This document shows positions 1-64,000 of a stretch of DNA of 64,000 bases, piece after piece. Each line of letters opens with the position of its first letter. Position 1 is the stretch's first letter. Under the pieces are notes generated by a model. That model searched no databases, had not been told where the DNA came from, and worked only from the letters and a program-made list of their open reading frames with translations. Origin of the DNA: an uncultured Thiohalocapsa sp. (GTDB taxonomy: Bacteria; Pseudomonadota; Gammaproteobacteria; Chromatiales; Chromatiaceae); contig NZ_CAJXYK010000006.1 of the NCBI RefSeq assembly GCF_913063425.1, positions 62,001-126,000 of the forward strand. The letters run 5' to 3'. The position numbers and the translations under genes are program-made.

Positions 1-415
1 CGCCGGCGTTGTCCAGGCGCAGCAGCACCTCGTCGCCCTCGCCCGCCTCCTGCAGCAGGGCCGAGACGGTCTCGCGCAGGCCGCCCACCTCCGTGGCCAG
101 CAGGTCGCCCTTGAAGTCCAGCACGAACAGCCGCGGGCGCGCGGCGCTGTCGGCCTTGGCGCGGGCCTTGTGGGCCTTGTGCTCGGCTTTGGCCCAGCGC
201 TTGTAAGCCTTCGGCGGCTGCGTGGCGCGCTTCAGGCCATCGGCCATGTCATCGAAGCGATCGTTGAGGTTGGTGATCTCGAGCCGGCCGCCGTCGCCGT
301 CGTGCCCGCCATGGTGGCGGGCGCGCACCAGCAGGGCCGCGAACAGCCCCAACAGGGCCAGCAGGGTCAGGGTCTTGGCGGTGAACAGGCCGTAGTCGAT
401 CAGGGCTTCCAGCAA
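1..415 (-). CDS. sohB: Protease SohB, N-terminal part (runs off the window)
   Basis: Only the first 138 codons are visible. The protein opens with a hydrophobic segment (about residues 8-28), then a charged linker, then LFVLDFKGDLLATEV and a LRETVSALL helix. This is the N-terminal pattern of SohB, an inner-membrane S49 (SppA-like) serine peptidase. The catalytic Ser/Lys region lies beyond the window edge. The start is inferred as TTG at 413-415, because GGAGG stands 7 bases upstream and no ATG fits before the membrane segment. The gene is divergent from nothing visible and sits just downstream of thyA on the same strand. Family assignment rests on the N-terminal pattern only. Confidence 0.8.
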   Translation of the reverse strand, partial: MLEALIDYGLFTAKTLTLLALLGLFAALLVRARHHGGHDGDGGRLEITNLNDRFDDMADGLKRATQPPKAYKRWAKAEHKAHKARAKADSAARPRLFVLDFKGDLLATEVGGLRETVSALLQEAGEGDEVLLRLDNAG

Positions 416-457
416 GGCGCGGCCTCCAGTGCTTGGCGCCGGTTGCCGTCGGTATGC

Positions 458-1297
458 TCAGACGGCGATGGGGGCGCGGATGGGTGGGTGCGGGTCATAA
501 CCCGTGATGGCGATGTCCTCGAACCGGTAGTCGAAGAGACTCCGCGGGCGCCGGCGCAGCTCGAGGCGCGGCAGCGGCCGGGGCACCCGGGCCAGTTGCG
601 CATAGACGATGTCCGGCGTCAGATGGTTCCGGTAAAGGTGGAGGTCGCCGAAGCTATGCACGAGCTCGCCCGGGGCCAGGTCGCACTGCTGCGCCACCAT
701 GTGCGTGAGCAGCGCATAGCTCGCGATGTTGAAGGGCACGCCCAGGAACAGGTCCGCGCTGCGCTGGTAGAGCTGGCAGGAGAGCCGGCCCTGCTGCACA
801 TAGAACTGGAACAGGCAGTGGCACGGTGCCAGCGCCATGCGCCCGGCGGCGGCGTTGTCGGCCGGGGACACCCCGGGCGCGGGCAGATCGGCCGGGTTCC
901 AGGCCGAGACCACCAGTCGGCGCGAGTCCGGTTCACGGCGGATGGCCGCGACGATCTGCGCCAGCTGATCGACGCTGCGCCCGTCCGGCGCCGGCCAGCT
1001 GCGCCATTGGTGCCCGTAGATGGGTCCGAGCTCGCCGTCGGGCGCCGCCCATTCGTCCCAGATGGTCACGCCGTGGTCGTTGAGCCATTGTTTGTTGGTG
1101 GCGCCGGACAGGAACCAGAGCAGCTCGTAGACGACGCTCTTGAGATGCACCCGCTTGGTGGTCACCAGCGGAAAGCCGGCGCCGAGGTCGAAGCGCACCT
1201 GGCGGCCGAACACCGAGCGGGTGCCGACGCCGGTGCGGTCGTCCTTGTCCACGCCGTTGTCGAGCACATCGCGCAGGAGATCGTGGTATTGCTGCAT
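458..1297 (-). CDS. thyA: Thymidylate synthase
   Basis: Makes dTMP from dUMP with methylene-tetrahydrofolate in the cytoplasm. The 279-residue product follows the ThyA family end to end: NDRTG-like [14 protein letters not shown] near the start, [34 protein letters not shown], the active-site Cys in [26 protein letters not shown], and a C-terminus [13 protein letters not shown]. It is slightly longer than the E. coli enzyme (264) because of an Ala/Pro-rich insertion of about a dozen residues just before the active-site Cys. I chose the ATG at 1297 because MQQYHDLL matches the family start. The frame stays open upstream through four PLPAT repeats to a GTG at 1369. Neither start has a clear Shine-Dalgarno. 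Confidence 0.96.
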
Positions 1298-1310
1298 ACG
1301 GCGCTGGGTT

Positions 1311-1370
1311 GCTGGGAGAGGCGTCGCTGGGAGAGGCGTCGCTGGGAGAGGCGTCGCTGGGAGAGGCACA
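1311..1370. repeat. Four 15-bp tandem repeats ahead of thyA
   Basis: Four head-to-tail copies of GCTGGGAGAGGCGTC; the last copy ends in GCACA. The array lies between the Rap1a-like gene and the thyA start. Because the unit is a multiple of three, it is translated in frame with thyA as PLPAT if a GTG at 1369 is used. It could be leader DNA or an N-terminal extension. Confidence 0.9.
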
Positions 1371-1378
1371 GTCCGGTG

Positions 1379-1807
1379 TCAGGGCGTGGTCGCTGCCGCG
1401 CAGGGATAGAGCCGCGCCATGATGCCCGGCACGACCTCAAGCGCCGGCGCCTGCTGCTGCGGCGCGGCCCGCAGTGCCGCCAGCACCTTCGGCAGCGCGG
1501 CATCGATGGACTCCGCCGCCGGCACACACCAGCGCGGCCCGGTGGCTGGTGCCCTGCCCTTGCAGTCGCAGGGGACGGCATACCATTCACACAGGGCCGC
1601 GTCCACACCGCGGTCGCCCGCGGCCCGTCCGCGCTCGCACGCCGCCAGCAGCTCGGCCACCGTCGGTCCGACTGGGGCCTCGGTTGGGGCCTCGGTTGGG
1701 GGCTCGGTTGGGAGCACCGCGGCCGGCAGCGCCAAAAGCCCAGCGCACAGGGCGCCAACCATCACAGTGCGGTGGCCAAGACTCAGGCAGACGGCGGGCT
1801 TGCGCAT
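1379..1807 (-). CDS. Secreted Rap1a/Tai-like small Cys protein
   Basis: 142 residues. A basic N-terminus and hydrophobic stretch (about residues 12-31) look like a Sec signal peptide. A short Pro/Thr/Glu repeat (PTEP, PTEA, PTEA) follows, then a compact domain with CEWY, CDC, WCVP and LYPC. The order C...C...CVP...hydrophobic helix...YPC resembles the Rap1a/Tai immunity family (first described for T6SS amidase effectors). No effector gene is adjacent, so an immunity role is only a family-level suggestion; it may simply be a periplasmic protein of this fold. It is probably co-transcribed with thyA (82 bases to the thyA ATG). Confidence 0.6.
   Translation of the reverse strand: MRKPAVCLSLGHRTVMVGALCAGLLALPAAVLPTEPPTEAPTEAPVGPTVAELLAACERGRAAGDRGVDAALCEWYAVPCDCKGRAPATGPRWCVPAAESIDAALPKVLAALRAAPQQQAPALEVVPGIMARLYPCAAATTP
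1674..1709. repeat. Three 12-bp tandem repeats inside the Rap1a-like gene
   Basis: GGGGCCTCGGTT occurs twice, followed by GGGGGCTCGGTT. In the gene they encode Pro-Thr-Glu-Pro/Ala units just after the signal peptide. The unit length keeps the frame, so copy number could vary harmlessly. Confidence 0.85.
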
Positions 1808-2088
1808 TATCAGGGGCGCTGCTGGGGCTCGACCGGCGTGGGTGGCAGGAGTTTACCCGAAGACGCCGCCGCGTGAGTCACCGTCCCCGCGGGCAGCAAG
1901 GGCACAGCACCAGGCGCCGCAGGACCCACCGCACGCCTTTCCGCGCCGCCCGGCACGACGCGGCCGGTCAGGCGGTTTATGATGTAGGGTGTTTTTTGAC
2001 GGCGGCGGCGCCGCCCAGCGGGCGACGGCCGCCGCATCCTGACCAGCCACCAGCGCAGTCGGCGCCGCATCGGGCGCCCGGAGGACAA

Positions 2089-3345
2089 ATGCCAGACCGA
2101 ATCATCGCTTTTGTCATGGCCGGCGGCCAGGGCTCGCGTCTGCAGCCGCTGACCGCGGCCCGCTCCAAGCCTTCGGTGCCCTTCGGCTCGCGCTACCGGC
2201 TTGTGGACTTCGTGCTCAGCAACCTGGTCAACTCGCAGATCCGAACCATCTACCTGCTGGTGCAGTACAAGTCCCAGTCGCTCATCGAGCATGTGCGCAA
2301 GGCGTGGACCATCTCACCGCTGCTGAAGGATCAGTTCGTCACCGTTGTGCCGCCGCAGATGCGCTATGGGGAGTCCTGGTTCCAGGGCACCGCGGACGCC
2401 GTGCATCAGAACATCAACCTGGTGGAGGAGCACGCCCCGGACTACGTGGTGGTGTTCGGCGCCGATCACATCTACCGCATGGACATCCAGCAAATGGTGG
2501 AATTCCACAAGGAGCGGGACGCGGACGCCACCGTCGCTGCGCTGCCGGTGCCACTGGAAGACGCCACCGGCTTCGGTGTCATTGCCGCCGGCGCGGACGG
2601 GCGCATCGAGGCCTTCCAGGAGAAGCCCGCCAACCCTTCGCCGCTGCCGGACGACCCGGACAGCGCCTATGCGTCCATGGGTAACTATGTGTTCAGCGCC
2701 AAGGTGCTCATCGAAGCGCTGGAGGCGGCGCAGCAGGCCGGCGAGACCGACTTCGGCGGGCATGTACTGCCGCGCATGCTGGAGCGCGGGCAGCGGCTCT
2801 TCGCGTATGACTTCGCGAGCAACCGCATCCCCGGTATCAAGCCCTACGAGACGCAGGTGTATTGGCGCGATGTCGGCACCATCGACGCCTATTTCAGTGC
2901 GCACAAGGACGTGCTCGGCGGCGAGCCCGCCTTCGACGCCTTCAACCCGGACTGGCCCATCTACTCCAGCAACTACCAGGGGCCGGTGGCACGGGTATTG
3001 GGCGCCCACCTTGACAATGCCCTGTTGGGCGCGGCATCTGTGGTGCACGAGAATGCACACCTCGCCAACACCATCATCCGCCGCGAGGCCGTCATCGAAG
3101 AGGACGTGCTGCTCGAAGACTGCATCGTCATGGACTATGTGCGCGTCGGCAAGGGCTCACGGCTCAAGCGCGTCATCATCGACCGCCACAATGTCATCGA
3201 GCCCGGCAGCGTCATTGGTTACGACCGCGAGACGGACATCGCCCGCGGCTACACCGTCTCCAAGGGCGGCATCACCGTGGTGCCGGCGGGCCACCCCGGC
3301 GTCTTCGCGCGCGGTGGCGGTTACGGTGGCGGCTACTCCGAGTAG
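2089..3345 (+). CDS. glgC: Glucose-1-phosphate adenylyltransferase
   Basis: Forms ADP-glucose for glycogen synthesis. The 418-residue product starts with the nucleotidyl-transferase loop VMAGGQGSRLQPLT. It continues with KPSVPFG, YRLVDFVLSN, WFQGTADAV, FGADHIYRMD, the glucose-1-phosphate region GFGVI and QEKP, and YWRDVGTIDAY. A left-handed helix domain with hexapeptide-like repeats fills the last third (LANTIIRREAVIEEDVLLEDCIV). The length is normal for GlgC. The start is the ATG at 2089, with GGAGG five bases upstream. The C-terminus ends in a Gly/Tyr-rich tail (GGGYGGGY) not usual in the family. It stands alone, with no other glg gene in the window. Confidence 0.95.
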   Translation: MPDRIIAFVMAGGQGSRLQPLTAARSKPSVPFGSRYRLVDFVLSNLVNSQIRTIYLLVQYKSQSLIEHVRKAWTISPLLKDQFVTVVPPQMRYGESWFQGTADAVHQNINLVEEHAPDYVVVFGADHIYRMDIQQMVEFHKERDADATVAALPVPLEDATGFGVIAAGADGRIEAFQEKPANPSPLPDDPDSAYASMGNYVFSAKVLIEALEAAQQAGETDFGGHVLPRMLERGQRLFAYDFASNRIPGIKPYETQVYWRDVGTIDAYFSAHKDVLGGEPAFDAFNPDWPIYSSNYQGPVARVLGAHLDNALLGAASVVHENAHLANTIIRREAVIEEDVLLEDCIVMDYVRVGKGSRLKRVIIDRHNVIEPGSVIGYDRETDIARGYTVSKGGITVVPAGHPGVFARGGGYGGGYSE

Positions 3346-3355
3346 CCTGAGCGGG

Positions 3356-3373
3356 CGCCGACGGAAGTCGGCG
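3356..3373. terminator. Hairpin between convergent glgC and dnaJ
   Basis: CGCCGAC-GGAA-GTCGGCG forms a 7-bp stem with a GNRA-type tetraloop in the 70-base gap between the two convergent genes. No T-run follows on either side, so termination efficiency is uncertain. Confidence 0.45.
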
Positions 3374-3415
3374 TGCCCAGGGCGGACGCGCGGTTTGCGC
3401 GACGATCCGCTGGGG

Positions 3416-4546
3416 CTATAAGCCCATCTTCTCAAAGAAATGCCTGACGCCGTCGAGCCAGCTCGTGGAGTGGGGGCTGTGATGCTTGCCGCCGGAGCTT
3501 AAGCTCTCCTCCAGCTCGCGCAGCAGGTCCTTCTGCCGCTCGGTCAGGTTCACCGGGGTCTCGACGGCGACCCGGCAGATGAGGTCTCCGACGGGGCCGC
3601 CGCGCACGGGCTTCACGCCCTTGCCGCGCATGCGGAACATCTTGCCGGTCTGGGTGCCCGGTGGGACCTTGAGCATGACCTTGCCGGTGAGGGTGGGCAC
3701 TTCGAGCTCGCCACCCAAGGCCGCGGTGGCAAAGCTGATGGGCACCTCACAGAAGAGGTGGCTTTCCTCCCGCGTGAAGATGGGATGGTCCTGCACCACC
3801 ACCTGAACATAGAGGTCACCGGGCGGGCCGCCATGCTCGCCGGGCTCGCCCTCGCCCGCGAGGCGGATGCGATCGCCCGTGTCCACACCCGGTGGCACCT
3901 TGACGCTCAGGGTCTTTTCCTCGCGTAAGCGGCCGTTGCCGCGGCAGTGCCGGCACGGGTCTTCCACCACGGTACCGCTGCCGCGACAGGCGGGGCAGGT
4001 CTGCTGGATGGAGAAAAACCCCTGCTGCATGCGCACCTGACCGTGGCCGTGGCAGGTGCTGCATTCCTTGGGCTTGGTGCCCGGCTTGGCGCCGGTGCCG
4101 CCGCAGTGGTGGCACTCCACGGTGGTGGGGATCTTGATGCTGACGTCCTTGCCGGCGACGGCCTCCTCCAGGGTGAGCGAGAGCTCGTAGCGCAGGTCGG
4201 TGCCGCGGTGCGTGCGCCGGCCGCCGGCCCTGCCGCCGAAAATGTCGCCGAAGACATCGCCGAAGATGTCGGAGAAACCGCCGGCGCCGAAGTCTCCGGG
4301 GCCACCGCCGAAACCGCTCTGACCGCTGACCCCGGCGTGCCCGAACTGGTCGTAGGCGGAGCGCTTGCGGGGGTCGGTGAGGACGTCGTGCGCCTCTTTG
4401 GCCTCCTTGAACTTGGCGAGCGCCTCGGCATCGTCCGGGTTGCGGTCCGGATGGTACTTCATCGCCAGGCGGCGGAAGGCCTTCTTGATGTCCTGCTCGC
4501 TGGCGTTGCGGCTCAGGCCGAGAACTTCGTAATAATCGCGGGGCAT
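3416..4546 (-). CDS. dnaJ: Chaperone DnaJ (Hsp40)
   Basis: Co-chaperone that stimulates DnaK ATPase activity and delivers unfolded clients. The 376 residues show the J domain ([13 protein letters not shown], with the HPD tripeptide in [10 protein letters not shown]) and a Gly/Phe-rich linker ([14 protein letters not shown]). Four zinc-binding CxxCxGxG repeats follow ([32 protein letters not shown]), then the two C-terminal beta-sandwich domains. Length matches type I DnaJ. It lies 207 bases downstream of dnaK on the same strand, as the last gene of the heat-shock block. The gap is longer than the usual intergenic space and holds no gene. Confidence 0.97.
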
Positions 4547-4753
4547 TGGCGTGGTCTTGCGGGGAGTGCGTTCTTGTTCGGGATCGGGCGCTGAGCCCGC
4601 TGCAGGACTGCGCCCGCAGGGCGTGCGTCCGGCGCTTGGGCGTCGCTGGCCACCCGTGGCGCCTTTGCCCAGGGCGACGGCAGTGCGGTGACGCAGACAC
4701 GCGTGGGCGCGGACCCACGCGTGCGTCGTCAGGCCATGCGCAGCGCTCGCGCC

Positions 4754-6694
4754 TTACTTTTTGTCGTCCTTGACCTCTTCGAACTCGGCATCCACCACGT
4801 CGTCACCGGCCGCACCGCCGCCGGCTTCCGCGCCGCCGGCACCTCCCGCAGCGCCGGCGTCAGCGCCCGGCTGATTCTGCGCATAGAGCCGCTCGGCCAT
4901 CTTGGCGGAGGCGTCGCCGAGCTCCTTGGTGAGGGACTCGATGCGGTCCTTGTCCTCGCCCTGCATGGCCTCCTCGAGGTCCTTGATGGCGGACTCGATC
5001 TTGTCCTTCTCGCCCGGCTCCAGCTTGTCCTCGCCGAGCTGCTCCAGCGACTTGCGGGTGGCGTGGATCATGGTGTCCGCCTGGTTGCGGGCGCCCACCA
5101 GCTCGTGGAACTTTTTGTCTTCCTCGGCGTGGGCCTCGGCGTCCTTGACCATGCGCTCGATCTCGTCGTCCGACAGGCCGGAGCTGGCCTTGATGACAAT
5201 GGACTGCTCCTTGCCGGTGGCCTTGTCCTTGGCCGAGACGTTCAGGATGCCGTTGGCGTCGATGTCGAACTTGACCTCGATCTGCGGCACGCCGCGCGGC
5301 GCCGGCGGAATGTCCGCGAGGTCGAAGCGGCCGAGGGACTTGTTGTCCATGGCCCGCTCGCGCTCGCCCTGGAGCACATGCACGGTGACGGCGGTCTGGT
5401 TGTCGTCGGCGGTGGAGAAGGTCTGGCTCGCGCTGGTGGGAATGGTGGTGTTCTTGTCGATGAGCTTGGTCATGACGCCGCCCAGAGTCTCGATACCGAG
5501 CGACAGCGGGGTCACGTCCAGCAGCAGCACGTCCTTGACGCCACCGCCGAGCACGCCGCCCTGAATGGCAGCACCGACGGCCACGGCCTCGTCCGGGTTC
5601 ACGTCCTTGCGCGGGGCCTTGCCGAAGAACTCCTCGACCTTCTCCTGCACCTTCGGCATGCGGGTCTGGCCGCCGACGAGGATGACCTCGTTGATCTCGC
5701 CGGCACCGACACCGGCGTCCTTGAGCGCGGTGCGGCAGGGCGCGATGGTGCGCTCGATGAGGTCCTCCACCAGGGACTCCAGCTTGGCCCGGGTCAGCTT
5801 GACGTTGAGGTGCTTCGGGCCGGTCTGGTCTGCCGTGATGTAGGGCAGGTTGATGTCCGTCTGCTGGCTCGCGGAGAGCTCGATCTTGGCCTTCTCGGCG
5901 GCCTCCTTCAGGCGCTGCAGCGCGAGCGGGTCGTTGCGCAGGTCGAAGCCCTGCTCCTTCTTGAAGACCTCCACCAGGTGGTCGATGATGCGCAGGTCGA
6001 AGTCCTCGCCGCCCAGGAAGGTGTCACCGTTGGTGGAGAGCACCTCGAACTGGTGCTCGCCTTCGATCTCGGCGATCTCGATGATGGAGATGTCGAAGGT
6101 GCCGCCGCCCAGGTCGTAGACGGCGATCTTCTGATCGCCGCGCTTCTTGTCCATGCCGTAGGCGAGTGCCGCCGCGGTGGGCTCGTTGATGATGCGCTTC
6201 ACCTCGAGCCCGGCAATGCGGCCGGCGTCTTTCGTCGCCTGGCGCTGCGAGTCGTTGAAGTAGGCGGGCACCGTGATGACGGCCTCGGTGACGGTCTCGC
6301 CCAGGTAGTCCTCGGCGGTCTTCTTCATTTTCTGAAGGACCTTCGCCGAGACCTCCGGCGGTGCCATCTTCTTGCCGTTCACCTCCACCCAGGCGTCGCC
6401 GTTGTCGGCCTTGACGATCTTGTACGGGACCATCTCCTTGTCCTTGGAGACGACGTGGTCCTCGAAGCGGCGGCCGATGAGTCGCTTGATGGCGAACAGG
6501 GTGTTGCTCGGGTTGGTGACCGCCTGGCGCTTGGCGGACTGGCCCACCAGCACCTCGCCGTCGCCGCTGAAGGCGACGATGCTGGGCGTGGTGCGATCAC
6601 CCTCGGCGTTCTCGATCACCTTCGGCTTGTCGCCCTCCATCACGGCGACGCAGGAGTTGGTGGTGCCGAGGTCGATGCCGATGATCTTTCCCAT
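4754..6694 (-). CDS. dnaK: Chaperone DnaK (Hsp70)
   Basis: ATP-dependent chaperone, 646 residues. The nucleotide-binding domain shows [13 protein letters not shown] at the start, [41 protein letters not shown] and the VGGQTRMP loop. The substrate-binding domain follows ([14 protein letters not shown]), and the tail is Gly/Ala-rich, ending in [10 protein letters not shown] like other proteobacterial DnaK. The start is the ATG at 6694, with GGAGAG eight bases upstream. The frame is open upstream to 6850, but those codons lack family similarity. A sigma-32-like promoter lies at 6777-6803. Confidence 0.98.
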
Positions 6695-6776
6695 GGTGTC
6701 TCTCCGAATCTGAATCGTGGTGAATCTGTGTGCCGCCCCCGGACCCTTGCCGTCAGCGGCTGAAACTGCGCTGGAG

Positions 6777-6803
6777 GTTGGGCAAAACCTTGAAATTCTC
6801 AAG
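6777..6803 (-). promoter_or_regulatory. Sigma-32-like heat-shock promoter for dnaK
   Basis: On the minus strand CTTGAGA (6803-6797) is followed after 14 bases by CCCAAC (6782-6777). The sigma-32 consensus is CTTGAAA, 11-16 bases, CCCCATnT. The -35-like box is also half of a small palindrome, CTTGA-GAATT-TCAAG. It would place the transcript start about 75 bases upstream of the dnaK ATG, giving dnaK its own heat-shock promoter in addition to read-through from hrcA-grpE. Confidence 0.6.
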
Positions 6804-6913
6804 CCTACTGCACAGCGCAGGCGCTGCGCTCCGGCGCGGACCTGAGCCATGTCACCCGCCGCCGATGGGCCGGCGCCCGGCTCCGCGGGAGCGCACGACG
6901 ACGGCGCCGCGGG

Positions 6914-7564
6914 TCAGGCCTCCGAGGAGACCATCACCAGCGCCGGGCGCACCAGGCGACCGTTCAGCGTGTAACCGCTCTGGATCACGTTGGTGACGGT
7001 GTTCGCGGGCAGGTCCGCGCGCGGCTGCATGGACATGGCCTGGTGCAGCTCCGGGTTGAAGGGCTCGCCTTCCGGGTACACCCGCTCGACGCCGAACTTG
7101 CCCATGATGTCGCCCAGCAGCTTGAGCGTGAGCTCGGTGCCCTCGCGCAGCTTGGCCACGTCGGCATCCGGCTCCTGCGCGGCGGCATAGCCGAGCTCCA
7201 GGCTGTCGCGCACCTGCAGCAGCTCCTTCATGAAGCCCTCGAGCGCGAACTTGTGCGCGTTCTCAAGCTCCTTCGCCTGGCGGCGGCTCATGTTCTCCAT
7301 TTCGGCGCGGGTGCGCAGCAGCTGGTCGTGGGCCTGATCGGCCTTGGCGCGGGCGTCCTCCAGCAGCATGGTGAGCTGGATTGGATCCGCGGCCGGCTCC
7401 GCGGCATCATCCGCGGCATCACCGGGGGGCTGCTCCACCTCGGCACCGCCCCCCGCCGCGGCCTCCGGCGGTCCCTCGCCGGGAGCAGGCTCCTGTGCGC
7501 TTGCGGACGCCGCCTCCGTGGCGTTCGTCTCGTTGTCGTGTTGGCGATCTCGCTCCGGATTCAT
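6914..7564 (-). CDS. grpE: Nucleotide exchange factor GrpE
   Basis: Releases ADP from DnaK. The 216-residue protein has an acidic, Ala/Pro-rich N-terminal third and a long coiled coil (about residues 80-125, with LLRTRAEMENMSRRQ). The C-terminal beta domain contains GVERVYPEGEPFNPELHQAMSM and ends GRLVRPALVMVSS, all typical of GrpE. The start is the ATG at 7564, with GGAG ten bases upstream; the upstream extension of the frame lacks similarity. It lies between hrcA and dnaK in the standard order. Confidence 0.95.
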   Translation of the reverse strand: MNPERDRQHDNETNATEAASASAQEPAPGEGPPEAAAGGGAEVEQPPGDAADDAAEPAADPIQLTMLLEDARAKADQAHDQLLRTRAEMENMSRRQAKELENAHKFALEGFMKELLQVRDSLELGYAAAQEPDADVAKLREGTELTLKLLGDIMGKFGVERVYPEGEPFNPELHQAMSMQPRADLPANTVTNVIQSGYTLNGRLVRPALVMVSSEA

Positions 7565-7805
7565 GGTGTCGTCTCCAGGGACTGCCTCTCGTGGGCTTGC
7601 CTCTCCAGGGTGTGAAAGTCTTCCAAAGCCGCGTCTGCCGGCAGGCCGAGCGGCTGCCGGCGGCGGCGGGTTTTGTCCGGCGCCCGCTGCCACTGGGCCG
7701 GTCAGCGCCGCTGCGCGGCAGCCCGCGGCTGAGCCCCGGCGGGGCCGGGCGGCCCCGCGGCGGGTCGTCGCCGGCGCGCCGCTGGGCTGCGGTGGCCGCC
7801 GGGCG

Positions 7806-8891
7806 CTAGGGCCGGCGCAGCGCTGCCGCCAACAGCTTGGCAGTGACGTCCACCACCGGGATCACCCGCTGGTAGTCCATGCGGGTCGGACCGATGACGC
7901 CGAGCACACCGAGGATCTGATCCTCGACGCGGTAGGTGGTGGTCACCAGACTGCAATCGTCGAGCAGCGCGAAGCCGGACTCCTGGCCGATGAAGATCTG
8001 CACGCCGTCGGCCTCGATGCAGCGGTCGAGCAGATCCAGTATCTGTCGCTTTTCGGTGAAGGCCTGGAACAGCGACTTCAAGCGCTCCATGCTGGCGAGC
8101 TCCTCGAATTCCATCAGGTTCGTCTGCCCCGCGATGAGCACGTCGTCCTCGTGCTCGGCGCCTTCCACCACGCGCTGGGCCATTTCCATCGCCCGCATCA
8201 TCAGCGCATCCATGCGCTGGTGGGTCTGCTTCAGGTCGTCCAGCAGGCGCCGGCGCACCTCGCGCATGTCCAGGCCGGAAAACATCTCGGTCAGGTAGTT
8301 GGATGCCTGCTGGAGGTGCGAGGCGGAGCACTCCTGATCGGTGTCGATGATGCGGTTGTGCACCTCACCGTCGGCGGTCACCAGAATCGCCAGCACCCGG
8401 GTGCCGGAGAGCTTCATGAATTCGATCTGGTGGAACACCTCGCGCTCGTGCCGGGGCACCATCACCATACCCGCGAGGTGCGTGACACCGGAGAGCAGGC
8501 GCGAGGCAGACTCGATCAGGGACTTGGACTCGGCCCCCGGGTCGAAGCCTGAGCGCATCTTGTCCACCAGGGCATCGTCCATGGGCGAGACGGTGAGCAG
8601 GCTGTCCACGAACAGCCGATAGCCGGAGACGGTGGGCACGCGACCGGCGGAGGTGTGCGGCGAGACCACGAGCCCCAACTCCTCCAGGTCCGACATGACG
8701 TTGCGCACCGTCGCCGGACTCAGATCGAGCCCGGCGTCGCGCGCCAGCGTGCGCGAGCCCACCGGCTGGCCGTCGCGGATGTGCCGCTCGATCAGCGCCT
8801 TCAGAAAACGCAGCGCGCGCTCGCTGATGTGCCCGCCGCCGGGCAGCGAGACCTTGGTATCACCGGTGCGCGATTGACTGCTGTTGGGCAT
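7806..8891 (-). CDS. hrcA: Heat-inducible transcription repressor HrcA
   Basis: Represses heat-shock operons by binding CIRCE; its folding by GroEL is the heat signal in species studied. The 361-residue product has an N-terminal winged helix (SERALRFLKALIERHIRDGQPVGSRTL, LSPATVRNVMSDLEELGLV, HTSAGRVPT). A GAF-like middle follows, and the C-terminal part includes VLGVIGPTRMDYQRVIPVV, which is highly conserved in HrcA. I chose the ATG at 8891 (MPNSSQ). The frame continues upstream to 9002 and would run into the CIRCE element, so the longer form is unlikely. No clear Shine-Dalgarno is visible. Confidence 0.95.
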   Translation of the reverse strand: MPNSSQSRTGDTKVSLPGGGHISERALRFLKALIERHIRDGQPVGSRTLARDAGLDLSPATVRNVMSDLEELGLVVSPHTSAGRVPTVSGYRLFVDSLLTVSPMDDALVDKMRSGFDPGAESKSLIESASRLLSGVTHLAGMVMVPRHEREVFHQIEFMKLSGTRVLAILVTADGEVHNRIIDTDQECSASHLQQASNYLTEMFSGLDMREVRRRLLDDLKQTHQRMDALMMRAMEMAQRVVEGAEHEDDVLIAGQTNLMEFEELASMERLKSLFQAFTEKRQILDLLDRCIEADGVQIFIGQESGFALLDDCSLVTTTYRVEDQILGVLGVIGPTRMDYQRVIPVVDVTAKLLAAALRRP

Positions 8892-8995
8892 GGCACTGCT
8901 GGACCGATAAGCGTTGTCCGCGCCGGCCGGCGAAGTCGCGTCGTGTCGCGGCGCCGGCGCGCCGGCATATCGCCTGCCTCGGCGGGAGCGCGGAT

Positions 8996-9022
8996 TTAGC
9001 ACTCCATAAGCGCGAGTGCTAA
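8996..9022. promoter_or_regulatory. CIRCE operator (HrcA binding site)
   Basis: Perfect inverted repeat TTAGCACTC, nine-base spacer, GAGTGCTAA, identical in both arms to the CIRCE consensus. It lies about 105 bases upstream of the chosen hrcA start, so HrcA should control its own block (hrcA-grpE, and by read-through dnaK-dnaJ). nadK starts 240 bases away on the other strand and could share the region. Confidence 0.97.
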
Positions 9023-9263
9023 TGCTGCCAATCTAGGGCGCAGCCCGTCTGGTGTCAACCGCCGCCACCGCCGCCGGGGCAACGCGCGGCCGGGTGCCCG
9101 GCCCGCCCGGCGCCGCCCCAGCGCGCGCTCCCGGGCCAAGGCGGAGCCGCCCCAGGCGCCGACCGCGGGCAGCAGTTGGCCTGTCTGCGGGGGCATGCTA
9201 CCGTCCGCTCGCGTGCGGCCGGCGCGCGCTGAACGCGCCCGGCGTCTTCGCAGTAACCGACAC

Positions 9264-10154
9264 ATGAGCCAATTCCGAGTCGCCGGCATCATCGGCAAGC
9301 AGCACCGGGACCCACAGTTGTCCCGCACCATCGCCCGGCTGGCGGCTCACCTGCGCCACCGTGGGCTCACCGTGCGCTTCGATCCGGAGGCGGCGGCGGC
9401 CGCCGCCGACACCCTGGGCGAGGACACCACGGGCCTGCGCATCCCGGACCTGGGCGCTGCCTGCGATCTGATCATCGTCGTCGGCGGCGACGGTACCCTG
9501 CTTCACGCCGCCCGGGAGCTGGCGCCCGCGGACGTGCCGCTGCTCGGCATCAACCTGGGCAGGCTCGGCTTTCTGGTGGACATCTCGCCGGACCACCTGG
9601 AGGAGCGCCTGGACCAGATCCTCGCCGGCGAGTACCACGCCGACGCCCGGGCCATGCTGGAGGTCCACACCGACGGCACCGACGGCCGCGCCGTGAACGA
9701 CATTGTCGTGCACAAATGGAACAGCGTGCGCATGATCGAGCTGGAGACCTGGATCGACGGCCAGTTCGTCAACGCCCAGCGCTCGGATGGCGTCATCGTC
9801 TCCACCCCCACGGGCTCGACGGCCTATGCCCTGTCCGGCGGCGGCCCCCTGGTGCATCCGGGCCTGGACGCCCTGCTGCTGGTGCCCATCTGTCCGCACA
9901 CCCTGAGCAACCGGCCGTTGGTCATCGGCGGCGACAGCCACATCGAGCTGCGCATCCGCGACTACGAGCACGAGCTGGTGCGCCTCACCTGCGACGGGCA
10001 GATCAATCTGCCGCTGGCGGAGGGCCGCGCCATCCACATCCGCCGCAGCCCCCACCGGGTGAAGCTGCTGCACCCGAAGGGCTACGATCACTTCAGCATC
10101 CTGCGCGCCAAGCTCGGCTGGGCCAGCGAGCGCCGCGGCGACGGCGCCTGCTGA
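9264..10154 (+). CDS. nadK: NAD kinase
   Basis: Phosphorylates NAD to NADP. The 296-residue protein shows the GGDGTLL motif (VVGGDGTLLHAAREL), LGINLGRLGFLVDI, the VNDIVVHK segment, and TPTGSTAYALSGGGPLVHP, with the family's C-terminal CDGQINLPL. Length matches proteobacterial NadK. The start is the ATG at 9264. The order hrcA-nadK-recN, with nadK divergent from hrcA, is common in gammaproteobacteria. Confidence 0.96.
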   Translation: MSQFRVAGIIGKQHRDPQLSRTIARLAAHLRHRGLTVRFDPEAAAAAADTLGEDTTGLRIPDLGAACDLIIVVGGDGTLLHAARELAPADVPLLGINLGRLGFLVDISPDHLEERLDQILAGEYHADARAMLEVHTDGTDGRAVNDIVVHKWNSVRMIELETWIDGQFVNAQRSDGVIVSTPTGSTAYALSGGGPLVHPGLDALLLVPICPHTLSNRPLVIGGDSHIELRIRDYEHELVRLTCDGQINLPLAEGRAIHIRRSPHRVKLLHPKGYDHFSILRAKLGWASERRGDGAC

Positions 10155-10227
10155 AGCCGGCGCTTCCGGGGCAGCGACGCACAGCACAGCCGCCGCAGTC
10201 ACACGCACCCGCCACCTCAATCGGGCC

Positions 10228-11907
10228 ATGCTCAGCCACATCGCCATTCGGGACCTCGTCATCGTGAGCCGGCTGGAGCTCACGCTCAGCGGCGGCATGA
10301 CCGCGCTCACCGGCGAGACCGGCGCCGGCAAGTCCATCCTCATCGACGCCCTGGGTCTGGCCCTGGGCGAGAAGGCCGATGCCGGCATGATCCGCAGCGG
10401 CTGCGAGCGCGCTGAAGTCACCGCCGGCTTCGACCTCGCGCGCTGCCCGCAGGCCCGGGACTGGCTCACCGAGCAGGCGCTGGACGACGGCGACGACTGC
10501 ATCATCCGCCGCGTGCTGGTGCGCGAGGGGCGCGCACGGGCCTTCATCAACGGCCGCTCCGCCAGCGGTGCGCAGCTGCGCGCCCTGGGGGACCTGCTGG
10601 TGGACATCCACGGCCAGCACGCGCATCAGTCCCTCTTGCGCCCGGTGGCCCAGCGCAGCCTGCTGGATGCCTACGGCGGTCAGGGTGAACAGGCGACGGC
10701 GGTGGCCGAGCTGCACCGGCGCTGGCGCGAGCTGGACAACCGCTGGCGCACGCTCACCGCCGCCCGCGAGCAGCGCGCCGAGCGCCTGGAGCTGCTGCGC
10801 TTCCAGGTGGAGGAGCTTGCCGAGCTGAATCTCACCGACGGCGAGCTGGACGCCCTGGACGCCGAGCAGCACCGGCTTGCGAACCTCGGCAGCCTGCAGG
10901 GCACGGCGGCGGCGCTGGTGGAGCTGCTCTACGCGGGCGAGGGCGCCCTGCGCGACCAGCTCGGCCGGGCGGGCACCGAGCTGGCGGGGCTGGTGGACAT
11001 CGATGCGCGCCTCGCCGAGACCCGGGAGCTCATCGACAGCGCCACCGTGCAGGTGGAAGAGGCGGCCGCCAACCTGCGCCAGTACCTGGACGACCTCGAC
11101 ATGGACCCGGCCCGCCTCGCCGACGTGGAGGCGCGCCTCGGGCGCATCCACGACCTGGCGCGTAAGTACCGCATCCAGCCAACGCTGCTCATGGAGACCC
11201 TCGCCGAGCGGCAGGCGGAGCTCACCGCCCTGGAGCAGGACGATCAGGCCCTGGGTACCCTGGAGGCGGATCGGGATGCCGCCTGCGCCGCCCTGCTCGC
11301 GGCCGCCCGCAGCCTGAGCGATGCCCGCCGCGCCGCCGCCGAGCGCCTGGGCGAGACCGTCACCGCCTTCATGCAGGAGCTCGGCATGGTGGGCGGCCGG
11401 TTCGCCGTGGCGGTGGAGACGGGCGGCGATGCACAGGTGGGCGCGCACGGGCTGGATGCCGTCACCTTCCAGGTCAGCGCCAACCCCGGGCAGCCGCTGC
11501 AGCCGCTGGCCAAGGTGGCCTCCGGCGGCGAGCTCTCCCGCATCAGCCTTGCCATTCAGGTGGCCACCGCGGAGCTCGGCAGCATCCCCACCCTGGTGTT
11601 CGACGAGGTGGACGTCGGCATCGGCGGCGGCGTGGCCGAGATCGTCGGCCGCCTGCTGCGCCGCCTGGGTGAGGCCCGCCAGGCGCTGTGCGTGACCCAT
11701 CTGCCGCAGGTGGCGGCCCAGGCACACCGTCAGCTGCGGGTGCAGAAGCAGGCCGTCGACGGCCAGACCTACACGGACATCAGCCCGCTCGGCGACGCCG
11801 CCCGCGTCGATGAGATCGCACGCATGCTGGGCGGCACCGAGATCACCGACACCACCCGCGCCCATGCCGCGGAGATGCTGCGCCGGGCACCCGACGACCC
11901 CACCTGA
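10228..11907 (+). CDS. recN: DNA repair protein RecN
   Basis: SMC-like ATPase of double-strand break repair. The 559 residues begin MLSHIAIRDLVIV and carry Walker A GETGAGKS near residue 30. The DIHGQHAHQSLL segment comes next, then long coiled-coil arms (about residues 150-360). The C-terminal half-ATPase has the signature VASGGELSRISLAI and Walker B TLVFDEVDVGIGG, followed by the conserved CVTHLPQVAAQA. It is 73 bases downstream of nadK and probably co-transcribed. No LexA box was recognised between them. Confidence 0.97.
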   Translation: MLSHIAIRDLVIVSRLELTLSGGMTALTGETGAGKSILIDALGLALGEKADAGMIRSGCERAEVTAGFDLARCPQARDWLTEQALDDGDDCIIRRVLVREGRARAFINGRSASGAQLRALGDLLVDIHGQHAHQSLLRPVAQRSLLDAYGGQGEQATAVAELHRRWRELDNRWRTLTAAREQRAERLELLRFQVEELAELNLTDGELDALDAEQHRLANLGSLQGTAAALVELLYAGEGALRDQLGRAGTELAGLVDIDARLAETRELIDSATVQVEEAAANLRQYLDDLDMDPARLADVEARLGRIHDLARKYRIQPTLLMETLAERQAELTALEQDDQALGTLEADRDAACAALLAAARSLSDARRAAAERLGETVTAFMQELGMVGGRFAVAVETGGDAQVGAHGLDAVTFQVSANPGQPLQPLAKVASGGELSRISLAIQVATAELGSIPTLVFDEVDVGIGGGVAEIVGRLLRRLGEARQALCVTHLPQVAAQAHRQLRVQKQAVDGQTYTDISPLGDAARVDEIARMLGGTEITDTTRAHAAEMLRRAPDDPT

Positions 11908-11936
11908 GCACCACCGCAATCACCCCAAAACCGGGC

Positions 11937-12000
11937 AAAAACGGGGACGGTAAACTTAATTATAATAGGGACCAAATCGGGGACGGGATACTTAATCGGG
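11937..12000. repeat. Degenerate GGGGAC...ACTTAAT repeats after recN
   Basis: Two related units, ACGGGGACGGTAAACTTAAT and TCGGGGACGGGATACTTAAT, flank ATTATAATAGGGACCAA. The second runs across the lysR stop codon. A cousin (ACGGGGACAGTATACGTAT) lies at 13437, beyond the DsrC-like gene. The units recall the GGGGAC-type intergenic repeats often linked to RAYT transposases, but no RAYT gene is present here. Confidence 0.6.
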
Positions 12001-12879
12001 CAAATCCGCCTGCTCGGCGCCCCCTGCTCGCCCCTCGGCGACGCTGCGGGCGAGACGCCGCAGCCCTTCCAGCGCCTGCGGGAGCACGTCGTCGTCGATC
12101 CGCCGCGGGAACAGCATGTGCGCCGGATGGGCGTACACCGGGGCGTCGAGGACCCGGTACAGCCGCCCTGACGCCACCAAGGGCGCGGCCATGCGCTCGG
12201 GCAGGAAGCTCACGCCGCCGTTGCTGAGCATCAGCTGCACCGCCAGCCAGCCGACGTTGACCGTCTGCGGCGGCTGGCCCAAGTCCGGCCAGGTCTCTCG
12301 TTGCCAGGCGGCGAAGCCCGGGCCCCAGTCCACCTGGATGTAATCCTCACCGGGCCAGCGCGTATCCGGATCGGTGCTCACCATCACGAGCTGCTCATCG
12401 AACAGATGCTCCACGATGAGCTCCGGCACATGGGTTGGCGTGTACATGAGCGCGATGTCCAGCGTGCCCTCCTGCATGCGGCGCATCAGGTCGTCCTCGA
12501 AGCCGATTTCGCCCTGCACCCCCACATCCGGCAAGGTCCGGCGCAGCCAGGCCACCCAACGCGGCAGGAAGCCATCCCAGAGTGCGATTCGGGCGCCCAT
12601 CCGGATTGTCGCCCGACAGCGTCCGGGCAGGCCCAGCTCATGGCGTGCCTGCTCCACGGTGAGCACCAGCGTCTTCGCATGCCGCAGGAAGCGCCGGCCG
12701 GCCTGTGTCAGGCTGGCGCCGGCACGATTGCGCACGAACAGCCGAACGCCCAAGTCCGCCTCCAGCTGGCGAATCCGGGCGCTGACCGTGGACTGGGTGA
12801 CATGCAGTCGCTCCGCTGCGCCGACGAAGCTGCCGTGTGCAGCGATGGCGAGGAAGGTGCGGGCCTGGTCGATGTCCAT
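11992..12879 (-). CDS. LysR-family transcriptional regulator
   Basis: 295 residues. The N-terminal winged helix-turn-helix is MDIDQARTFLAIAAHGSF...AAERLHVTQSTVSARIRQLEADLGVRLFVRN, followed by the LysR effector-binding domain (about residues 90-285). The start is the ATG at 12879, with GGGAGG five bases upstream; an upstream GTG/ATG extension is not supported. The gene is divergent from the DsrC-like gene at 13024. By the usual LysR arrangement it may control that gene, so sulfur metabolism is a plausible but unproven theme. The effector is unknown. The stop codon overlaps a GGGGAC-type repeat. Confidence 0.9.
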   Translation of the reverse strand: MDIDQARTFLAIAAHGSFVGAAERLHVTQSTVSARIRQLEADLGVRLFVRNRAGASLTQAGRRFLRHAKTLVLTVEQARHELGLPGRCRATIRMGARIALWDGFLPRWVAWLRRTLPDVGVQGEIGFEDDLMRRMQEGTLDIALMYTPTHVPELIVEHLFDEQLVMVSTDPDTRWPGEDYIQVDWGPGFAAWQRETWPDLGQPPQTVNVGWLAVQLMLSNGGVSFLPERMAAPLVASGRLYRVLDAPVYAHPAHMLFPRRIDDDVLPQALEGLRRLARSVAEGRAGGAEQADLPD

Positions 12880-12973
12880 GGAAGCCTCCCAGCGCAAGCG
12901 GTGCCCCTGCAACGGAGCATGCGCAAGGGCCGTGACTGTATCCCCCGCAGCCCCGGCGTTCCATCGGAGTCTT

Positions 12974-12998
12974 CGATAAGCAAGCCGAATAAATATCG
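12974..12998. promoter_or_regulatory. Candidate LysR operator in the lysR/dsrC-like gap
   Basis: An interrupted palindrome CGATA...TATCG (15-base spacer, locally AT-rich, with AATAAATAT) lies midway between the divergent starts. The length and position suit a LysR recognition site, but no second copy supports it. Confidence 0.3.
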
Positions 12999-13023
12999 TT
13001 TGTCTGCATCTTGGAGGCTGACT

Positions 13024-13419
13024 ATGCTGGATTCCATCAGCAGCAATGAGGTCATCCCCATGCAGAGCATCTCCTTACAGACGCCACCGACCCGGCTCGA
13101 CGCCCTCGCCCGCGACGAGGAAGGCTTCCTGCTGGACACAGACGCCTGGACGCCGGAGCTGATGCCGCTCCTGGCCGACGAGGCAGAGCTGGAGCTGACG
13201 CCGGAGCGCGAGGAAGTGATCCACTGGATCCGCGACCAGTACGAGCGCAACGACTCGGTGCCCGAGGCGCGCGCCCTGCTCGCACACCTGCGCTCCGCCT
13301 GGGGCAAAGAGCGGGCGACGCGCCGTTACCTGTACCAGCTCTTCCCGCGCGGCTACGGCCAGCAGGCCTGCAAAATCGCCGGCATGCGCAAGCCGCGCAA
13401 GCTGATGCTGGATGTGTGA
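13024..13419 (+). CDS. DsrC/TusE-family sulfur-relay-like protein lacking the C-terminal Cys
   Basis: 131 residues. After a short leader come GFLLDTDAWTPEL, LTPEREEVIHWIRDQYE, and the family's C-terminal block RYLYQLFPRGYGQQACKIAGM. DsrC proteins carry persulfide or trisulfide chemistry on two Cys, 11 residues apart near the C-terminus; TusE keeps only the last one. Here the inner Cys (C116) is present but the position 11 residues later is Leu, followed by MLDV. That combination fits neither DsrC nor TusE, so a binding or regulatory role is possible. The start is the ATG at 13024, with GGAGG six bases upstream. Divergent from a LysR regulator. Confidence 0.85.
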   Translation: MLDSISSNEVIPMQSISLQTPPTRLDALARDEEGFLLDTDAWTPELMPLLADEAELELTPEREEVIHWIRDQYERNDSVPEARALLAHLRSAWGKERATRRYLYQLFPRGYGQQACKIAGMRKPRKLMLDV

Positions 13420-13436
13420 CGAGGCGCCTCAACAAA

Positions 13437-13456
13437 CGGGGACAGTATACGTATCG
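13437..13456. repeat. GGGGAC-type repeat after the DsrC-like gene
   Basis: ACGGGGACAGTATACGTATC, related to the pair at 11937-12000. Together they bracket the lysR/dsrC-like pair. The gap up to 13533 holds nothing else recognisable. Confidence 0.5.
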
Positions 13457-13533
13457 CCTCGAGCCCAACATCACCTCTCAACCATCACTGGTAATGATGC
13501 CAGACCGGCTGTTCGCGTCGCCGGCGCGCGGAC

Positions 13534-14979
13534 TCAGTGCCGGTGCGCAAAGAAATTGCCGATCAGCTCCTTGAGCCACGCGGCGTCACCGCTCAGCATG
13601 CCGTGGCCTGCGGGCTCTGCGAGGGAACGCGCCAGCGCCTCGCTGTGCGCGCGGCGGGCGGCGGCGATTTCCGCAAGTCGTGCCTGAAGCTGTTCGTTGC
13701 CGGAGAGGATGGGCGCGAGCTTGGCCTTTGGGATCTCGATGAGCCGGACATTGGTGGCGGCCCTGGCGGTGGAGTACCGCGGCTCGCCGGTGAGCATGGA
13801 CAGCTCGCCGAAGCACTGACCCGTGCCCAGGCGCTCGATTTCCTTCATCCCGCCGTCGAGGCGGCGGCTCAGCACCACGATGCCGGTGGCGATGACGAAC
13901 ATGGAGTCACCCACATCGTCCTGCTCCACGATGCGCTCGCCGACACCCACCTCCCGCGGCGTCAGATCCTCGGCCAGGGTTGCGATCTCGGCATCCGACA
14001 GCGGCGTGAGCACGGCGACGTTGCGCAGCACCTCCGGCACGCTCGGCAGCGAGGCCACCGGCGCCTCCGCCCGGCGGGCGTCGATCTGGTAGGTGACGGC
14101 GGCCGGCGCGATGCCGGCGCGCTGGAACTGGGCGTGGATGGCCAGGTACAGCTCGTCCAGCGCGGCATAGCGCCAGGGATAATCCGGGAAGTGCACGAAC
14201 ACCATGTAGCGGCAGGGTCGGCCCAGTTGGCAGAGGTATACCAGGGGCGCCGGGTCCTTCAGCACCCGTCGGCAGGCGAGCGCCGCCTTCAGCAGCAGCT
14301 CCCGCACCAACAGGGGCGAGATCTCGCAGCTCACCGCCAGCTCGAGCCAGTAGGCGTAGTGCGGGCTCGGCCGCTGGTAGTTGTGCACGGTGCTGGTGGC
14401 GGCCTTCTTGTTGGGCACCACGTAGAGGCTCGCATTCCAGGAGCGGATGCGCGTGGAGCGCCAGGTGATGTCCACCACCTCCCCCAGCGTGCCGTCCTCG
14501 AATTCCACCCAGTCGCCGATGCGGTAGGGCTGGTCGATGCCGATGGCGACACCCGAGAACAGATCGCTGATGGTGTTCTGCATGGCCACACCCAGAACAC
14601 CCGCCACGACACCTGTGGAGATGAGCACCGCACCCGTGTCCAGGTGCAGGATGCGGCTCAGCACGAGCAGCGCGGCGATGCTGTAGACGACCACGGTCGC
14701 CGCGCCCTGGATCACGCCCGGCGTCGCGGTGCCGGTGAAGCGGGGATAGGCACCCTCCCAGATCCAGATGCGAAGCCCCTGGTCGAGGACGTAGGCCACG
14801 GCGGCATACAGCAGCACAGTCGGCAGCGCCCCGGCGTAGCGCGCGAAGCCATCGACCGCGGCCGCATCGGCAAGCTGCCGCACCAGTGCATCGGCGGCCC
14901 ACAACAGTAACGGCAGCAGCGCCAGCGCGAGCAGCCAGAGGAGCTTGCGGTGGCGGCGTCTGGATACGGGCTCAGGCAT
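13534..14979 (-). CDS. MscS-type channel with C-terminal cyclic-nucleotide-binding domain
   Basis: About 481 residues. Membrane segments lie near residues 13-30, 47-68 and 95-135. The pore-lining MscS helix includes GVVAGVLGVAMQNTISDLFSGVAIGIDQPYRIGDWV, and the MscS beta domain follows (TLGEVVDITWRSTRIRSW). The last 150 residues form a cNMP-binding fold (VGERIVEQDDVGDSMFVIATG, GQCFGELSMLTGEPR). Such fusions are known as bCNG/MscS-like channels and may respond to cyclic nucleotide rather than tension alone. The phosphate-binding cassette has FGELSMLTGEPRYSTARA, close to the consensus, so binding is plausible. Start uncertain: the ATG at 14979, or an alternative at 15039. Confidence 0.88.
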   Translation of the reverse strand: MPEPVSRRRHRKLLWLLALALLPLLLWAADALVRQLADAAAVDGFARYAGALPTVLLYAAVAYVLDQGLRIWIWEGAYPRFTGTATPGVIQGAATVVVYSIAALLVLSRILHLDTGAVLISTGVVAGVLGVAMQNTISDLFSGVAIGIDQPYRIGDWVEFEDGTLGEVVDITWRSTRIRSWNASLYVVPNKKAATSTVHNYQRPSPHYAYWLELAVSCEISPLLVRELLLKAALACRRVLKDPAPLVYLCQLGRPCRYMVFVHFPDYPWRYAALDELYLAIHAQFQRAGIAPAAVTYQIDARRAEAPVASLPSVPEVLRNVAVLTPLSDAEIATLAEDLTPREVGVGERIVEQDDVGDSMFVIATGIVVLSRRLDGGMKEIERLGTGQCFGELSMLTGEPRYSTARAATNVRLIEIPKAKLAPILSGNEQLQARLAEIAAARRAHSEALARSLAEPAGHGMLSGDAAWLKELIGNFFAHRH

Positions 14980-15135
14980 GTCAGGCTGACTCAGGGTCGC
15001 GACGAGGGCGCGCACGGCCCCCGCCCGCGCGCGTTGCAACCCTTTAGTCTGCGGTGGTGCCCGTGCGCCGTCACCACCGGCGGGTCGGCGCAGGCGACGC
15101 GCCGTCGCCCGTGGCGGCGCGGCAGCCGCGCCGGC

Positions 15136-16938
15136 TCAGTCTTCGACCGCCTCTTCGCGCTCGCGCCGCTGCAGCTCCCACATGGCCGCGTAGACGCCGC
15201 CGTCGGCGAGGAGCCTGGTGTGGCTGCCGTGCTCGACGATGCGCCCGGCGTCCATCACCAGAATCCGGTCCGCATCGACGATGGTGGACAGCCGATGGGC
15301 GATGGCGAGCGTGGTGTGGTGCTCCGCCACCTCGGCCAGGGTCTGCTGGATGGCCTGCTCGGTGTGACTGTCCAATGACGATGTCGCCTCGTCGAAGACC
15401 ATGATGCGCGGGCGCTTCAGGATGGCGCGGGCGATGGCGACGCGCTGCTTCTCGCCGCCCGAGAGCTTGAGCCCGCGCTCGCCGACGACGGTATCCCAGC
15501 CGTCCGGCAGGCTCTCGATGAAGCGGCGGATGTGGGCGAGCTCGGCCGCCTGCTCCAGCTCCTCGAAGCTCGCGTCCGGGCGGCCGTAGGCGAGGTTGTA
15601 GCGGATGCTGTCGTTGAACAGCACCGTGTCCTGCGGGACGATGCCGATGGCGGCGCGCAGGCTCGCCTGGGTCACGGTGCGGATGTCCTGCTCGTCGATG
15701 AGAATGCGCCCGCCGGTGACATCGTAGGAGCGGAACAGGAGCCGGGCGAGCGTCGATTTGCCGGCGCCGCTGTGCCCCACCACGGCCACCTTCTCGCCGG
15801 GCTCGATGCGAAAGCTCACATCCCGCAGGATGGGACGCTCCGGCGTGTAGTGGAAATCCACGTGCTCGAAGCGCAGTGCGCCGCGGTCGAGCCTGAGCGC
15901 CGGCGCGCCCGGGGCATCCTCGATCTCGGGCTCGCGCTCCAGCAGCTTGAACACCAGGTCCATGTCCGCCAGCGCGTACTTGATCTGGCGGTAGACGATG
16001 CCCAGGAAGCCGAGCGGAATGAACAGCTGGAGCATGAAGGCGTTCACCAGCACCAGATCGCCGATGCTCATGGTCCCGTTCACGACGCCCTGGGCGGCGA
16101 AGAACATGATGACGGTGACGCCGAGCGCGATGATGCTGCCCTGGCCGAAGTTGAGCAGCGACATGGAGCTCTGGCTCTTGACGGCGTACTCCTCCCACTC
16201 GCTCAGGGTGCCGTCGTAGCGCTCCAGCTCCATCTGCTCGTTGCCGAAATACTTGACCGTCTCGTAGTTCAGCAGGCTGTCGAAGGCCTGGGTGTTGGCC
16301 TGGCTGTCCAGCACGTTCATGCGCCGGCGATAATCCATGCGCCATTCGGTGATGGCGAAGGTGAAGGCGACGTAGATGGCCACGGTGCCGAAGGTCACCA
16401 GCGTGAACACCAGGGCATACTTGGTGAGCAGCACGGCGGCCACCAGCGTGAACTCCACCAGCACGGGGATCACGCTGAACACCAGGTAATTCATGATGGT
16501 GGACACGGAGCGCGTGCCCCGCTCCAGGTCCCGGCTCACGGCGCCGCTCTGGCGCTCCAGGTGATAGCGCAGGGAGAGCCGGTGCAGGTGGTCGAGCACC
16601 CGGGTGGAGAGCCGGCGCATGGCCCGGTAGCGCACCCGCGCGAAGATCACGTCCCGCAGCTCGTTGAAGAGCGAGCCCGCGAGCTTCAGCACACCGTAGG
16701 CCAGCAGCAGCGAGACGGGCAGTACCAGCATCTGCGCCTCGGCGCTCTCGAAGGCGTCCACGATGTCCTTCAGCACGATGGGCACGCCGACATTGGCAAA
16801 CTTGGCCAGCACCAGGCAGCCGAGCGCCAGCGCGGCGCGACCGCGAAACTCCCACAGAAAGGGCACCATGCCGCGCAGGTTGTGCCAATCGCGGCGGTCG
16901 TTGTGGATGGCTTCGGTGGCGAACATGCGGTTGACCAT
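15136..16938 (-). CDS. Atm1-like ABC exporter (fused membrane and ATPase domains)
   Basis: 600 residues. The N-terminal half has six membrane helices (residues about 30-310), with the family signature NYETVKYFGNEQMELERYD typical of Atm1/ABCB7/HMT1 half-transporters. The C-terminal ATPase shows VGHSGAGKSTLARLLF (Walker A), the Q-loop GIVPQDTVLFNDSI, the signature LSGGEKQRVAIARAIL, and Walker B IMVFDEATSSLD, then AHRLSTI. Known relatives export glutathione-based or metal-thiol compounds, linking to Fe-S or heavy-metal handling. The start is the ATG at 16938 (MVNRMF); the upstream open frame runs into repeat DNA. Dimer expected at the inner membrane. Confidence 0.93.
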   Translation of the reverse strand: MVNRMFATEAIHNDRRDWHNLRGMVPFLWEFRGRAALALGCLVLAKFANVGVPIVLKDIVDAFESAEAQMLVLPVSLLLAYGVLKLAGSLFNELRDVIFARVRYRAMRRLSTRVLDHLHRLSLRYHLERQSGAVSRDLERGTRSVSTIMNYLVFSVIPVLVEFTLVAAVLLTKYALVFTLVTFGTVAIYVAFTFAITEWRMDYRRRMNVLDSQANTQAFDSLLNYETVKYFGNEQMELERYDGTLSEWEEYAVKSQSSMSLLNFGQGSIIALGVTVIMFFAAQGVVNGTMSIGDLVLVNAFMLQLFIPLGFLGIVYRQIKYALADMDLVFKLLEREPEIEDAPGAPALRLDRGALRFEHVDFHYTPERPILRDVSFRIEPGEKVAVVGHSGAGKSTLARLLFRSYDVTGGRILIDEQDIRTVTQASLRAAIGIVPQDTVLFNDSIRYNLAYGRPDASFEELEQAAELAHIRRFIESLPDGWDTVVGERGLKLSGGEKQRVAIARAILKRPRIMVFDEATSSLDSHTEQAIQQTLAEVAEHHTTLAIAHRLSTIVDADRILVMDAGRIVEHGSHTRLLADGGVYAAMWELQRREREEAVED

Positions 16939-16986
16939 GGGGACGGCTGGCTCGAACGGCTGGCTGGATGGCTGTGAGGGTAACGA

Positions 16987-17092
16987 GTTTCGAGGGGCGA
17001 GTGTCGAGGGAAGAGAGTCACGAGTGTCGAGGGGCGAGTATCGATGTCGGGAGAAGCTGCGCCCTCGCCCCTCGCTCCTCGCCCCTCGAAAC
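16987..17092. repeat. Long inverted repeat with CGAGGGGCGAG units
   Basis: GTTTCGAGGGGCGAG (16987-17001) is perfectly inverted as CTCGCCCCTCGAAAC (17078-17092). The interior has more CGAGGG direct copies and CTCGCCCCTCG/CTCCTCG copies, so several alternative hairpins can form. It fills the gap between the Atm1-like gene and the S24-like gene, which are divergent. It looks like a small non-coding mobile repeat or a multi-stem regulator. Confidence 0.75.
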
Positions 17093-17159
17093 TTGGCTGG
17101 AATTGAGAGCCGAGCGCGCGAACCCAACCTGCCCCACCACAGCAACCGGAGCAGCAACC

Positions 17160-17564
17160 ATGGCCAGAGACCCGAACGAGCCCATGCCCGACGGCAGCGG
17201 CTGCGCGATGCAGGAGCCCTTCGCCCTCCAGGTCCTGGGGGCGGACATGGAGCCCGAGTTTCCCGACAAGTGCATCGTCATCATCGAGCCGACGGAGGTC
17301 TGCCGCAACGGCATGTACGTCTTCGCAGAGGTCGAAGGCGTGCGCTGGTTCCGCCAGTACCTGCAGGACGACCAGGGCCGCGAGCGGCTGGTGGCGCTGA
17401 ACGACATCTTCCCAGACATCGAGCTGAACGGGCTGGAGTGGAAGGTGCTCGGCGTCATCATCCAGCGCAACATCCGCCGCAAGATCAAGACCTACGAGTA
17501 CGCGGACGGCCCGGGCAACCAGCCGCAGGGCAGCATCAACGCCGTGGACATCACCGCGTCGTGA
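17160..17564 (+). CDS. S24/LexA-fold protein with apparently inactive catalytic site
   Basis: 134 residues. The pattern FALQVLGADMEPEFPDKCIVIIEPTEVCRNGMYVFAEVEGVRWFRQYLQ follows the LexA/UmuD (S24) peptidase fold. In active members a Ser stands in G-x-SM-xP and a Lys in the v-K-r strand; here these are Asp (GADMEP) and Arg or Trp (VRWFRQY). No DNA-binding domain precedes it. The start is the ATG at 17160, with GGAG eight bases upstream. It may be a pseudo-peptidase with a binding role; the partner is unknown. Divergent from the Atm1-like exporter and 54 bases ahead of the adaptor gene. Confidence 0.75.
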   Translation: MARDPNEPMPDGSGCAMQEPFALQVLGADMEPEFPDKCIVIIEPTEVCRNGMYVFAEVEGVRWFRQYLQDDQGRERLVALNDIFPDIELNGLEWKVLGVIIQRNIRRKIKTYEYADGPGNQPQGSINAVDITAS

Positions 17565-17617
17565 CAGCCGCCAGCTGGGGTATTGTTGCCTGCGGGCCAC
17601 GCGCGCGCTCCACTCGC

Positions 17618-18763
17618 ATGTCGCGACGGGGACGCCGCTCCCACCGAGCGCGCCCGGTACTGCGGGCAGCCGCCCTTGCCTGCGCCGCCGCCTTGTTCTC
17701 GGCAGGCTGTCAGCAAGCGGGCGACGACACCGCCACCGGCGCGGCGCCGCGCCCGGAGCGCCGCGGCCATCTGGTCACCACCGTCGTCACCGAGCGCGCC
17801 CCCGTCTCCACCCAGCACGAGCGCCCAGGCACCCTGCGCCTGCGCCGGGTGGTGCGCCTGTACGCCGAGGAGGAAGGGCGCATCGAGCAGCTTGACGTCT
17901 TCGAGGGCGACCGGGTCGAGCCCAGCGAGCTGCTGGTGCGGCTGGAGGACGACGTGCTGCGGGCGGAGCTGGACAAGGCCCGCGCGACGCTTGCTCAGGA
18001 GCGCCTCGACCTCAAGCGCTTCCAGGACCTCGCCGCGCGCAACGCCGCCTCCCAGGACGACCTCGCCCAGGCGCGCACGGCGCTGGCCCTGGCGGAGGCC
18101 GACCTGAAGCTGCTGGAGCTGCGCCTCGCCGACACCCGCATCACCGCGCCCTTCGCCGGCATCGTCACCCAGCGCTTCGCCGAGCCCGGCGACTTCGTCA
18201 CCAAGAACACCCAGCTCCTGACCCTCGCCGATCCCGGCTCGCTGGTGGCGGAGATCTACGTCTCCGAGCTGGTGCTGCCGCACATCAGCGCAGGCGACCC
18301 GGCACGCATCCGCATCGATGCCCTGGGCGGAGAACGCTTCGCCGGCGAGATCCTGCGCATCCACCCCACCCTGTCCGAGGCCAACCGCCAGGCCAGGGTG
18401 GAGATCCGCTTCGACGCCATCCCAGCGGGCGCCCGCGCCGGGCAGTTCGTGCGCGCCGAGCTTGCCACCGCTGCCGTCGCCCGGCTGCTGGTGCCCTTCC
18501 GGGCGCTCCGCCAGGACCGCGACGGCCAGTTCGTCTGGGTCATGGACGAAGACGGCCAAGCCGCCCGCCGACCGGTGCGCACCGGCCTGCGCATCGCAGA
18601 CCAGGTCGAGATCCTGCACGGCATCGACGCCGGCGCCCGCGTCATCACCCGCGGCTTCCTCGGCATCGCCGAGGGCGAAAAGCTCACGCGCGTGGACGAC
18701 GACGAAGGCCCCTCCCTCGCCACGCCGGACGCCACGTCCGAGGCCGTGGACAGCATGCCGTGA
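17618..18763 (+). CDS. Periplasmic adaptor lipoprotein of an RND-type efflux pump
   Basis: 381 residues. A basic N-terminus and hydrophobic segment end in FSAGC, a probable lipobox. Then come the split biotinyl-lipoyl domain (VVRLYAEEEGRIEQLDVFEGDRVEPSELLVRLED ... ITAPFAGIVTQRFAEPGDFVTKNTQLLTLAD), a short hairpin (about residues 115-165), and the beta-barrel and membrane-proximal domains. These are features of HlyD/MFP adaptors that join an inner-membrane RND pump to an outer-membrane channel. No RND pump gene follows; the next gene is a fragment of another family overlapping the stop codon, so the operon seems to have been cut here. Confidence 0.88.
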   Translation: MSRRGRRSHRARPVLRAAALACAAALFSAGCQQAGDDTATGAAPRPERRGHLVTTVVTERAPVSTQHERPGTLRLRRVVRLYAEEEGRIEQLDVFEGDRVEPSELLVRLEDDVLRAELDKARATLAQERLDLKRFQDLAARNAASQDDLAQARTALALAEADLKLLELRLADTRITAPFAGIVTQRFAEPGDFVTKNTQLLTLADPGSLVAEIYVSELVLPHISAGDPARIRIDALGGERFAGEILRIHPTLSEANRQARVEIRFDAIPAGARAGQFVRAELATAAVARLLVPFRALRQDRDGQFVWVMDEDGQAARRPVRTGLRIADQVEILHGIDAGARVITRGFLGIAEGEKLTRVDDDEGPSLATPDATSEAVDSMP

Positions 18764-19047
18764 TCGGCTGGAAGGCCCTGAAACAGGCACTGCGGGAGCA
18801 GGAGGGCATCGACGAGGCATCGCCCAAGAAGGTCGTCAAGGCCTGGTACCTCGCCGGGCACCTCACCGAGGATGATTACGTCGCCCTGCTCGCCGCCATC
18901 GACGACCGCAACCGGCTGAGCCACGTCTACGACGCGCAGACGTTCACCGCCATCATAGCCCGACTGCCGGCACACGCCGTGCTGCTGCACCGGGTGCGGC
19001 AGTCGCTTCACGCAGGGCAGCAGGGCGACGGCGCGGCGTTGTCCTGA
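18760..19047 (+). pseudogene. N-terminally truncated HI0074-type nucleotidyltransferase-associated protein
   Basis: 95 residues from a GTG overlapping the adaptor stop. GWKALKQALREQEG, SPKKVVKAWYLAG and DDRNRLSHVYDAQTFTAIIARL match the HI0074 family (four-helix partner, HEPN-like, of minimal nucleotidyltransferases in MenT/MNT-HEPN-type modules). Family members normally have about 40 more residues before FELxWK; here the gene begins right at that point and the nucleotidyltransferase partner is absent. This looks like a deletion junction marking the left edge of the island. It could still be translated by coupling to the adaptor gene. Confidence 0.65.
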
Positions 19048-19178
19048 GGGCTCCCGGTCGCCGCCCCGAACGCAGCCAAAGCCTGCTGGCCGTGCCGCCG
19101 ACGACCCAACGCCCCACTTGCAGCTTACGCTGACGCCATTAGACTCTCCTGGCACACACAGCGCACACGGGCAGTCGC

Positions 19179-22100
19179 GTGTCGGTCATCGACAACGTCA
19201 ACAACCTCCTGGGAGATGACCTGAAGCGGACCCTGGTACCAGGGACGGAGCTGCGGATTGCCGCGGCCACTTTCTCCATTTTCGCGTACGAGGCGCTGAA
19301 GGCCCAACTGGAGCAGATCGACTCGCTCAAGTTCCTGTTCACCGCCCCTGCCTTCGTGCCCGAAGAAGTCACCGACAAGCAGCAGCGGCAGCCGCGTGAA
19401 TTCCACATCCCGAAGGCCGAGCGCGAGCGCAGCTTCTACGGCAGCGAATTCGAGATCCGGCTCAGGAATCGGCTGACCCAGCGCGCCATCGCCCGCGAAT
19501 GTGCGGATTGGATTCGCCGCAAGGCGCAATTCCGCTCCAACGCCACCGCTGCGCCGATGCAGCAGTTCGCCTGCGTGCGCGCGGAAGCCGCCGCCACGCT
19601 CTACCAGCCCTTGCAGGGATTCTCGGCCGTCGACCTCGGCTACCAGCGCGGCGAAGCCCTGTCCAGCCTGGTCACGCGCCTCGACGAACCGACCACGGTG
19701 CAGGCTTTCACCGGCATGTTCGATCAACTCTGGAGCGCATCGGACAAGGTCGAGGACGTCACCCAGCGCCTCATCGACCACATCGCATCGGTCTATCAGG
19801 AGAACGAGCCGGAGCGCGTCTACTTCCTGATGCTGTACACCATCTTCAACGAGTTCCTCGAGGATCTCAGCGAAGACGTGCTGCCGCGTGACAAGACGGG
19901 CTGGCAGGACAGCGCCATCTGGCGCACGCTCTACAACTTCCAGCGCGACGCGGCCACCGGCATCATCAACAAGCTGGAAACCTTCAACGGCTGCATCCTG
20001 GCCGACAGCGTAGGACTCGGCAAGACCTTCACCGCGCTCGCCGTCATCAAGTATTACGAGCTGCGCAACCGCGATGTGCTGGTGCTCTGCCCCAAGAAGC
20101 TCGCCGACAACTGGCTCACCTACAACCGCAAGCTCGTCACCAACACCCTCGCAGAGGATCGCTTCCGCTACGACGTGCTCTGCCACACCGACCTGCAACG
20201 CGACAGCGGGTCCTCGTTCGGCACGCCGCTGAACCAGGTCAACTGGGGCAACTACGACCTGGTCGTCATCGACGAGTCCCACAACTTCCGCAACGACGAC
20301 GTCTACAAAGACCGCGAGACCCGCTACCACCGCCTGATGCAGCGTGTCATCCGTGCCGGCGTCAAGACCAAGGTGCTGATGCTCTCCGCCACCCCGGTCA
20401 ACAACCGCTTCAGCGACCTCAAGAACCAGCTCGCCCTGGCCTACGAGGGCGAAACCGGCGCGCTCGATGAGAAGCTCAAGATCGGCCGCAGCGTCAACCA
20501 GGTCTTCCGCCAGGCCCAACGCGCCTTCAACGAGTGGTCCCGGCGCCCGCCGGAGGAACGCACCCCGGAGGCCATCCTGGGCGCCCTGGACTTCGACTTC
20601 TTCGAGCTGCTGGACAGCGTCACCATCGCCCGCTCCCGCCGCCACATCGAGACCTTCTACGACACCGCCGAGATCGGCAGCTTCCCGGAGCGCGCACGGC
20701 CGCAGTCCATCCACAGCGAGCTGACGCATCGACCGGACGTGATGGGCTTCAATGCCATCGTCACCGAGCTGAACCAGCTGTTGCTCGCGGTCTACATCCC
20801 GCTCAGCTATGTCTTCGACAGCAAGCTGGCCAAGTACCAGGCCCTCTACGACACTCAAGTCGGCGGCGGTCGCGCCGACCTGCGCCAGGAAGACCGCGAG
20901 CGTGCCCTGCGCGCGCTGATGCGGGTCAACCTGCTGAAGCGGCTGGAGAGCTCCGTGCACGCATTCCGGCTGACCCTCGACAAGCTGCGGCGCAACCATG
21001 CCGCGACGCTCGCGCGCATCGAGACCTTCCGCAAGACCGGACGCGATGAAGACGCGGACGGCAACCACAACAGCACCGCGCCGGACGACGACCTGTTCCA
21101 GGATATCGATGATGACGATGCCGCCGCCGGCCTCATCGGCGGCAAGGTCCGCATCGCGCTCGCGGACATGGACCTGACCTCCTGGGAGCGCGACCTGCGC
21201 GCGGACCTGGGCGTGCTGGACGCTCTGCACGCCGAGATGGCCCGCATCACCCCGGAGCACGACGCCAAGCTCCAGGACCTGCGCACCCTGATCAACAGCA
21301 AGCTCGCCTCGCCCATCAACCCGGGCAACCGCAAGGTGCTGCTGTTCACGGCCTTCGCGGACACGGCGGACTACCTCTATGCCAACCTCGCGCAGCCGCT
21401 GCGGCAAGCTCACGGCATCCACACCGGCAAGGTCACCGGCGCCGACGGCCCCAAGTCCACGCTCCCCAGATACTACGACTTTCAGTCCCTGCTGACCCTG
21501 TTCGCACCGCGCGCCAAGCGCAAAGCCGAGATCCTGCCGGACGAGCCCGCAGAGCTGGACCTGCTGATCGCCACCGACTGCATCTCCGAAGGGCAGAACC
21601 TGCAGGACTGCGACTACCTGGTCAATTACGACATCCACTGGAACCCGGTGCGCATCATCCAGCGCTTCGGGCGCATCGACCGGATCGGCTCCCCCAACGC
21701 CTGCATCCAGCTGGTCAACTTCTGGCCGGCCATCACGCTGGATGACTACATCAACCTCAAGGAACGGGTCGAGAACCGCATGGTCATCGTCGACGCCGTC
21801 GGCACCGGCAACGACAACCCGCTGAGCCCCGCTGCCGAAAACGACCTCGCCTACCGCAAGGAGCAGCTGCGTCGGCTCCAGGACGAGGTGGTCGAGATCG
21901 AAGACCTCAAGACCGGCGTCGCCATCACCGACCTCGGGCTCAACGACTTCCGCATGGACCTGCTGAATTACCTCAAGACCCACCGGGACCTGCCGGGTCT
22001 GCCCAACGGCCTGCACGCCGTGGTGCCCGCCGAGCCCGATAAGGGCCTGGTGCCGGGCGTGCTGTTCGTGCTCCGCAACCGCAACCACGGGGTCAACATC

Positions 22101-22481
22101 CAGCAGCAGAACCGGCTGCACCCCTACTACCTGATCTACCTCGCCGACGACGGTCGCGTCGTCGCCAACCACAGGGAGGCCAAGCGCCTGCTGGACCTGG
22201 CCCGCGCCGCCTGCAAGGGCCGCACCGAGCCCATGCACGCCGTCTGCCGGCGCTTCAACGCCGCCACCGACGACGGCCGCGACATGCGCCGCTGCTCGGA
22301 CCTGCTCGACGCCGCCATCCACGCCATGATCGAGCAGAAGGCCGCCGACGACATCGACAGCCTCTTCACCGGCCAGCGCACCACGGCGCTGGTGGACGAC
22401 ATCCAGGGGCTGGACGACTTCGAGCTGATCAACTTCCTGGTGGTACTGGCGCCGGAGCCCGGCGCCGACCCTGCGGCATGA
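19179..22481 (+). CDS. SNF2-type helicase with PLD-like N-terminal domain (defence-island helicase)
   Basis: 1100 residues, GTG start. The N-terminal 170 residues (VNNLLGDDLKRTLVPGTELRIAAATFSIFAYEAL) resemble the PLD-like domains that precede some anti-phage helicases, but no HxK catalytic motif is visible. The motor has ILADSVGLGKTFTALAV (Walker A), LVVIDESHNFRN (motif II), LMLSATPVNN (III), LIATDCISEGQNLQDCDYLVNYD (V) and IIQRFGRIDRIGS (VI). It is coupled to DUF4391 by an ATGA overlap. Further downstream lie type III mod and res genes, a neighbourhood that points to phage defence by a DNA-translocating ATPase. The exact role is unknown. Confidence 0.88.
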   Translation: MSVIDNVNNLLGDDLKRTLVPGTELRIAAATFSIFAYEALKAQLEQIDSLKFLFTAPAFVPEEVTDKQQRQPREFHIPKAERERSFYGSEFEIRLRNRLTQRAIARECADWIRRKAQFRSNATAAPMQQFACVRAEAAATLYQPLQGFSAVDLGYQRGEALSSLVTRLDEPTTVQAFTGMFDQLWSASDKVEDVTQRLIDHIASVYQENEPERVYFLMLYTIFNEFLEDLSEDVLPRDKTGWQDSAIWRTLYNFQRDAATGIINKLETFNGCILADSVGLGKTFTALAVIKYYELRNRDVLVLCPKKLADNWLTYNRKLVTNTLAEDRFRYDVLCHTDLQRDSGSSFGTPLNQVNWGNYDLVVIDESHNFRNDDVYKDRETRYHRLMQRVIRAGVKTKVLMLSATPVNNRFSDLKNQLALAYEGETGALDEKLKIGRSVNQVFRQAQRAFNEWSRRPPEERTPEAILGALDFDFFELLDSVTIARSRRHIETFYDTAEIGSFPERARPQSIHSELTHRPDVMGFNAIVTELNQLLLAVYIPLSYVFDSKLAKYQALYDTQVGGGRADLRQEDRERALRALMRVNLLKRLESSVHAFRLTLDKLRRNHAATLARIETFRKTGRDEDADGNHNSTAPDDDLFQDIDDDDAAAGLIGGKVRIALADMDLTSWERDLRADLGVLDALHAEMARITPEHDAKLQDLRTLINSKLASPINPGNRKVLLFTAFADTADYLYANLAQPLRQAHGIHTGKVTGADGPKSTLPRYYDFQSLLTLFAPRAKRKAEILPDEPAELDLLIATDCISEGQNLQDCDYLVNYDIHWNPVRIIQRFGRIDRIGSPNACIQLVNFWPAITLDDYINLKERVENRMVIVDAVGTGNDNPLSPAAENDLAYRKEQLRRLQDEVVEIEDLKTGVAITDLGLNDFRMDLLNYLKTHRDLPGLPNGLHAVVPAEPDKGLVPGVLFVLRNRNHGVNIQQQNRLHPYYLIYLADDGRVVANHREAKRLLDLARAACKGRTEPMHAVCRRFNAATDDGRDMRRCSDLLDAAIHAMIEQKAADDIDSLFTGQRTTALVDDIQGLDDFELINFLVVLAPEPGADPAA

Positions 22482-23185
22482 GCGGCTTGTTCGCCTTTCC
22501 GGATCGTGCCGCGGTCAACCGGCTCCTGCCCAAGACCCGGCTCACCGAGTTTCTGCGCCAGGCGGGCACCGGCGGTCGCGCACCGGTAAGACTGCGCGAG
22601 CGCCTCGCGGCGCAGGTGCAGGACATCGTCTGGGCCTACAAGCTGGCGCCGGAGACCATCAATCTGCCTGCCGGCAGCGGGGCCGAGGAGATCCAGGTCT
22701 TTCGCGTGCTGCTGAAGGGCGCCGAGCTGGACCACGACCTGTTGCGCGCCGTCGACCGCGCCGTCAGCTTTCCTGTCTGGTTCGAGCTGCATCACGCCCG
22801 CGGGGAGGGGGCGGACAACGGGCTGATCCAGCCCATCGCCGCACCCAAACGACCGCACGCCACCGACACCGCCAGACAGGTCCTCGGCGACTACCTGACG
22901 GGCGCGCCACAAGCCGCGAGCACCACCAGAGCACCGCTGCCGCCCGCGCTGAACCTGGGCGCCCTGCACACGGCCATGCTGCAAAGCCTGATCCCGCTCG
23001 CGCCACGCCCCGGCGAAGACCTGCGGTCGCAGCTCGAACGCCTCAACGAGCTGCGCGGGAAACAGCGCGAGCTGGACCGGCTGGAGGCACGGCTGCGGCG
23101 CGAGGCCCAGTTCAACCGCAAGGTGGCGCTGAACCGGCAGGTGCGGGCGTTGCGGGAGGCGCTTCAGGCGCTCGGCGCGGACTGA
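22478..23185 (+). CDS. DUF4391 domain protein
   Basis: 235 residues. The pattern LFAFPDRAAVNRLLPKTRLTEF, IVWAYKLAPETINLPAG, EEIQVFRVLLKG and a C-terminal basic coiled coil (ELDRLEARLRREAQFNRKVALNRQVRALREAL) is that of DUF4391. I know these as neighbours of SNF2/type III defence genes; no enzymatic motif is evident. Its ATG overlaps the helicase TGA (ATGA), so the two are made together and probably form a complex. A stretch of its middle (APLPPAL...LHTAMLQSLIP) is repeated in a degraded copy at 24896. Confidence 0.8.
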   Translation: MSGLFAFPDRAAVNRLLPKTRLTEFLRQAGTGGRAPVRLRERLAAQVQDIVWAYKLAPETINLPAGSGAEEIQVFRVLLKGAELDHDLLRAVDRAVSFPVWFELHHARGEGADNGLIQPIAAPKRPHATDTARQVLGDYLTGAPQAASTTRAPLPPALNLGALHTAMLQSLIPLAPRPGEDLRSQLERLNELRGKQRELDRLEARLRREAQFNRKVALNRQVRALREALQALGAD

Positions 23186-23285
23186 GCGACGATCCTCCGC
23201 ACCGTCCCAGGGCAGTTCAAGGTGCGGTCCACGGTATCCGGAACAGGTGCTATGCTCCGACCTATTCAAGCCACGGAGCCATGCC

Positions 23286-23555
23286 ATGACAGTCCGTTTT
23301 TCCGAAGATGTCGTGCCGCTGAGCGACCTCAAGACCAACCCCGGCCGCATCGTGCGCCACAGCACTGAGGCCCGCCGCCCGGTGCTGCTCACCAGCCGCG
23401 GCCGTGGTGTCGCCGTGCTGCAGTCGCTGTCGGCCTATGAGCAGGCTGCGGAGGAGCGCGAGTTCATGCGTGCCGTCGTGGCAGGTCTCGCCGACCTCGA
23501 CGACGGACGCGAGGTCTCCCTCGCCGACGCCAAGGCCGAGCTCGGCATCGACTGA
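23286..23555 (+). CDS. Phd/YefM-family antitoxin without a toxin
   Basis: 89 residues. VVPLSDLKTNPGRIVRHSTEARRPVLLTSRGRGVAVLQSLSAYEQ is the Phd/YefM DNA-binding fold; the C-terminal tail is acidic (ADLDDGREVSLADAKAELGI), as expected for a toxin-wrapping segment. The start is the ATG at 23286, with GGAG about eight bases upstream. No RelE/ParE/Doc gene follows; instead there is a NACHT gene fragment. It may be an orphan antitoxin, act in trans (anti-addiction), or have lost its toxin when the region was rearranged. Confidence 0.85.
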   Translation: MTVRFSEDVVPLSDLKTNPGRIVRHSTEARRPVLLTSRGRGVAVLQSLSAYEQAAEEREFMRAVVAGLADLDDGREVSLADAKAELGID

Positions 23556-23586
23556 CGCGCGGAACGCAAGAAGATCGAGCGCGTAG

Positions 23587-23790
23587 ACGAAAAAGGCCAA
23601 CACCGAACCGGTGCCGATGACCACCGCCATCAAGGCCATCGCCCGCACCGTGGTGCTCGGCAACCCCGGCGGCGGCAAGACCACCCTCGCCCAAAAGCTG
23701 GTGCACCTGCTGACCACCCGCCCCGACGACCCGCACGTCGCCGGTGGCCGGCTGACACCGCTGTTCGTCACCCTGCGGGGCTACACCTAG
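23587..23790 (+). pseudogene. Fragment of a NACHT-type NTPase
   Basis: An open stretch of 67 codons (possible starts at 23611 GTG or 23617 ATG) encodes AIKAIARTVVLGNPGGGKTTLAQKL, then a spacer, RLTPLFVTLRGY, then a stop. The P-loop GNPGGGKTT followed about 35 residues later by hydrophobic-P-LFVTLR-Y is the beginning of a NACHT domain (bacterial NLR-like, AVAST-related). Complete proteins have hundreds of residues before and after. This is a relic of a lost defence gene, or a mini-ORF. Confidence 0.55.
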
Positions 23791-24104
23791 TACAACTTTG
23801 GAACGCCCGCACCGAGCCCCGACGGACGCACTGCCCTTCGGCCCATTGCAAGTCTCCCCCGGCCAGCAGCAGATCATTGAGGACTGGGTGACAAAGCGGC
23901 TCAGTATCGTCCGACATGAACCGCATGCCGAAACTAGCCGGTAATGCGGCGCGGCGTGGTCGACTCGCCGGCGGTCTTGATCGTAACTCCGACCACCACG
24001 TAACCAGGGCGACGGGACGCAGAGCGTCCGCCCCAGCTCCCACGCTGGAGCGTGGGAGCCAGAGGCCGGCCCGTGGTCGGACTTATGATCGACGCCTCGC
24101 CGGC
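23791..24104. other. Gene-free stretch with one hairpin
   Basis: No convincing gene on either strand. A short frame near 23829-23945 (LPFGPLQVSPGQQQIIEDWVT) could be the tail of a lost gene, but I do not recognise it. The hairpin at 24036-24059 is the only clear structure. Confidence 0.5.
24036..24059. repeat. Perfect 24-bp hairpin (11-bp arms)
   Basis: GCTCCCACGCT-GG-AGCGTGGGAGC. It lies just beyond the uma2 stop codon. It could terminate uma2 transcription, but the lack of a T-run and the style (CCCACGCT/AGCGTGGG) look more like a dispersed REP-type palindrome. Confidence 0.75.
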
Positions 24105-24779
24105 TCATCCGATGCTGCTTGGTCGGGCAGAGGCTTGGGCTTTAGTGGAGCGCTTGTCCCAGCTGTGCCCCCCTCTCATCGTGTGATCGCCGAAGCTCGC
24201 GGCAACACGGCGAACGGGCCAGCTCCAGAGGTTGGAGAGATCGAGCTCCAGGGCGTCGAAGGGTGCGGCCTTGATGGCGTCGTTTCCCGATGCCTCGGCA
24301 AGGAGGCGCCAGTCTCCGTTGTCCAGACCGTAAGCCTCGAGGGTCTTGCCGACTGGATCGACCAGCCACGCGCAGCCGACGCCGTAGTGGGCGTAGATCG
24401 GCATCTTGACCTCCCGATCTTTGCTGGCGGTCGAGGGCGAGAGGATCTCGCAGACCCAATCCGGAACGACCTCGAAGCGGTGCCCTTCTGGAATCCGTGG
24501 CATGCGCTCTTTGCGCCAGCCGGCAAGATCGGGAACGACGACCTCCCGGTCGATGACGAAGTGGAGCTCCGGCTCCACCAGAATCCACCAGCCGCCGGGG
24601 CCGCCGCGCCCGCGACCGTAAGCGCTGCCGATGTCGATGCTGAGCTCGGTTTCCGCCCCCGCGTGGGGACCTGCCGGGCGCGGCTGGGTGTGCAGCTGGC
24701 CATTGAGGATCTCGCCGGTCAGGCCTTCCGGAAGCGCTTCGAGCTGCTCGTACAGCGTTCGTTTGCAGGCGTGTTGCAT
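24105..24779 (-). CDS. Uma2-family (DUF820) putative endonuclease
   Basis: 224 residues from the ATG at 24779 (MQHACKRTLYEQL). The restriction-endonuclease-like core is clear: LPEGLTGEILNGQL, VVVPDLAGWRKERMP, PDWVCEILSPSTASKDREVKMPIYAHYGVGCAWLVDP. The conserved PD, E-x-LSPST and D...K residues of the PD-(D/E)XK fold are present. Uma2 proteins are abundant in some genomes, and their biology is poorly known. The C-terminus runs about 30 residues past the normal end (GGHSWDKRSTKAQASARPSS), suggesting stop loss or fusion to unrelated DNA. It is the only minus-strand gene in the island. Confidence 0.85.
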   Translation of the reverse strand: MQHACKRTLYEQLEALPEGLTGEILNGQLHTQPRPAGPHAGAETELSIDIGSAYGRGRGGPGGWWILVEPELHFVIDREVVVPDLAGWRKERMPRIPEGHRFEVVPDWVCEILSPSTASKDREVKMPIYAHYGVGCAWLVDPVGKTLEAYGLDNGDWRLLAEASGNDAIKAAPFDALELDLSNLWSWPVRRVAASFGDHTMRGGHSWDKRSTKAQASARPSSIG

Positions 24780-24895
24780 GGCTGCTGTGTTGTCCGGCCG
24801 CGGCGGGATGCCGGCTGCTTCGATGGCTGAAGATACTCCGATCTCGGGCTCGCCAACGAACAACCGGTGTCAGATTGCCTCGCCGACGGCCCGTC

Positions 24896-25033
24896 AAAGA
24901 CATCGACAGCCTGTTCACGGGCGAGCCGCAACCGGCGCACACCCCGCGCGCACCGCTGCCGCCGGCGCTCGACCCGGGTACCCTGCAAGCGGCCATGCTG
25001 CAAAGCCCGATTCCGCTGCCGCCGCGCCCGCGT
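24896..25033 (+). pseudogene. Chimeric scar: helicase C-terminus joined to an internal DUF4391 segment
   Basis: KDIDSLFTGE matches the end of the SNF2 helicase (DDIDSLFTGQ, near 22352). Fifteen residues later APLPPALDPGTLQAAMLQSPIPLPPRPR matches the middle of DUF4391 (near 22933). In the intact genes these stretches are about 580 bases apart; here they are about 20 codons apart in one frame. It is a decayed second copy of the helicase-DUF4391 pair with an internal deletion. Confidence 0.65.
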
Positions 25034-25091
25034 GCTGGGCAGCCTGCCCGCCGTGGCCGAAGGTCAGAACAGGCGAGGGCTGTTCGGTGCC

Positions 25092-25166
25092 TCAGAGGAT
25101 GCCGTAATCGAGGTCCACGCGATAGGGCAGCGCCTGGCCTGCAACCGCGCGTCGCGCGCCCGGCAT
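25092..25166 (-). pseudogene. Possible nucleotidyltransferase C-terminal relic
   Basis: A 24-residue minus-strand frame ends ALPYRVDLDYGIL. LP-[YFW]-RVD-[LV] followed by an aromatic pair is the end of the MNT/HI0073-type nucleotidyltransferase fold. It is too short to be certain. It would suit the HI0074-type fragment at the island's left edge. Confidence 0.3.
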
Positions 25167-25200
25167 CTCGGTCTGTGCAGGGCTCCACCGACGGGCTACT

Positions 25201-25220
25201 CTGTACGTCTTCCGGTACAG
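25201..25220. promoter_or_regulatory. Candidate YefM operator
   Basis: CTGTACGTCTTCCGGTACAG: arms CTGTAC/GTACAG around 8 bases, ending 14 bases before the yefM ATG. YefM-YoeB autoregulation in E. coli uses palindromes with a TGTACA core, so this is a good candidate for self-repression of the pair. Confidence 0.6.
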
Positions 25221-25234
25221 ATCAAGCCAAAGCC

Positions 25235-25495
25235 ATGCAATCCCTCACCACCACGGAACTGCGCGCCAACCTCAAAGACGTGCTGGACCACATCAACGAC
25301 GACCGTGAGCCCGTGACCATCCGCCGGGCCGGCGGCAAGGGGGTCGTGCTGCTGGACGCGGAGGACTACGCCAGCATCATCGAGACGCTCCACCTGGTGC
25401 GCCACCCGGCCAATGCGGAGCGGCTGCAACGCGGCATGGCTCAGCACCGCGCCGGCGAGGCCACCGAAATCGATGTTGCGCCTTACCTGGACTGA
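25235..25495 (+). CDS. yefM: Antitoxin YefM (Phd/YefM family)
   Basis: 86 residues. LTTTELRANLKDVLDHINDDREPVTIRRAGGKGVVLLDAEDYASIIETLHLVRHPANAERLQRGM follows YefM closely, including the ETLHL-x-R-P-x-N-A-x-R-L hallmark. It neutralises the YoeB toxin by its C-terminal tail and represses its own operon. The yoeB start lies inside its last codons (23-base overlap), so the two are translationally coupled. The palindrome at 25201-25220 is the likely operator. Confidence 0.93.
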   Translation: MQSLTTTELRANLKDVLDHINDDREPVTIRRAGGKGVVLLDAEDYASIIETLHLVRHPANAERLQRGMAQHRAGEATEIDVAPYLD

Positions 25496-25748
25496 GACCG
25501 GTCTGGCGGATCTGCGCTGGTGGGCGCAGCAGCCCCCCCAGAAGGACCAGAAGAAGCTCAAGCGCATCATCCAGCTCTGCCGCGCCGCCTGCCGCGAGCC
25601 GACCACCGGCATCGGCAAGCCGGAGCCGCTGCGTTTCGACTACCAGGGCTACTGGTCGCGGCGCATCGACCGGGAGCATCGCCTGGTCTACGCCTTCGAC
25701 GACGCCGTCGTCACCGTGATCCAGTGCCGCTGCCATTTTGAGCGCTGA
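25473..25748 (+). CDS. yoeB: mRNA endonuclease toxin YoeB (Txe/YoeB family)
   Basis: 91 residues. LTWTETGLADLRWWAQQ at the start, LKRIIQLCRAACREP, then GIGKPEPLRFDYQGYWSRRIDREHRLVYAF, the best conserved YoeB block with the catalytic Glu, Arg and terminal His region (CRCHFE). YoeB cuts mRNA at the ribosomal A site. It is complete, with all key positions present, so this is likely a working toxin-antitoxin pair that would stabilise the island. Confidence 0.94.
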   Translation: MLRLTWTETGLADLRWWAQQPPQKDQKKLKRIIQLCRAACREPTTGIGKPEPLRFDYQGYWSRRIDREHRLVYAFDDAVVTVIQCRCHFER

Positions 25749-25797
25749 CCGTGCCCCGCACACCGGCCATAACGGACCCATCCCCAACAGACCGACC

Positions 25798-27719
25798 ATG
25801 GACAAGCTGAAACTGCACAGCCCGGACTTCACCGACGCCAACATCGCCAAGCTCGCGGCACTTTTCCCGCACTGCGTCACCGAGACCCGCGACGCGCAGG
25901 GGCGGCTCAAACGCGCGGTAGACTTCGACCTGCTGCGCCAGGAGCTGTCCGACCACATCGTCGACGGCCCCCGGGAGCGCTACCAGCTGGACTGGCCCGG
26001 CAAGCGCGCCGCGCTGCTCGCCGCCAACGCCCCCATCGCCAAGACCCTGCGCCCCTGCCGGGCCGAGAGCGTCGACTTCGACACCACCCGCAACCTGTTC
26101 ATCGAGGGCGACAACCTGGACGCGCTGAAGCTGCTTCAGGAGACCTACCTGAATCAGGTGAAGCTGATCTATATCGACCCGCCGTACAACACCGGGCGCG
26201 ACTTCATCTACGACGACGACTTCCGCGACGACCGCCAAAGCTACTTCGAGCGCTCCCAGCAGCAGGACCCGGACGGCGTCCGGCTGGTGGCCAACACCGA
26301 GGCCAATGGGCGCTTTCACTCCGATTGGCTGTCCATGCGCTATCCAAGGCTGCGGCTCGCCCGCAACCTGCTGCGGGACGACGGCGCGCTCTTCATCTCC
26401 ATCGACGACAACGAGCTGGCGGCGCTGCGGCAGGTGGCGGCGGAGGTGTTCGGCGAGCAGAACTTCGTCGCGACCATCGTGTGGCAGAAGGTCTATTCCC
26501 CCAAGAGCTCGGCCAAATGGTTCTCCGAGGACCACGACTTCGTGCTGGTGTTTGCGAAGCGGAAGTTGGAGTGGCAGCCGAATGCGCTGCCGCGAACCGA
26601 GGAGATGAAGGCCCGCTACAGGAACCCGGACAACGATCCGCGCGGGCCTTGGAAGGCAGAGAACTTTACTGCCCGCAACCGCTACGACGCCGGGGTCTAC
26701 CAGATCACCTGCCCGTCCGGCCGCGTCATCCCAGGCCACCCCGCGGTCGCTACTGGGTCGTTGACGAAAAGACATTCAAAGCGTGGGACGCCGACAACCG
26801 CATCTGGTGGGGCAAGGACAGCAACAACGCACCTGCCATCAAGCGCTTCCTGTCCGAGGTCGCCGACGGCCGCACACCGCAAACCCTCTGGTTCTACAAG
26901 GAGGTCGGCCACACCCAGGACGCCAAGAAGACGCTCCTCAAGTACGTGCCCTTCGCGCACACCGAGAACGTGCTGAACTCCGTCAAGCCGGTGGAGCTGA
27001 TCCAGCGCATGCTGCAACTGGCCACCGAGCCGGACGAGGAGGCCATCGTGCTGGACTTCTTCAGCGGCAGCGCGGCCACCGCTCACGCCGTGCTGGCACA
27101 GAACCGGGCCGACGGCGGCAACCGGCGCTTCATCGGCGTGCAGGTGGCCGAGCCACTGCCCAAGCCCGAGCCCGGCATGGCGAGCATCTTCGACATGGGG
27201 CTGACGCGCATCCGCAACGTCATCGCGGAGCTGTCGGAGCAGACGCCCGACACCGCTGAAGCGGATGCCGACCCGGAGTCTGCTGACCCGGCTGCCGATC
27301 CGCCCGCCGCCGCACCCGGCTTCCGCGTGCTGAAGATCGACAGCACCAACATGCAGGACGTCTACTACCGCCCGGACCAGCTGCGCCAGGCGGACCTGCT
27401 CGGGCTGGTGGACAACATCAAGCCGGACCGCGGCGCGGAGGACCTGCTGTTTCAGGTGCTGCTGGACTGGGGCGTGGACCTGACCCTGCCCATCGCCCGC
27501 GAGACACTCGCCGGGCGGGCCGTCTTCTTCGTGGACACCGACGCGCTCGCCGCCTGCTTCGCGCCGGACATCGACGAGGCCCTGGTGCGCGCCATCGCCG
27601 CCCGCCGGCCCCTGCGCGCCGTGTTCCGCGACGCCGGCTTCAGCGACGACAGCCTCAAGATCAACGTCGAGCAGCTCTTTCGGGCCTTGTCGCCGGGCAC
27701 CGAGGTGCGGGCGATCTAG
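25798..27719 (+). pseudogene. mod: Type III DNA methyltransferase (Mod), frameshifted
   Basis: Beta-class adenine methyltransferase of a type III system. The first part (25798 to about 26740) has the N-terminal SPDFTDANIAKLAALFP block, IEGDNLDALKLLQETY and motif IV YIDPPYNTGRDF. The second part is one base out of frame and carries RGRYWVVDEKTFKAWDADNRIWWGKD, TENVLNSVKPVELIQRML and motif I VLDFFSGSAATAHAV. The break is in the run near 26731-26745 (GTCATCCCAGGCCACCCC); adding one base would give a single frame of 640 residues. There is no long homopolymer. Could be a real inactivating deletion or a sequencing error. Confidence 0.85.
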
Positions 27720-27724
27720 CGGTC

Positions 27725-28066
27725 ATGGTTGCATCGGACCCAAGCGTACTCGCGCCCTTGCTGCCCGCCATCCGGGATGCGGTTAGGCAAGGCCGAATCT
27801 TCTGGAAACGTCACGCGTTGGAGAAGATGCTGGAGCGCGGTATCTCCAGGAACATGGTGACCCATGCCATTGGGCATGGCGAGCTCATTGAGGCCTATCC
27901 GGACGATTATCCCGCGCCGAGCATGTTGCTCTGCGGCCAGAGCCCGGAGCCGCTGCATGTCGTGGTTGCCTGGACGACCAAGGACGCGCATTGTCATGTC
28001 ATCACCGCTTATCGCCCGGACCTCGCGCACTTCGAGCCCGGCTTTCTGCGTCGGAGAATGCAATGA
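27725..28066 (+). CDS. DUF4258 protein (RelE-like toxin candidate)
   Basis: 113 residues. FWKRHALEKMLERGISRNMVTHAIGHGELIEAYPDDYPAPSMLLCG and PLHVVVAWTTKDAHCHVITAYRPD follow DUF4258, a small beta-rich fold near RelE/BrnT toxins (conserved H of RHA-ExM-xxR-xI). Its stop overlaps the start of a YgiT-type zinc-finger gene (ATGA). This gene pair is a familiar toxin-antitoxin-like arrangement; activity is inferred, not shown. Confidence 0.8.
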   Translation: MVASDPSVLAPLLPAIRDAVRQGRIFWKRHALEKMLERGISRNMVTHAIGHGELIEAYPDDYPAPSMLLCGQSPEPLHVVVAWTTKDAHCHVITAYRPDLAHFEPGFLRRRMQ

Positions 28067-28332
28067 TTGAATCGTCAACGCCCTGCCCTCTGTGCCATGG
28101 CGGCACCAAGCAACCCGGCACCACCACCTTTACGGTGGACCTGGGCTTCGGCGTCGTCGTGGTGCGACAGGTGCCGGCCCTGGTGTGCGACCTGTGCGGC
28201 ACGGACTGGATCGAGGATGACACGGCCGCGACGCTGGAGGAGATCGTCGCCCAGGCTCGCCTGAAGCATCCAGAGCTGGAGGTCGTGCGCTGGGGCGACC
28301 AGGATCACACCGTGGCGAACCAAGAGACATGA
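28063..28332 (+). CDS. YgiT-type zinc-finger protein (antitoxin candidate)
   Basis: 89 residues. Two CxxC pairs, CPLCHGG and CDLCGTDW, hold a zinc in the N-terminal MqsA/YgiT-type domain; TTTFTVDLGFGVVVVRQVPALVCDLCG is characteristic. There is no full helix-turn-helix domain as in MqsA, so it is the short form that usually follows a DUF4258 gene. It overlaps both neighbours by four bases (ATGA on each side), giving a coupled three-gene cassette. Confidence 0.85.
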   Translation: MIESSTPCPLCHGGTKQPGTTTFTVDLGFGVVVVRQVPALVCDLCGTDWIEDDTAATLEEIVAQARLKHPELEVVRWGDQDHTVANQET

Positions 28333-28565
28333 CCATGGCTACACTGACCATCCGCCTGCCGGACGACCAGCACGCCCGGCTGAAGGATCTGGCCAAGCAC
28401 CGCGGAATCAGTGTCAACAAGCTGATCGAGGAGTTATCAACCCTGGCGCTGGCGGAGTTCGACAACGAGGTTCGCTTTCGGGCTCTGGCGGCCGAGGGCG
28501 ACCCGGCGCGCGGCCTGGAGCTGTTGGACCGGCTGGACCGACACTTCGGCTCGACGCCAGGCTGA
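28329..28565 (+). CDS. Ribbon-helix-helix (Arc/CopG-like) protein
   Basis: 78 residues. TLTIRLPDDQHARLKDLAKHRGISVNKLIEELSTLALAEFD is a classical ribbon-helix-helix DNA-binding motif of the toxin-antitoxin or plasmid type. Start at 28329 (overlapping the zinc-finger stop) or at 28335; MATLTIRL would be the family-like start. It may be the DNA-binding regulator of the DUF4258 cassette. Confidence 0.82.
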   Translation: MTMATLTIRLPDDQHARLKDLAKHRGISVNKLIEELSTLALAEFDNEVRFRALAAEGDPARGLELLDRLDRHFGSTPG

Positions 28566-28575
28566 ACTCGTTGCC

Positions 28576-28797
28576 GTGCGCATCACCATGGACTTGTCGG
28601 AGGATCAGGCCAGCGCTGTCGATGCGCTCGCACGGCGGCTCGGCATCTCCCGCGGCGAGCTGATCCACCGCGCCGTCAGGGCCTACGCGGACGCGCACCC
28701 GGAGCTGCCTTCAGACGAGGCCTTCGGGCTGCGGGCGCCAGTCGGCGAGGACGGCGTCGAGTACCAGCAGCGGCTGCGCGCCGAATGGGAACGCTGA
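28576..28797 (+). CDS. Second ribbon-helix-helix protein
   Basis: 73 residues, GTG start. MRITMDLSEDQASAVDALARRLGISRGELIHRAVRAYAD is a CopG-type ribbon-helix-helix domain; the tail GVEYQQRLRAEWER resembles toxin-binding tails of such antitoxins. No toxin follows; the next gene, res, starts 13 bases later. It may regulate res or be an orphan antitoxin. Confidence 0.8.
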   Translation: MRITMDLSEDQASAVDALARRLGISRGELIHRAVRAYADAHPELPSDEAFGLRAPVGEDGVEYQQRLRAEWER

Positions 28798-28810
28798 GGA
28801 GCGCCGCGTC

Positions 28811-31800
28811 ATGAAGCTCAAATTCAAGCACCAGCCCTACCAGGCCGCGGCAGTGGACGCGGTGGCGGACTGCTTTGCGGGCCAGCCGCGGGTCACGGGC
28901 GAGGATTACAGGGTCGACCCCGGCCAGGCGCCCTCGCCGCAGCGCTCGCTGCTGGACGACTCCGGCTTCCGCAACCACCCGATCCGGCTGGACGAGTCGG
29001 CGCTGCTGGCCAACCTCCAGGGGGTCCAGCGGCGCGCGAATCTGCCCGTCTCCGAGCAGCTGGAGCCCAGCAAGGCGGCCAAGCTCAATCTCGACATCGA
29101 GATGGAGACCGGCACCGGCAAGACCTACGTCTACATCCGGCAAGACCTACGTCTACATCAAGACGCTGTTCGAGCTGCACCGGCGCTTCGGCTGGGGCAA
29201 GTTCGTGATCGTGGTGCCGAGCATCGCCATCCGCGAGGGGGTGTTGAAGTCCTTCCGCATCACCGCGGAGCACTTCCTGGCGGACTATGGTCAGCGGGCG
29301 CGCTTCTTCGTCTACGACTCCAGGCACCTGCACCAGCTGGAGGCGTTCTCGTCGGACGCCGGCATCAACGCGATGATCATCAACGTGCAGGCCTTCAACG
29401 CCCGCGGCAAGGACGCCCGGCGCATCTACGAGGAGCTGGACGACTTCCAGTCCCGCAAGCCCATTGATGTGATCCGCGCCAACCGGCCCATCCTGATCCT
29501 GGACGAGCCGCAGAAGATGGAGGGCGCCAAGACGCAGGCCGCACTGGCCGAGTTTGCGCCGCTGTTCGTGCTGCGCTATTCCGCCACGCATAAGACCCGG
29601 CACAACCAGGTGCACCGCCTGGACGCGCTGGACGCCTACCAGCAGAAGCTGGTGAAGAAGATCAACGTGCGCGGCATCACCGTGCAGGGGCTCTCCGGCG
29701 GCGCGGCCTACCTGTACCTGGAGGCCATCGAGGTGGCCGCCGGCAAGCCGCCGCGGGCGCGGCTGGAGATCGAGGTCAAGCGCGGCGCCGGCATCAAGCG
29801 CGAGCTGCGCCTGGTGGGCCGCAACGACGACCTGCATGCGCTGTCCGGCGAGCTGCCGGCGTACCGGGGCGGCTTCGTGGTGGCGGAGATCGACGCCCAC
29901 CTGGACCTCGTGCGCTTCGTCAACGGCGTGGAGCTCACCGCCGGCGATGCCCTCGGCGACCTCACCGAGGAGGCCCTGCGCCGCATCCAGATCCGCGAGG
30001 CCATTCGCGCGCACCTGGAGAAGGAACGCGCCCTGTTTGCGCGTGGCGTGAAGGTGCTGACGCTGTTCTTCATCGACGAGGTGGCCAGGTACCGCCGCTA
30101 CGATGACACCGGCGAGCAGCCGGGCGACTACGCCCAGGCCTTCGAGGCCGAATACGACCGCCAGGTCAACGAGCTGCTGGGGCTGGAACTCGAAGCGCCG
30201 GACAGCCCGGACGCCGCCTACCGCCGCTGGCTCAGGGGCATCACCGCCAGGCGCACCCACAACGGCTACTTCTCCATCGACAAGCGCAGCAAGCGGCTGG
30301 TGGACCCCAAGACCGCCGCGCGCAGCACCGAGACGGACGATGTGGACGCCTACGACCTGATCCTGAAGGATAAGGAGCGGCTGTTGTCCTTCGAAGAACC
30401 GACACGGTTTCTGTTCTCCCACTCCGCGCTGCGGGAGGGCTGGGACAACCCGAACGTCTTCGTCATCTGCACCCTGAAGCACAGCGACAGCAGCGTCTCG
30501 CGCCGCCAGGAGGTGGGCCGCGGGCTGCGGCTCGCGGTGGACCAGTCCGGCGAGCGCCTGGACGACCCGGCGACCGTGCACCAGACCAACGTGCTGACGG
30601 TGGTGGCGAGCGAGAGCTACCGCGCCTTCGTCGCCGGCCTGCAGCAGGACATGGTGGCCGCGCTGTCGGCCCGCCCGCGGCTCGCCAACGAGGCCTTCTT
30701 CACCGGCAAGCAGCTCGCCACCGCGGACGGGGCGTTGACGGTGGACGAGAAGATGGCGCGGCAGATCTACAAGTACCTGCTCAAGCACGACTATATCGAC
30801 GACGACGACCGCATCGCGCCCGCCTATCACGACGCCAAGGCCGACAACACCCTGGCCGGGCTGCCGGCCGAGCTTGCGCCGCACGCGGCGCAGGTCTTCG
30901 CGCTCATCGACAGTGTCTTCAGCGAGGCGCAGCTGCCGATGCCGGATGATGACCGCCGCGCCAAGCCCAACCCACTGAACGCCAACTTCCAGAAAAAGGC
31001 GTTCAAGGCGCTTTGGGAGCGGATCAACCGTAAGGCCGCCTACACCGTTGCCTTCGACACCGACGAGCTGGTGGGCAAATGCACCGCGGCGCTGAACGGA
31101 CATCTGGCCGTCACGCGACTGCGCTATCGGCTGGTGTCCGGCGAGCAGACCGACGACACGGACGCCGAGGCGCTGCGCCGCGGCACGGGATTCCGGGTGA
31201 AGGAAGAGACAGGCGAGACCTACCGCGGCGCCATCCAGTCACGGGTGCACTACGACCTGATCGGGCGCTTGGCGACCGAGACCCAGCTCACACGGCGTAC
31301 CATCGGCGCCATCCTGCACGGGCTCCAGCCGAAGGTTTTCGGCCAGTACCCGCTGAACCCGGAGGACTTCATCCAGAAGGCCTCGACGCTCATCAACGAG
31401 CAGAAGGCGACGGTCATCGTCGAGCACCTGAGCTACGACCCGCTGGAAGACCGCCATGGGCTCGACATCTTCACCCGCGAGAAGCCGCAACAGGACTTTT
31501 CCAACGCAGTGCGGGCCGAGCGCCACGTCTTCGACTACGTGTTCACGGATTCCAAGGGCGAGCAGGACTTCGTGCGACAGCTCGACAGCTGCACCGAGGT
31601 GGCCGTCTACGCCAAGCTGCCGCGCGGCTTCTTCATCCCGACCCCGGTGGGCAACTACAACCCGGACTGGGCCATCGCGTTCCAGGAGGGCGCGGTGAAG
31701 CACGTCTACTTCGTCGCCGAGACCAAGGGCTCCATGTCATCGCTGCAGCTGCGCGAGATCGAGCAGCGCAAGATCGACTGCGCGCGGCGGTTCTTCAGCC

Positions 31801-31871
31801 GCATCACTTCCGAGCAGGTTCGCTACGATGTCGTCGATGGCTACGACAAGCTGCTGACGCTGGTGCAGTGA
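28811..31871 (+). pseudogene. res: Type III restriction enzyme Res subunit, frameshifted by a 22-bp duplication
   Basis: Superfamily 2 helicase plus PD-(D/E)XK nuclease that works with Mod. The first frame has [20 protein letters not shown], an insertion and Walker [12 protein letters not shown]. The second frame continues [78 protein letters not shown], and the nuclease motif YNPDWAI...FVAETKGS. An exact 22-base direct duplication (29116-29159) at Walker A shifts the frame. Without one copy the gene is a single frame of 1012 residues, normal for Res. The start is the ATG at 28811. Confidence 0.9.
29116..29159. repeat. 22-bp exact tandem duplication in res
   Basis: Two identical head-to-tail copies beginning CGGCAAGACCTACG and ending CTACATC (29116-29137 and 29138-29159). 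They cover the codons for the GKTYVYI part of Walker A. As 22 is not a multiple of three, the duplication is the sole cause of the res frameshift. Such an event can revert by slippage or recombination. Confidence 0.95.
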
Positions 31872-31945
31872 TGGGCGAAACACCCTGCCGCGAGACCACC
31901 GGCGAGTGACTATACTGACGCACCGCAGACCGAGCAGGCTGAACC

Positions 31946-32380
31946 ATGACGAGCAACGGCCACGATCAGGATTTCCATGCCTGGACCCATGAGCAGGCCG
32001 ATCTGCTCCGTGCGGGTCAGTTCACGGCACTGGACGTCGAGCACCTGATCGAGGAGCTGGAGAGCATGGGGGCGAGGGAACGACGCGAGCTGACCAGCCG
32101 GCTCAAGGTGCTGCTCGCGCACCTGCTCAAATGGCAATTTCAGGGGCACCGCCGGTCTCCGAGCTGGGAGGCGACGATCAAAGAACAGCGCCTGTCCCTC
32201 GAGGATCTGCTCGACGACAACCCGAGCCTGCGGCCGACCCTGCCGGAGCAGGTCACCAGGGCCTATCGGCTGGCCCGACTGCTGGCGGTCAGGGAAACCA
32301 ACCTCGCCGAAAGCACCTTCCCGGATATCTGCCCGTACGCGCCCGAGCAGGTGACCGATCCAGACTTCTACCCCGCCTGA
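31946..32380 (+). CDS. DUF29 protein
   Basis: 144 residues. HAWTHEQADLLRAGQFTALDVEHLIEELESMGARERRELTSRLKVLLAHLLKWQFQ, then RSPSWEATIKEQR and FPDICPYAPEQV, follow DUF29, a small helical family common in cyanobacteria and some proteobacteria and often found among mobile or toxin-antitoxin-rich DNA. Function unknown. It stands alone and is the last gene of the island before recQ. Confidence 0.88.
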   Translation: MTSNGHDQDFHAWTHEQADLLRAGQFTALDVEHLIEELESMGARERRELTSRLKVLLAHLLKWQFQGHRRSPSWEATIKEQRLSLEDLLDDNPSLRPTLPEQVTRAYRLARLLAVRETNLAESTFPDICPYAPEQVTDPDFYPA

Positions 32381-32542
32381 GCGGCGTTCCGCGTCGCCTG
32401 GCCGGCGGGAGCAGCACGGCGCACCTGTCCCCCACGGGCCTGCCCCCAGCGACTCGCCCGGGGCGCAGAGCGCCCTGCACATGCGTGACACCGCAGAGCG
32501 GTATCACGAGCGCCAAGGGACAGCGCCTCCGGTGGCGGGCGG

Positions 32543-34762
32543 TCAGCCCTCCGCCGCCCGCAGCTCCGCGGCGCGCACGCACTTGAGCACCTCGTACGGG
32601 TACTGGCCTTCCAGCGCTTCGAACACGGGCTTGAGCGGCATACCGGGAGCGTCGGCGAGCTGGTGCAGGGCGTTTCGGATGCGCTTGAGGTCCGTGTCCG
32701 GCAGATCCACGACCTCCGACAGATCCGCGGCGCCGGCCTGGATGCAGCGCGCGAGGTGATCCCACACGGTGCGCTCGGCGAAACCGCGGCGCTCGGCGAC
32801 CTGGGCTGGGCTCAGCCCCTGGCGCAGCAGCACCAGGGAGGCGAGGTCCGAGTCGCGGGCCCCGTCGCCCGGGTCGCGCGCGGGCCGGTGCGCCGGCAGG
32901 TCCCGGGTGCGGTCGCTGGGCAGGCTCGGCAGATCGGTGGGGCGACCGTGCTCGGCCTCGTGCTCGGCAAGCACGGCGAGGAAGTCCTCGGCGAAGCGCT
33001 CCAGCTTGACGGCGCCCACGCCGCTGATGCGGGCGAATTCCTGCCGGTTGCGCGGGCGGTAGCTGAGCATCTCCTTGAGCGCCGCGTCGCCGAAGATCAT
33101 GTAGGGTGCCACCTGCTGCTCCGCGGCCAGCGCGCGTCGGCGCTCGCGCAGGCGCTCCCACAGGGCCTGGGCCTCCGGGTCGGTCGGCGCCGCCGCCGCG
33201 CTGCGGCGCGCGCCGCGGGCTTTTTGCTCCGGGTCGCGGCGAAAGCGCACGGGCTGCTCGCCACGCAGCACCGGGCGGCTCGCCTCGGTGAGCTTGAGAC
33301 CGCCATAGCCCTCCACGTCCACCTCGGCGAAGCCCGCGGCCACCAGCTGGCGGTAGACAGACTTCCACTGGTTGGCATTGAGCTCCTTGCCGATGCCGTA
33401 GGTGCTGACCTGGTCGTGGCCGAAGCGCTGGATGCGGGCATTGGCCTTGCCGAGCAGCACGTCGGTGAGGTGCGCGGCGCCGAACTTCTGCCCGGTGCGG
33501 TAGATGCACGACAGCGCCTTCTGCGCCGCGACGCTGCCGTCCCAGGTGTCCACCGGCGTGAGACAGGTGTCGCAGTTGCCGCAGGGCTCCGGGAGCTGCT
33601 CGCCGAAGTAGTTGAGCAGGGTCCGGCGGCGGCATTCGGTGGTCTCGCACAGCCCCACCAGGGCATCGAGCTTGTGCTGCTCCACGCGCTTGAAGCGCTC
33701 CTCCGCCTCGCCCTTCTCGATGATCTGCCGGAGCGTGATCACGTCGCCGAGGCCATAGCAGAGCCAGGCGTCCGCGGGCAGGCCATCGCGACCGGCGCGG
33801 CCCGTTTCCTGGTAGTAGGCCTCGACGCTCTTCGGCAGGTCCAGGTGCGCGACGAAGCGCACGTCCGGTTTGTCAATGCCCATGCCGAAGGCGATGGTGG
33901 CGACCACGACGACGCTGTCGCCCTGGATGAACCTGGCTTGGCGCGCGCGGCGCTCCTCCGGCGGATGCCCGGCATGGTAGGCGATGGCGTCGAAGCCCTG
34001 GGCGCGCAGAAACTCCGCCGTCTCGTCCACCTTGCGGCGCGACAGGCAGTAGACGATGCCGGCATCATTCGGGTGCTCGGCGCGCAGGAAGTCCAACAGC
34101 TGCCGGCGGGGCTGGATCTTCTCGACGATGCGATAGCGGATGTTCGGGCGGTCGAAGCTGGAGACGAACTGCTCGGCCCGGCCCAGCTCCAGCCGCTTGA
34201 CGATCTCGTTGCGGGTGGGGGCATCCGCCGTTGCCGTGAGCGCAATGCGCGGGATGTCCGGCCAGCGCTGGTGCAGGCGGTCCAGCTGGATGTACTCGGG
34301 GCGGAAGTCGTGCCCCCATTGCGAAACGCAGTGGGCCTCGTCGATGGCGAAGAGCGCTGGCCTGACCCGGCCCAGCAGCGACAGGAAGCGCTCGGTGAGC
34401 AATCGCTCCGGCGCCACGTAGAGCAGGTCCAGCGTGCCGTCCAGCAGCGCCTGCTCCACCCGCTGCTGCTCATCCGGCATCAGGGATGAGTTGAGAAAGG
34501 CCGCGCGCACGCCGAGCTGGCGCAGCGCATCCACCTGGTCCTGCATCAGCGCAATCAGCGGTGAGACCACGATGCCCGTGCCCGGGCGCAGCAGGGCCGG
34601 AATCTGGTAGCACAGCGACTTGCCGCCCCCCGTCGGCATCAGCACCAGCGCATCGCCGCCGGCAGAGACGTGCTCGATGATGCGCTGCTGCGCGCCGCGG
34701 AAGCTCGGGTAGCCGAAGACGCGGTTCAGGACGTCGAGCGGTGTATCGCTGTGGGCGGTCAT
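32543..34762 (-). CDS. recQ: ATP-dependent DNA helicase RecQ
   Basis: 739 residues. [40 protein letters not shown] (motifs 0 and I), [19 protein letters not shown] (II), ALTATAD, and [22 protein letters not shown] (VI) are followed by the RecQ zinc-binding Cys set ([19 protein letters not shown]), the RQC winged helix and an HRDC domain (about residues 525-600). A C-terminal extension of about 120 residues resembles a helix-turn-helix ([32 protein letters not shown]), as in other long RecQ. It acts in recombination and fork repair. Start at the ATG 34762. Confidence 0.95.
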
Positions 34763-34831
34763 GCGACAAGGATTCCACGCCTTGGGCACGGCAGGCAACG
34801 CCGGGACTATCCGCGGACCGAAAGCCGCACA

Positions 34832-35956
34832 TCAGGCGGGGGCGGGCTCCTGCAGCGTCGCGCAGTGGATGCCCCCGCCGCCGGCCGCCAGGGCGTCGAT
34901 GTCGATCTGCATGACGTCGCGCTGCGGAAACAGCTCCCGCAGGGTGGCCTTGGCGGCAGCGTGCGCTCGGCGGTCGCCGAAGGCCGGTGCCAGCACCGCG
35001 CCGTTGCAGACGTAGAAGTTGACGTAGCCGGCGGCAAAATCCGCGCCGGCGAAGCGCGGCCGCACCGTCCGCGGCGCCTCCAGCACCGCCACCCTGAGCC
35101 GGCGACCCCGGGCATCCCGGGCCGCACGCAATATCTCCAAATGGCGGCGGGTGACGCGGTAGTCGAAGTACCGCGGGTCCGGCTCCAGCGCCGCCACCAC
35201 CACGCCCGGCGCGGCGAAGCGGGCATAGAAATCCGTGTGGCCGTCGGTGATGTCCCGGCCGGCGATGCCGGGCAGCCAGATGATGCGCTTGAGCCCGAGC
35301 AGGGGCTTCAGCGCCGCATCGAGGGCTGCCTTGGACAGCCCCGGATTGCGGTTGTCGTTGAGCACGCAGCTCTCGGTGAGGATGGCAGTGCCGTCGCCGT
35401 CCACTTCGATGGCGCCGCCTTCCAGAACCAGCCGCGTGGCAATGGACCGGGCCTTCGCCTGCCTGGTGACACAGGCGGCCACCCGGGCATCTGCGGCGTG
35501 TGCCTGCTTGTTACCCCAGCCATTGAAGTTGAAGTCGATACCGGCCGTTGACCCGTCGCCGTCCACCACGAAGACGGGACCCGTGTCGCGGATCCACACA
35601 TCATCCAGCGGGCAGGTCACCAGCTCCACGCCCGCCCCCACCAGTTTGCGGGCGCGCCGGACCTCCGCCGGCGGCACCAGCAGGGACACCGGCTCGTGCT
35701 CGGCAACGGCGACGGCGATGGTCGCGAGATTGCGCTGCACCTGCGGCAGCAGGCGTCTGCCCCAGAGCTGCCGGCTTGCGCCGAAGGCCATCCAGGTGCG
35801 CCGGTGGGGCGCCGCCTCGTCGGGCATCCGCCAGCGGCTGCGCCCGGCGGGCAGCGGCGGGTGGGTCACCGCTGCGAGTGCGTCACCGGCTGCACTGCCC
35901 GCTGCACCGGCAACCAGCGCCTTCAGCAGCCGGCGGCGTCGCATGGAGGGTCGCAT
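34832..35956 (-). CDS. Exported agmatine-deiminase/PAD-family protein
   Basis: 374 residues. The N-terminus MRPSMRRRRLLKALVAGAAGSAAGDALA is a twin-arginine-like signal, so a periplasmic location is likely. The mature part shows MPDEAAPHRRTWMAFG, DDVWIRDTGPVFVVDGDG, NGWGNKQ, LEGGAIEVDGDGTAILTESCVLNDNRNP, and the catalytic Cys loop GGGGIHCATLQEP. This family (PF04371) hydrolyses guanidino groups of agmatine or peptidyl-arginine; the cytoplasmic enzyme AguA is best known, and an exported version is less usual. Substrate not assigned. It lies 69 bases upstream of recQ on the same strand. Start at 35956 or 35944. Confidence 0.88.
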   Translation of the reverse strand: MRPSMRRRRLLKALVAGAAGSAAGDALAAVTHPPLPAGRSRWRMPDEAAPHRRTWMAFGASRQLWGRRLLPQVQRNLATIAVAVAEHEPVSLLVPPAEVRRARKLVGAGVELVTCPLDDVWIRDTGPVFVVDGDGSTAGIDFNFNGWGNKQAHAADARVAACVTRQAKARSIATRLVLEGGAIEVDGDGTAILTESCVLNDNRNPGLSKAALDAALKPLLGLKRIIWLPGIAGRDITDGHTDFYARFAAPGVVVAALEPDPRYFDYRVTRRHLEILRAARDARGRRLRVAVLEAPRTVRPRFAGADFAAGYVNFYVCNGAVLAPAFGDRRAHAAAKATLRELFPQRDVMQIDIDALAAGGGGIHCATLQEPAPA

Positions 35957-36165
35957 CAAGACAGGCACGCCGGTGGGCGGCACCCGTTGCACCAGTGTGG
36001 CAACGACGCAGCCGCGCCGGGTACGCCGGCTTCAGTCGGCACCCTGGGGCAGACGGCGGTCGGTCCGGCGGAGCCAAGCGCACCCCGGCATGCCCGCCGC
36101 ACGCCTGCATGAGCCAGCGTCACAGCGCGGCCGGCCTCAGCGGACAAGGCTGGCGTGCAACGCCA

Positions 36166-36477
36166 TCAGCGCACCCGCACCCCGTCCAGGCTCACCACCG
36201 GCTCATCGCCGACGACCTCCGCGGTGTGCATGGCGTGCTTCGGCACCAGCAGCAGGTCGCCCGCCTCCAGCACCCCCTCCTGGCCGCCCAGGGTCATGCG
36301 AAAGCGCCCGGACACCACGGCGTCGATCTTGTCCACGCCGTGATCATGGGGCGGAAAGAAGGTTCCCGGTGGATAGACACAGCGACTCACGGCATAGCCG
36401 CGGCCGGCGATCTTCTCGCGCAGGGCCTGCTCGGTGAGCAGACCGTCGCGGTCTTCGTGCCAGTGCTCGATCTGCAT
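36166..36477 (-). CDS. Small cupin protein
   Basis: 103 residues, one cupin barrel. Motif 1 is FPPHDHGVDKIDAVVSGRFRMTL and motif 2 GDLLLVPKHAMHTAEVVGDEPV. The metal-ligand set H-x-H...(D or E)...H is present with Asp in place of the usual Glu. The start is well supported (GGAGG six bases before the ATG at 36477). It stands alone; the substrate is unknown. Confidence 0.88.
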   Translation of the reverse strand: MQIEHWHEDRDGLLTEQALREKIAGRGYAVSRCVYPPGTFFPPHDHGVDKIDAVVSGRFRMTLGGQEGVLEAGDLLLVPKHAMHTAEVVGDEPVVSLDGVRVR

Positions 36478-36674
36478 GGTTATCCTCCGCTGTGCGCTTG
36501 GTCGGTATCTGGAGTGTAGCGAACCGCACGCGGATGGCGGGGCAGCCGGTCTGCCTGCATCACGCCGGCCTGCAATCGGTATCGCCTGCAGGTGCGGGCC
36601 GTCGCGGTGGGGACCTCACTGAAACGGGCCACTGGGGCCGGTCAGGGCATGGACGCAGCTCCGCCGGGGTGTCA

Positions 36675-37301
36675 TCAGGACAGTGCGCGGAGGAAATCCA
36701 GCACCAGCGCGGCTGCGAAGTCCAGATTCTCCGCCCAGGTGCTGCCCGACGCCTTGCGCGGCTTGAAGCTGTGCTCGCCGTCCGGGATCCAGGCCAGCTG
36801 CACCGACGGGCTCAGGGTGTAGCCGGCCACATCGTCACGGTTGCCGAAGGGGTCGCGCTCGCCCTGGCAGATGAGCGCCGGTGTGCGCAGCGCGGCCAGT
36901 GCTTCAAGGCGCGTGCGCTCCGGCTTGCCGGGCGGGTGGAAGGGATAGCCGAGACAGACGAGCCCGACGGCGCCCACCTCGTCTGCGAGCATCGCCGCCA
37001 TGCGCCCGCCCATGGACTTGCCGCCCACCGCGACGGTCGCGCCACTGTCCTGCTCTGCGGCGATGACCTCACGCAGGGCCGAAAGCAGCTTGGCCTCGCC
37101 GTCCGGCGGGCGTCGGCGGCCCTCGGCGGCGGCCCGTGCCATGTAGGGGAACCAGGGCCGCACCACCCGCACACCGCCGGCGGCGACGCCCTGGGCCATC
37201 TGCTCCATGAATTGGGAATCCGGCGGCTGGCCTGCACCATGCGCCAGCACCAGCACCCGGTGGGCATCCGCAGGCCCATCGCAAAGTGGCTCCAATGCCA
37301 T
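36675..37301 (-). CDS. Alpha/beta hydrolase (KANL3/Tex30-type)
   Basis: 208 residues. VLVLAHGAGQPPDSQFMEQMA, VVRPWFPYM, and the nucleophile elbow GGKSMGGRMA (Ser in GxSxGG) are followed by the Asp loop CQGERDPFG and the His in WIPDGEHSFKPRK. This matches the small dienelactone-hydrolase-like family that includes KANL3/Tex30. The natural substrate is unknown. The catalytic triad is complete. Confidence 0.85.
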   Translation of the reverse strand: MALEPLCDGPADAHRVLVLAHGAGQPPDSQFMEQMAQGVAAGGVRVVRPWFPYMARAAAEGRRRPPDGEAKLLSALREVIAAEQDSGATVAVGGKSMGGRMAAMLADEVGAVGLVCLGYPFHPPGKPERTRLEALAALRTPALICQGERDPFGNRDDVAGYTLSPSVQLAWIPDGEHSFKPRKASGSTWAENLDFAAALVLDFLRALS

Positions 37302-37337
37302 CAGGTCACCCTCTACCTCTGACCACGCTGCAAACTT

Positions 37338-37387
37338 TCACACTTCACCCTTCTCCCTTCCCCCTTCAAACTTCACCCTTCCCAGCC
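37338..37387. repeat. Polypyrimidine tract with CTTCACCCTTC repeats
   Basis: About 50 bases almost purely C and T, with CTTCACCCTTC at 37343-37353 and 37371-37381 and CTTCTCCC/CTTCCCCC between. It lies in the gap between the divergent hydrolase and oxidoreductase genes and could influence their promoters or form unusual structure. Confidence 0.7.
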
Positions 37388-37443
37388 CCTCCGCTCCGGG
37401 CGCATCATGCCGACCCTAACGCCACGACGGAGGAGCCAAGACG

Positions 37444-38451
37444 ATGCAGGCCATCCAGATGCGCCAACCGGGCGGCCCGGAGGTCCTCACCGAGACCGAC
37501 CTGCCCGTGCCCGAGCTGCGCAGCCCCACGGACATGCTGGTGCAGCTGCACGCCGCCGGCGTCAATCCGGTGGATACCAAGATCCGCACCAAGGGCCCCA
37601 TGCTGCCGGAAACGCTCACCGCCGTGCTCGGCTGCGACGGCGCGGGTGTGGTCGAAGCGGTGGGCGAGGCGGTGACGCGCTTCAAGCCCGGCGACGCCGT
37701 CTGGTACTGCCACGGCGGATTGGGCGGACCCCAGGGCAATTATGCCGAGTATGCCGTGGTGGACGAGGCCGTGGCGCAGCCCAAGCCCGTGTCCTTGCGC
37801 TTCGTCGAGGCCGCCGCGGCGCCGCTGGTGCTCATCACCGCCTGGGAGGCGCTGTACGACCGTGCGCGCATCGAGGCCGATCAGACCGTGCTGATCCACG
37901 GCGGCGCCGGCGGCGTCGGCCATGTGGCCATCCAGCTCGCGCACCTCGCCGGCGCCCGGGTGGCCGCCACCGTGAGCGATGCCGACAAGGCCGAATTCGC
38001 CCATGGCCTGGGCGCCGAATTCACCATCGACTACCGCAACGAAGACCTCGTCGGCGCCGTCGCCGACTGGACCGGCGGGCGCGGCGTGGATCTGTGCTTC
38101 GACACCGTCGGCCCCGAGGTCTTCGCCCGCAGCATTGAGGTCATGGCCGTCTACGGCGACCTGGTGACCATCCTGGACCCAGGCGCCGTGAGCCTGAAGG
38201 AGGCCCGCAACCGCAACCTGCGCATTTCCCTGGAGCTCATGCTGACCCCGCAGCTCAAGCACCTGCCGGAGGCCCTGGCCCACCAGGGCGAGATCCTGCG
38301 CCGCTGCGGCGAGCTGTTCGACGCCGGGCAGCTGCGCATCGCCGTGGCCGACACCTACCCCCTCGCCCGGGCCGCCGACGCCCACCGCCGGCTGGAGGCG
38401 GGCGGCATGCAGGGCAAGCTGGTGCTCACCACGCCCACCGCGGCGCGCTGA
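37444..38451 (+). CDS. Zinc-independent quinone-oxidoreductase-like MDR family enzyme
   Basis: 335 residues. MQAIQMRQPGGPEVLTETDLPVPE, VNPVDTKIRTKGPM, LGCDGAGVVEAVGEAVTRFKPGDAVW and the NADPH-binding loop VLIHGGAGGVGHVAIQLAHLAGARVAATVS are those of the medium-chain reductase QOR branch, without the structural-zinc Cys cluster. Substrate unknown; family members reduce quinones or enones. It starts at the ATG 37444 with GGAGGAG upstream and precedes the phosphoesterase on the same strand. Confidence 0.88.
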   Translation: MQAIQMRQPGGPEVLTETDLPVPELRSPTDMLVQLHAAGVNPVDTKIRTKGPMLPETLTAVLGCDGAGVVEAVGEAVTRFKPGDAVWYCHGGLGGPQGNYAEYAVVDEAVAQPKPVSLRFVEAAAAPLVLITAWEALYDRARIEADQTVLIHGGAGGVGHVAIQLAHLAGARVAATVSDADKAEFAHGLGAEFTIDYRNEDLVGAVADWTGGRGVDLCFDTVGPEVFARSIEVMAVYGDLVTILDPGAVSLKEARNRNLRISLELMLTPQLKHLPEALAHQGEILRRCGELFDAGQLRIAVADTYPLARAADAHRRLEAGGMQGKLVLTTPTAAR

Positions 38452-38474
38452 GCCGACTGTCGGGCGTGCCCGCC

Positions 38475-39014
38475 ATGGTCCGCGTCGCCATCCTCTCCGA
38501 CACCCACGGCGTGCTCGACCCGCGCGTGGCGGATGTGGTGGCCGACTGCGACCTCGCCGTGCACGGCGGCGATATCGGCTGTGCGGGGGTGCTCGCGGCG
38601 CTGACACCCCGCGGCGGCCGCGTGGCAGCGGTGCGCGGCAACAACGACGTGCCGCACAAGTGGCCGGCGGCGGATCAGCACCTGCTGGATGCGCTGACGC
38701 TCGAAGTCACCGAAGACCTGCCGGGCGGCCGGCTGGTGGTGGTGCACGGCCACCGCACGCCGGCCAGGGACCGGCACGCGAAGCTCCGCCGCCGCTATCC
38801 GGACGCCCGCGCCATCGTTTACGGCCACAGCCATCGCCTGGTGGCGGACCGGGACGCCGAGCCCTGGGTGCTGAACCCCGGCGCCGCCGGGCGGGAGCGG
38901 ACCTTCGGCGGACCGTCGTGTATGGTGCTGAGCGCGGGTCATGGCGAGTGGTCACTGGATGTGCACCGCTTTCCCCTCGCCGGCGCCGCAAGGGGGCGGC
39001 GCCCTGCACGCTAG
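38475..39014 (+). CDS. YfcE/MJ0936-type metallophosphoesterase
   Basis: 179 residues (GTG at 38466 is an alternative start). The metal-binding blocks are in order: VAILSDTHGVLD (D-x-H), VHGGDIGC (GD-x-x), VRGNNDVP (GN-x-D/H), VVVHGHR (GH) and VYGHSHRLVAD (GHTH-like). These define the small calcineurin-like phosphodiesterases. Physiological substrate unknown. It is 14-24 bases after the oxidoreductase stop and likely co-transcribed. Confidence 0.9.
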   Translation: MVRVAILSDTHGVLDPRVADVVADCDLAVHGGDIGCAGVLAALTPRGGRVAAVRGNNDVPHKWPAADQHLLDALTLEVTEDLPGGRLVVVHGHRTPARDRHAKLRRRYPDARAIVYGHSHRLVADRDAEPWVLNPGAAGRERTFGGPSCMVLSAGHGEWSLDVHRFPLAGAARGRRPAR

Positions 39015-39116
39015 GCACGCCCGATGCTGCAACCCGGCGCAAGACGACCGTTCGTCGGAAAATCGCCGGTGGGACCGTGCACGCCCTGCAAGCGCCGAAA
39101 TCTGGTCTACCCTGGA

Positions 39117-41111
39117 ATGCAAGAAGACCTCACAACCGTGAGCCAACCCGTCCCCACCAGGGGCGCGCGCAGCCCGGGGCGCTATCCCCGGACAGCAAAC
39201 AGGTCGGCGCCTTGGCGTCGGCCTTTGCTTTTTCTGCGCACGTGCTTCCCAGGCGCCCGCCTGCCGCGCCATGCTGCGCTCGCCACGGCGCTGCTGATGG
39301 GCCTGGAGCCGGCCGCAGCCACGCCGGTCGGCCTCCCTGCACAACTGCCGGCGCACAAGGCACATCAGGCACATCAGGCGCACCAGGCGCACCAGGCGCA
39401 CCAGGCGCACCAGGCGCACCAGGCGCACCAGGCGCACCAGGCGTTGGACGACGCACCCGCACGCGCTCCGCTGGTCACCAGCCTGCCCGGCACCTTCACC
39501 GGGGCGGATGTGGCTGACCTCACCGGCGCAACCCGCTTCCACGCCGCCGGCATCACCGGGCAGCAGACGGTGTCCGTCAATGTCGAGGCAGGACACGTCT
39601 GGGACGGCCACGAGACACTCGGCCATGTGTCGGACTTCGTCAACGCCGCAAGCGTCTTCGACACCGATGGCGACCCGGCGACGCCGGAATACGACTTCCA
39701 CGCCACGCTGGTGGGCATGATGCTCGGCGGACGCAACGGCGGCAGTATCCCGGGCGCCTGGCAGTCAGGCCTCGCACCGGACACGGATCTGCGCTCGGGC
39801 GCCGTCGCCACGCAGTGGGTGGGGGATGCCTACAGCCTCGGCTTCAACGTGTCCTCTGAGACCCTGCGGGGCGCCTATGGAGGGGCGTTCGGCACCGCGG
39901 ATGTCATCAACAGCAGCTGGGGCGGCACCGACCCCGTGGGCGAGAGCGCGCTCGCGCTCATCACCGACGGGCTGCAGAACCTGCACCCGCGGACCACCTT
40001 CGTCGCCGCCGCCGGCAACAGCGGCCCCGGCGGCAACAGCGTCGAAGCCCCGGGGGCCGGCTACAACGCCATCACGGTGGGCGCCCTCCAGAACGACGGC
40101 AGCAATGCCTACGACCGCATCGCGGACTTCAGCAGCCGCGGCCCGCAGGACTATGCCGACCCGGTGAACGGCACCGTCGCCGGCGTGCGTGCGGCGGTGG
40201 ACATCGCCGCCCCGGGCACCGAGCTCACCAGCGCCTTCTACGGCGGGCAGACCGGCGGCAACAACCCGACCCTCGGCGATTCCGCACCCTTCCCGGGCGA
40301 CGACTTCTATCTCGGCGGGGTCGGCGGCACCAGCTTCGCCGCACCCATCACTGCGGCGGGGGCCGCCCTGCTGCACAGCGCCCGGGAGGCGGACGCGGCG
40401 CTCGCCGCCAATGCGCACGCCGACGACAGCCGCGTGATCAAGGCGACGCTCCTGAACAGCGCCCGCAAGCTGCCGGGCTGGGACAACGGCCAGGCATCCG
40501 CCGGCGGCGTCGTCGAGACCACGCAGTCACTGGACTGGGCCAGCGGCGCCGGCGCCCTGGATCTGGACCGGGCCTTCGAGCAGTACCTGACCGCCGGCAC
40601 CCGCGACCTCGCCGGTCTCGGTGGCGGCAGCGTCGCCCCGGTGGGCTGGGACTTCGCTGAGGTCGGGCTCGGCGACAGGAACCGTTACGCCATGGATGCG
40701 AGCCTGCGCGGCGGCAGCACCTTTACGGCGACCCTGGCCTGGTTTCGGGCGCGGGAGTACGACACCCTGACCTCGGTCGCCGACGACATCGCCCAGGCCA
40801 ACCTGGACCTGATCGTCCGCGACATCGCCACCGGCACCGTGGCCCGGTCCGTCAGCCTTTACAATCTGGTGGAGCACCTGTCGTTCGTGCTGCCGGCCTC
40901 CGGGCGCTACGCCATCGATGTGGTCTACGCCAGCAACACCTTCGACAGCCGCGGCGACTTCGCCCTGGCGGGTTACGGCCTCGCCTGGTGGGCGCAGGCT
41001 CCCGCGCCGGGGACGCCGCCGCTGCTGCTCGCGGGCACGGCTGCCCTGCTGCTGTCCCGCCGCCGCCGGCGCGGCATCACACGCGCCGCCCGCACTGCTG
41101 CAGGCACCTGA
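39117..41111 (+). CDS. Subtilisin-like (S8) secreted protease with PEP-CTERM-like tail
   Basis: About 664 residues; the start is uncertain (upstream open frame to 39024). A hydrophobic segment (LPRHAALATALLMGLEPAAA) may act as signal peptide. An Ala-His-Gln repeat follows, then the S8 domain: VEAGHVWDGHET where Asp is usual, DFHATLVGMMLGG (His), AAAGNSGPGGNS (oxyanion Asn) and GGTSFAAPITAAGAALL (Ser). The last 40 residues read APAPGTPP, a hydrophobic helix, then SRRRRR, the layout of PEP-CTERM sorting signals. It is probably surface-anchored or processed by an exosortase outside the window. The Asp to Glu change at the first catalytic site is notable. Confidence 0.85.
   Translation: MQEDLTTVSQPVPTRGARSPGRYPRTANRSAPWRRPLLFLRTCFPGARLPRHAALATALLMGLEPAAATPVGLPAQLPAHKAHQAHQAHQAHQAHQAHQAHQAHQAHQALDDAPARAPLVTSLPGTFTGADVADLTGATRFHAAGITGQQTVSVNVEAGHVWDGHETLGHVSDFVNAASVFDTDGDPATPEYDFHATLVGMMLGGRNGGSIPGAWQSGLAPDTDLRSGAVATQWVGDAYSLGFNVSSETLRGAYGGAFGTADVINSSWGGTDPVGESALALITDGLQNLHPRTTFVAAAGNSGPGGNSVEAPGAGYNAITVGALQNDGSNAYDRIADFSSRGPQDYADPVNGTVAGVRAAVDIAAPGTELTSAFYGGQTGGNNPTLGDSAPFPGDDFYLGGVGGTSFAAPITAAGAALLHSAREADAALAANAHADDSRVIKATLLNSARKLPGWDNGQASAGGVVETTQSLDWASGAGALDLDRAFEQYLTAGTRDLAGLGGGSVAPVGWDFAEVGLGDRNRYAMDASLRGGSTFTATLAWFRAREYDTLTSVADDIAQANLDLIVRDIATGTVARSVSLYNLVEHLSFVLPASGRYAIDVVYASNTFDSRGDFALAGYGLAWWAQAPAPGTPPLLLAGTAALLLSRRRRRGITRAARTAAGT
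39360..39440. repeat. Nine 9-bp repeats encoding Ala-His-Gln
   Basis: Two GCACATCAG units and seven GCGCACCAG units in tandem, in frame within the protease gene just after the possible signal peptide. They give nine AHQ tripeptides, a His-rich linker. The near identity of the last seven copies indicates recent expansion. Confidence 0.95.
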
Positions 41112-41167
41112 GGCCCCCGGGGCCGAGGCTGGCAGGACCGCGCCCGCCCCCGCTACACTCCGGCAGC

Positions 41168-41932
41168 ATGCAAGCCCCACCGCCCCACGCCCCGCCCAAG
41201 CCCCCGCCCAAGCCCACAAAGGCCCTGCTGCGCGCCGTCGGCCGGGCCATCGCCGAGCACGACATGATCCGCGACGGCGACCGCATCCTGCTCGGGGTCT
41301 CCGGCGGCAAGGACTCGCTGTCGCTGCTCGCCGTCCTGCGTCATTTGCAGACCTATGCCCCGGTGCGCTTCGAGCTCGCCGCGGTGACCGTGGACCCGCA
41401 GGTGCCGGGGTTCGAGCCGGCGCGGCTCGCAGCGCACATGGATGCGCTCGGCGTGCCCTGGCTGCTGGAGGCGCAGCCCATCATGGAAGAGGCCAGGACG
41501 CGCATGACGGGCGACTCCTACTGCGCCTACTGCGCGCGCATGAAGCGCGGCATCATGTACCGTCTCTGCCGCGAGCAGGGCTGGAGCGTGCTGGCCCTTG
41601 CGCAGCACCTGGACGACCTCGCCGAGAGCCTGCTCATGTCGCTCTTCCGCGGCGGGCAGCTGCGCACCATGAAGGCCCATTACCGCAACGACGCCGGCGA
41701 CCTGCGCATCATCCGCCCACTGGTCTATGTTCGCGAGCGCCAGACCGCCGCCTTCGCCGCAGCAGCGGACCTGCCGGTGGTGCCGGACAGCTGCCCCGCC
41801 TGCTTCGACATGCCCACCGAGCGCGAGCGCATCAAACGCCTGCTGGCGGCCGAGGAGGCGGAGAATCCGCAGGTCTTCCAGAGCATGCTCCGTGCCATGC
41901 AGCCTTTGTTGCACGAGGGCGACCCGCCCTGA
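41168..41932 (+). CDS. ttcA: TtcA-family tRNA 2-thiocytidine synthetase-like protein
   Basis: 254 residues. The PP-loop LLGVSGGKDSLSLLAVL activates the tRNA base; two CxxC pairs, CAYCARMKRGIMYR and CPACFDM, are the iron-sulfur site. LALAQHLDDLAESLLMSLFRGG also matches the family. TtcA thiolates C32 of some tRNAs. The protein is shorter than E. coli TtcA (311 residues) at both ends, and the second CxxC lies within SCPACFD, so it may be a TtcA-like paralog. Start at the ATG 41168; N-terminus Pro-rich. Confidence 0.85.
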   Translation: MQAPPPHAPPKPPPKPTKALLRAVGRAIAEHDMIRDGDRILLGVSGGKDSLSLLAVLRHLQTYAPVRFELAAVTVDPQVPGFEPARLAAHMDALGVPWLLEAQPIMEEARTRMTGDSYCAYCARMKRGIMYRLCREQGWSVLALAQHLDDLAESLLMSLFRGGQLRTMKAHYRNDAGDLRIIRPLVYVRERQTAAFAAAADLPVVPDSCPACFDMPTERERIKRLLAAEEAENPQVFQSMLRAMQPLLHEGDPP

Positions 41933-42082
41933 GACAGGGGCGCCGCCGCCGATCATCCTAAGGAGCCTACCCGCCGTCGAGCCGACAACCGGTCCCATCG
42001 CCCGCCGAGGTGCCCCGCTTGGACTAGGCTTAAGCCATCGGCAACCCGCCGCGGTCACGGCACCTGCCTGCGGAGTGAACGG

Positions 42083-42628
42083 ATGGGCATGCAGCGGAGT
42101 TATCGCGTTCTGGTGCACAGCGCCCGCGCCGTGCATCCACTGGTGCCGGACGGCATCGACACCTGTCTCGGCCTGCCGCGCCTCACGCCCCTGGAGCAGA
42201 CGGCGCCCTGGGTGCTCGGCGCCTTCGACCTGCGCGGCGAGCTGGTGCCTGTGGTGAGCCTGGGTGTGCTCACAGGTGAGCGCACGCCGCCCGCGGCCGC
42301 GACGGACCTGGTGCTGGTGGTGCTTGCCGCAGGCTTCCCGCTCGGGCTGTACAGTGGGCGCCCGGTGTGCATCGAGCCCCTGCCTGCGCCGCGTCGGGGG
42401 CTGGCGCATGGCGCCCGCCGGCAGGGGGGCATCGACCTGAGCCGGCTGCGGCTCACGGCCACGGACAAGGTCAAAGGGCCGGATGCGGAGACCCGGCTCG
42501 CGCGCTTCGAGCGCCGGCTCTCGGCCCGGGCTTTGGAGCGTCTGGAGCTGCGCGCGCGCCGCTATGGCGACTTCGCCGGTGCGCCGCCGCCCACCACAGC
42601 CGCATGGAGCCCGGCACAGCACCGGTAA
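42083..42628 (+). CDS. CheW-like domain protein
   Basis: 181 residues. The pattern YRVLVHSARAVHPLVPDGIDTCLGLPRLTPLEQTAPWVLGAFDLRGELVPVVSLGVLTGE is the CheW fold (region of hydrophobic-G-x-hydrophobic-R-G-x-hydrophobic-P-V-hydrophobic). CheW links receptors to CheA kinase in chemotaxis-type pathways; no CheA or receptor is nearby. The C-terminal 70 residues are basic and unlike CheW. GGAG seven bases before the ATG supports the start. It may serve a stand-alone or type IV pilus signalling pathway. Confidence 0.82.
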   Translation: MGMQRSYRVLVHSARAVHPLVPDGIDTCLGLPRLTPLEQTAPWVLGAFDLRGELVPVVSLGVLTGERTPPAAATDLVLVVLAAGFPLGLYSGRPVCIEPLPAPRRGLAHGARRQGGIDLSRLRLTATDKVKGPDAETRLARFERRLSARALERLELRARRYGDFAGAPPPTTAAWSPAQHR

Positions 42629-42662
42629 GCATGCCCCGCTGTCCGCCCCCGGCACCTCCGAT

Positions 42663-43055
42663 TCAGACGCCGCCCAGGCCGTCGTCCGGCGCCAGCACCC
42701 CGTTGGTGATGTCGATGATCTGCTGGCGCTCCAGCGGCTTGCGCAGCAGCTCGAAATCCAGGCCTTCACCGCGGGCGGTCACCAGGGCGTCGAAAAACTC
42801 ACGGTGGAAGGCGGTGGCGATATACACGGTCAGATCCGGCGCACGGCTGCGGATGCGCCGCAGGGTCTCGACCCCGTCGATACCGGGCATGCGCAGGTCC
42901 AGGTAGACGAGGTCGAAGGGCTCGGAGGTGGCCAGCGCCGCACCCTGCTCGCCGTTCTCTGCCTCCACGACCTCGTAGGGCTGCTGCGCCAGGGCGAGCT
43001 TGAAGGCCTCGCGCACGGCCACGTCATCGTCGATGATCAGGATACGCTTGGTCAT
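42663..43055 (-). CDS. Single-domain response regulator
   Basis: 130 residues, a receiver domain only. ILIIDDDVAVREAFKLAL (acidic pocket), VYLDLRMPGIDGVETL (phospho-Asp), YIATAF (Thr-like switch) and LLRKPLERQQII (conserved Lys). No output domain, like CheY. It is downstream of the phosphomannomutase on the same strand, and convergent with the CheW-like gene. It may take phosphate from the hybrid kinase encoded at 44791. Confidence 0.92.
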   Translation of the reverse strand: MTKRILIIDDDVAVREAFKLALAQQPYEVVEAENGEQGAALATSEPFDLVYLDLRMPGIDGVETLRRIRSRAPDLTVYIATAFHREFFDALVTARGEGLDFELLRKPLERQQIIDITNGVLAPDDGLGGV

Positions 43056-43139
43056 GGCTGCTGTTCGGGCCGGCGCACGCCGGGCATCGCACGGCCCGCA
43101 TGCGCCGGGGCCGTTGCATGCAGCGCCGTGGTGACCGCC

Positions 43140-44624
43140 TCAGGTGCGCCAGCCATTCAGGATCTCCATACAGGTGCGGTTCATGTCGCGGGCGCGCCGC
43201 GCGCTGTCCGCCTCGGTGTAGGCGCGCAGCTCCGGCGCGTTACCGGACGGGCGCAGATGTGCGATCTCCCCGCTCGCAAAGGTCATACGCACGCCGTCGG
43301 TATGGTCCACTGCCGCCACCTCGCCGAAGGCCGGGCCGAACACAGCGGCGGCGGCCGCGCGATCCGCCGCGGCGTCGCCGGTGGCGAAGGCGGCGAGCCG
43401 CCCGGCGCTGAGCTCGCTCGGGAAGTCCTTGATGCGGTCGCTGTAGGTGGCGCGCGGCGGCAGCTCCGCCGTGAGCGCGGCGACGGACAGGCCGCGGCGC
43501 CGGGCGGCACCGAGGATCGCCACAGCGACGATGACGGCGTCCCGGGTGGGCAGGGCCGGCAGGCGGCGGCCGTCGCGGGCGATGTCGGTTTCAATGAGGA
43601 AGCCGCCGTTGGCCTCGTAGCCCACCACCGGGGCGAGGCCGCGCTCGCGCAGGGTCTGCATGCCGGCGATGACATAGGGCGAGCCGATGCGCGTGCGCAG
43701 CACCGCATCGAACCAGCCGCAGCGCTCCACCGCCGTGTTGGAGCTGACCGGCGTCACCACGCCGGCCGCGCCGAGCTCGCGCGCGCAGAGGATGCCCGCA
43801 ATGTCGCCGCGCAGCCAGTGCCCGTCGGCATCCGCCACCAGCGGCCGGTCGCCGTCGCCGTCGGCGGACACCAGGGCATCGAAGTCGCCCTCAGCTGCCC
43901 AGGCCTTGGCAAGGTCCACGTCCTCGGGGCGGATGGCCTCCGTGTCCACGGGGATGAAGGCGTCCGCGCGACCGAGCCGGGTCACCGTCGCGCCGAGCCC
44001 GGTCAGCACGGCATGGAAGGCGTCCCGGGCGACGCTGGAGTGCTCGTACACCCCCACCCTGAGCCCGGCAAGCCAGTCCCGGGGAAAGAACGCCAGGTAG
44101 CGGCTCACATAGGCCTCCAGCGCCGCGGACTCCGCCGGCGGCAGCGACGGCGCGGCGGCGAGGCTGCCGTCCGCGGCGAAAGCATCATCCGGCAGGTCCA
44201 CCGTCTGCGCCCGGATGCCGGCCTCGTCGTCCTTCAGGATCTCCCCCGTCGGCAGATTGAACTTGATGCCGTTGCGGTCGTCGGGGATGTGCGAGCCTGT
44301 GACCATCAGCGTCGGCATACCGCGGGCAATGCCATGGGCGGCCAGCGCCGGCGTCGGGATGCGGCCGAAGTTGCGCGGCCGGCAGCCCGCCGCACGCACC
44401 GCCGCGGCACAGGCGGTCATGATGCGCCCGCTGCTCGCGCGGTAATCGCCGGCGATGCCGACATCGCCGCCGCCGGCGAGTCGGCCGCCGCGGCGCAGGT
44501 ATTGCAGGAAGCCCATTGTGTAGGCGAAGCAGACGCGGTCGGTCATGTCCGTAACACGCCCGCGGGCGCCGCTGGTGCCGAACTTCACACCGCTTGCGGC
44601 CATCAGGTCGTCGATCTTGAGCAA
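43140..44624 (-). CDS. Phosphomannomutase/phosphoglucomutase-family enzyme
   Basis: 494 residues from a TTG at 44624 (LLKIDDLMAASGVKFGTSGARG); ATG 44603 is the alternative. The phosphohexomutase motifs are in order: FGTSGARG, the phospho-Ser loop VTGSHIPDDRNG, the metal loop SADGDGDRPLV, GYEANGGF (sugar specificity) and RPSGNAPELRAY (phosphate binding). It interconverts hexose 1- and 6-phosphates. The TGSHIP and GNAP variants place it in a branch distinct from AlgC or GlmM. It may feed polysaccharide synthesis. Divergent from the hybrid kinase. Confidence 0.9.
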   Translation of the reverse strand: MLKIDDLMAASGVKFGTSGARGRVTDMTDRVCFAYTMGFLQYLRRGGRLAGGGDVGIAGDYRASSGRIMTACAAAVRAAGCRPRNFGRIPTPALAAHGIARGMPTLMVTGSHIPDDRNGIKFNLPTGEILKDDEAGIRAQTVDLPDDAFAADGSLAAAPSLPPAESAALEAYVSRYLAFFPRDWLAGLRVGVYEHSSVARDAFHAVLTGLGATVTRLGRADAFIPVDTEAIRPEDVDLAKAWAAEGDFDALVSADGDGDRPLVADADGHWLRGDIAGILCARELGAAGVVTPVSSNTAVERCGWFDAVLRTRIGSPYVIAGMQTLRERGLAPVVGYEANGGFLIETDIARDGRRLPALPTRDAVIVAVAILGAARRRGLSVAALTAELPPRATYSDRIKDFPSELSAGRLAAFATGDAAADRAAAAAVFGPAFGEVAAVDHTDGVRMTFASGEIAHLRPSGNAPELRAYTEADSARRARDMNRTCMEILNGWRT

Positions 44625-44790
44625 GGCGTCATCCCGTGGAAGGCGTCTTCCGGCAGTGGCGAGAGGCGACATCTTACCAAGCCGGGCGCACCCGCCGGCG
44701 CGCCGCCGGACAAGCAGTCGGCGGACTGCAGGACGAACGGCGGCTGACATGCGGCCCGGAAATCGCGACAATCGGGAGGAATCCGTTGCG

Positions 44791-46515
44791 GTGATCGGCA
44801 TGAACGACGCCCCCACCCGGCCAGCCAGCATCCAGGCGCAGACCACCGCCGCCCAGCGTCGGGCGTCGGAGCCTGCACAACCGCCGTGCGTGCTGCTGGT
44901 GGACGACATCCCCGCCAACCTGCGCGTGCTCTACGAGAGTCTGAACGGCCGCGACTACCGGCTGCTGGTGGCCAATGGCGGTGCGCAGGCGCTGGAGATC
45001 GCCCAGCGCTCGCGCCCGGACCTGATGCTGCTGGACATCATGATGCCGGACATGGACGGCTTCGAGGTGTGCCGCAGACTCAAACAGGACGCCGGCACCG
45101 CCGACGTCGCCGTGATCTTCCTGTCTGCACTGGATGAGGCCGCCGACAAGATCCACGGCCTGGAGCTCGGCGCCGTGGACTATGTCACCAAGCCCTTCCA
45201 CCCCGAAGAGGTCGCAGCCCGGGTGGAGGCGCACTGCAAGATCCTGCGCCTGGAGCGCGAGCTCGGCCAGCGCAACCGCCAGCTGGAGCTGGTCCGCGAC
45301 CGCATCCTGCACTCCATGGTCGAGGCTGTGGTGGGTCTGGACGCCGTGGGCCGCGTGAGCTTCGTGAACCCCGCCGCGGAGCGGTTATTCGGCCTGGCCG
45401 CAGAGCACCTGCTGACCCGGGACCTCTCCGACTGGGAGCCGACGGCCCTGCGCGAGACGGCCCAGCGCGTGCTCGCGGAGCGCCGGGAGCTGAGCCTCGA
45501 TGAGGTCGCCCTGCCGCGCCCCGACGGCAGCACGCTGCCGGTGGAGCTGCGCGCGGCGCCCATTGCCGACGCCGCCGACACGGCGGGGGTCGTGCTGGTG
45601 CTGCGCGATCTCAGCGAGCGCCGCCGCGTGGAAGCCAAGCTGCACCGCACCAGCGACGAGCTGCACCGTTCCCACCGCGAGCTGCAGGCGGCGCAGATGC
45701 AGCTGGTGCAGGCCGCCAAGCTGGAGTCGGTTGGGCGGCTCGCCGCGGGTGTGGCGCACGAAGTCAAGAACCCGCTCGCCATTGTCCAGCTCGGCCTCGA
45801 CTACCTGGAGCAGGTGGCAAGCTTCGATGACGTCTCCGCGCAGGTGCTGGCGGACATGCAGCAGGCCCTGTCGCGCGCCGACACCGTGGTGCGGGGTCTG
45901 CTGGACTTCTCGCGCGAGCGCGACCTCGACCTCAAGCCCTGCGCCGTCAACGAGGCCATCCAAAACAGCCTGCAGCTGGTGCGCCACGAGCTGACCCAGC
46001 GCAATATCGCCGTACGCACCTCGCTCGCCGAGGCTGTCCCGGAGCGTCCCTTCGACATCGACAAGCTTCAGCAGGTGTTCCTCAACCTGTTCATGAATGC
46101 CATGCACGCCATGGAGCGCGACGGCACCCTGAGCATCCGCAGCAGCTTCACCGCCCTGGCAGGTAACGAGCTCGGGCCGCATGCGCGGGACGCGGGCTTC
46201 CTGCCCAGTGACCGCGTCATCCGGGTCGCCATCGAGGACACAGGCCCCGGCATCGACCCGGAGGATCTCGGGCGGCTGTTCGACCCCTACTTCACCACCA
46301 AGCGCCAGGGCGAGGGTACGGGGCTGGGATTGTCGGTGACCCGCAACATCGTTACGCTACATGGCGGCAGCATCGACTTGGAGAACCGGCCCGAGGGCGG
46401 CGCCCGTGCGCTGCTGCTGTTTCACCCCGAATTCGCGCGGGCAGAGGCGCTGTCGCGCCCAAGCGAGGCCACGCTGCGCGCCCGCACCGCGCGCCTGCGA
46501 AGCGCCAACAGATGA
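44791..46515 (+). CDS. Hybrid sensor kinase: receiver-PAS-HisKA-HATPase
   Basis: About 574 residues; the GTG start at 44791 follows a GGAGG, but ATG at 44749 or 44800 are possible. An N-terminal receiver (VLLVDDIPANLRVLYE, LMLLDIMMPDMDGFEV, VTKPFHPEEV) is followed by a PAS domain (residues about 180-290). The dimerisation helix has the phospho-His box AAGVAHEVKNPLAIVQLGLDYL. The ATPase domain has the N box NLFMNAMHAM, DTGPGIDPEDLGRLFDPYFTTK and GTGLGLSVT. No membrane segment, so cytoplasmic. It is followed by a stand-alone receiver 76 bases later, a likely partner. Confidence 0.9.
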   Translation: MIGMNDAPTRPASIQAQTTAAQRRASEPAQPPCVLLVDDIPANLRVLYESLNGRDYRLLVANGGAQALEIAQRSRPDLMLLDIMMPDMDGFEVCRRLKQDAGTADVAVIFLSALDEAADKIHGLELGAVDYVTKPFHPEEVAARVEAHCKILRLERELGQRNRQLELVRDRILHSMVEAVVGLDAVGRVSFVNPAAERLFGLAAEHLLTRDLSDWEPTALRETAQRVLAERRELSLDEVALPRPDGSTLPVELRAAPIADAADTAGVVLVLRDLSERRRVEAKLHRTSDELHRSHRELQAAQMQLVQAAKLESVGRLAAGVAHEVKNPLAIVQLGLDYLEQVASFDDVSAQVLADMQQALSRADTVVRGLLDFSRERDLDLKPCAVNEAIQNSLQLVRHELTQRNIAVRTSLAEAVPERPFDIDKLQQVFLNLFMNAMHAMERDGTLSIRSSFTALAGNELGPHARDAGFLPSDRVIRVAIEDTGPGIDPEDLGRLFDPYFTTKRQGEGTGLGLSVTRNIVTLHGGSIDLENRPEGGARALLLFHPEFARAEALSRPSEATLRARTARLRSANR

Positions 46516-46591
46516 CCCGTCCCCTAAGCCCGTCCCTTTACATCCTGTCCTCCCAATCCTGTCCCCCAACCCGGTCCCGTGAGCCCGTCCC
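46516..46591. repeat. Quasi-tandem CCCGTCCC repeats between kinase and response regulator
   Basis: Six degenerate units of 13-15 bases (CCCGTCCCCTAAG, CCCGTCCCTTTACAT, CCTGTCCTCCCAAT, CCTGTCCCCCAAC, CCGGTCCCGTGAG, CCCGTCCCGTGAG). They fill the whole gap and run up to the GTG start of the regulator. Their complement contains GGGACGGG and GGGGACAGG, the same core as the repeats at 11937 and 13437. Confidence 0.75.
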
Positions 46592-46969
46592 GTGAGCAAG
46601 AAAAGAATCCTGTTGGTCGATGACGAGCCCGCGCTGACCCGCATGCTGCGCCTGAACCTGGAGCAGACCGGCCGCTTCGAGGTGCGCGAAGAAAACCGCG
46701 GCACCAACGCGCTGCGCGCCGCCCGGGAGTTCCAGCCGGACCTGATTTTCCTCGATGTCATGATGCCGGATATCGGCGGCGACGAGGTCGCTGAGCAGCT
46801 GAAGCAGGACCCGGCACTGAGCAAGATCAAATACGCCTTTCTCACCGCCATCGTCACCAAGCGCGAAACCGGCACCGGGGCGGCCGAGATCTCCGGCGAA
46901 ACCTTCCTCGCCAAACCGGTGAAGCGCGACGAGCTGCTCGCCGTCGTGGACGAGCTTCTCGACGAATGA
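46592..46969 (+). CDS. Single-domain response regulator
   Basis: 125 residues, GTG start. RILLVDDEPALTRMLRLNLEQ, LIFLDVMMPDIGGDEV (phospho-Asp), AFLTAI and FLAKPVKRDELLAVV make a complete receiver with no output domain. It directly follows the hybrid kinase in the same direction, so a phosphorelay partner is likely. Confidence 0.92.
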   Translation: MSKKRILLVDDEPALTRMLRLNLEQTGRFEVREENRGTNALRAAREFQPDLIFLDVMMPDIGGDEVAEQLKQDPALSKIKYAFLTAIVTKRETGTGAAEISGETFLAKPVKRDELLAVVDELLDE

Positions 46970-47155
46970 CGCCGGTCTCCCCGGCCCGCAGGCGCCGTTT
47001 TTCCCCACTGCAACCATGCTATGGTCCCCGTCGTCCGCGAGCCCGCGTGTGCGCCGTCGCGCTGCGCAGGCCAGCGGCGAAACACCTTCTCAAGGCAGCC
47101 GCACGGCCCAAGGTGCGGTCAACACATCGAGACCACTGACAAAGGAGCGATCCGC

Positions 47156-48040
47156 ATGATCGACAGCAAACGTCTCCTGCCCGGCGCATCCGCCGCCGTG
47201 CTCGGCCCTGTGCTGGCCCTGTCCCTCGCGCCTGCCATGGCGCAGGGCGGGGCTGCGGCACCCGCGGCAGCACCCGCCACGCCCGCGCCACCCACGACGC
47301 CGGAGCAGGCCCGGGCCGGTATGGAAGAGCGCATGGAGGCTGCAACGGCCGAGCGCGACAAGCGCTACGCGGAGCTGCGCAAGCGCGCCGCGGAAGTGGG
47401 CCTGGAGCTGCCGGAGACCCCACCCTGGGCACAGGCCGGCATGCCGCCGAAGATGCCCGCGCCGAGCATGCCGCAACCCCCGGCGATGCCCGAGGGCATG
47501 CCCGAGCCCCCGGCAATGCCCGAAGGCATGGCTGAGCGCAAACCGATGACCCGCGAAGAATTCGAGGCCATGCGCCTGAAGCGTTGGGAGGCCATGCGCG
47601 AGCGTGCGAAGGAGATGGGCCGCGACCTGCCCGAGACTCCGCCGTGGGAGGCCGCCGCGCAGCGCCGTCAGGAGCTGCTGGAAAAGTACGAAGCGTACAA
47701 GGCCACCATCGAGGCCATGACGGATGAGCAGAAGGAGGCCATTGCGGCGCTGTTCGGCGCTCGCGCCGCGGAAGCGCCGCCGATGCCGCCGCGGCCCATG
47801 GGCGGCCCCATGGGCAACTGCCGCAAGGGCGGCCAGCCCTGTGCCCGCGGCATGATGCCGGGTTATGGCATGGGACCCGGTATGGGACCCGGCATGGGAC
47901 CGGGCATGGGGCCCGGAATGTACCCCGGCAGCATGCCCATGACGCCTGGGGCAGATGCGCCGGCTGGGCCACCCGCGGGCGATCCGGGTGCCGAGGCACC
48001 CGCCACCGAGCCAACGGCGCCGGCTGATCCCGCCGGCTGA
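47156..48040 (+). CDS. Secreted Met/Pro-rich repeat protein of unknown function
   Basis: 294 residues. A Sec signal peptide (GASAAVLGPVLALSLAPAMAQ) is followed by a Pro/Ala linker. Two copies of a helical repeat ending RAAEVGLELPETPPW and RAKEMGRDLPETPPW are separated by a MPEGMPEPPAMPEGM stretch. A MTREEF and MTDEQKEAIAALF helical part follows, and then GMGPGMGPGMGPGMGPGM. Met-rich segments of this kind can bind Cu(I), but no known domain is recognised. GGAG eight bases upstream supports the ATG at 47156. Likely periplasmic or envelope. Confidence 0.8.
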   Translation: MIDSKRLLPGASAAVLGPVLALSLAPAMAQGGAAAPAAAPATPAPPTTPEQARAGMEERMEAATAERDKRYAELRKRAAEVGLELPETPPWAQAGMPPKMPAPSMPQPPAMPEGMPEPPAMPEGMAERKPMTREEFEAMRLKRWEAMRERAKEMGRDLPETPPWEAAAQRRQELLEKYEAYKATIEAMTDEQKEAIAALFGARAAEAPPMPPRPMGGPMGNCRKGGQPCARGMMPGYGMGPGMGPGMGPGMGPGMYPGSMPMTPGADAPAGPPAGDPGAEAPATEPTAPADPAG

Positions 48041-48129
48041 GCAGCGCTGGTCGCGGCCTGATGCGTCGGCGGGCCGCGACCACGCAAGGGGCCCAAGGCC
48101 GACGGCCACAGCACCCGTCGGAAACCGCC

Positions 48130-48708
48130 ATGAACCTGATCCGCAACCTGCTCGCCGGCGTCGGTCTGCTCGCCATCCTGGCGCTGCTGATTGCCGCCGT
48201 GACCCTGGGCCCGCAGCTCGCCCGGCTGGACCCCGGCTTCCCGCAGGCGTACGGGGAGTTTGCCGGTCGGCTGCTGGAGACAGGCGATCCCGGCGTGGCC
48301 ATGATGTGGTCGGAACCGGTGCAGGAGGGCTTGAGCGTCGATGACGTCGTCACGTCGCTGAAGAGCCTCGCCACCAGCAAGAATCTGCTCTTCGTGGGCG
48401 AGTCGCCGTTCTACCAGCAGGTGGAAGCCATCACCGGCGAGGACTATCGCTATGTGAACTTCCTGTCCTTCTGCGACGCCCAGGTGGGCAAGATGATGCT
48501 CGAATACCGGGATCACTACAGCGGCTTCATGCCCTGCCGCATCGCCCTGGTGGAAGACAAGTCGGGCAGCCTCGCACTCTATTCCATGAATCTGGACCTG
48601 ATGATCCACGGCGGCGAGCCGCTGCCGCCCGAGCTCAAGCGTGAGGCGCTGCGGGTGCGCGACACCATTCGCGACATTATGCGCGGCGCCGCAGCAGGGG
48701 AATTCTAG
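48130..48708 (+). CDS. DUF302 protein with membrane anchor
   Basis: 192 residues. One N-terminal membrane helix (residues about 6-27) is followed by a periplasmic DUF302 domain: VDDVVTSLKSLATSKNLLFVGESPFYQQVEAITGEDYRYVNFLSFCDAQVGKMML, YRDHYSGFMPCRIALVEDKSGSLALYSMNLDLMIHGG. DUF302 proteins are often found near sulfur or metal genes; the function is not established. It lies 89 bases after the Met-rich gene, probably co-transcribed. Confidence 0.87.
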   Translation: MNLIRNLLAGVGLLAILALLIAAVTLGPQLARLDPGFPQAYGEFAGRLLETGDPGVAMMWSEPVQEGLSVDDVVTSLKSLATSKNLLFVGESPFYQQVEAITGEDYRYVNFLSFCDAQVGKMMLEYRDHYSGFMPCRIALVEDKSGSLALYSMNLDLMIHGGEPLPPELKREALRVRDTIRDIMRGAAAGEF

Positions 48709-48756
48709 TGCACCACCGTCAGGATCCGAAGACCGTTTGCAGGTGGTGTTGACCAA

Positions 48757-48838
48757 CCGGTATCGGTAACGGTATCGATAACAAACTGACAGCTGCAGCA
48801 CTTTCGATACCGACCCTGACCCCGATACCGACCCCGAT
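48757..48838. repeat. GGTATCG / CGATACC direct and inverted repeats
   Basis: GGTATCG occurs at 48759 and 48771, and its complement CGATACC at 48805 and 48823, within CGATACCGACC units. The copies can pair as alternative hairpins in the 251-base gap between convergent DUF302 and engB. A terminator function is possible; no T-run. Confidence 0.65.
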
Positions 48839-48959
48839 CAGGCACAAGAACGGTCTGCGAGCCTCGACAGCACTGCACCGGCCGCGCGCTGCGCTGGAGC
48901 CCGGCTACCTGTCGGACGACATTTTTGTCGTTGTCGCCGCAGCCACCGGCCCGGGTCTC

Positions 48960-49568
48960 CTACCCCTGCGCAGTCTCCGGCAGCGCCAGCCAGTCCGCCA
49001 GCCGCGCCTGCGCCGCCTCGACGCCGAGGCCGGTTTCCGCCGAGAACGCCTCCACCGCAATCCCCTGCCCGGCGAGGGCGCCCTGTACCATCCTGCACTG
49101 CTGCTGCATGGCGCCGCGCTTCAGCTTGTCCGCCTTCGTCAGCAGCACCAGCATCGGCAGCCGAGCCGCGTCGCCCCAGGCCAGCATGTGCCGGTCGATG
49201 TCCGTGAGCGGGTGGCGGATGTCCATCACTACCACCAGGCCGCGCAGGCATTGGCGGCGGCGCAGGTAATCCTCCATCAGCGCCTGCCAGCCGGCCTTGA
49301 CCGCCAGCGAGACCTTTGCGAAGCCGTATCCCGGCAGGTCCACGAGGCGCCGCTCGTCGTCGAGGCGGAAGAACACCAACTGCTGCGTGCGCCCGGGCGT
49401 GCGGCTGGTGCGGGCAAGCCGGCGCTGATGACAGATGCGGTTGATGGCACTGGACTTGCCGGCGTTGGAGCGTCCTGCGAAGGCGACTTCCCAGCCGCTG
49501 TCCGGCGGTGTGCCGGCGCGCGCCGCGGCCGCGGTGAGAAACGCAGCGCGCTGGAAAACAGGATGCAT
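48960..49568 (-). CDS. engB: Ribosome biogenesis GTPase EngB (YsxC/YihA)
   Basis: 202 residues. The G motifs are clear: EVAFAGRSNAGKSSAIN (G1), TPGRTQQLVFF (G2 region), LVDLPGYGFAKVS (G3), VLLTKADKLKRG (G4) and FSAETGLGV (G5). EngB assists 50S subunit assembly. The start at the ATG 49568 (MHPVFQRAAF) matches the family. Confidence 0.96.
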   Translation of the reverse strand: MHPVFQRAAFLTAAAARAGTPPDSGWEVAFAGRSNAGKSSAINRICHQRRLARTSRTPGRTQQLVFFRLDDERRLVDLPGYGFAKVSLAVKAGWQALMEDYLRRRQCLRGLVVVMDIRHPLTDIDRHMLAWGDAARLPMLVLLTKADKLKRGAMQQQCRMVQGALAGQGIAVEAFSAETGLGVEAAQARLADWLALPETAQG

Positions 49569-49591
49569 GGCGGACTCCGTGGCCGTCCGCG

Positions 49592-50047
49592 TCAGCGCCG
49601 GAACAGCCGCTGCCGCCAGGTGCGTGGCTGCGGCTGCGGTGTGACGCCGCGCTCGGCGAAGTACCGCGCATAATCCTGGTCGCACTCCATGATGTGACTG
49701 GTGAGCCAGAGCTTCAGGAAGTGCATGAGCTCGAAGCCGAGCGCCTTGCGCCCACCGTCGAACCGCTCGCGCAGGTCAGCGAGCTGATCCGCAAGCCGCG
49801 CATGCTCGCGCTTGTGCGCAGCGAGATCCGGATAGCCCAGCACGCGCATGAGCCCTTCTTCGACGGCGAAGTGGATGCGCGTGTACGCCTCCAGGCGCCC
49901 CAGCACCTGCCCGACGACTGCGTTGCCGTGGCGGTGCTCGATGGCATCGTTCAGCTCATTGACCAAGTCCACCAGGGTACGGTGCTGGGTGTCGATCTCC
50001 TCGATGCCCACGCTGAGTGAATCGGACCACTCCACCAACTTGCTCAT
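49592..50047 (-). CDS. Bacteriohemerythrin
   Basis: 151 residues. The di-iron ligands are in place: H22 (DTQHRTL), HFAVEE (H and E), HKREH (two H) and HIMECD (H and D). It opens LVEWSDSLSVGIEEIDTQH, the classical start. Binds O2 reversibly; roles in O2 supply, sensing or storage are known for relatives. GGAGG six bases upstream of the ATG. The C-terminus is basic (RTWRQRLFRR). Confidence 0.95.
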   Translation of the reverse strand: MSKLVEWSDSLSVGIEEIDTQHRTLVDLVNELNDAIEHRHGNAVVGQVLGRLEAYTRIHFAVEEGLMRVLGYPDLAAHKREHARLADQLADLRERFDGGRKALGFELMHFLKLWLTSHIMECDQDYARYFAERGVTPQPQPRTWRQRLFRR

Positions 50048-50115
50048 CCAAACCTCCTCCAGCGCCGACGCCTATGCTGGCGCCTTGCGCAAAGCCGCAG
50101 CGGCGAGCCCCGCGG

Positions 50116-50595
50116 TCAGGGCTCGCGCTGCCAATGCCCGGAGCGCCCGCCGGCCTTCTCCAGCAGCTGCACCTCGGCGATCACCATACCGCGGTCCACG
50201 GCCTTGCACATATCGTAAATAGTGAGCAGTGCCACCTGCACGGCACAGAGCGCCTCCATCTCGACGCCGGTGGGACCCTTGGTTTCCACCGTCGCGGTGC
50301 AGCGCACACCGGGCGCCTCGGGCACCGGCTCCAGGGCGATATCCACCCGCGACAGGGGCAGCGGATGGCACAAGGGCACCAGCTCAGCGGTGCGCTTGGC
50401 GCCCATGATGGCGGCGATGCGGGCGACGCCGAAGACATCGCCCTTGGTGTGACCGCCGGTTTCGATCAGCCGCAGGGTCTCCATCCGCATGCGGATGACG
50501 CCCTCGGCCACAGCGCGCCGCCGGGTGCTGTCCTTGTGGCCGACATCCACCATGCGCGCAGCGCCGTCAGCATCGAAATGGGTGAGCTCGGACAT
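50116..50595 (-). CDS. moaC: Cyclic pyranopterin monophosphate synthase MoaC
   Basis: 159 residues. [57 protein letters not shown], and [31 protein letters not shown] follow MoaC throughout; this enzyme makes the first pterin intermediate in molybdenum cofactor synthesis. Strong Shine-Dalgarno GAGGAGG nine bases upstream. No other moa gene nearby. Confidence 0.96.
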
Positions 50596-50696
50596 GGCGT
50601 CTGACCTCCTCGCGGCGTGCTCGGGCCGCATCAGGCAGTGGATAAGGGCGCGCTGCCCGGATCGCACCATCCGGCGCGCCGGCAGCCCAGGCGCGC

Positions 50697-51734
50697 TCAA
50701 CGGGCGGCGCGCAACAGCCGCCGCGCGCGCTCGATGGCATCGTAGTCGCGCAGGCCGCCCTGGTAGACCCGGGCCACACCCGCCGGGCGGCGGCGAAAGC
50801 GCCGATAGGGCCAGAGGTATTGCTCCGGGCAGACGGCGATGCAGTGCTCGATGCCCTGATTCAGCGCCGCCGCCGCCACCGCATCGTCCTCGCTGTCGAT
50901 GCCCGCAGGCGCCGGCAGGCAGTGGATGCGGTAACCGCGCGCCCGCGGCAGGCGCTCGGCGAACATGAAGATCACCCGCGCACCGCTCTTACGTGCGAGC
51001 CGGTTCACCAGCACCATGGTCCAGGCCGGCATACCGAACAGCGGGGCAAACGCGGCGCCCTTGTCGGCGCGGGGCTCCTGGTCCGGCAGAATGCCGGCGT
51101 ACTCGCCCGCGGCGAGCCCCTGCACCAGCGCGCGGATGCCCCGGGCCGTGGTTGGGGCGAGGCGTGCACCGCTGCGCCGCCGGGCCTCCAGGATGAGCGC
51201 ATCCAGGCGCTTCTGCGGTTTGTAGAAGATGGTGGTGGGCCCCTGCGCCGCCAGGTACAGGCCGGCCAGCTCCCAAGCGCCCAAGTGCGGTGACAGCACA
51301 ATGAGGCCGCGGCCATCGTCGCGCCGCAGCAGCTCGCCGCCGCGCACCTCCCGGATGAGCCCGAGCACCTCTTGCGGTGGCCGCTGCCAAAGCCGACCCA
51401 TCTCGCAGTAGGTCCGCCCAAAGGCCATGAGACTTTGGTTGCGCAGCCGGATCAGCGCCCGGGTGCCGAGACCGGGACGGGCGAGGGTCAGGTTGATCAG
51501 GGCATTGCGGCGCTGGCGGTTCGGCGTGTGCGCGATGACCCAGCCGATGGCGGTGCCGAGTGCATGCAGCAACGGCAGCGGCCAGCACGCCAGTGCGCGC
51601 ACCAGCCATTGCAGATAGGGCTCCTGGCGGGCGCGGGCCTGCGCCCGCCGGTCCGTGGGCGGTGCTTCGGGAGTGACCGGCAGGGGTCCGCCCGCTTGTG
51701 CGCCTGCGTCCGGCGGCGCATCCTGTGGGGTCAT
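50697..51734 (-). CDS. Lipid A acyltransferase (LpxL/HtrB-like)
   Basis: 345 residues. A Pro/Ala-rich N-terminal 40 residues, then a membrane-associated segment ([20 protein letters not shown]), the catalytic HX4E motif in [17 protein letters not shown], and [20 protein letters not shown] plus [17 protein letters not shown]. Adds a secondary acyl chain to lipid A (KDO2-lipid IVA or similar). LpxL versus LpxM cannot be decided here. Start at 51734; divergent from the rhodanese gene. Confidence 0.93.
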
Positions 51735-51801
51735 GGCGTCACCACCGCTGCTGGACACGGCAGCGCGCGCTGTCCGCCGTCCTTCGCCGGAGACCCGCAC
51801 C

Positions 51802-52254
51802 ATGACCGACCCCGAGGCCAAGCCCCCAGCCGCCCGCGGCCCCAAATCCCTGAGCCCCCAGGCCGCCTACGCACTGCTCCAGGAGAACCCGCAGGCGGTG
51901 CTCGTGGACATCCGCTCCACCATGGAATTTCTGTTCGTCGGGCATCCCCAGGGGGCCGTGCACGTGCCCTGGATCGACGAGCCCGACTGGACTGTGAACC
52001 CCGAATTCGTCACGGAGATCCGCAAGCTCCTGCTCGGCGGAGCCAGCTGTGCGCCGGAGGGTCCATGCGCACCTGTCGTGCTGATCTGCCGCAGCGGCAA
52101 GCGCTCGCTGGAGGCAGGCAAGACCCTGCTGGCGGCTGGGCTCGGCAATGTCTATCACGTGGACGAGGGGTTCGAGGGGGAATTGGACGAAGACCACCAC
52201 CGCAGCACCCTGGGCGGCTGGCGTTTTCGCGGGCTGCCCTGGGAACAGTGCTGA
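51802..52254 (+). CDS. Rhodanese-like sulfurtransferase
   Basis: 150 residues, one rhodanese domain. LSPQAAYALLQENPQAVLVDIRSTMEFLFVGHPQGAVHVPW, the active-site loop LICRSGKRSLEAGKTL (catalytic Cys, CRSGKRS), and GFEGELDEDHHRS. Transfers sulfane sulfur to thiols. The DxR-x-x-xE-F and CRSGxRS forms are standard. GGAG nine bases upstream. Its stop lies 13 bases from the end of iscR (convergent). Confidence 0.93.
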   Translation: MTDPEAKPPAARGPKSLSPQAAYALLQENPQAVLVDIRSTMEFLFVGHPQGAVHVPWIDEPDWTVNPEFVTEIRKLLLGGASCAPEGPCAPVVLICRSGKRSLEAGKTLLAAGLGNVYHVDEGFEGELDEDHHRSTLGGWRFRGLPWEQC

Positions 52255-52267
52255 GCGCGTCGACGCG

Positions 52268-52783
52268 CTAGGAGCGGGCGTTGGCGATGGGCCGGCGGGA
52301 GACGTCCCGCAGCGCCACCTTGGCCCGCTGCCCGCCCTCGACGGCCCCGGCCGCGTCGGTGTCGCAGGCGGGGGATTCGTCCGGGCGCCGGTCCACCAGG
52401 TCCTGCAGGCTGATGTTGGTGAGATAACCGTGGATGCGCTCGCTCAGGTCCATCCACAGGTCATGCGTCAGGCAGGGACCGCCGTCCTTGCAGTCGCCGC
52501 CGCCACCGCAGCGGGTGGTGTCCAGGTGCTCATCCACCGCCGTGATGACCTCGGCGACATGGATGGTGCGCGGGTCGCGGGCCAGGTGGTAGCCGCCCCC
52601 CGGGCCACGCACGCTCGACACCACACCGCACTTGCGCAGCTTGGCGAACAGCTGCTCCAGGTAGGACAGGGAAATGCCCTGGCGCTCCGCGATGTCCGCA
52701 AGCGCAATGGGACCCCGCCCCTCGTTGATGGCGAGATCGAGCACCGCTGTGACGGCATAGCGGCCTTTGGTGGTCAAACGCAC
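52268..52783 (-). CDS. iscR: Fe-S cluster regulator IscR
   Basis: 171 residues. [22 protein letters not shown] (Rrf2 winged helix), [31 protein letters not shown], and the cluster ligands C92, C98, C104 and H107 in [20 protein letters not shown], at the same positions as E. coli IscR. It represses the isc operon and itself when it holds a [2Fe-2S] cluster. Unusually, no iscS-iscU follows; the next gene downstream is convergent. It sits 123 bases after cysE. Confidence 0.96.
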
Positions 52784-52824
52784 GGCGTACCCTCCGAGGT
52801 CATGGTTCTGTGGCGCAAATCCTA

Positions 52825-52850
52825 CGATAACCGAGTTTGACCATCAATTT
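52825..52850 (-). promoter_or_regulatory. Promoter with candidate IscR type-1 site ahead of iscR
   Basis: On the minus strand TTGATGGTCAAACTCGGTTAT resembles the IscR-box core with an ACTCGG half as in the E. coli iscR promoter (TTGACC...ACTCGG). A TTGATG -35 and a TTATCG/TACGAT -10-like stretch lie in it. Located about 45-65 bases upstream of the iscR ATG, consistent with autoregulation. Confidence 0.45.
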
Positions 52851-52906
52851 CTTGTGGCATTGTCGCGCTGACCTGGCGCAGCCGCCGGCGCAATGCGGCG
52901 CGGCGC

Positions 52907-53761
52907 TCAGCGCTCGCTGCCCGAGACCGCCTCGGCGCCCGATGCCTCGGCCACGGCCGGCCGTGCACCGCCCGCCGGCGGCTCCCCGGCTTGGTCCGCC
53001 GGGGCATCCGGCATGGCCGGGTCGATGCCGCAGCCCTCCAGATCGCTCAGGTGCTCGAAGTGGCGGGTGATACCGTGCTCCTCCAGCGCCCGTGACATGG
53101 CCTCCATGCGGCGGTCCATGACATGGATGTGGTCGAGCATGCGGTTGATGGCATTGGCCACCGGGTCCGGGGCATCCCGCACGGCACCGTAGGCATCGAA
53201 GCCCATGCGCTTGGCCGTGTCGGCGCGCCGGCGGGTGGCCGCATCCGCCGCGCGCTCGATGACCCGGCCCGGCACGCCCACCACGGTACCGCCGGGCGGT
53301 ACCGCCTTGACGACCACGGCGTTGGAGCCGATGCGCGCACCATCGCCGATGCTGATGGGCCCGAGCACCTTGGCGCCGGCGCCCACCACCACATCGCAGC
53401 CCAGGGTCGGATGGCGCTTGCCCTTCTGCCAGGTGGTACCGCCCAGGGTGACGCCATGATAGAGGGTGCAGTCGTCGCCGATGACGGCGGTCTCGCCGAT
53501 GACAACCCCCATGCCGTGGTCGATGAAGAAGCGCCGGCCGATGACGGCCCCCGGGTGGATCTCGATGCCCGTGAAGAGCCGCGCCACATTCGAGAGCAGC
53601 CGGGCGGGCCACTTGAAGCCGCGCTGCCACAGTGCGTGACTGAGTCGATGCAGCATCACCGCATGCAGACCCGGATAGGTGGTGAGGATCTCGAAGGTGT
53701 TGCGCGCCGCCGGGTCGCGATCGAACACGCAGTTGATATCTTCCCGTAGCCTGTCGAACAT
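52907..53761 (-). CDS. cysE: Serine O-acetyltransferase
   Basis: 284 residues. An N-terminal helical domain ([24 protein letters not shown]) and the left-handed beta-helix with [31 protein letters not shown] and [21 protein letters not shown], conserved in CysE of the short epsilon type that accompanies iscR. Makes O-acetylserine for cysteine synthesis, supplying sulfur for Fe-S assembly. GGAG seven bases upstream. The C-terminal 40 residues are Ala/Pro-rich and unlike the family. Confidence 0.94.
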
Positions 53762-53913
53762 GGTGCTGCTCCGTTGGGGCAATGCCCGCGGGCGTATTCT
53801 GCCCCGTGACGCTGCCGCCCGATCGATGCCCGCCAGACTAGCGCAGGTCGCAGCCGCAGGGCACGACGCCGCGCAACGATGATGGCGAAGGTCCGCCGCG
53901 CAGCCGCAAGCCT

Positions 53914-54099
53914 GTGCCGGTCGTCGGCTGTGAGCGCCCCCGGGACCGCCTGATCTGTGCCGGACTCCTTTGGGAACTGCGCCACGAATTGGAGCAGGCG
54001 CTGGGCCGACCGCTGGATCTGCACACACAGGACGATGCCCCCGTCTTCGTGACCAAGGCCATCGACCGCGGAGAGCCAATCTATGCCCAGGACACCTGA
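53914..54099 (+). pseudogene. MNT-type nucleotidyltransferase C-terminal fragment
   Basis: A frame of 61 codons. [41 protein letters not shown] matches the second half of minimal nucleotidyltransferases of MNT-HEPN pairs (hydrophobic-E-x-x-LGR-x-hydrophobic-D). The catalytic GSF...D-x-D half is missing; upstream codons ([12 protein letters not shown]) are not related. A decayed gene. Divergent from cysE, 152 bases away. Confidence 0.6.
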
Positions 54100-54238
54100 G
54101 CTGCCGATCGCCGGCGGCGATGTCGGGTGACGCTGTCGCTGACCTGCCTCAGCACCCGCATGTTCCGCTGTTTAAGGATCGCTGAACATGGCGGGGCATC
54201 CTGCCCCGCGCGGGAAACGCCGATGAACCGGCGTCTCC

Positions 54239-55150
54239 CTAGCGATCCGCGCCAAGCTCCTCGATGTGGTAGCCGCATGGGTAGCTCCGATGCCGCTGCC
54301 GGGTCAGGAGCCGCGGACGGCGCCGCGGCGGCAGCCGGCGCAGCAGCCGCCGACGCAGCGCCATACCGCCCAGCACCAGCGCCCGCACCGGTGCCGGCGC
54401 CGGATCGAAGCCCACCGCCCGCAGCATGGGCGCGTCCAGCAGCGAATGGATGACGGGTGCACCGAGCGGCCACAAGGCTCGGGGCAGGAACCAGCCCAGC
54501 ATCAGATTCCGCGTCGCCGTCGCCAGCGCATGATTGTGCTCGCTGCAGCGGAAATTCGCCTGCTCGAAGTCGATGTTGAACCGCTCCAGCTCGGCGTAGT
54601 CGTCCGGGATATTACGGATGCCCATGCGCGCGCCGATGCGCCGCCAGACGTGGAAGGTCGCAAGCCGCTCGCCCTCGGTCATGCGGCGCCAGCCGAAGCG
54701 TTGGTTCCACCGAATCGGCTCGAAGACAAAGGTCGTCAGCGTATAGAGATACTCGTCCCGGGGGATGGCATAGCGCCCGTGCTGCTGATTCATGCGCTTG
54801 AGCGCCGCCCGTCCGCGGGGATGATCCACGCCGTTCTCCTGGATCTCCGCCAGGATCAGCGCCGTATCGTCATAGCGCTTCTGGGTGCGGCGGATCAGCT
54901 CGCCCGTCTCCACCAGGAGCGGCGTCCCCTTGGCGACACCGAAGGTGCGCAGCAGCGCCAGCTCCAGCGCCCGGGTGGTGTCCCAGGGGAACTCGCAGCT
55001 CGCCAGCAGGAAGCCGATCTGCTCGCAGTCCCGCTCCGGGTCCAGGGTGGCGATGTAGCGGGCGCGGGCAAAGCGGTCCCGCGGTGCCAGGATCTCCGGC
55101 GGGATCAGGGTCTGGAGCCAGGGCGGGTCGGAATTCCGCTGTGAGGACAT
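54239..55150 (-). CDS. DUF2236 / MpaB-like oxygenase-family protein
   Basis: 303 residues. The pattern CEQIGFLLASCEFPWDTTRALELALLRTFG, QKRYDDTALILAEIQENG, RDEYLYTLTTFVFEPIRWNQRFGWRRMTEGERLATFHVWRRIGARMGI and LPRALWPLGAPVIHSLLDAPMLRAVGF resembles DUF2236 (latex-clearing protein Lcp and MpaB relatives, which hold a heme). The His that would bind heme cannot be assigned from this alone. Physiological role unknown. Start at the ATG 55150. Confidence 0.82.
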   Translation of the reverse strand: MSSQRNSDPPWLQTLIPPEILAPRDRFARARYIATLDPERDCEQIGFLLASCEFPWDTTRALELALLRTFGVAKGTPLLVETGELIRRTQKRYDDTALILAEIQENGVDHPRGRAALKRMNQQHGRYAIPRDEYLYTLTTFVFEPIRWNQRFGWRRMTEGERLATFHVWRRIGARMGIRNIPDDYAELERFNIDFEQANFRCSEHNHALATATRNLMLGWFLPRALWPLGAPVIHSLLDAPMLRAVGFDPAPAPVRALVLGGMALRRRLLRRLPPRRRPRLLTRQRHRSYPCGYHIEELGADR

Positions 55151-55204
55151 CGGCAGCACGACGCTTGCAGCGCGTCGCGGGGTGATGCGGGCGACGACGC
55201 CCGT

Positions 55205-55675
55205 TTACCAGAGCTTGACCGCGGCGACGATCAGGGCGCCGACGGTGCTGATGAAACCGATCAGCCACAGGAAGTGGCGGTCGTGGCGGCGGATCATTTC
55301 ATCGAAGCGGGCATCCACCTGCTGGAAGCGCTTGTCCATCTGCTCGAAGCGCTTGTCGACCTGCTCGAAGCGCTTGTCCACCTGCTCGAAGCGCTTGTCC
55401 ACCTGCTCGAAGCGCGCCAGCATGTCTTGTCGCAGTTCCTGGTGGCGTAGCTCAGCCAGCTCGAAACGCTTGTCCACCTGCGCAAAACGCTCGTCCATGC
55501 GCGCAAAACCTTCACGCATCAGCTCCCGCTGGTGCCTGAGCTCCTCCTCCACCCGCACCATCCGCTCGCGCAGCTCGATCTCGTAGACCGCGGGCGGCTT
55601 GCCGAGACTCTGCTCGGCCAGCCAATCGGCCATGTTGGCCTTGATGAAGTCGATGTCTTCCTTGGTCAGCGTCAT
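55205..55675 (-). CDS. DUF1640-like coiled-coil protein with C-terminal membrane helix
   Basis: 156 residues. A short N-terminal region (LTKEDIDFIKANMADWLAEQS), then a long coiled coil with the heptad RFEQVDK in near-perfect tandem copies, ending in one membrane helix (HFLWLIGFISTVGALIVAAVKLW). Layout resembles DUF1640-type tail-anchored coiled-coil proteins. The 21-base repeats in the gene are very alike, so copy number may vary. No function known. An upstream start at 55714 is possible. Confidence 0.78.
   Translation of the reverse strand: MTLTKEDIDFIKANMADWLAEQSLGKPPAVYEIELRERMVRVEEELRHQRELMREGFARMDERFAQVDKRFELAELRHQELRQDMLARFEQVDKRFEQVDKRFEQVDKRFEQMDKRFQQVDARFDEMIRRHDRHFLWLIGFISTVGALIVAAVKLW
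55329..55412. repeat. Four 21-bp heptad-coding repeats
   Basis: CGCTTGTCCACCTGCTCGAAG in four head-to-tail copies (55329, 55350, 55371, 55392), with one or two changes in the first two. In frame within the coiled-coil gene they encode RFEQVDK-type heptads, whose number sets coiled-coil length. Confidence 0.9.
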
Positions 55676-55816
55676 TGTTGCGGCGTTCGGCAGCTTACCC
55701 GTCGTTGTGGCCAAGTCTAACAGGGGACCGGTACATCACATGGGGCGCGGCCGCCGGCCGCACGGCGCCGCGGCCGGCAACACGGGGGCAGAGGTGCGCG
55801 GGCGCGGACGCCGCGC

Positions 55817-56740
55817 TCAACCGCCCGCCTCGCCCACGCCTTCCAGCTCCAATGTGCACTCCAGCCCGGCCGGAATGCCGTGATCGGGATTCGCCACCTC
55901 CACGCGCACGCCGAAGGTACCGCTGGCGGCGTCGATGACCTGCTCGACGATGGTGACCTCGGCGTCGATGACCTGCCCCTGCGCCCCGTGCAGCAGCACG
56001 CGCGCCGGCATGCCCGCCGTCACCTGCCCATGCACGGCCCCCGGCAGCACGGCCTCCACGTTCAGCGGGTCCAGCTGTGCGATGCGCAAAATGGGCTGCG
56101 CCTGGGCGAACTCGCCGGGGTTCAGGAAGCGCCGGACCACCACGCCGTCGATGGGGCTGCGCAGCACCCGCTGCTCCAGCAGCGCGCGGCTGCGGGCCAG
56201 CTCCAGCTCCGCCAGGCGCTGCTGCTCGCGCTCCGCCTCCAGCTCCAGACGCGCCAGCTCCACGGCGGAGGCCAGCTCGTCCAGCTCGTCCGGCGAGACG
56301 AACTTCTGCGAGGACAGCTTCACCGCCCGCTCGTGCTTCTCCTGGTTGCGGGCGAGGCTCACCTCCCGGGCACGCACCGTGGAGCGCATGTCCGCCCGCG
56401 CCTCGGCCTGGGCCACCATGGCCTGCTCGATGGCGGACTCCAGCCGCGCCACCACCTCGCCGGCCTGCACGAAGTCACCCTTCTGCACCTCGACGCTGTC
56501 CAGCACACCTTCCACGGCGGTGCTGAGCTCCACCACCACGTGCGGCTCCACCAGGCAAGGGTAGCCCGCCGCCGGCAAGGCCGCCGGGACCAATGCCAGC
56601 AGCGCGCCCAGCAAGGTGCTCGCCAACAGCCCCGCTGGTAAGCCGGGCCAAGTCCGGGCGCGACGACGCTCGCCGACGCCGGCGCTACCCGCCGGGGAGC
56701 AGGTGGATGCGCCGGAGTCGTTGCAGGTACAGAGCATCAT
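55817..56740 (-). CDS. HlyD/MFP-type periplasmic adaptor, last gene of the export operon
   Basis: 307 residues. An N-terminal membrane segment (GLPAGLLASTLLGALLALVPAALPA) is followed by the lipoyl half (VELSTAVEGVLDSVEVQKGDFVQAGEVVARLES), a long coiled-coil hairpin (residues about 115-200), the second lipoyl half (LRSPIDGVVVRRFLNPGEFAQAQPILRIAQ) and a beta barrel. It forms the periplasmic conduit of an export machine. It starts 15 bases after the SecA-like gene stop; the tight spacing implies one transcript with the genes upstream. Confidence 0.88.
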   Translation of the reverse strand: MMLCTCNDSGASTCSPAGSAGVGERRRARTWPGLPAGLLASTLLGALLALVPAALPAAGYPCLVEPHVVVELSTAVEGVLDSVEVQKGDFVQAGEVVARLESAIEQAMVAQAEARADMRSTVRAREVSLARNQEKHERAVKLSSQKFVSPDELDELASAVELARLELEAEREQQRLAELELARSRALLEQRVLRSPIDGVVVRRFLNPGEFAQAQPILRIAQLDPLNVEAVLPGAVHGQVTAGMPARVLLHGAQGQVIDAEVTIVEQVIDAASGTFGVRVEVANPDHGIPAGLECTLELEGVGEAGG

Positions 56741-56755
56741 AGTGTCAGCTTCGAG

Positions 56756-58744
56756 TCACTGGCTCGGCCCGGAGAAGGCCATGCTGTCCGCCAGGCGCTC
56801 GTCCTGCTTCAGCAGGCGCTTGCGCAGGCGGCGGTTGCGCGCCTCCGCCCGGCGCTGGGCGGCGCGCAGCAGAGGCGCGGCGAGCCGTGCCCCGCCCGGC
56901 AGGCGCACCCAGAGCCGCAGCAGCGCCCGCGCCGCAGCGGAGAGATTGGTCGCAATGAGCTCATCGTCCAGGGCCAGAAAGGCGGCATGATCGCCCGGGT
57001 CGCCCTGGCGCGCACAGCGGCCATAGAGCTGGCGGTCGATGCGGCGGGCGTCGTGCAGCTCCGTGGCCAGCACCTGCAGCCCGCCCCGGTCCGCGACGCC
57101 GTCGGCCAGCCGGATGTCGGTGCCGCGCCCGGCCATGTTGGTGGCAACGGTCACCACGCCGCGGCCGCCGGCGCCGGCGATGACCTCGGCCTCCGCTGCA
57201 TCCTGACTCGCGCTCAGCACCTGGTGGTCGATGCCGCGCGCCGTCAGCGCCGCACTGGCCCGGTCCGCGGCGGCCACGGTGCGGGTCCCCACCAGCACCG
57301 GCCGGCCGCTGCGCTGAACGGCCGCCACATGCTCTGCAACCGCCGCCCACTTGGCGTCGGCGTCCGCGAAGACCCGGGTCGGCAGGCGCCGACGCCGGCT
57401 CGGGCGGTTGGTGGGCACCCGCACGACGTCCAGGCCATAGACCGCGTGCAGCTCCGCCGCCAGCTCGCGGGCGGTGCCGGTCATGCCGCAGAGGTGCAGG
57501 TAGCGCCGAAAGAAATCCTGATAGCTGGTGCGCGCCAGGGCCTGGCGCTGACCGGTCACCGGCACGTCTTCCTTGACCTCCACCATCTGGTGCAGTCCCT
57601 GCTCCCAGGCGCGGTCCTCCAGCACCCGGCCGGTGTACTCGTCGACGATCTGGATCTTGTCGTCCCGCACCAGGTAATGCACGTCGCGCTGATACAGGTG
57701 CAGCGCACCGAGCGCCTGAGCCACCAGCTCCTCGCGCCGCCGCGGCCCGCGCCAGGGGCCGTCCAGGTCCTGCGCGAGGTCCGCCAGGCGCTCGCGGCCG
57801 ACGTCCGTGAGCTCGATGCGCCGCTCCTGCGGAATGCGGCGAAAGTCCCGCTCCGGTGCCAGCGCCCGGCCGAGCGCCACGGCCTGGGCAAACAGGCCGT
57901 CGGCATCGCCGCCGGCAGCGGACGCGGAGATGATGAGCGGCGTGCGCGCCTCGTCCAGCAGCACGGAGTCGGCCTCATCGACGATGGCGAAGCAAAGCCC
58001 GCGCAGCAGCAGCCCCGCCAGCGCCGGGTCCGTCCCCGCGAGGCGCGCCAGGGAGACGCCGAGGCGGCGCCGGCGCCGGCCCAGGGTGACCCGGTCGCGC
58101 AGAAAGTCGAACGCGAGCTCCTTGTTGGAGGCATAGACCACCTCGCAGCCATAGGCCGCGCGGCGCTCGGCGGGCGCCATACCGTGCAGCGGATTGCCGA
58201 CCCTGAGGCCCAGCGCCCGGTACAAGGGCGACAGGGTGCGTGCGTCGCGCTCGGCCAGGTAGTCGTTGGCGGTAATGACGTGCGCCGGCAGGCCTGCGAG
58301 TGCCGCGGCGCTCGCCGCCAGCGCCGCCGTGAGCGTCTTGCCCTCGCCCGTGTCCATCTCGGCAATGCGCCCGTGCAGCAGCACCCAGGCGCCCATGAGC
58401 TGGACGTCGTAGTGGCGCTGGCCCAGGGTGCGCGTGGCGGCCTCGCGCACCAGCGCAAACAGCTCCGCCACGGGCTCCATCGCGAAGCCCCGGGCCCGCA
58501 GCCGGGCACCCAGCGCCTGAGCCCGCCGGCGCAGCGCGTCATCGGATGCCGCCGCCGCTGAGGCGGCGTGGGCGGCGGCGCGGCGCACGATGGGCCGATA
58601 GCGGGCACTCGACCCCGCCAGCGGGCGCTTGAGCCGCCCCGCCAGCGCCCGCGCCGGGGCCTCGTACCAGGGCTCCCGGTGCAGGCGCCGCTCGGGATAA
58701 ACCACGCCCGCGTCCGCGGCAAGTGACAAGACATGGGAGGTCAT
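56756..58744 (-). CDS. Short SecA-like translocation ATPase
   Basis: 662 residues. The SecA motor is complete: MDTGEGKTLTAALAASAAAL (Walker A), VITANDYLAERDA, VDEADSVLLDEARTPLIISA (DEAD), GMTGTA, VTVATNMAGRGTDI and GRCARQGDPGDHAAFLALDDEL. The preprotein-binding region lies between. After motif VI only about 75 residues remain, so the helical wing domain and the C-terminal zinc tail of housekeeping SecA (about 900 residues) are missing, as in some accessory SecA2. Changes such as GRCARQGDPG for GRSGRQGDPG also mark a specialised branch. Likely moves the cargo of this operon. Confidence 0.88.
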   Translation of the reverse strand: MTSHVLSLAADAGVVYPERRLHREPWYEAPARALAGRLKRPLAGSSARYRPIVRRAAAHAASAAAASDDALRRRAQALGARLRARGFAMEPVAELFALVREAATRTLGQRHYDVQLMGAWVLLHGRIAEMDTGEGKTLTAALAASAAALAGLPAHVITANDYLAERDARTLSPLYRALGLRVGNPLHGMAPAERRAAYGCEVVYASNKELAFDFLRDRVTLGRRRRRLGVSLARLAGTDPALAGLLLRGLCFAIVDEADSVLLDEARTPLIISASAAGGDADGLFAQAVALGRALAPERDFRRIPQERRIELTDVGRERLADLAQDLDGPWRGPRRREELVAQALGALHLYQRDVHYLVRDDKIQIVDEYTGRVLEDRAWEQGLHQMVEVKEDVPVTGQRQALARTSYQDFFRRYLHLCGMTGTARELAAELHAVYGLDVVRVPTNRPSRRRRLPTRVFADADAKWAAVAEHVAAVQRSGRPVLVGTRTVAAADRASAALTARGIDHQVLSASQDAAEAEVIAGAGGRGVVTVATNMAGRGTDIRLADGVADRGGLQVLATELHDARRIDRQLYGRCARQGDPGDHAAFLALDDELIATNLSAAARALLRLWVRLPGGARLAAPLLRAAQRRAEARNRRLRKRLLKQDERLADSMAFSGPSQ

Positions 58745-58771
58745 GGGCTGCCCGTCTCCATGATGGCCCGC

Positions 58772-60919
58772 TCACAGGGCGAAATGGCGTAGGAAGAGCC
58801 GCTGCAGCCAGCGGTACAGCGTCCAGCCCACGGGCTCCCAGCCATGGTCGAAGCGCACATGCACGCGCTCGCCGATCTGCGCAGCCAGTGCGGCGCCGGC
58901 GGCCACCAGGTCGAACTGGAAGACCTTCTCCAGGGCCTGCGCGCCCTCGGTGGCCGTGGGGTCCACCGGGATACGCCCGCCGCCGGTGCTGCCGAGCGCC
59001 GGGCTCGGCAGCTCAAGGCTTGCGCTCGGCACCTCGCCGTTGAGCTGCGCCGGCACCGCGCGGTGCGGGTCCTGGGCGCTGCGCAGGTGCACGCGGCGGG
59101 TTCGGTTGCGCACCAGGTCCACCTCGTCCTGGGTCACCACGGCGCGCACCAAAGTCTCAGCATCGTCGGTAACATAGCCCAAAAGCTCGCCCTGGCGCAC
59201 ATAGCGGTCCGGCAGGTCACGGGCGTCCGGCAGCACCAGGGTCCCGGTCCGCGGCGCGCGTACTTGCAGATCCGCCAGCTGCTCACGCTTGCGGGCAATG
59301 CGGGCGTCCAGGTTGTCGAGCTGCTCCTGCACGATCTGGGCGCGGGTGCGGTCCTCGCGCCGGACCAGGTCGTAGCGGGCCTCCAGCGCTGCGCGCTCGC
59401 CCTGAAGCACCCGGAGCTCCGGCTCCAGCAGCGGGTCGTTCAGGGTCACCAGCAGCTCCCCGAGTGTCACCGCGGCGCCGTTGGCGGCCCTGATCTGGTC
59501 CACGAAGCCCGCCGCCCGCGCCCGCACCTGGGTGCCCTCCGGCGCCCAGACCACCCCCTCGGCCACCGTTGCCAGCGGCACCGGCACCGCGAAGAGCAGC
59601 ACCAGCACCCCAGCCAACAGCAGCCCGGTGACGCCGAGCGCCCGTGGCCGGCGGCGCCCAAGCTCGGGGCTGTTGAGCAGGTAGTGCGCACCTTTGAGCG
59701 TCGGCATCACGAACAGGCTGAAGGCGGCCCAGAGGGCCAGCAGCACACCGATGAAGAAGAACTGCCCGGCGACGAACACCACAATGGCCGCGAAGATGAC
59801 CATGCGGTAGACGAAGGACGCCGGCGCATAGAGCAGGAACCAGCGTGCCTCGCCGGGGGCGCTCGCCGGACTTTCCAGCTCCTTGAGCCCGAACCAGTGC
59901 CGCTTGACGAGGTAGAACACATAGCGGTTGGCGCGGCTCGCCAGGTTCGGGATCTCCAGCAGGTCCGCCAGGATGTAATAGGCATCGAAGCGCAGCAGCG
60001 GATTGCCGTTGAAGAGCAGCGTCGACACGCCGGCGATGATCATGACGTTGTAGGCCAGCGCCTTCACCAGCCCCGGCTCCACCGCGAGCCAGACGAAGAG
60101 CGCCAGCGCCGCCAGCAAGACCTCCACCACCATGCCCATGGCACCGACGAGGGCACGCTGGTACTTGTCGCGGAAGGCCGTGGCGCTGGAGGCGTCCACA
60201 TAGGGCACCGGCATGAACACCAGGAACATGATGCCGATCTGGTGCACCTCGCCGCCCCAGTGCTTGACGGCATAGCCGTGCCCCAGCTCGTGCAGGGCCT
60301 TCACCACCGGGAAGGCGAGCCACATGAGCAGCAGATTCTGCGGCGCCAGCAGCCGGCCCGAGACATCGGCGGCCAGCGCCTCCCAGTGCATGGCCGCCAG
60401 CACCACGGCCGTGCCCACCACCGTGAGCCAGAGCAGGAGGCCGAGCCAGCCGAACAGCGGGCGCACCAGCCAGGCGGTGGCGGCGAGGAAGCGCTCCGGG
60501 TCCACCAACGGCACCCGCACGGCGAGCGGCGACTTGAGCTGCTGCTGCCACTTGCGCCGGCGCTCGCGGTCGAAGCGGCGCACCCGCTCCTCGGTGTCGG
60601 CGTTGATGTCCGTCTGCAGCACATCGGCGGCGTGCAGCTGGTGCAGGAGCCGCAGGGTCTCGCCCTGGGTGGGCACGTCATCGCCCAGCTCCCGCGCGGC
60701 CAGCTCCCAGATGCGCCCCAGCGAGCGGCGGCCGTCCATGAGCCCGATGAGGCGGTGCGCGACGGCGGAGAAGCGGTGATAGCGCCCGGTGCCCGCGTCC
60801 TGGATGACATACCAGCGCTGGCCGCGGTAGTGGTGGCGGTGCAGCTGCACGTGCGGGCGCAGCCTGGGGCGCAGATCGGCGACCCGGTACCACTGGGGGT
60901 CTAGGAGCGGCTCGGGCAT
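58772..60919 (-). CDS. PqqD-M50 peptidase-HlyD fusion membrane protein
   Basis: 715 residues. The N-terminus (residues about 20-105) is PqqD-like (YVIQDAGTGRYHRFSAVAHRLIGLMDG). Then comes a multi-helix membrane domain with the metalloprotease motif KALHELGHGYAVKHWGGEVHQIG (HExxH) and NGNPLLRFDAYYILADLLEIPNL (third ligand region) of site-2 (M50) peptidases. After about residue 440 come a membrane helix and a HlyD-like lipoyl/coiled-coil domain (VRARAAGFVDQIRAANGAAVTLGELL). Similar fusions are known near bacteriocin or giant-protein exporters. It may process and pass on cargo. It is 27 bases upstream of secA-like. Confidence 0.88.
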   Translation of the reverse strand: MPEPLLDPQWYRVADLRPRLRPHVQLHRHHYRGQRWYVIQDAGTGRYHRFSAVAHRLIGLMDGRRSLGRIWELAARELGDDVPTQGETLRLLHQLHAADVLQTDINADTEERVRRFDRERRRKWQQQLKSPLAVRVPLVDPERFLAATAWLVRPLFGWLGLLLWLTVVGTAVVLAAMHWEALAADVSGRLLAPQNLLLMWLAFPVVKALHELGHGYAVKHWGGEVHQIGIMFLVFMPVPYVDASSATAFRDKYQRALVGAMGMVVEVLLAALALFVWLAVEPGLVKALAYNVMIIAGVSTLLFNGNPLLRFDAYYILADLLEIPNLASRANRYVFYLVKRHWFGLKELESPASAPGEARWFLLYAPASFVYRMVIFAAIVVFVAGQFFFIGVLLALWAAFSLFVMPTLKGAHYLLNSPELGRRRPRALGVTGLLLAGVLVLLFAVPVPLATVAEGVVWAPEGTQVRARAAGFVDQIRAANGAAVTLGELLVTLNDPLLEPELRVLQGERAALEARYDLVRREDRTRAQIVQEQLDNLDARIARKREQLADLQVRAPRTGTLVLPDARDLPDRYVRQGELLGYVTDDAETLVRAVVTQDEVDLVRNRTRRVHLRSAQDPHRAVPAQLNGEVPSASLELPSPALGSTGGGRIPVDPTATEGAQALEKVFQFDLVAAGAALAAQIGERVHVRFDHGWEPVGWTLYRWLQRLFLRHFAL

Positions 60920-60952
60920 GCTGCTCGCTGGCGTCCGCTGAGGTGGCGGCGT

Positions 60953-62806
60953 TCAGGGCCACCAGGCCCAGAGCTTGAGCCGCGCCCAGTCCAGAAAGCC
61001 GCGGGTCCAGATCCAGATGAGCCGGCGCTCGCCGATGTCGATCTTGCCGACACCCTCCATGCCCGGGCGCAGGCGCTTCGGCGTCTCGGTGAGCCGCGCC
61101 TCCACCGCGAAGCTGTTCTGTCCGTCCACCACCGTGGCCACCGGGGTGATGAGCGTAACCTCCATGGGCAGGCGCTGCTCCGGCAGCGCCGCCAGCACCA
61201 GGGTGCCGGTCTGGCCCACGGCGAGGTCGTCGATGTCGCCCTCGGCGACCGCGAGCTGGACGCGGTAGGCATCCGCCGGGGCCACCTCGAACAGCACCTC
61301 ACCCTGCTGCACCGGCGCGCCCAGGGACTGGCTGAGATCCCCCGAGACCAGAATGCCGTCGAAGGGTGCCGTCAGGCGCGTTCGCGCCAGCTGCTCGTCG
61401 ATGAGGGCGAGCTGGGCTTCGGCCTGCTCGATCTGGGCGGTCAGGATGCGCACCCGGGCGCGGTCGCCCTCCGCTGCGGCCTGGCGGCGCTCGCGCCGGT
61501 ACTGGGCCTGCTCGGTGGACAGGCGCACCTGCTCCAGCTTCAGGTCCCGGTCGTCCAGGGTCGCCAGCAGCTCGCCGGCGGCCACCTGCTCGCCGGCGCG
61601 GGCCTCGGCAGTCTCGATGTAGCCGGCGAAGGGCGCCACCAGGGCGCGCAGCTCGCCGCCCTCCAGGGTCGCATCGGCGCTGACGCGATACTGGCCCTTG
61701 GCAAAGACGAAAAAGGCCACCAACGCGACAATCCCGAGCACCGCGAGCTTGCGCCCCAGGTGCTTCGGCCCGAACAGGCGCTTGAGCTGATCGCTGGCGG
61801 ACTGGCCGATCTTGGTCGCGATCCAGCGCTCTTCCTCACGCTTGCAGAGCAGCAGGGGCGCGGCCAGCTCCCCCGCGGTGGCGGCGAGGTCGGCGTCCAG
61901 ATCAGACAGCCGCCGGCCCGCCGGGCGCTCCAGGGTCAGGGCCGCCGCCCAGTCGCCGTGGGCGCGCAGCGGCAGGGTGCAGATCTCCGGCGCCCCCTGC
62001 TGCTGCGCGAGGGCCTGGTGGGCGGCCATCACCACCAGCTCGTCGGTGCTCGGATAGGCGAGCCGGGTCTGCTGGTCCACGGCCTCGTCCATGGCGGCCT
62101 CGATGAGCCGGATCAGGTTCATCTGCCGGCCGAAGCTTGCGCTGTGGGAGACCGCCTGCACCCGCAGCTGCCGGCCCCGCCGCAGGCCCAAGCTCACCCG
62201 GTCGCAGTCGAGCCGCGTGGCCAGCTCCGAGACCAGCGCCGAGGCCGCGGCCTGGAAGCGGTCTTCTTCCACCACCGCCGCCACCAGATCCAGCACCGAG
62301 AACACCCGGCGGTTGGCGGCGGCGGCGGATTCGCGCTCGCGCCGGTGCAGCTCCAGCTCCATGCCCGCCGCCCCCCAGTGGATCTGCCGCAGCGCCTGCT
62401 GCACCGCGGCCTCGCCCGCCGCCGCCAGCTCCACCACCAGGGCCCCGTGCAGGGCTTCGCCCACCACCAGCGGATAGGTGAGATGAAACAGGCCCGCGTC
62501 GCCGGGGCGTGGCAGGGCCAGGCCGCGGCGCTCGCGCAGGGTGCGCTCAGCGGCGGGGGAGAGTGCCGTCACGTCCCGCTGCGGGTCGGGCCAGACGGCG
62601 GCGGGCGTGTAGGGTCCGCGCTCCGCCTCACCAAGCAGCAGCAGCGCCGACCGGGCACCGGCCAGCTGGCCACAGAGCAGGGACAGCCAAAGCGCCGGGA
62701 AGCGACTGCTGCCGGGGGCGCCGGCGAAATCGGCCCAGGCGGCGGCGGGCGTTGCAGCCGCGTCGGCTGCGGCCCCGGCGGCCGTGTCGAGGGAGGCGAT
62801 GCTCAT
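60953..62806 (-). CDS. GAF-domain/HlyD fusion adaptor
   Basis: 617 residues. Residues about 30-330 form one or two GAF-like domains (FPALWLSLLCGQLAGARSALLLL; a second from about 185, VLDLVAAVVEEDRFQAAASALVSELATRLDCDRVSLGL). One membrane helix follows (LAVLGIVALVAFFVFA, about residue 365), then a HlyD-type periplasmic part (LRALVAPFAGYIETAEARAGEQVAAGELLATLDDRDL, coiled coil, LTAPFDGILVSGDLSQSLGAPVQQGEVLFEV). So a cytoplasmic ligand-sensing domain is joined to an export adaptor, an unusual design. It sits between sapC and the M50-HlyD gene. Confidence 0.88.
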   Translation of the reverse strand: MSIASLDTAAGAAADAAATPAAAWADFAGAPGSSRFPALWLSLLCGQLAGARSALLLLGEAERGPYTPAAVWPDPQRDVTALSPAAERTLRERRGLALPRPGDAGLFHLTYPLVVGEALHGALVVELAAAGEAAVQQALRQIHWGAAGMELELHRRERESAAAANRRVFSVLDLVAAVVEEDRFQAAASALVSELATRLDCDRVSLGLRRGRQLRVQAVSHSASFGRQMNLIRLIEAAMDEAVDQQTRLAYPSTDELVVMAAHQALAQQQGAPEICTLPLRAHGDWAAALTLERPAGRRLSDLDADLAATAGELAAPLLLCKREEERWIATKIGQSASDQLKRLFGPKHLGRKLAVLGIVALVAFFVFAKGQYRVSADATLEGGELRALVAPFAGYIETAEARAGEQVAAGELLATLDDRDLKLEQVRLSTEQAQYRRERRQAAAEGDRARVRILTAQIEQAEAQLALIDEQLARTRLTAPFDGILVSGDLSQSLGAPVQQGEVLFEVAPADAYRVQLAVAEGDIDDLAVGQTGTLVLAALPEQRLPMEVTLITPVATVVDGQNSFAVEARLTETPKRLRPGMEGVGKIDIGERRLIWIWTRGFLDWARLKLWAWWP

Positions 62807-62876
62807 GCACCCGACCCGGGCTCAACGCGCAGCCGGGGCTGATGCCGCCGATACGGACCGGGGCAGCCCCTGCGCA

Positions 62877-63668
62877 TCAATGCTTGGTGGCCTCCGCCGC
62901 CTCGTCGGCCTCCGACGCCGGCGCCGTGTCGGCTTCGGCACCGGTGGCAGGCTGCGGCATACGCTCGCCGATGAGACGCAGGTTGGCCAGCGAGTGCAGG
63001 TGCAGATAAATCAGCTCCAGCTCGTCGCGCTGCATCAGCCCGTGCAGGGTCTCGGCGTCCAGCTCCTTGAGCTTGGTCCGGTTCACCACTCGCAGGCCGC
63101 TCAGCACCCGGCGCTCGCCGCCGCCGGTGCCGAGCTGCGCCTGCACCGGCGCCAGCAGGCCGAGCTCCACCAGGCGCTTGCAGAAGGCCTGGGTACGCTG
63201 GTGCTGCACCTGGTAGGCGCGCTGGAAGTTGATCACCTGCTCCAGGTAGGCGGTGCGGCTGCCCTCGGCATCGAACAGCCGCTCGCCGCGGCCCTCGCGA
63301 TTGCAGCCGGAAAAGCCCTCGTCGATGCAGAGCGTCAGGTTCTTGCCGTCCCCGGACTGAGCGAACACGAAGGGGTAGCGCCGCACGAAGGCCGGGATGT
63401 ACTTTGCGCGCCAGCGGCCGTCGTCATCCACGTAGAGGTTCTGCTCCTTCTGGGCGCCAAGGATCACCAGCGGCACCACCTGGTCGTCATTGCCGGCGAA
63501 GACGATGGCGTACTCCAGCGCGGCCGCCGGCAGCTCCGCCGCCGTCAGCGGCACGGAATTCACCTTGGCGGCGAAGCCGTAATCGGCGCCCGTCTTCACG
63601 GACAGGTCCTTGTGCTCGGTGACGCTGACGGGCTTGGCGTCGGCATAGAAGAGGAGTTGGTTGGTCAT
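62877..63668 (-). CDS. SapC-family protein
   Basis: 263 residues. AAKVNSVPLTAAELPAAALEYAIVFAGNDDQVVPLVILGAQKEQNLYVDDDGRWRAKYIPAFVRRYPFVFAQ, LCIDEGFSGCNREGRGERLF, and TKLKELDAETLHGLMQRDELELIYLHLHSLANL follow the SapC family (PF07277), named after a Campylobacter S-layer-locus gene. Function not settled; often beside large surface-protein and secretion genes. The start is the ATG at 63668. First gene of the five-gene operon seen here, 70 bases before the next. Confidence 0.9.
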   Translation of the reverse strand: MTNQLLFYADAKPVSVTEHKDLSVKTGADYGFAAKVNSVPLTAAELPAAALEYAIVFAGNDDQVVPLVILGAQKEQNLYVDDDGRWRAKYIPAFVRRYPFVFAQSGDGKNLTLCIDEGFSGCNREGRGERLFDAEGSRTAYLEQVINFQRAYQVQHQRTQAFCKRLVELGLLAPVQAQLGTGGGERRVLSGLRVVNRTKLKELDAETLHGLMQRDELELIYLHLHSLANLRLIGERMPQPATGAEADTAPASEADEAAEATKH

Positions 63669-64000
63669 GACTGCGTCGGCACTCCTTGGGGCTTGTTGCA
63701 AAACACAACCTGGCTGCCGCCGGCGGGCGCGGCGGTCATGCTGGCTTCATCAGCCGCAGCGCCCGGACGGCACCCATCCGGCAACACCCGGGTTTTCTCC
63801 GAATCGCCTTATCGGCGAAACCTCTGCAAGCTAGCAGATGCGCCGCGCGTGGACAAAGCGCTGCCGCCCGCCATCGAAGAAGTGGGCGAGTGCGCCGACG
63901 TGCGTGCACCCGCTGGTCCTGCGTCGGGGGGCAGGCGTCGGCGCCGCCCTCGGCTGAAGTCCCAGCTCCCACCAGCGCGCCTGGACGCGCTGGACGGACA
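63669..64000. other. Region upstream of sapC, no gene recognised
   Basis: 332 bases to the window edge. A minus-strand frame (63736-63972) has no family pattern and Arg/Ala-rich shadow-like composition. The minus strand contains CCCGGGTGTTGCCGGATGG...CCGTCCGGG, able to form a hairpin at about 63758-63790. Probably the leader or promoter region of the sapC operon. Confidence 0.4.

Follow-up and report, generated by a model that had tools for sequence, protein, structure and literature searches.

The window, a 64,000-nucleotide stretch of DNA from an uncultured Thiohalocapsa sp., was found to carry five open reading frames arranged head to tail on the minus strand. From the upstream end, these encode a SapC family protein (263 aa; 62877..63668), a GAF-HlyD adaptor (617 aa; 60953..62806), a PqqD-M50-HlyD protein (715 aa; 58772..60919), a short SecA (662 aa; 56756..58744), and a HlyD-type periplasmic adaptor (307 aa; 55817..56740). 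The intergenic gaps measured 70, 33, 27, and 15 bases, respectively, confirming the arrangement described in the first-pass annotation (five frames separated by 15-70 bases). Because they share a strand and are closely spaced, the five genes likely constitute one operon. The genes upstream of this copy are an hrpA fragment, a small gene for a coiled coil, and hrpA; no gene for a giant protein was present among the neighbouring genes, and no TolC gene was seen nearby.

Domain architecture of the five proteins

The PqqD-M50-HlyD protein appears to be the centre of the machine. Pfam assigned PqqD, M50, and HlyD_3 to it, with the PqqD (23.3 bits; cut-off 23.4) and M50 (24.3 bits; cut-off 27.2) matches falling just below threshold in the window protein. 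When 53 M50-HlyD relatives were searched at E 0.01, M50 was matched in 50 and PqqD in 32. The M50 (site-2) protease signature, HExxH (residues 210-214; 60278..60292, minus strand) with a downstream aspartate, was present, and H210, E211, H214, and D312 showed no variation across the 53 sequences. The N-terminal PqqD-like (RRE-like) domain (residues 12-105; 60605..60886, minus strand) has the PqqD-type winged-helix fold of RRE/PqqD proteins and matched the PqqD structure 3g2b in a profile search (E 9.1e-5). It also matches non-RRE proteins. A HlyD/AcrA-like periplasmic adaptor part completes the chain (residues 445-702; 58814..59587, minus strand); the predicted structure of the whole protein reached a pLDDT of 85.4 and a pTM of 0.61. 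The top NCBIfam match of the M50 part was the daptide metalloprotease NF041824, at 148 bits, a score under the curated cut-off of 300. The PqqD-like and M50 arrangement (residues 18-405) thus resembles that of the daptide HExxH intramembrane protease and PqqD/RRE proteins, whereas the machine protein has an additional HlyD adaptor part and a giant protein as its partner.

HlyD-type adaptor domains (PF13437/PF16576), as in type I secretion, were found in three of the window proteins. The GAF-HlyD adaptor comprises an N-terminal GAF part, one membrane span predicted from hydrophobicity near residue 349, and a C-terminal HlyD part (HlyD_3, 74 bits). Its GAF match scored 21.7 bits, just below the Pfam cut-off of 22.4, and GAF was matched in 29 of 30 relatives (Pfam, E 0.01). 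The 307-aa HlyD protein has a hydrophobic N-terminal segment at residue 32, matched HlyD_D23 at 66 bits, and scored as an RND-type adaptor (RND_mfp, TIGR01730, 125 bits).

The short SecA retains the DEAD motor, cross-linking, and P-loop domains of SecA with intact motifs. Among 40 short SecAs, the Walker A motif GEGKT (residues 133-137; 58334..58348, minus strand) and the D, E, and D of the DEAD box were invariant, and the A was nearly so. The protein is homologous to SecA and accessory SecA2 (425 bits against the PDB SecA 3jv2) but ends early. The alignment stops at residue 607 of the 783-residue chain, Pfam detected no wing/scaffold family (SecA_SW), and the SecA and SecA2 models tested returned scores under their cut-offs. 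The short SecA hence lacks a recognizable C-terminal scaffold/wing region, which presumably is where the two-helix finger of SecA is placed. The truncation is shared: 69 relatives had estimated lengths of 641-669 aa, and the 60 examined had a similar tail.

SapC (PF07277, 238 bits) yielded a confident predicted structure (pLDDT 91.6), for which no PDB counterpart was found.

Recurrence of the gene set in relatives

Gene neighbourhoods were counted in the 80 loci that best matched the PqqD-M50-HlyD protein, using only loci with enough flank. GAF-HlyD lay upstream of M50-HlyD in 65/65 loci, the short SecA lay downstream in 55/56, and a HlyD gene was within 6 kb in 41/47. Given these counts, the gene set recurs far above chance. 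Confinement of the set to this genome, one of two outcomes that the first-pass annotation had named as fatal to its proposal, does not apply. The same annotation assigned the short SecA the task of moving the cargo; however, the short SecA was missing from five related systems and from 6/6 genomes of a divergent branch, and therefore it is not a universal motor of the machine.

SapC is a recurrent but optional partner: it was encoded on the same strand within 5 kb of M50-HlyD in 9 of the 80 best-matching loci. In relatives SapC also adjoins giant proteins bearing the LEPR-XLL motif (see below), often beside the giant gene, and it is likely a cargo-side partner of the giant. The earlier proposal that SapC and PqqD deal with the cargo was upheld in its main idea, with the amendments that SapC is optional and occurs in other settings as well, and that leader binding by PqqD is to be read as a proposal. 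In the S-layer export system SapCDEF of Campylobacter fetus, SapC likewise stands beside the secretion genes of a surface protein; that system uses an ABC-type exporter, whereas here SapC is found beside the M50-HlyD machine. Elsewhere in this genome, another SapC gene adjoins an ABC gene (contig C87).

TolC matches were found in a minority of the machine loci (5/80, four on the same strand), with further matches in other machine clusters; all four TolC candidates tested from relatives contained PF02321. ABC exporters were sought with one query, and none was found among the machine genes of the examined loci, although a distant or unlinked ABC gene may be present. Matches occurred elsewhere at four loci (L125, where it lay upstream, L104, L077, and L156), and at locus L239 an ABC-F-looking gene immediately followed M50-HlyD. 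With no ABC match among the machine genes in this one query, the second outcome named by the first-pass annotation, that the machine belongs to a known system such as an ABC exporter, was not borne out.

Association with LEPR-XLL giant proteins

The gene set travels with giant proteins that bear an N-terminal LEPR-XLL motif (NCBIfam NF012209) and are encoded outside the window. The longest of their open frames reaches 15,167 aa, which ranks these giants with the longest bacterial proteins that the analysis encountered. LEPR-XLL and DUF4347 giants are known as protein families; in the published literature we found neither a role for the LEPR-XLL motif nor an export route for these giants. In the class of the window, LEPR-XLL exceeded the cut-off in 20/31 genomes with M50-HlyD, compared with 10/198 others; the corresponding counts were 6/8 and 1/27 in the window's family and 7/10 and 6/180 in the class of Thioclava. 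Among the genomes behind the relatives, 42/49 contained LEPR-XLL over the cut-off. The 11 of 31 and 7 of 49 genomes in which no match exceeded the cut-off are explained in part by incomplete genomes or variant motifs. Conversely, one genome estimated as 100% complete (G246) contained a 7,373-aa LEPR-XLL frame, yet had no M50-HlyD (E 1e-20) and no short SecA.

Moreover, in five named strains the giant gene immediately precedes GAF-HlyD. Strains with the machine beside the giant include Neptuniibacter caesariensis MED92, Thioclava pacifica DSM 10166, and Ensifer sp. Root278. When seven machine-neighbour ORFs were scanned, NF012209 was found at the N-terminus of five; one of the other two was a C-terminal piece of a giant whose N-terminus matches. 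The other, at locus L048, encodes an Ig-repeat protein of 2,195 aa that does not match. The Thiohalocapsa genome itself encodes LEPR-XLL giants on two contigs, with a 12,613-aa frame on C28 and a 7,268-aa frame on C16 beside a second machine copy. The first-pass annotation had suggested that a giant surface protein and an outer-membrane channel might be encoded upstream, beyond the window; both missing parts turned up in relatives, but neither was seen beside the window copy. From the observed link between the gene set and the giants, we infer that the giants are the likely cargo, with export, leader binding, and cleavage as the attendant steps.

The giants' termini bear on the route. None of 34 LEPR-XLL N-termini reached a 15-residue mean hydrophobicity of 1.8, a level attained by 35/48 HlyD proteins, 5/5 TolC proteins, and 0/57 short SecAs. 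Inspection by eye of 27 giant C-termini revealed no common motif. The system resembles type I secretion (HlyB-HlyD-TolC) in its HlyD-type adaptors and, at some loci, TolC, in very large repetitive substrates without a Sec signal, and in what would be one-step export. It differs in having an M50-HlyD fusion, GAF-HlyD, and often a short SecA, with no ABC exporter found by the one query. In addition, type I secretion signals are C-terminal, whereas the substrate motif here is N-terminal. The earlier idea of an export apparatus unlike any textbook secretion type stands, with export as its conjectural element.

A proposed export route and its alternatives

The reading that we favour, and consider fairly probable, is that these genes specify the inner-membrane and periplasmic portion of a tripartite exporter whose substrates are giant surface or secreted proteins with an N-terminal LEPR-XLL motif. 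In such an exporter, the PqqD-like domain would bind the LEPRxLLSAD-type leader on the cytoplasmic face, the M50 site would trim it, and the HlyD parts of the three adaptors would build a periplasmic duct to TolC. In systems of the branch with a short SecA, the SecA core may clamp the chain and feed it with ATP; the GAF part may regulate the process, and SapC may hold or prepare the giant in the cytoplasm. The cargo in this genome would be encoded in trans, as the C28 or the C16 frame.

Alternatively, SecYEG and canonical SecA might take the giants through the inner membrane, so that the M50 protease, the adaptors, and SapC would only trim the giants and hand them on to a channel in the outer membrane. 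M50 is a family of processing enzymes, canonical SecA-like proteins were found in 18/18 genomes tested and also in this genome, and many systems have no short SecA. However, the absence of a Sec-type hydrophobic segment from every LEPR-XLL N-terminus measured argues against this route, and the short SecA beside the machine would then be hard to explain; we regard it as unlikely. Less likely still is a RiPP-like maturation in which the PqqD domain, M50, and in places a radical SAM enzyme modify a peptide or the leader of the giant, with export being secondary. The daptide metalloprotease match and the PqqD-like domain fit such a role, as does a radical SAM trio near the machine or giant in 9/80 loci, in Neptuniibacter, and with the C16 copy of this genome. 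Nevertheless, only a minority of loci have the trio, none was seen close to the window copy, and the recurrent neighbour is a giant, accompanied by three HlyD proteins and sometimes TolC. That the genes form a small-molecule or metal efflux or sensing system merely travelling with giant genes is very improbable: the RND-type score of the window HlyD and the small molecules that GAF domains often bind would suit it, but no pump gene was seen among the machine genes, and co-occurrence and adjacency with LEPR-XLL giants extend over several lineages.

A more far-reaching version of the tripartite exporter, which we advance tentatively and hold to be somewhat less than an even prospect, is a further class with an intramembrane protease at its heart in place of an ABC, RND, or MFS pump. 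In it, the PqqD-type domain would read the N-terminal LEPR-XLL leader in the way that RiPP enzymes recognize the leaders of their precursors, and the protease would free the chain. A SecA core of reduced size that lacks the two-helix finger would ratchet proteins of many thousand residues into the HlyD/TolC duct, while SapC and, in some species, the radical-SAM trio would prepare or chemically modify the giant ahead of its exit.

If a dedicated machine of this kind exists, it would account for the exit of LEPR-XLL giants and give the motif a function as an export leader. It would also equip a secretion system with a recognition domain of the RiPP type and with an intramembrane protease, and would mean that SecA can be reduced to a motor core that serves a second purpose. 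Deleting single genes in common marine and soil bacteria offers a direct test of how the giants are exported.

Conservation and setting of the gene set

In the 5.9-Mb Thiohalocapsa genome (the window being positions 62001-126000 of contig C6), the ORFs for SapC, GAF-HlyD, PqqD-M50-HlyD (M50-HlyD), short SecA (a C-terminally shortened SecA core), and HlyD follow one another in that order on the minus strand, separated by 70, 33, 27, and 15 bases. A profile was built from nine M50-HlyD proteins, and the best 80 of at least 586 relatives were kept; their titles included alpha-, beta-, gamma-, and deltaproteobacteria, Myxococcota, and Nitrospira, among others. When only loci with enough flanking sequence were counted, GAF-HlyD was found upstream of M50-HlyD at 65/65 loci, short SecA downstream at 55/56, and HlyD within 6 kb at 41/47 (at a few on the opposite strand). 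For L059, the single miss among these 56 loci, a short SecA is encoded on a different contig of the genome, at a distance of about 2 kb from a match to LEPR-XLL, an N-terminal motif. The five-gene set recognized in the first-pass annotation thus recurs beyond this genome.

The genes upstream of the window SapC are a decayed remnant of hrpA, one small gene for a coiled-coil protein, and hrpA itself. When the surroundings of this copy were read, no giant gene (encoding a very long ORF product) was found; the giant surface protein suggested as possibly encoded upstream of the operon is not there. Direct copies of the small coiled-coil gene, 85% identical over 514 bases, flank the operon (window 55205-55714 and contig C6 about 126370-126960, the latter being L004:9374-9958). 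The gap between SapC and the upstream one of these copies holds a degraded 3′ fragment of hrpA (86% over 235 bases). These sequences are read as the trace of an insertion or a duplication.

LEPR-XLL giants as candidate cargo

Giants adjoining the machine in the window's family and class carry at their N-terminus the LEPR-XLL motif of NCBIfam (NF012209). Five of seven neighbor ORFs scanned matched at 23.7-31.6 bits (cut-off 17), and DUF4347 was also present in 4 of these 5. One non-matching ORF was a C-terminal piece whose N-terminus does match (37.5 bits); the neighbor at L048, an Ig-repeat protein, gave no match in the NF012209 scan.

Among 229 genomes of the window's class, M50-HlyD (E 1e-20) was found in 31, LEPR-XLL over the cut-off in 30, and both in 20; LEPR-XLL was thus present in 20/31 M50-HlyD genomes versus 10/198 others (p 5e-14 by a Fisher test, which here as throughout ignores the relatedness of genomes). 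With limits picked post hoc, the counts were 15/17 versus 5/212, the 17 coming from 15 families. In the class of Thioclava pacifica (190 genomes, T. pacifica included), LEPR-XLL occurred in 7/10 machine genomes versus 6/180 others, and in the window's family (35 genomes) in 6/8 with the machine versus 1/27 without; the two machine genomes of the family that lacked it were 69% and 83% complete. The machine is absent from nine congeners, in which neither a full M50-HlyD nor LEPR-XLL was found. LEPR-XLL also exceeded the cut-off in 42 of the 49 genomes searched, out of 50 selected from those behind the 80 loci. A LEPR-XLL giant can exist without a recognizable machine, given that the complete genome G246 encodes one (7,373-aa frame; contig C57, L153 and L154) and has neither M50-HlyD (E 1e-20) nor short SecA.

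A LEPR-XLL giant lies 36-159 bases upstream of GAF-HlyD in T. pacifica (12,896-aa frame), Neptuniibacter caesariensis (7,974 aa), Vibrio maerlii (7,909 aa), Ensifer sp. Root278 (9,026 aa), and Bradyrhizobium sp. DOA9 (9,838 aa), and downstream of the machine in genomes G016, G033, and G020, at L060, and in others. The Thiohalocapsa genome encodes two giants. One, a 7,268-aa frame on contig C16, is transcribed divergently from the second machine copy; the other, on C28, is a 12,613-aa frame with the variant LEQR, beside which no machine was found in the 60 kb read. Among 34 distinct N-termini found by motif-pattern search, which overstates motif uniformity, 28 showed a LEPR start and 17 the exact LEPRxLLSAD; LEAR, LEQR, and LEPRMMFDAA were met as variants. 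A 15-residue hydrophobicity mean of at least 1.8 was reached by 0/34 giant N-termini, versus 35/48 HlyD, 5/5 TolC, and 0/57 short SecA proteins.

SapC, TolC, short SecA, and the radical SAM trio

SapC was located within 5 kb of M50-HlyD on the same strand at 9/80 loci, in varying positions. A sample of 29 genomes was taken from the 80, and 20 of these contained SapC (25 genes, 26 rows). By hand comparison of positions, 16/25 genes were no more than about 6 kb away from the machine or a LEPR-XLL giant, where about 0.2 would be expected; the sample is biased, as it includes eight genomes in which SapC had already been seen next to the machine. In the window's class sample, 4/41 SapC rows were linked, counting the window's own. 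From these counts, SapC is probably a cargo-side partner serving several systems and no fixed part of this machine. It directly precedes the giant in Neptuniibacter, V. maerlii, Aminobacter sp. HY435, Methylobacterium brachythecii, and M. aquaticum. The structural model of the window SapC was confident (pLDDT 91.6), and it yielded no PDB match.

Other SapC settings were also observed. On contig C87 of the Thiohalocapsa genome (L007:702-9358), the genes after a further SapC are, as judged by eye, one resembling an ABC exporter and an opposite-strand 1,193-aa ORF. SapC neighbors at L174, L178, L184, L186, L188, L194, and L195 resemble, by eye, two-partner secretion, cupin-like, and tryptophan-halogenase genes. 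At G106:C8:78642-81684, about 2 kb separate SapC from a LEPR-XLL match within a 7,273-aa frame, which at 11.9 bits is weak and stays below the cut-off; this genome had no M50-HlyD at E 1e-20.

All four TolC-type candidates from relatives' clusters contained PF02321, two of them belonging to a divergent branch of related systems (e.g., G195, G257, G153, and G485) that comprises a giant, TolC, HlyD, and GAF-HlyD-like and M50-HlyD-like genes. A TolC profile matched in 5/80 loci, 4 on the machine's strand. The outer-membrane channel suggested as a missing part was found in some relatives' clusters, a minority of the 80 loci. Further TolC matches were found beside SapC in V. maerlii, in divergent-branch clusters, and before the radical SAM trio in Neptuniibacter, whose series of genes is the most complete: TolC, two unknown proteins, radical SAM, SapC, giant, GAF-HlyD, M50-HlyD, then SecA and HlyD (L073). 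In two divergent-branch genomes, three related small proteins (198-200 aa) are encoded between giant and machine (L221:3792-5711 and L222:9416-11335).

Elsewhere in the Thiohalocapsa genome, contig C9 carries a SecA of canonical length (982-aa frame) and C16 another short SecA; in G115, short SecA is located on a different contig. No short SecA was found in G016, G033, G020, G223, or G239, or in 6/6 divergent-branch genomes tested (G257, G153, G195, G227, G472, and G343), which indicates that short SecA is dispensable for the basic machine.

A trio consisting of a radical SAM gene and two conserved unknown genes occurs near the machine or giant at 9/80 loci, in Neptuniibacter, and beside the second Thiohalocapsa machine copy (L039:5949-8517, minus strand, C16); trios at L206:8648-11213 and L219:9191-11834 likewise adjoin the machine or the SapC-giant pair. 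PF04055 was present in 2/2 trio radical SAM proteins tested, and the nearest NCBIfam model was HxsC4 (90 and 76 bits; cut-off 500). Given this placement, some giants may undergo modification.

Proposed mechanism and relation to known systems

Besides its conservation, neighborhood, and co-occurrence with LEPR-XLL, which are established, the machine has conserved active-site residues and a PqqD-type fold. We propose that the PqqD-like domain would bind the LEPR-XLL leader, that M50 would trim it, and that the three HlyD proteins and TolC would form a duct. The inner membrane might be crossed through SecYEG, or else along a path that M50-HlyD and GAF-HlyD provide with their membrane parts. The SecA core would supply force in one branch only; where short SecA is missing, canonical SecA or another source may do so.

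Such a machine would act like type I secretion, but one ABC-exporter query gave no hit among the machine genes, and we therefore keep it out of that type. In the passages concerned of a 2021 review (PMC8277102), tripartite systems, and likewise type I secretion, center on ABC, RND, and MFS pumps. A passage on a Vibrio LEPR-XLL giant of about 8,000 aa gives no export route (PMC10868602), and another passage merely names a LEPR-XLL protein (PMC9611531). Literature searches turned up no account of this set of genes. Together with the ABC result, this agrees with the earlier view that the set fits no textbook secretion type. We rate the machine as categorically new as a system, made up of domain types that were already known.
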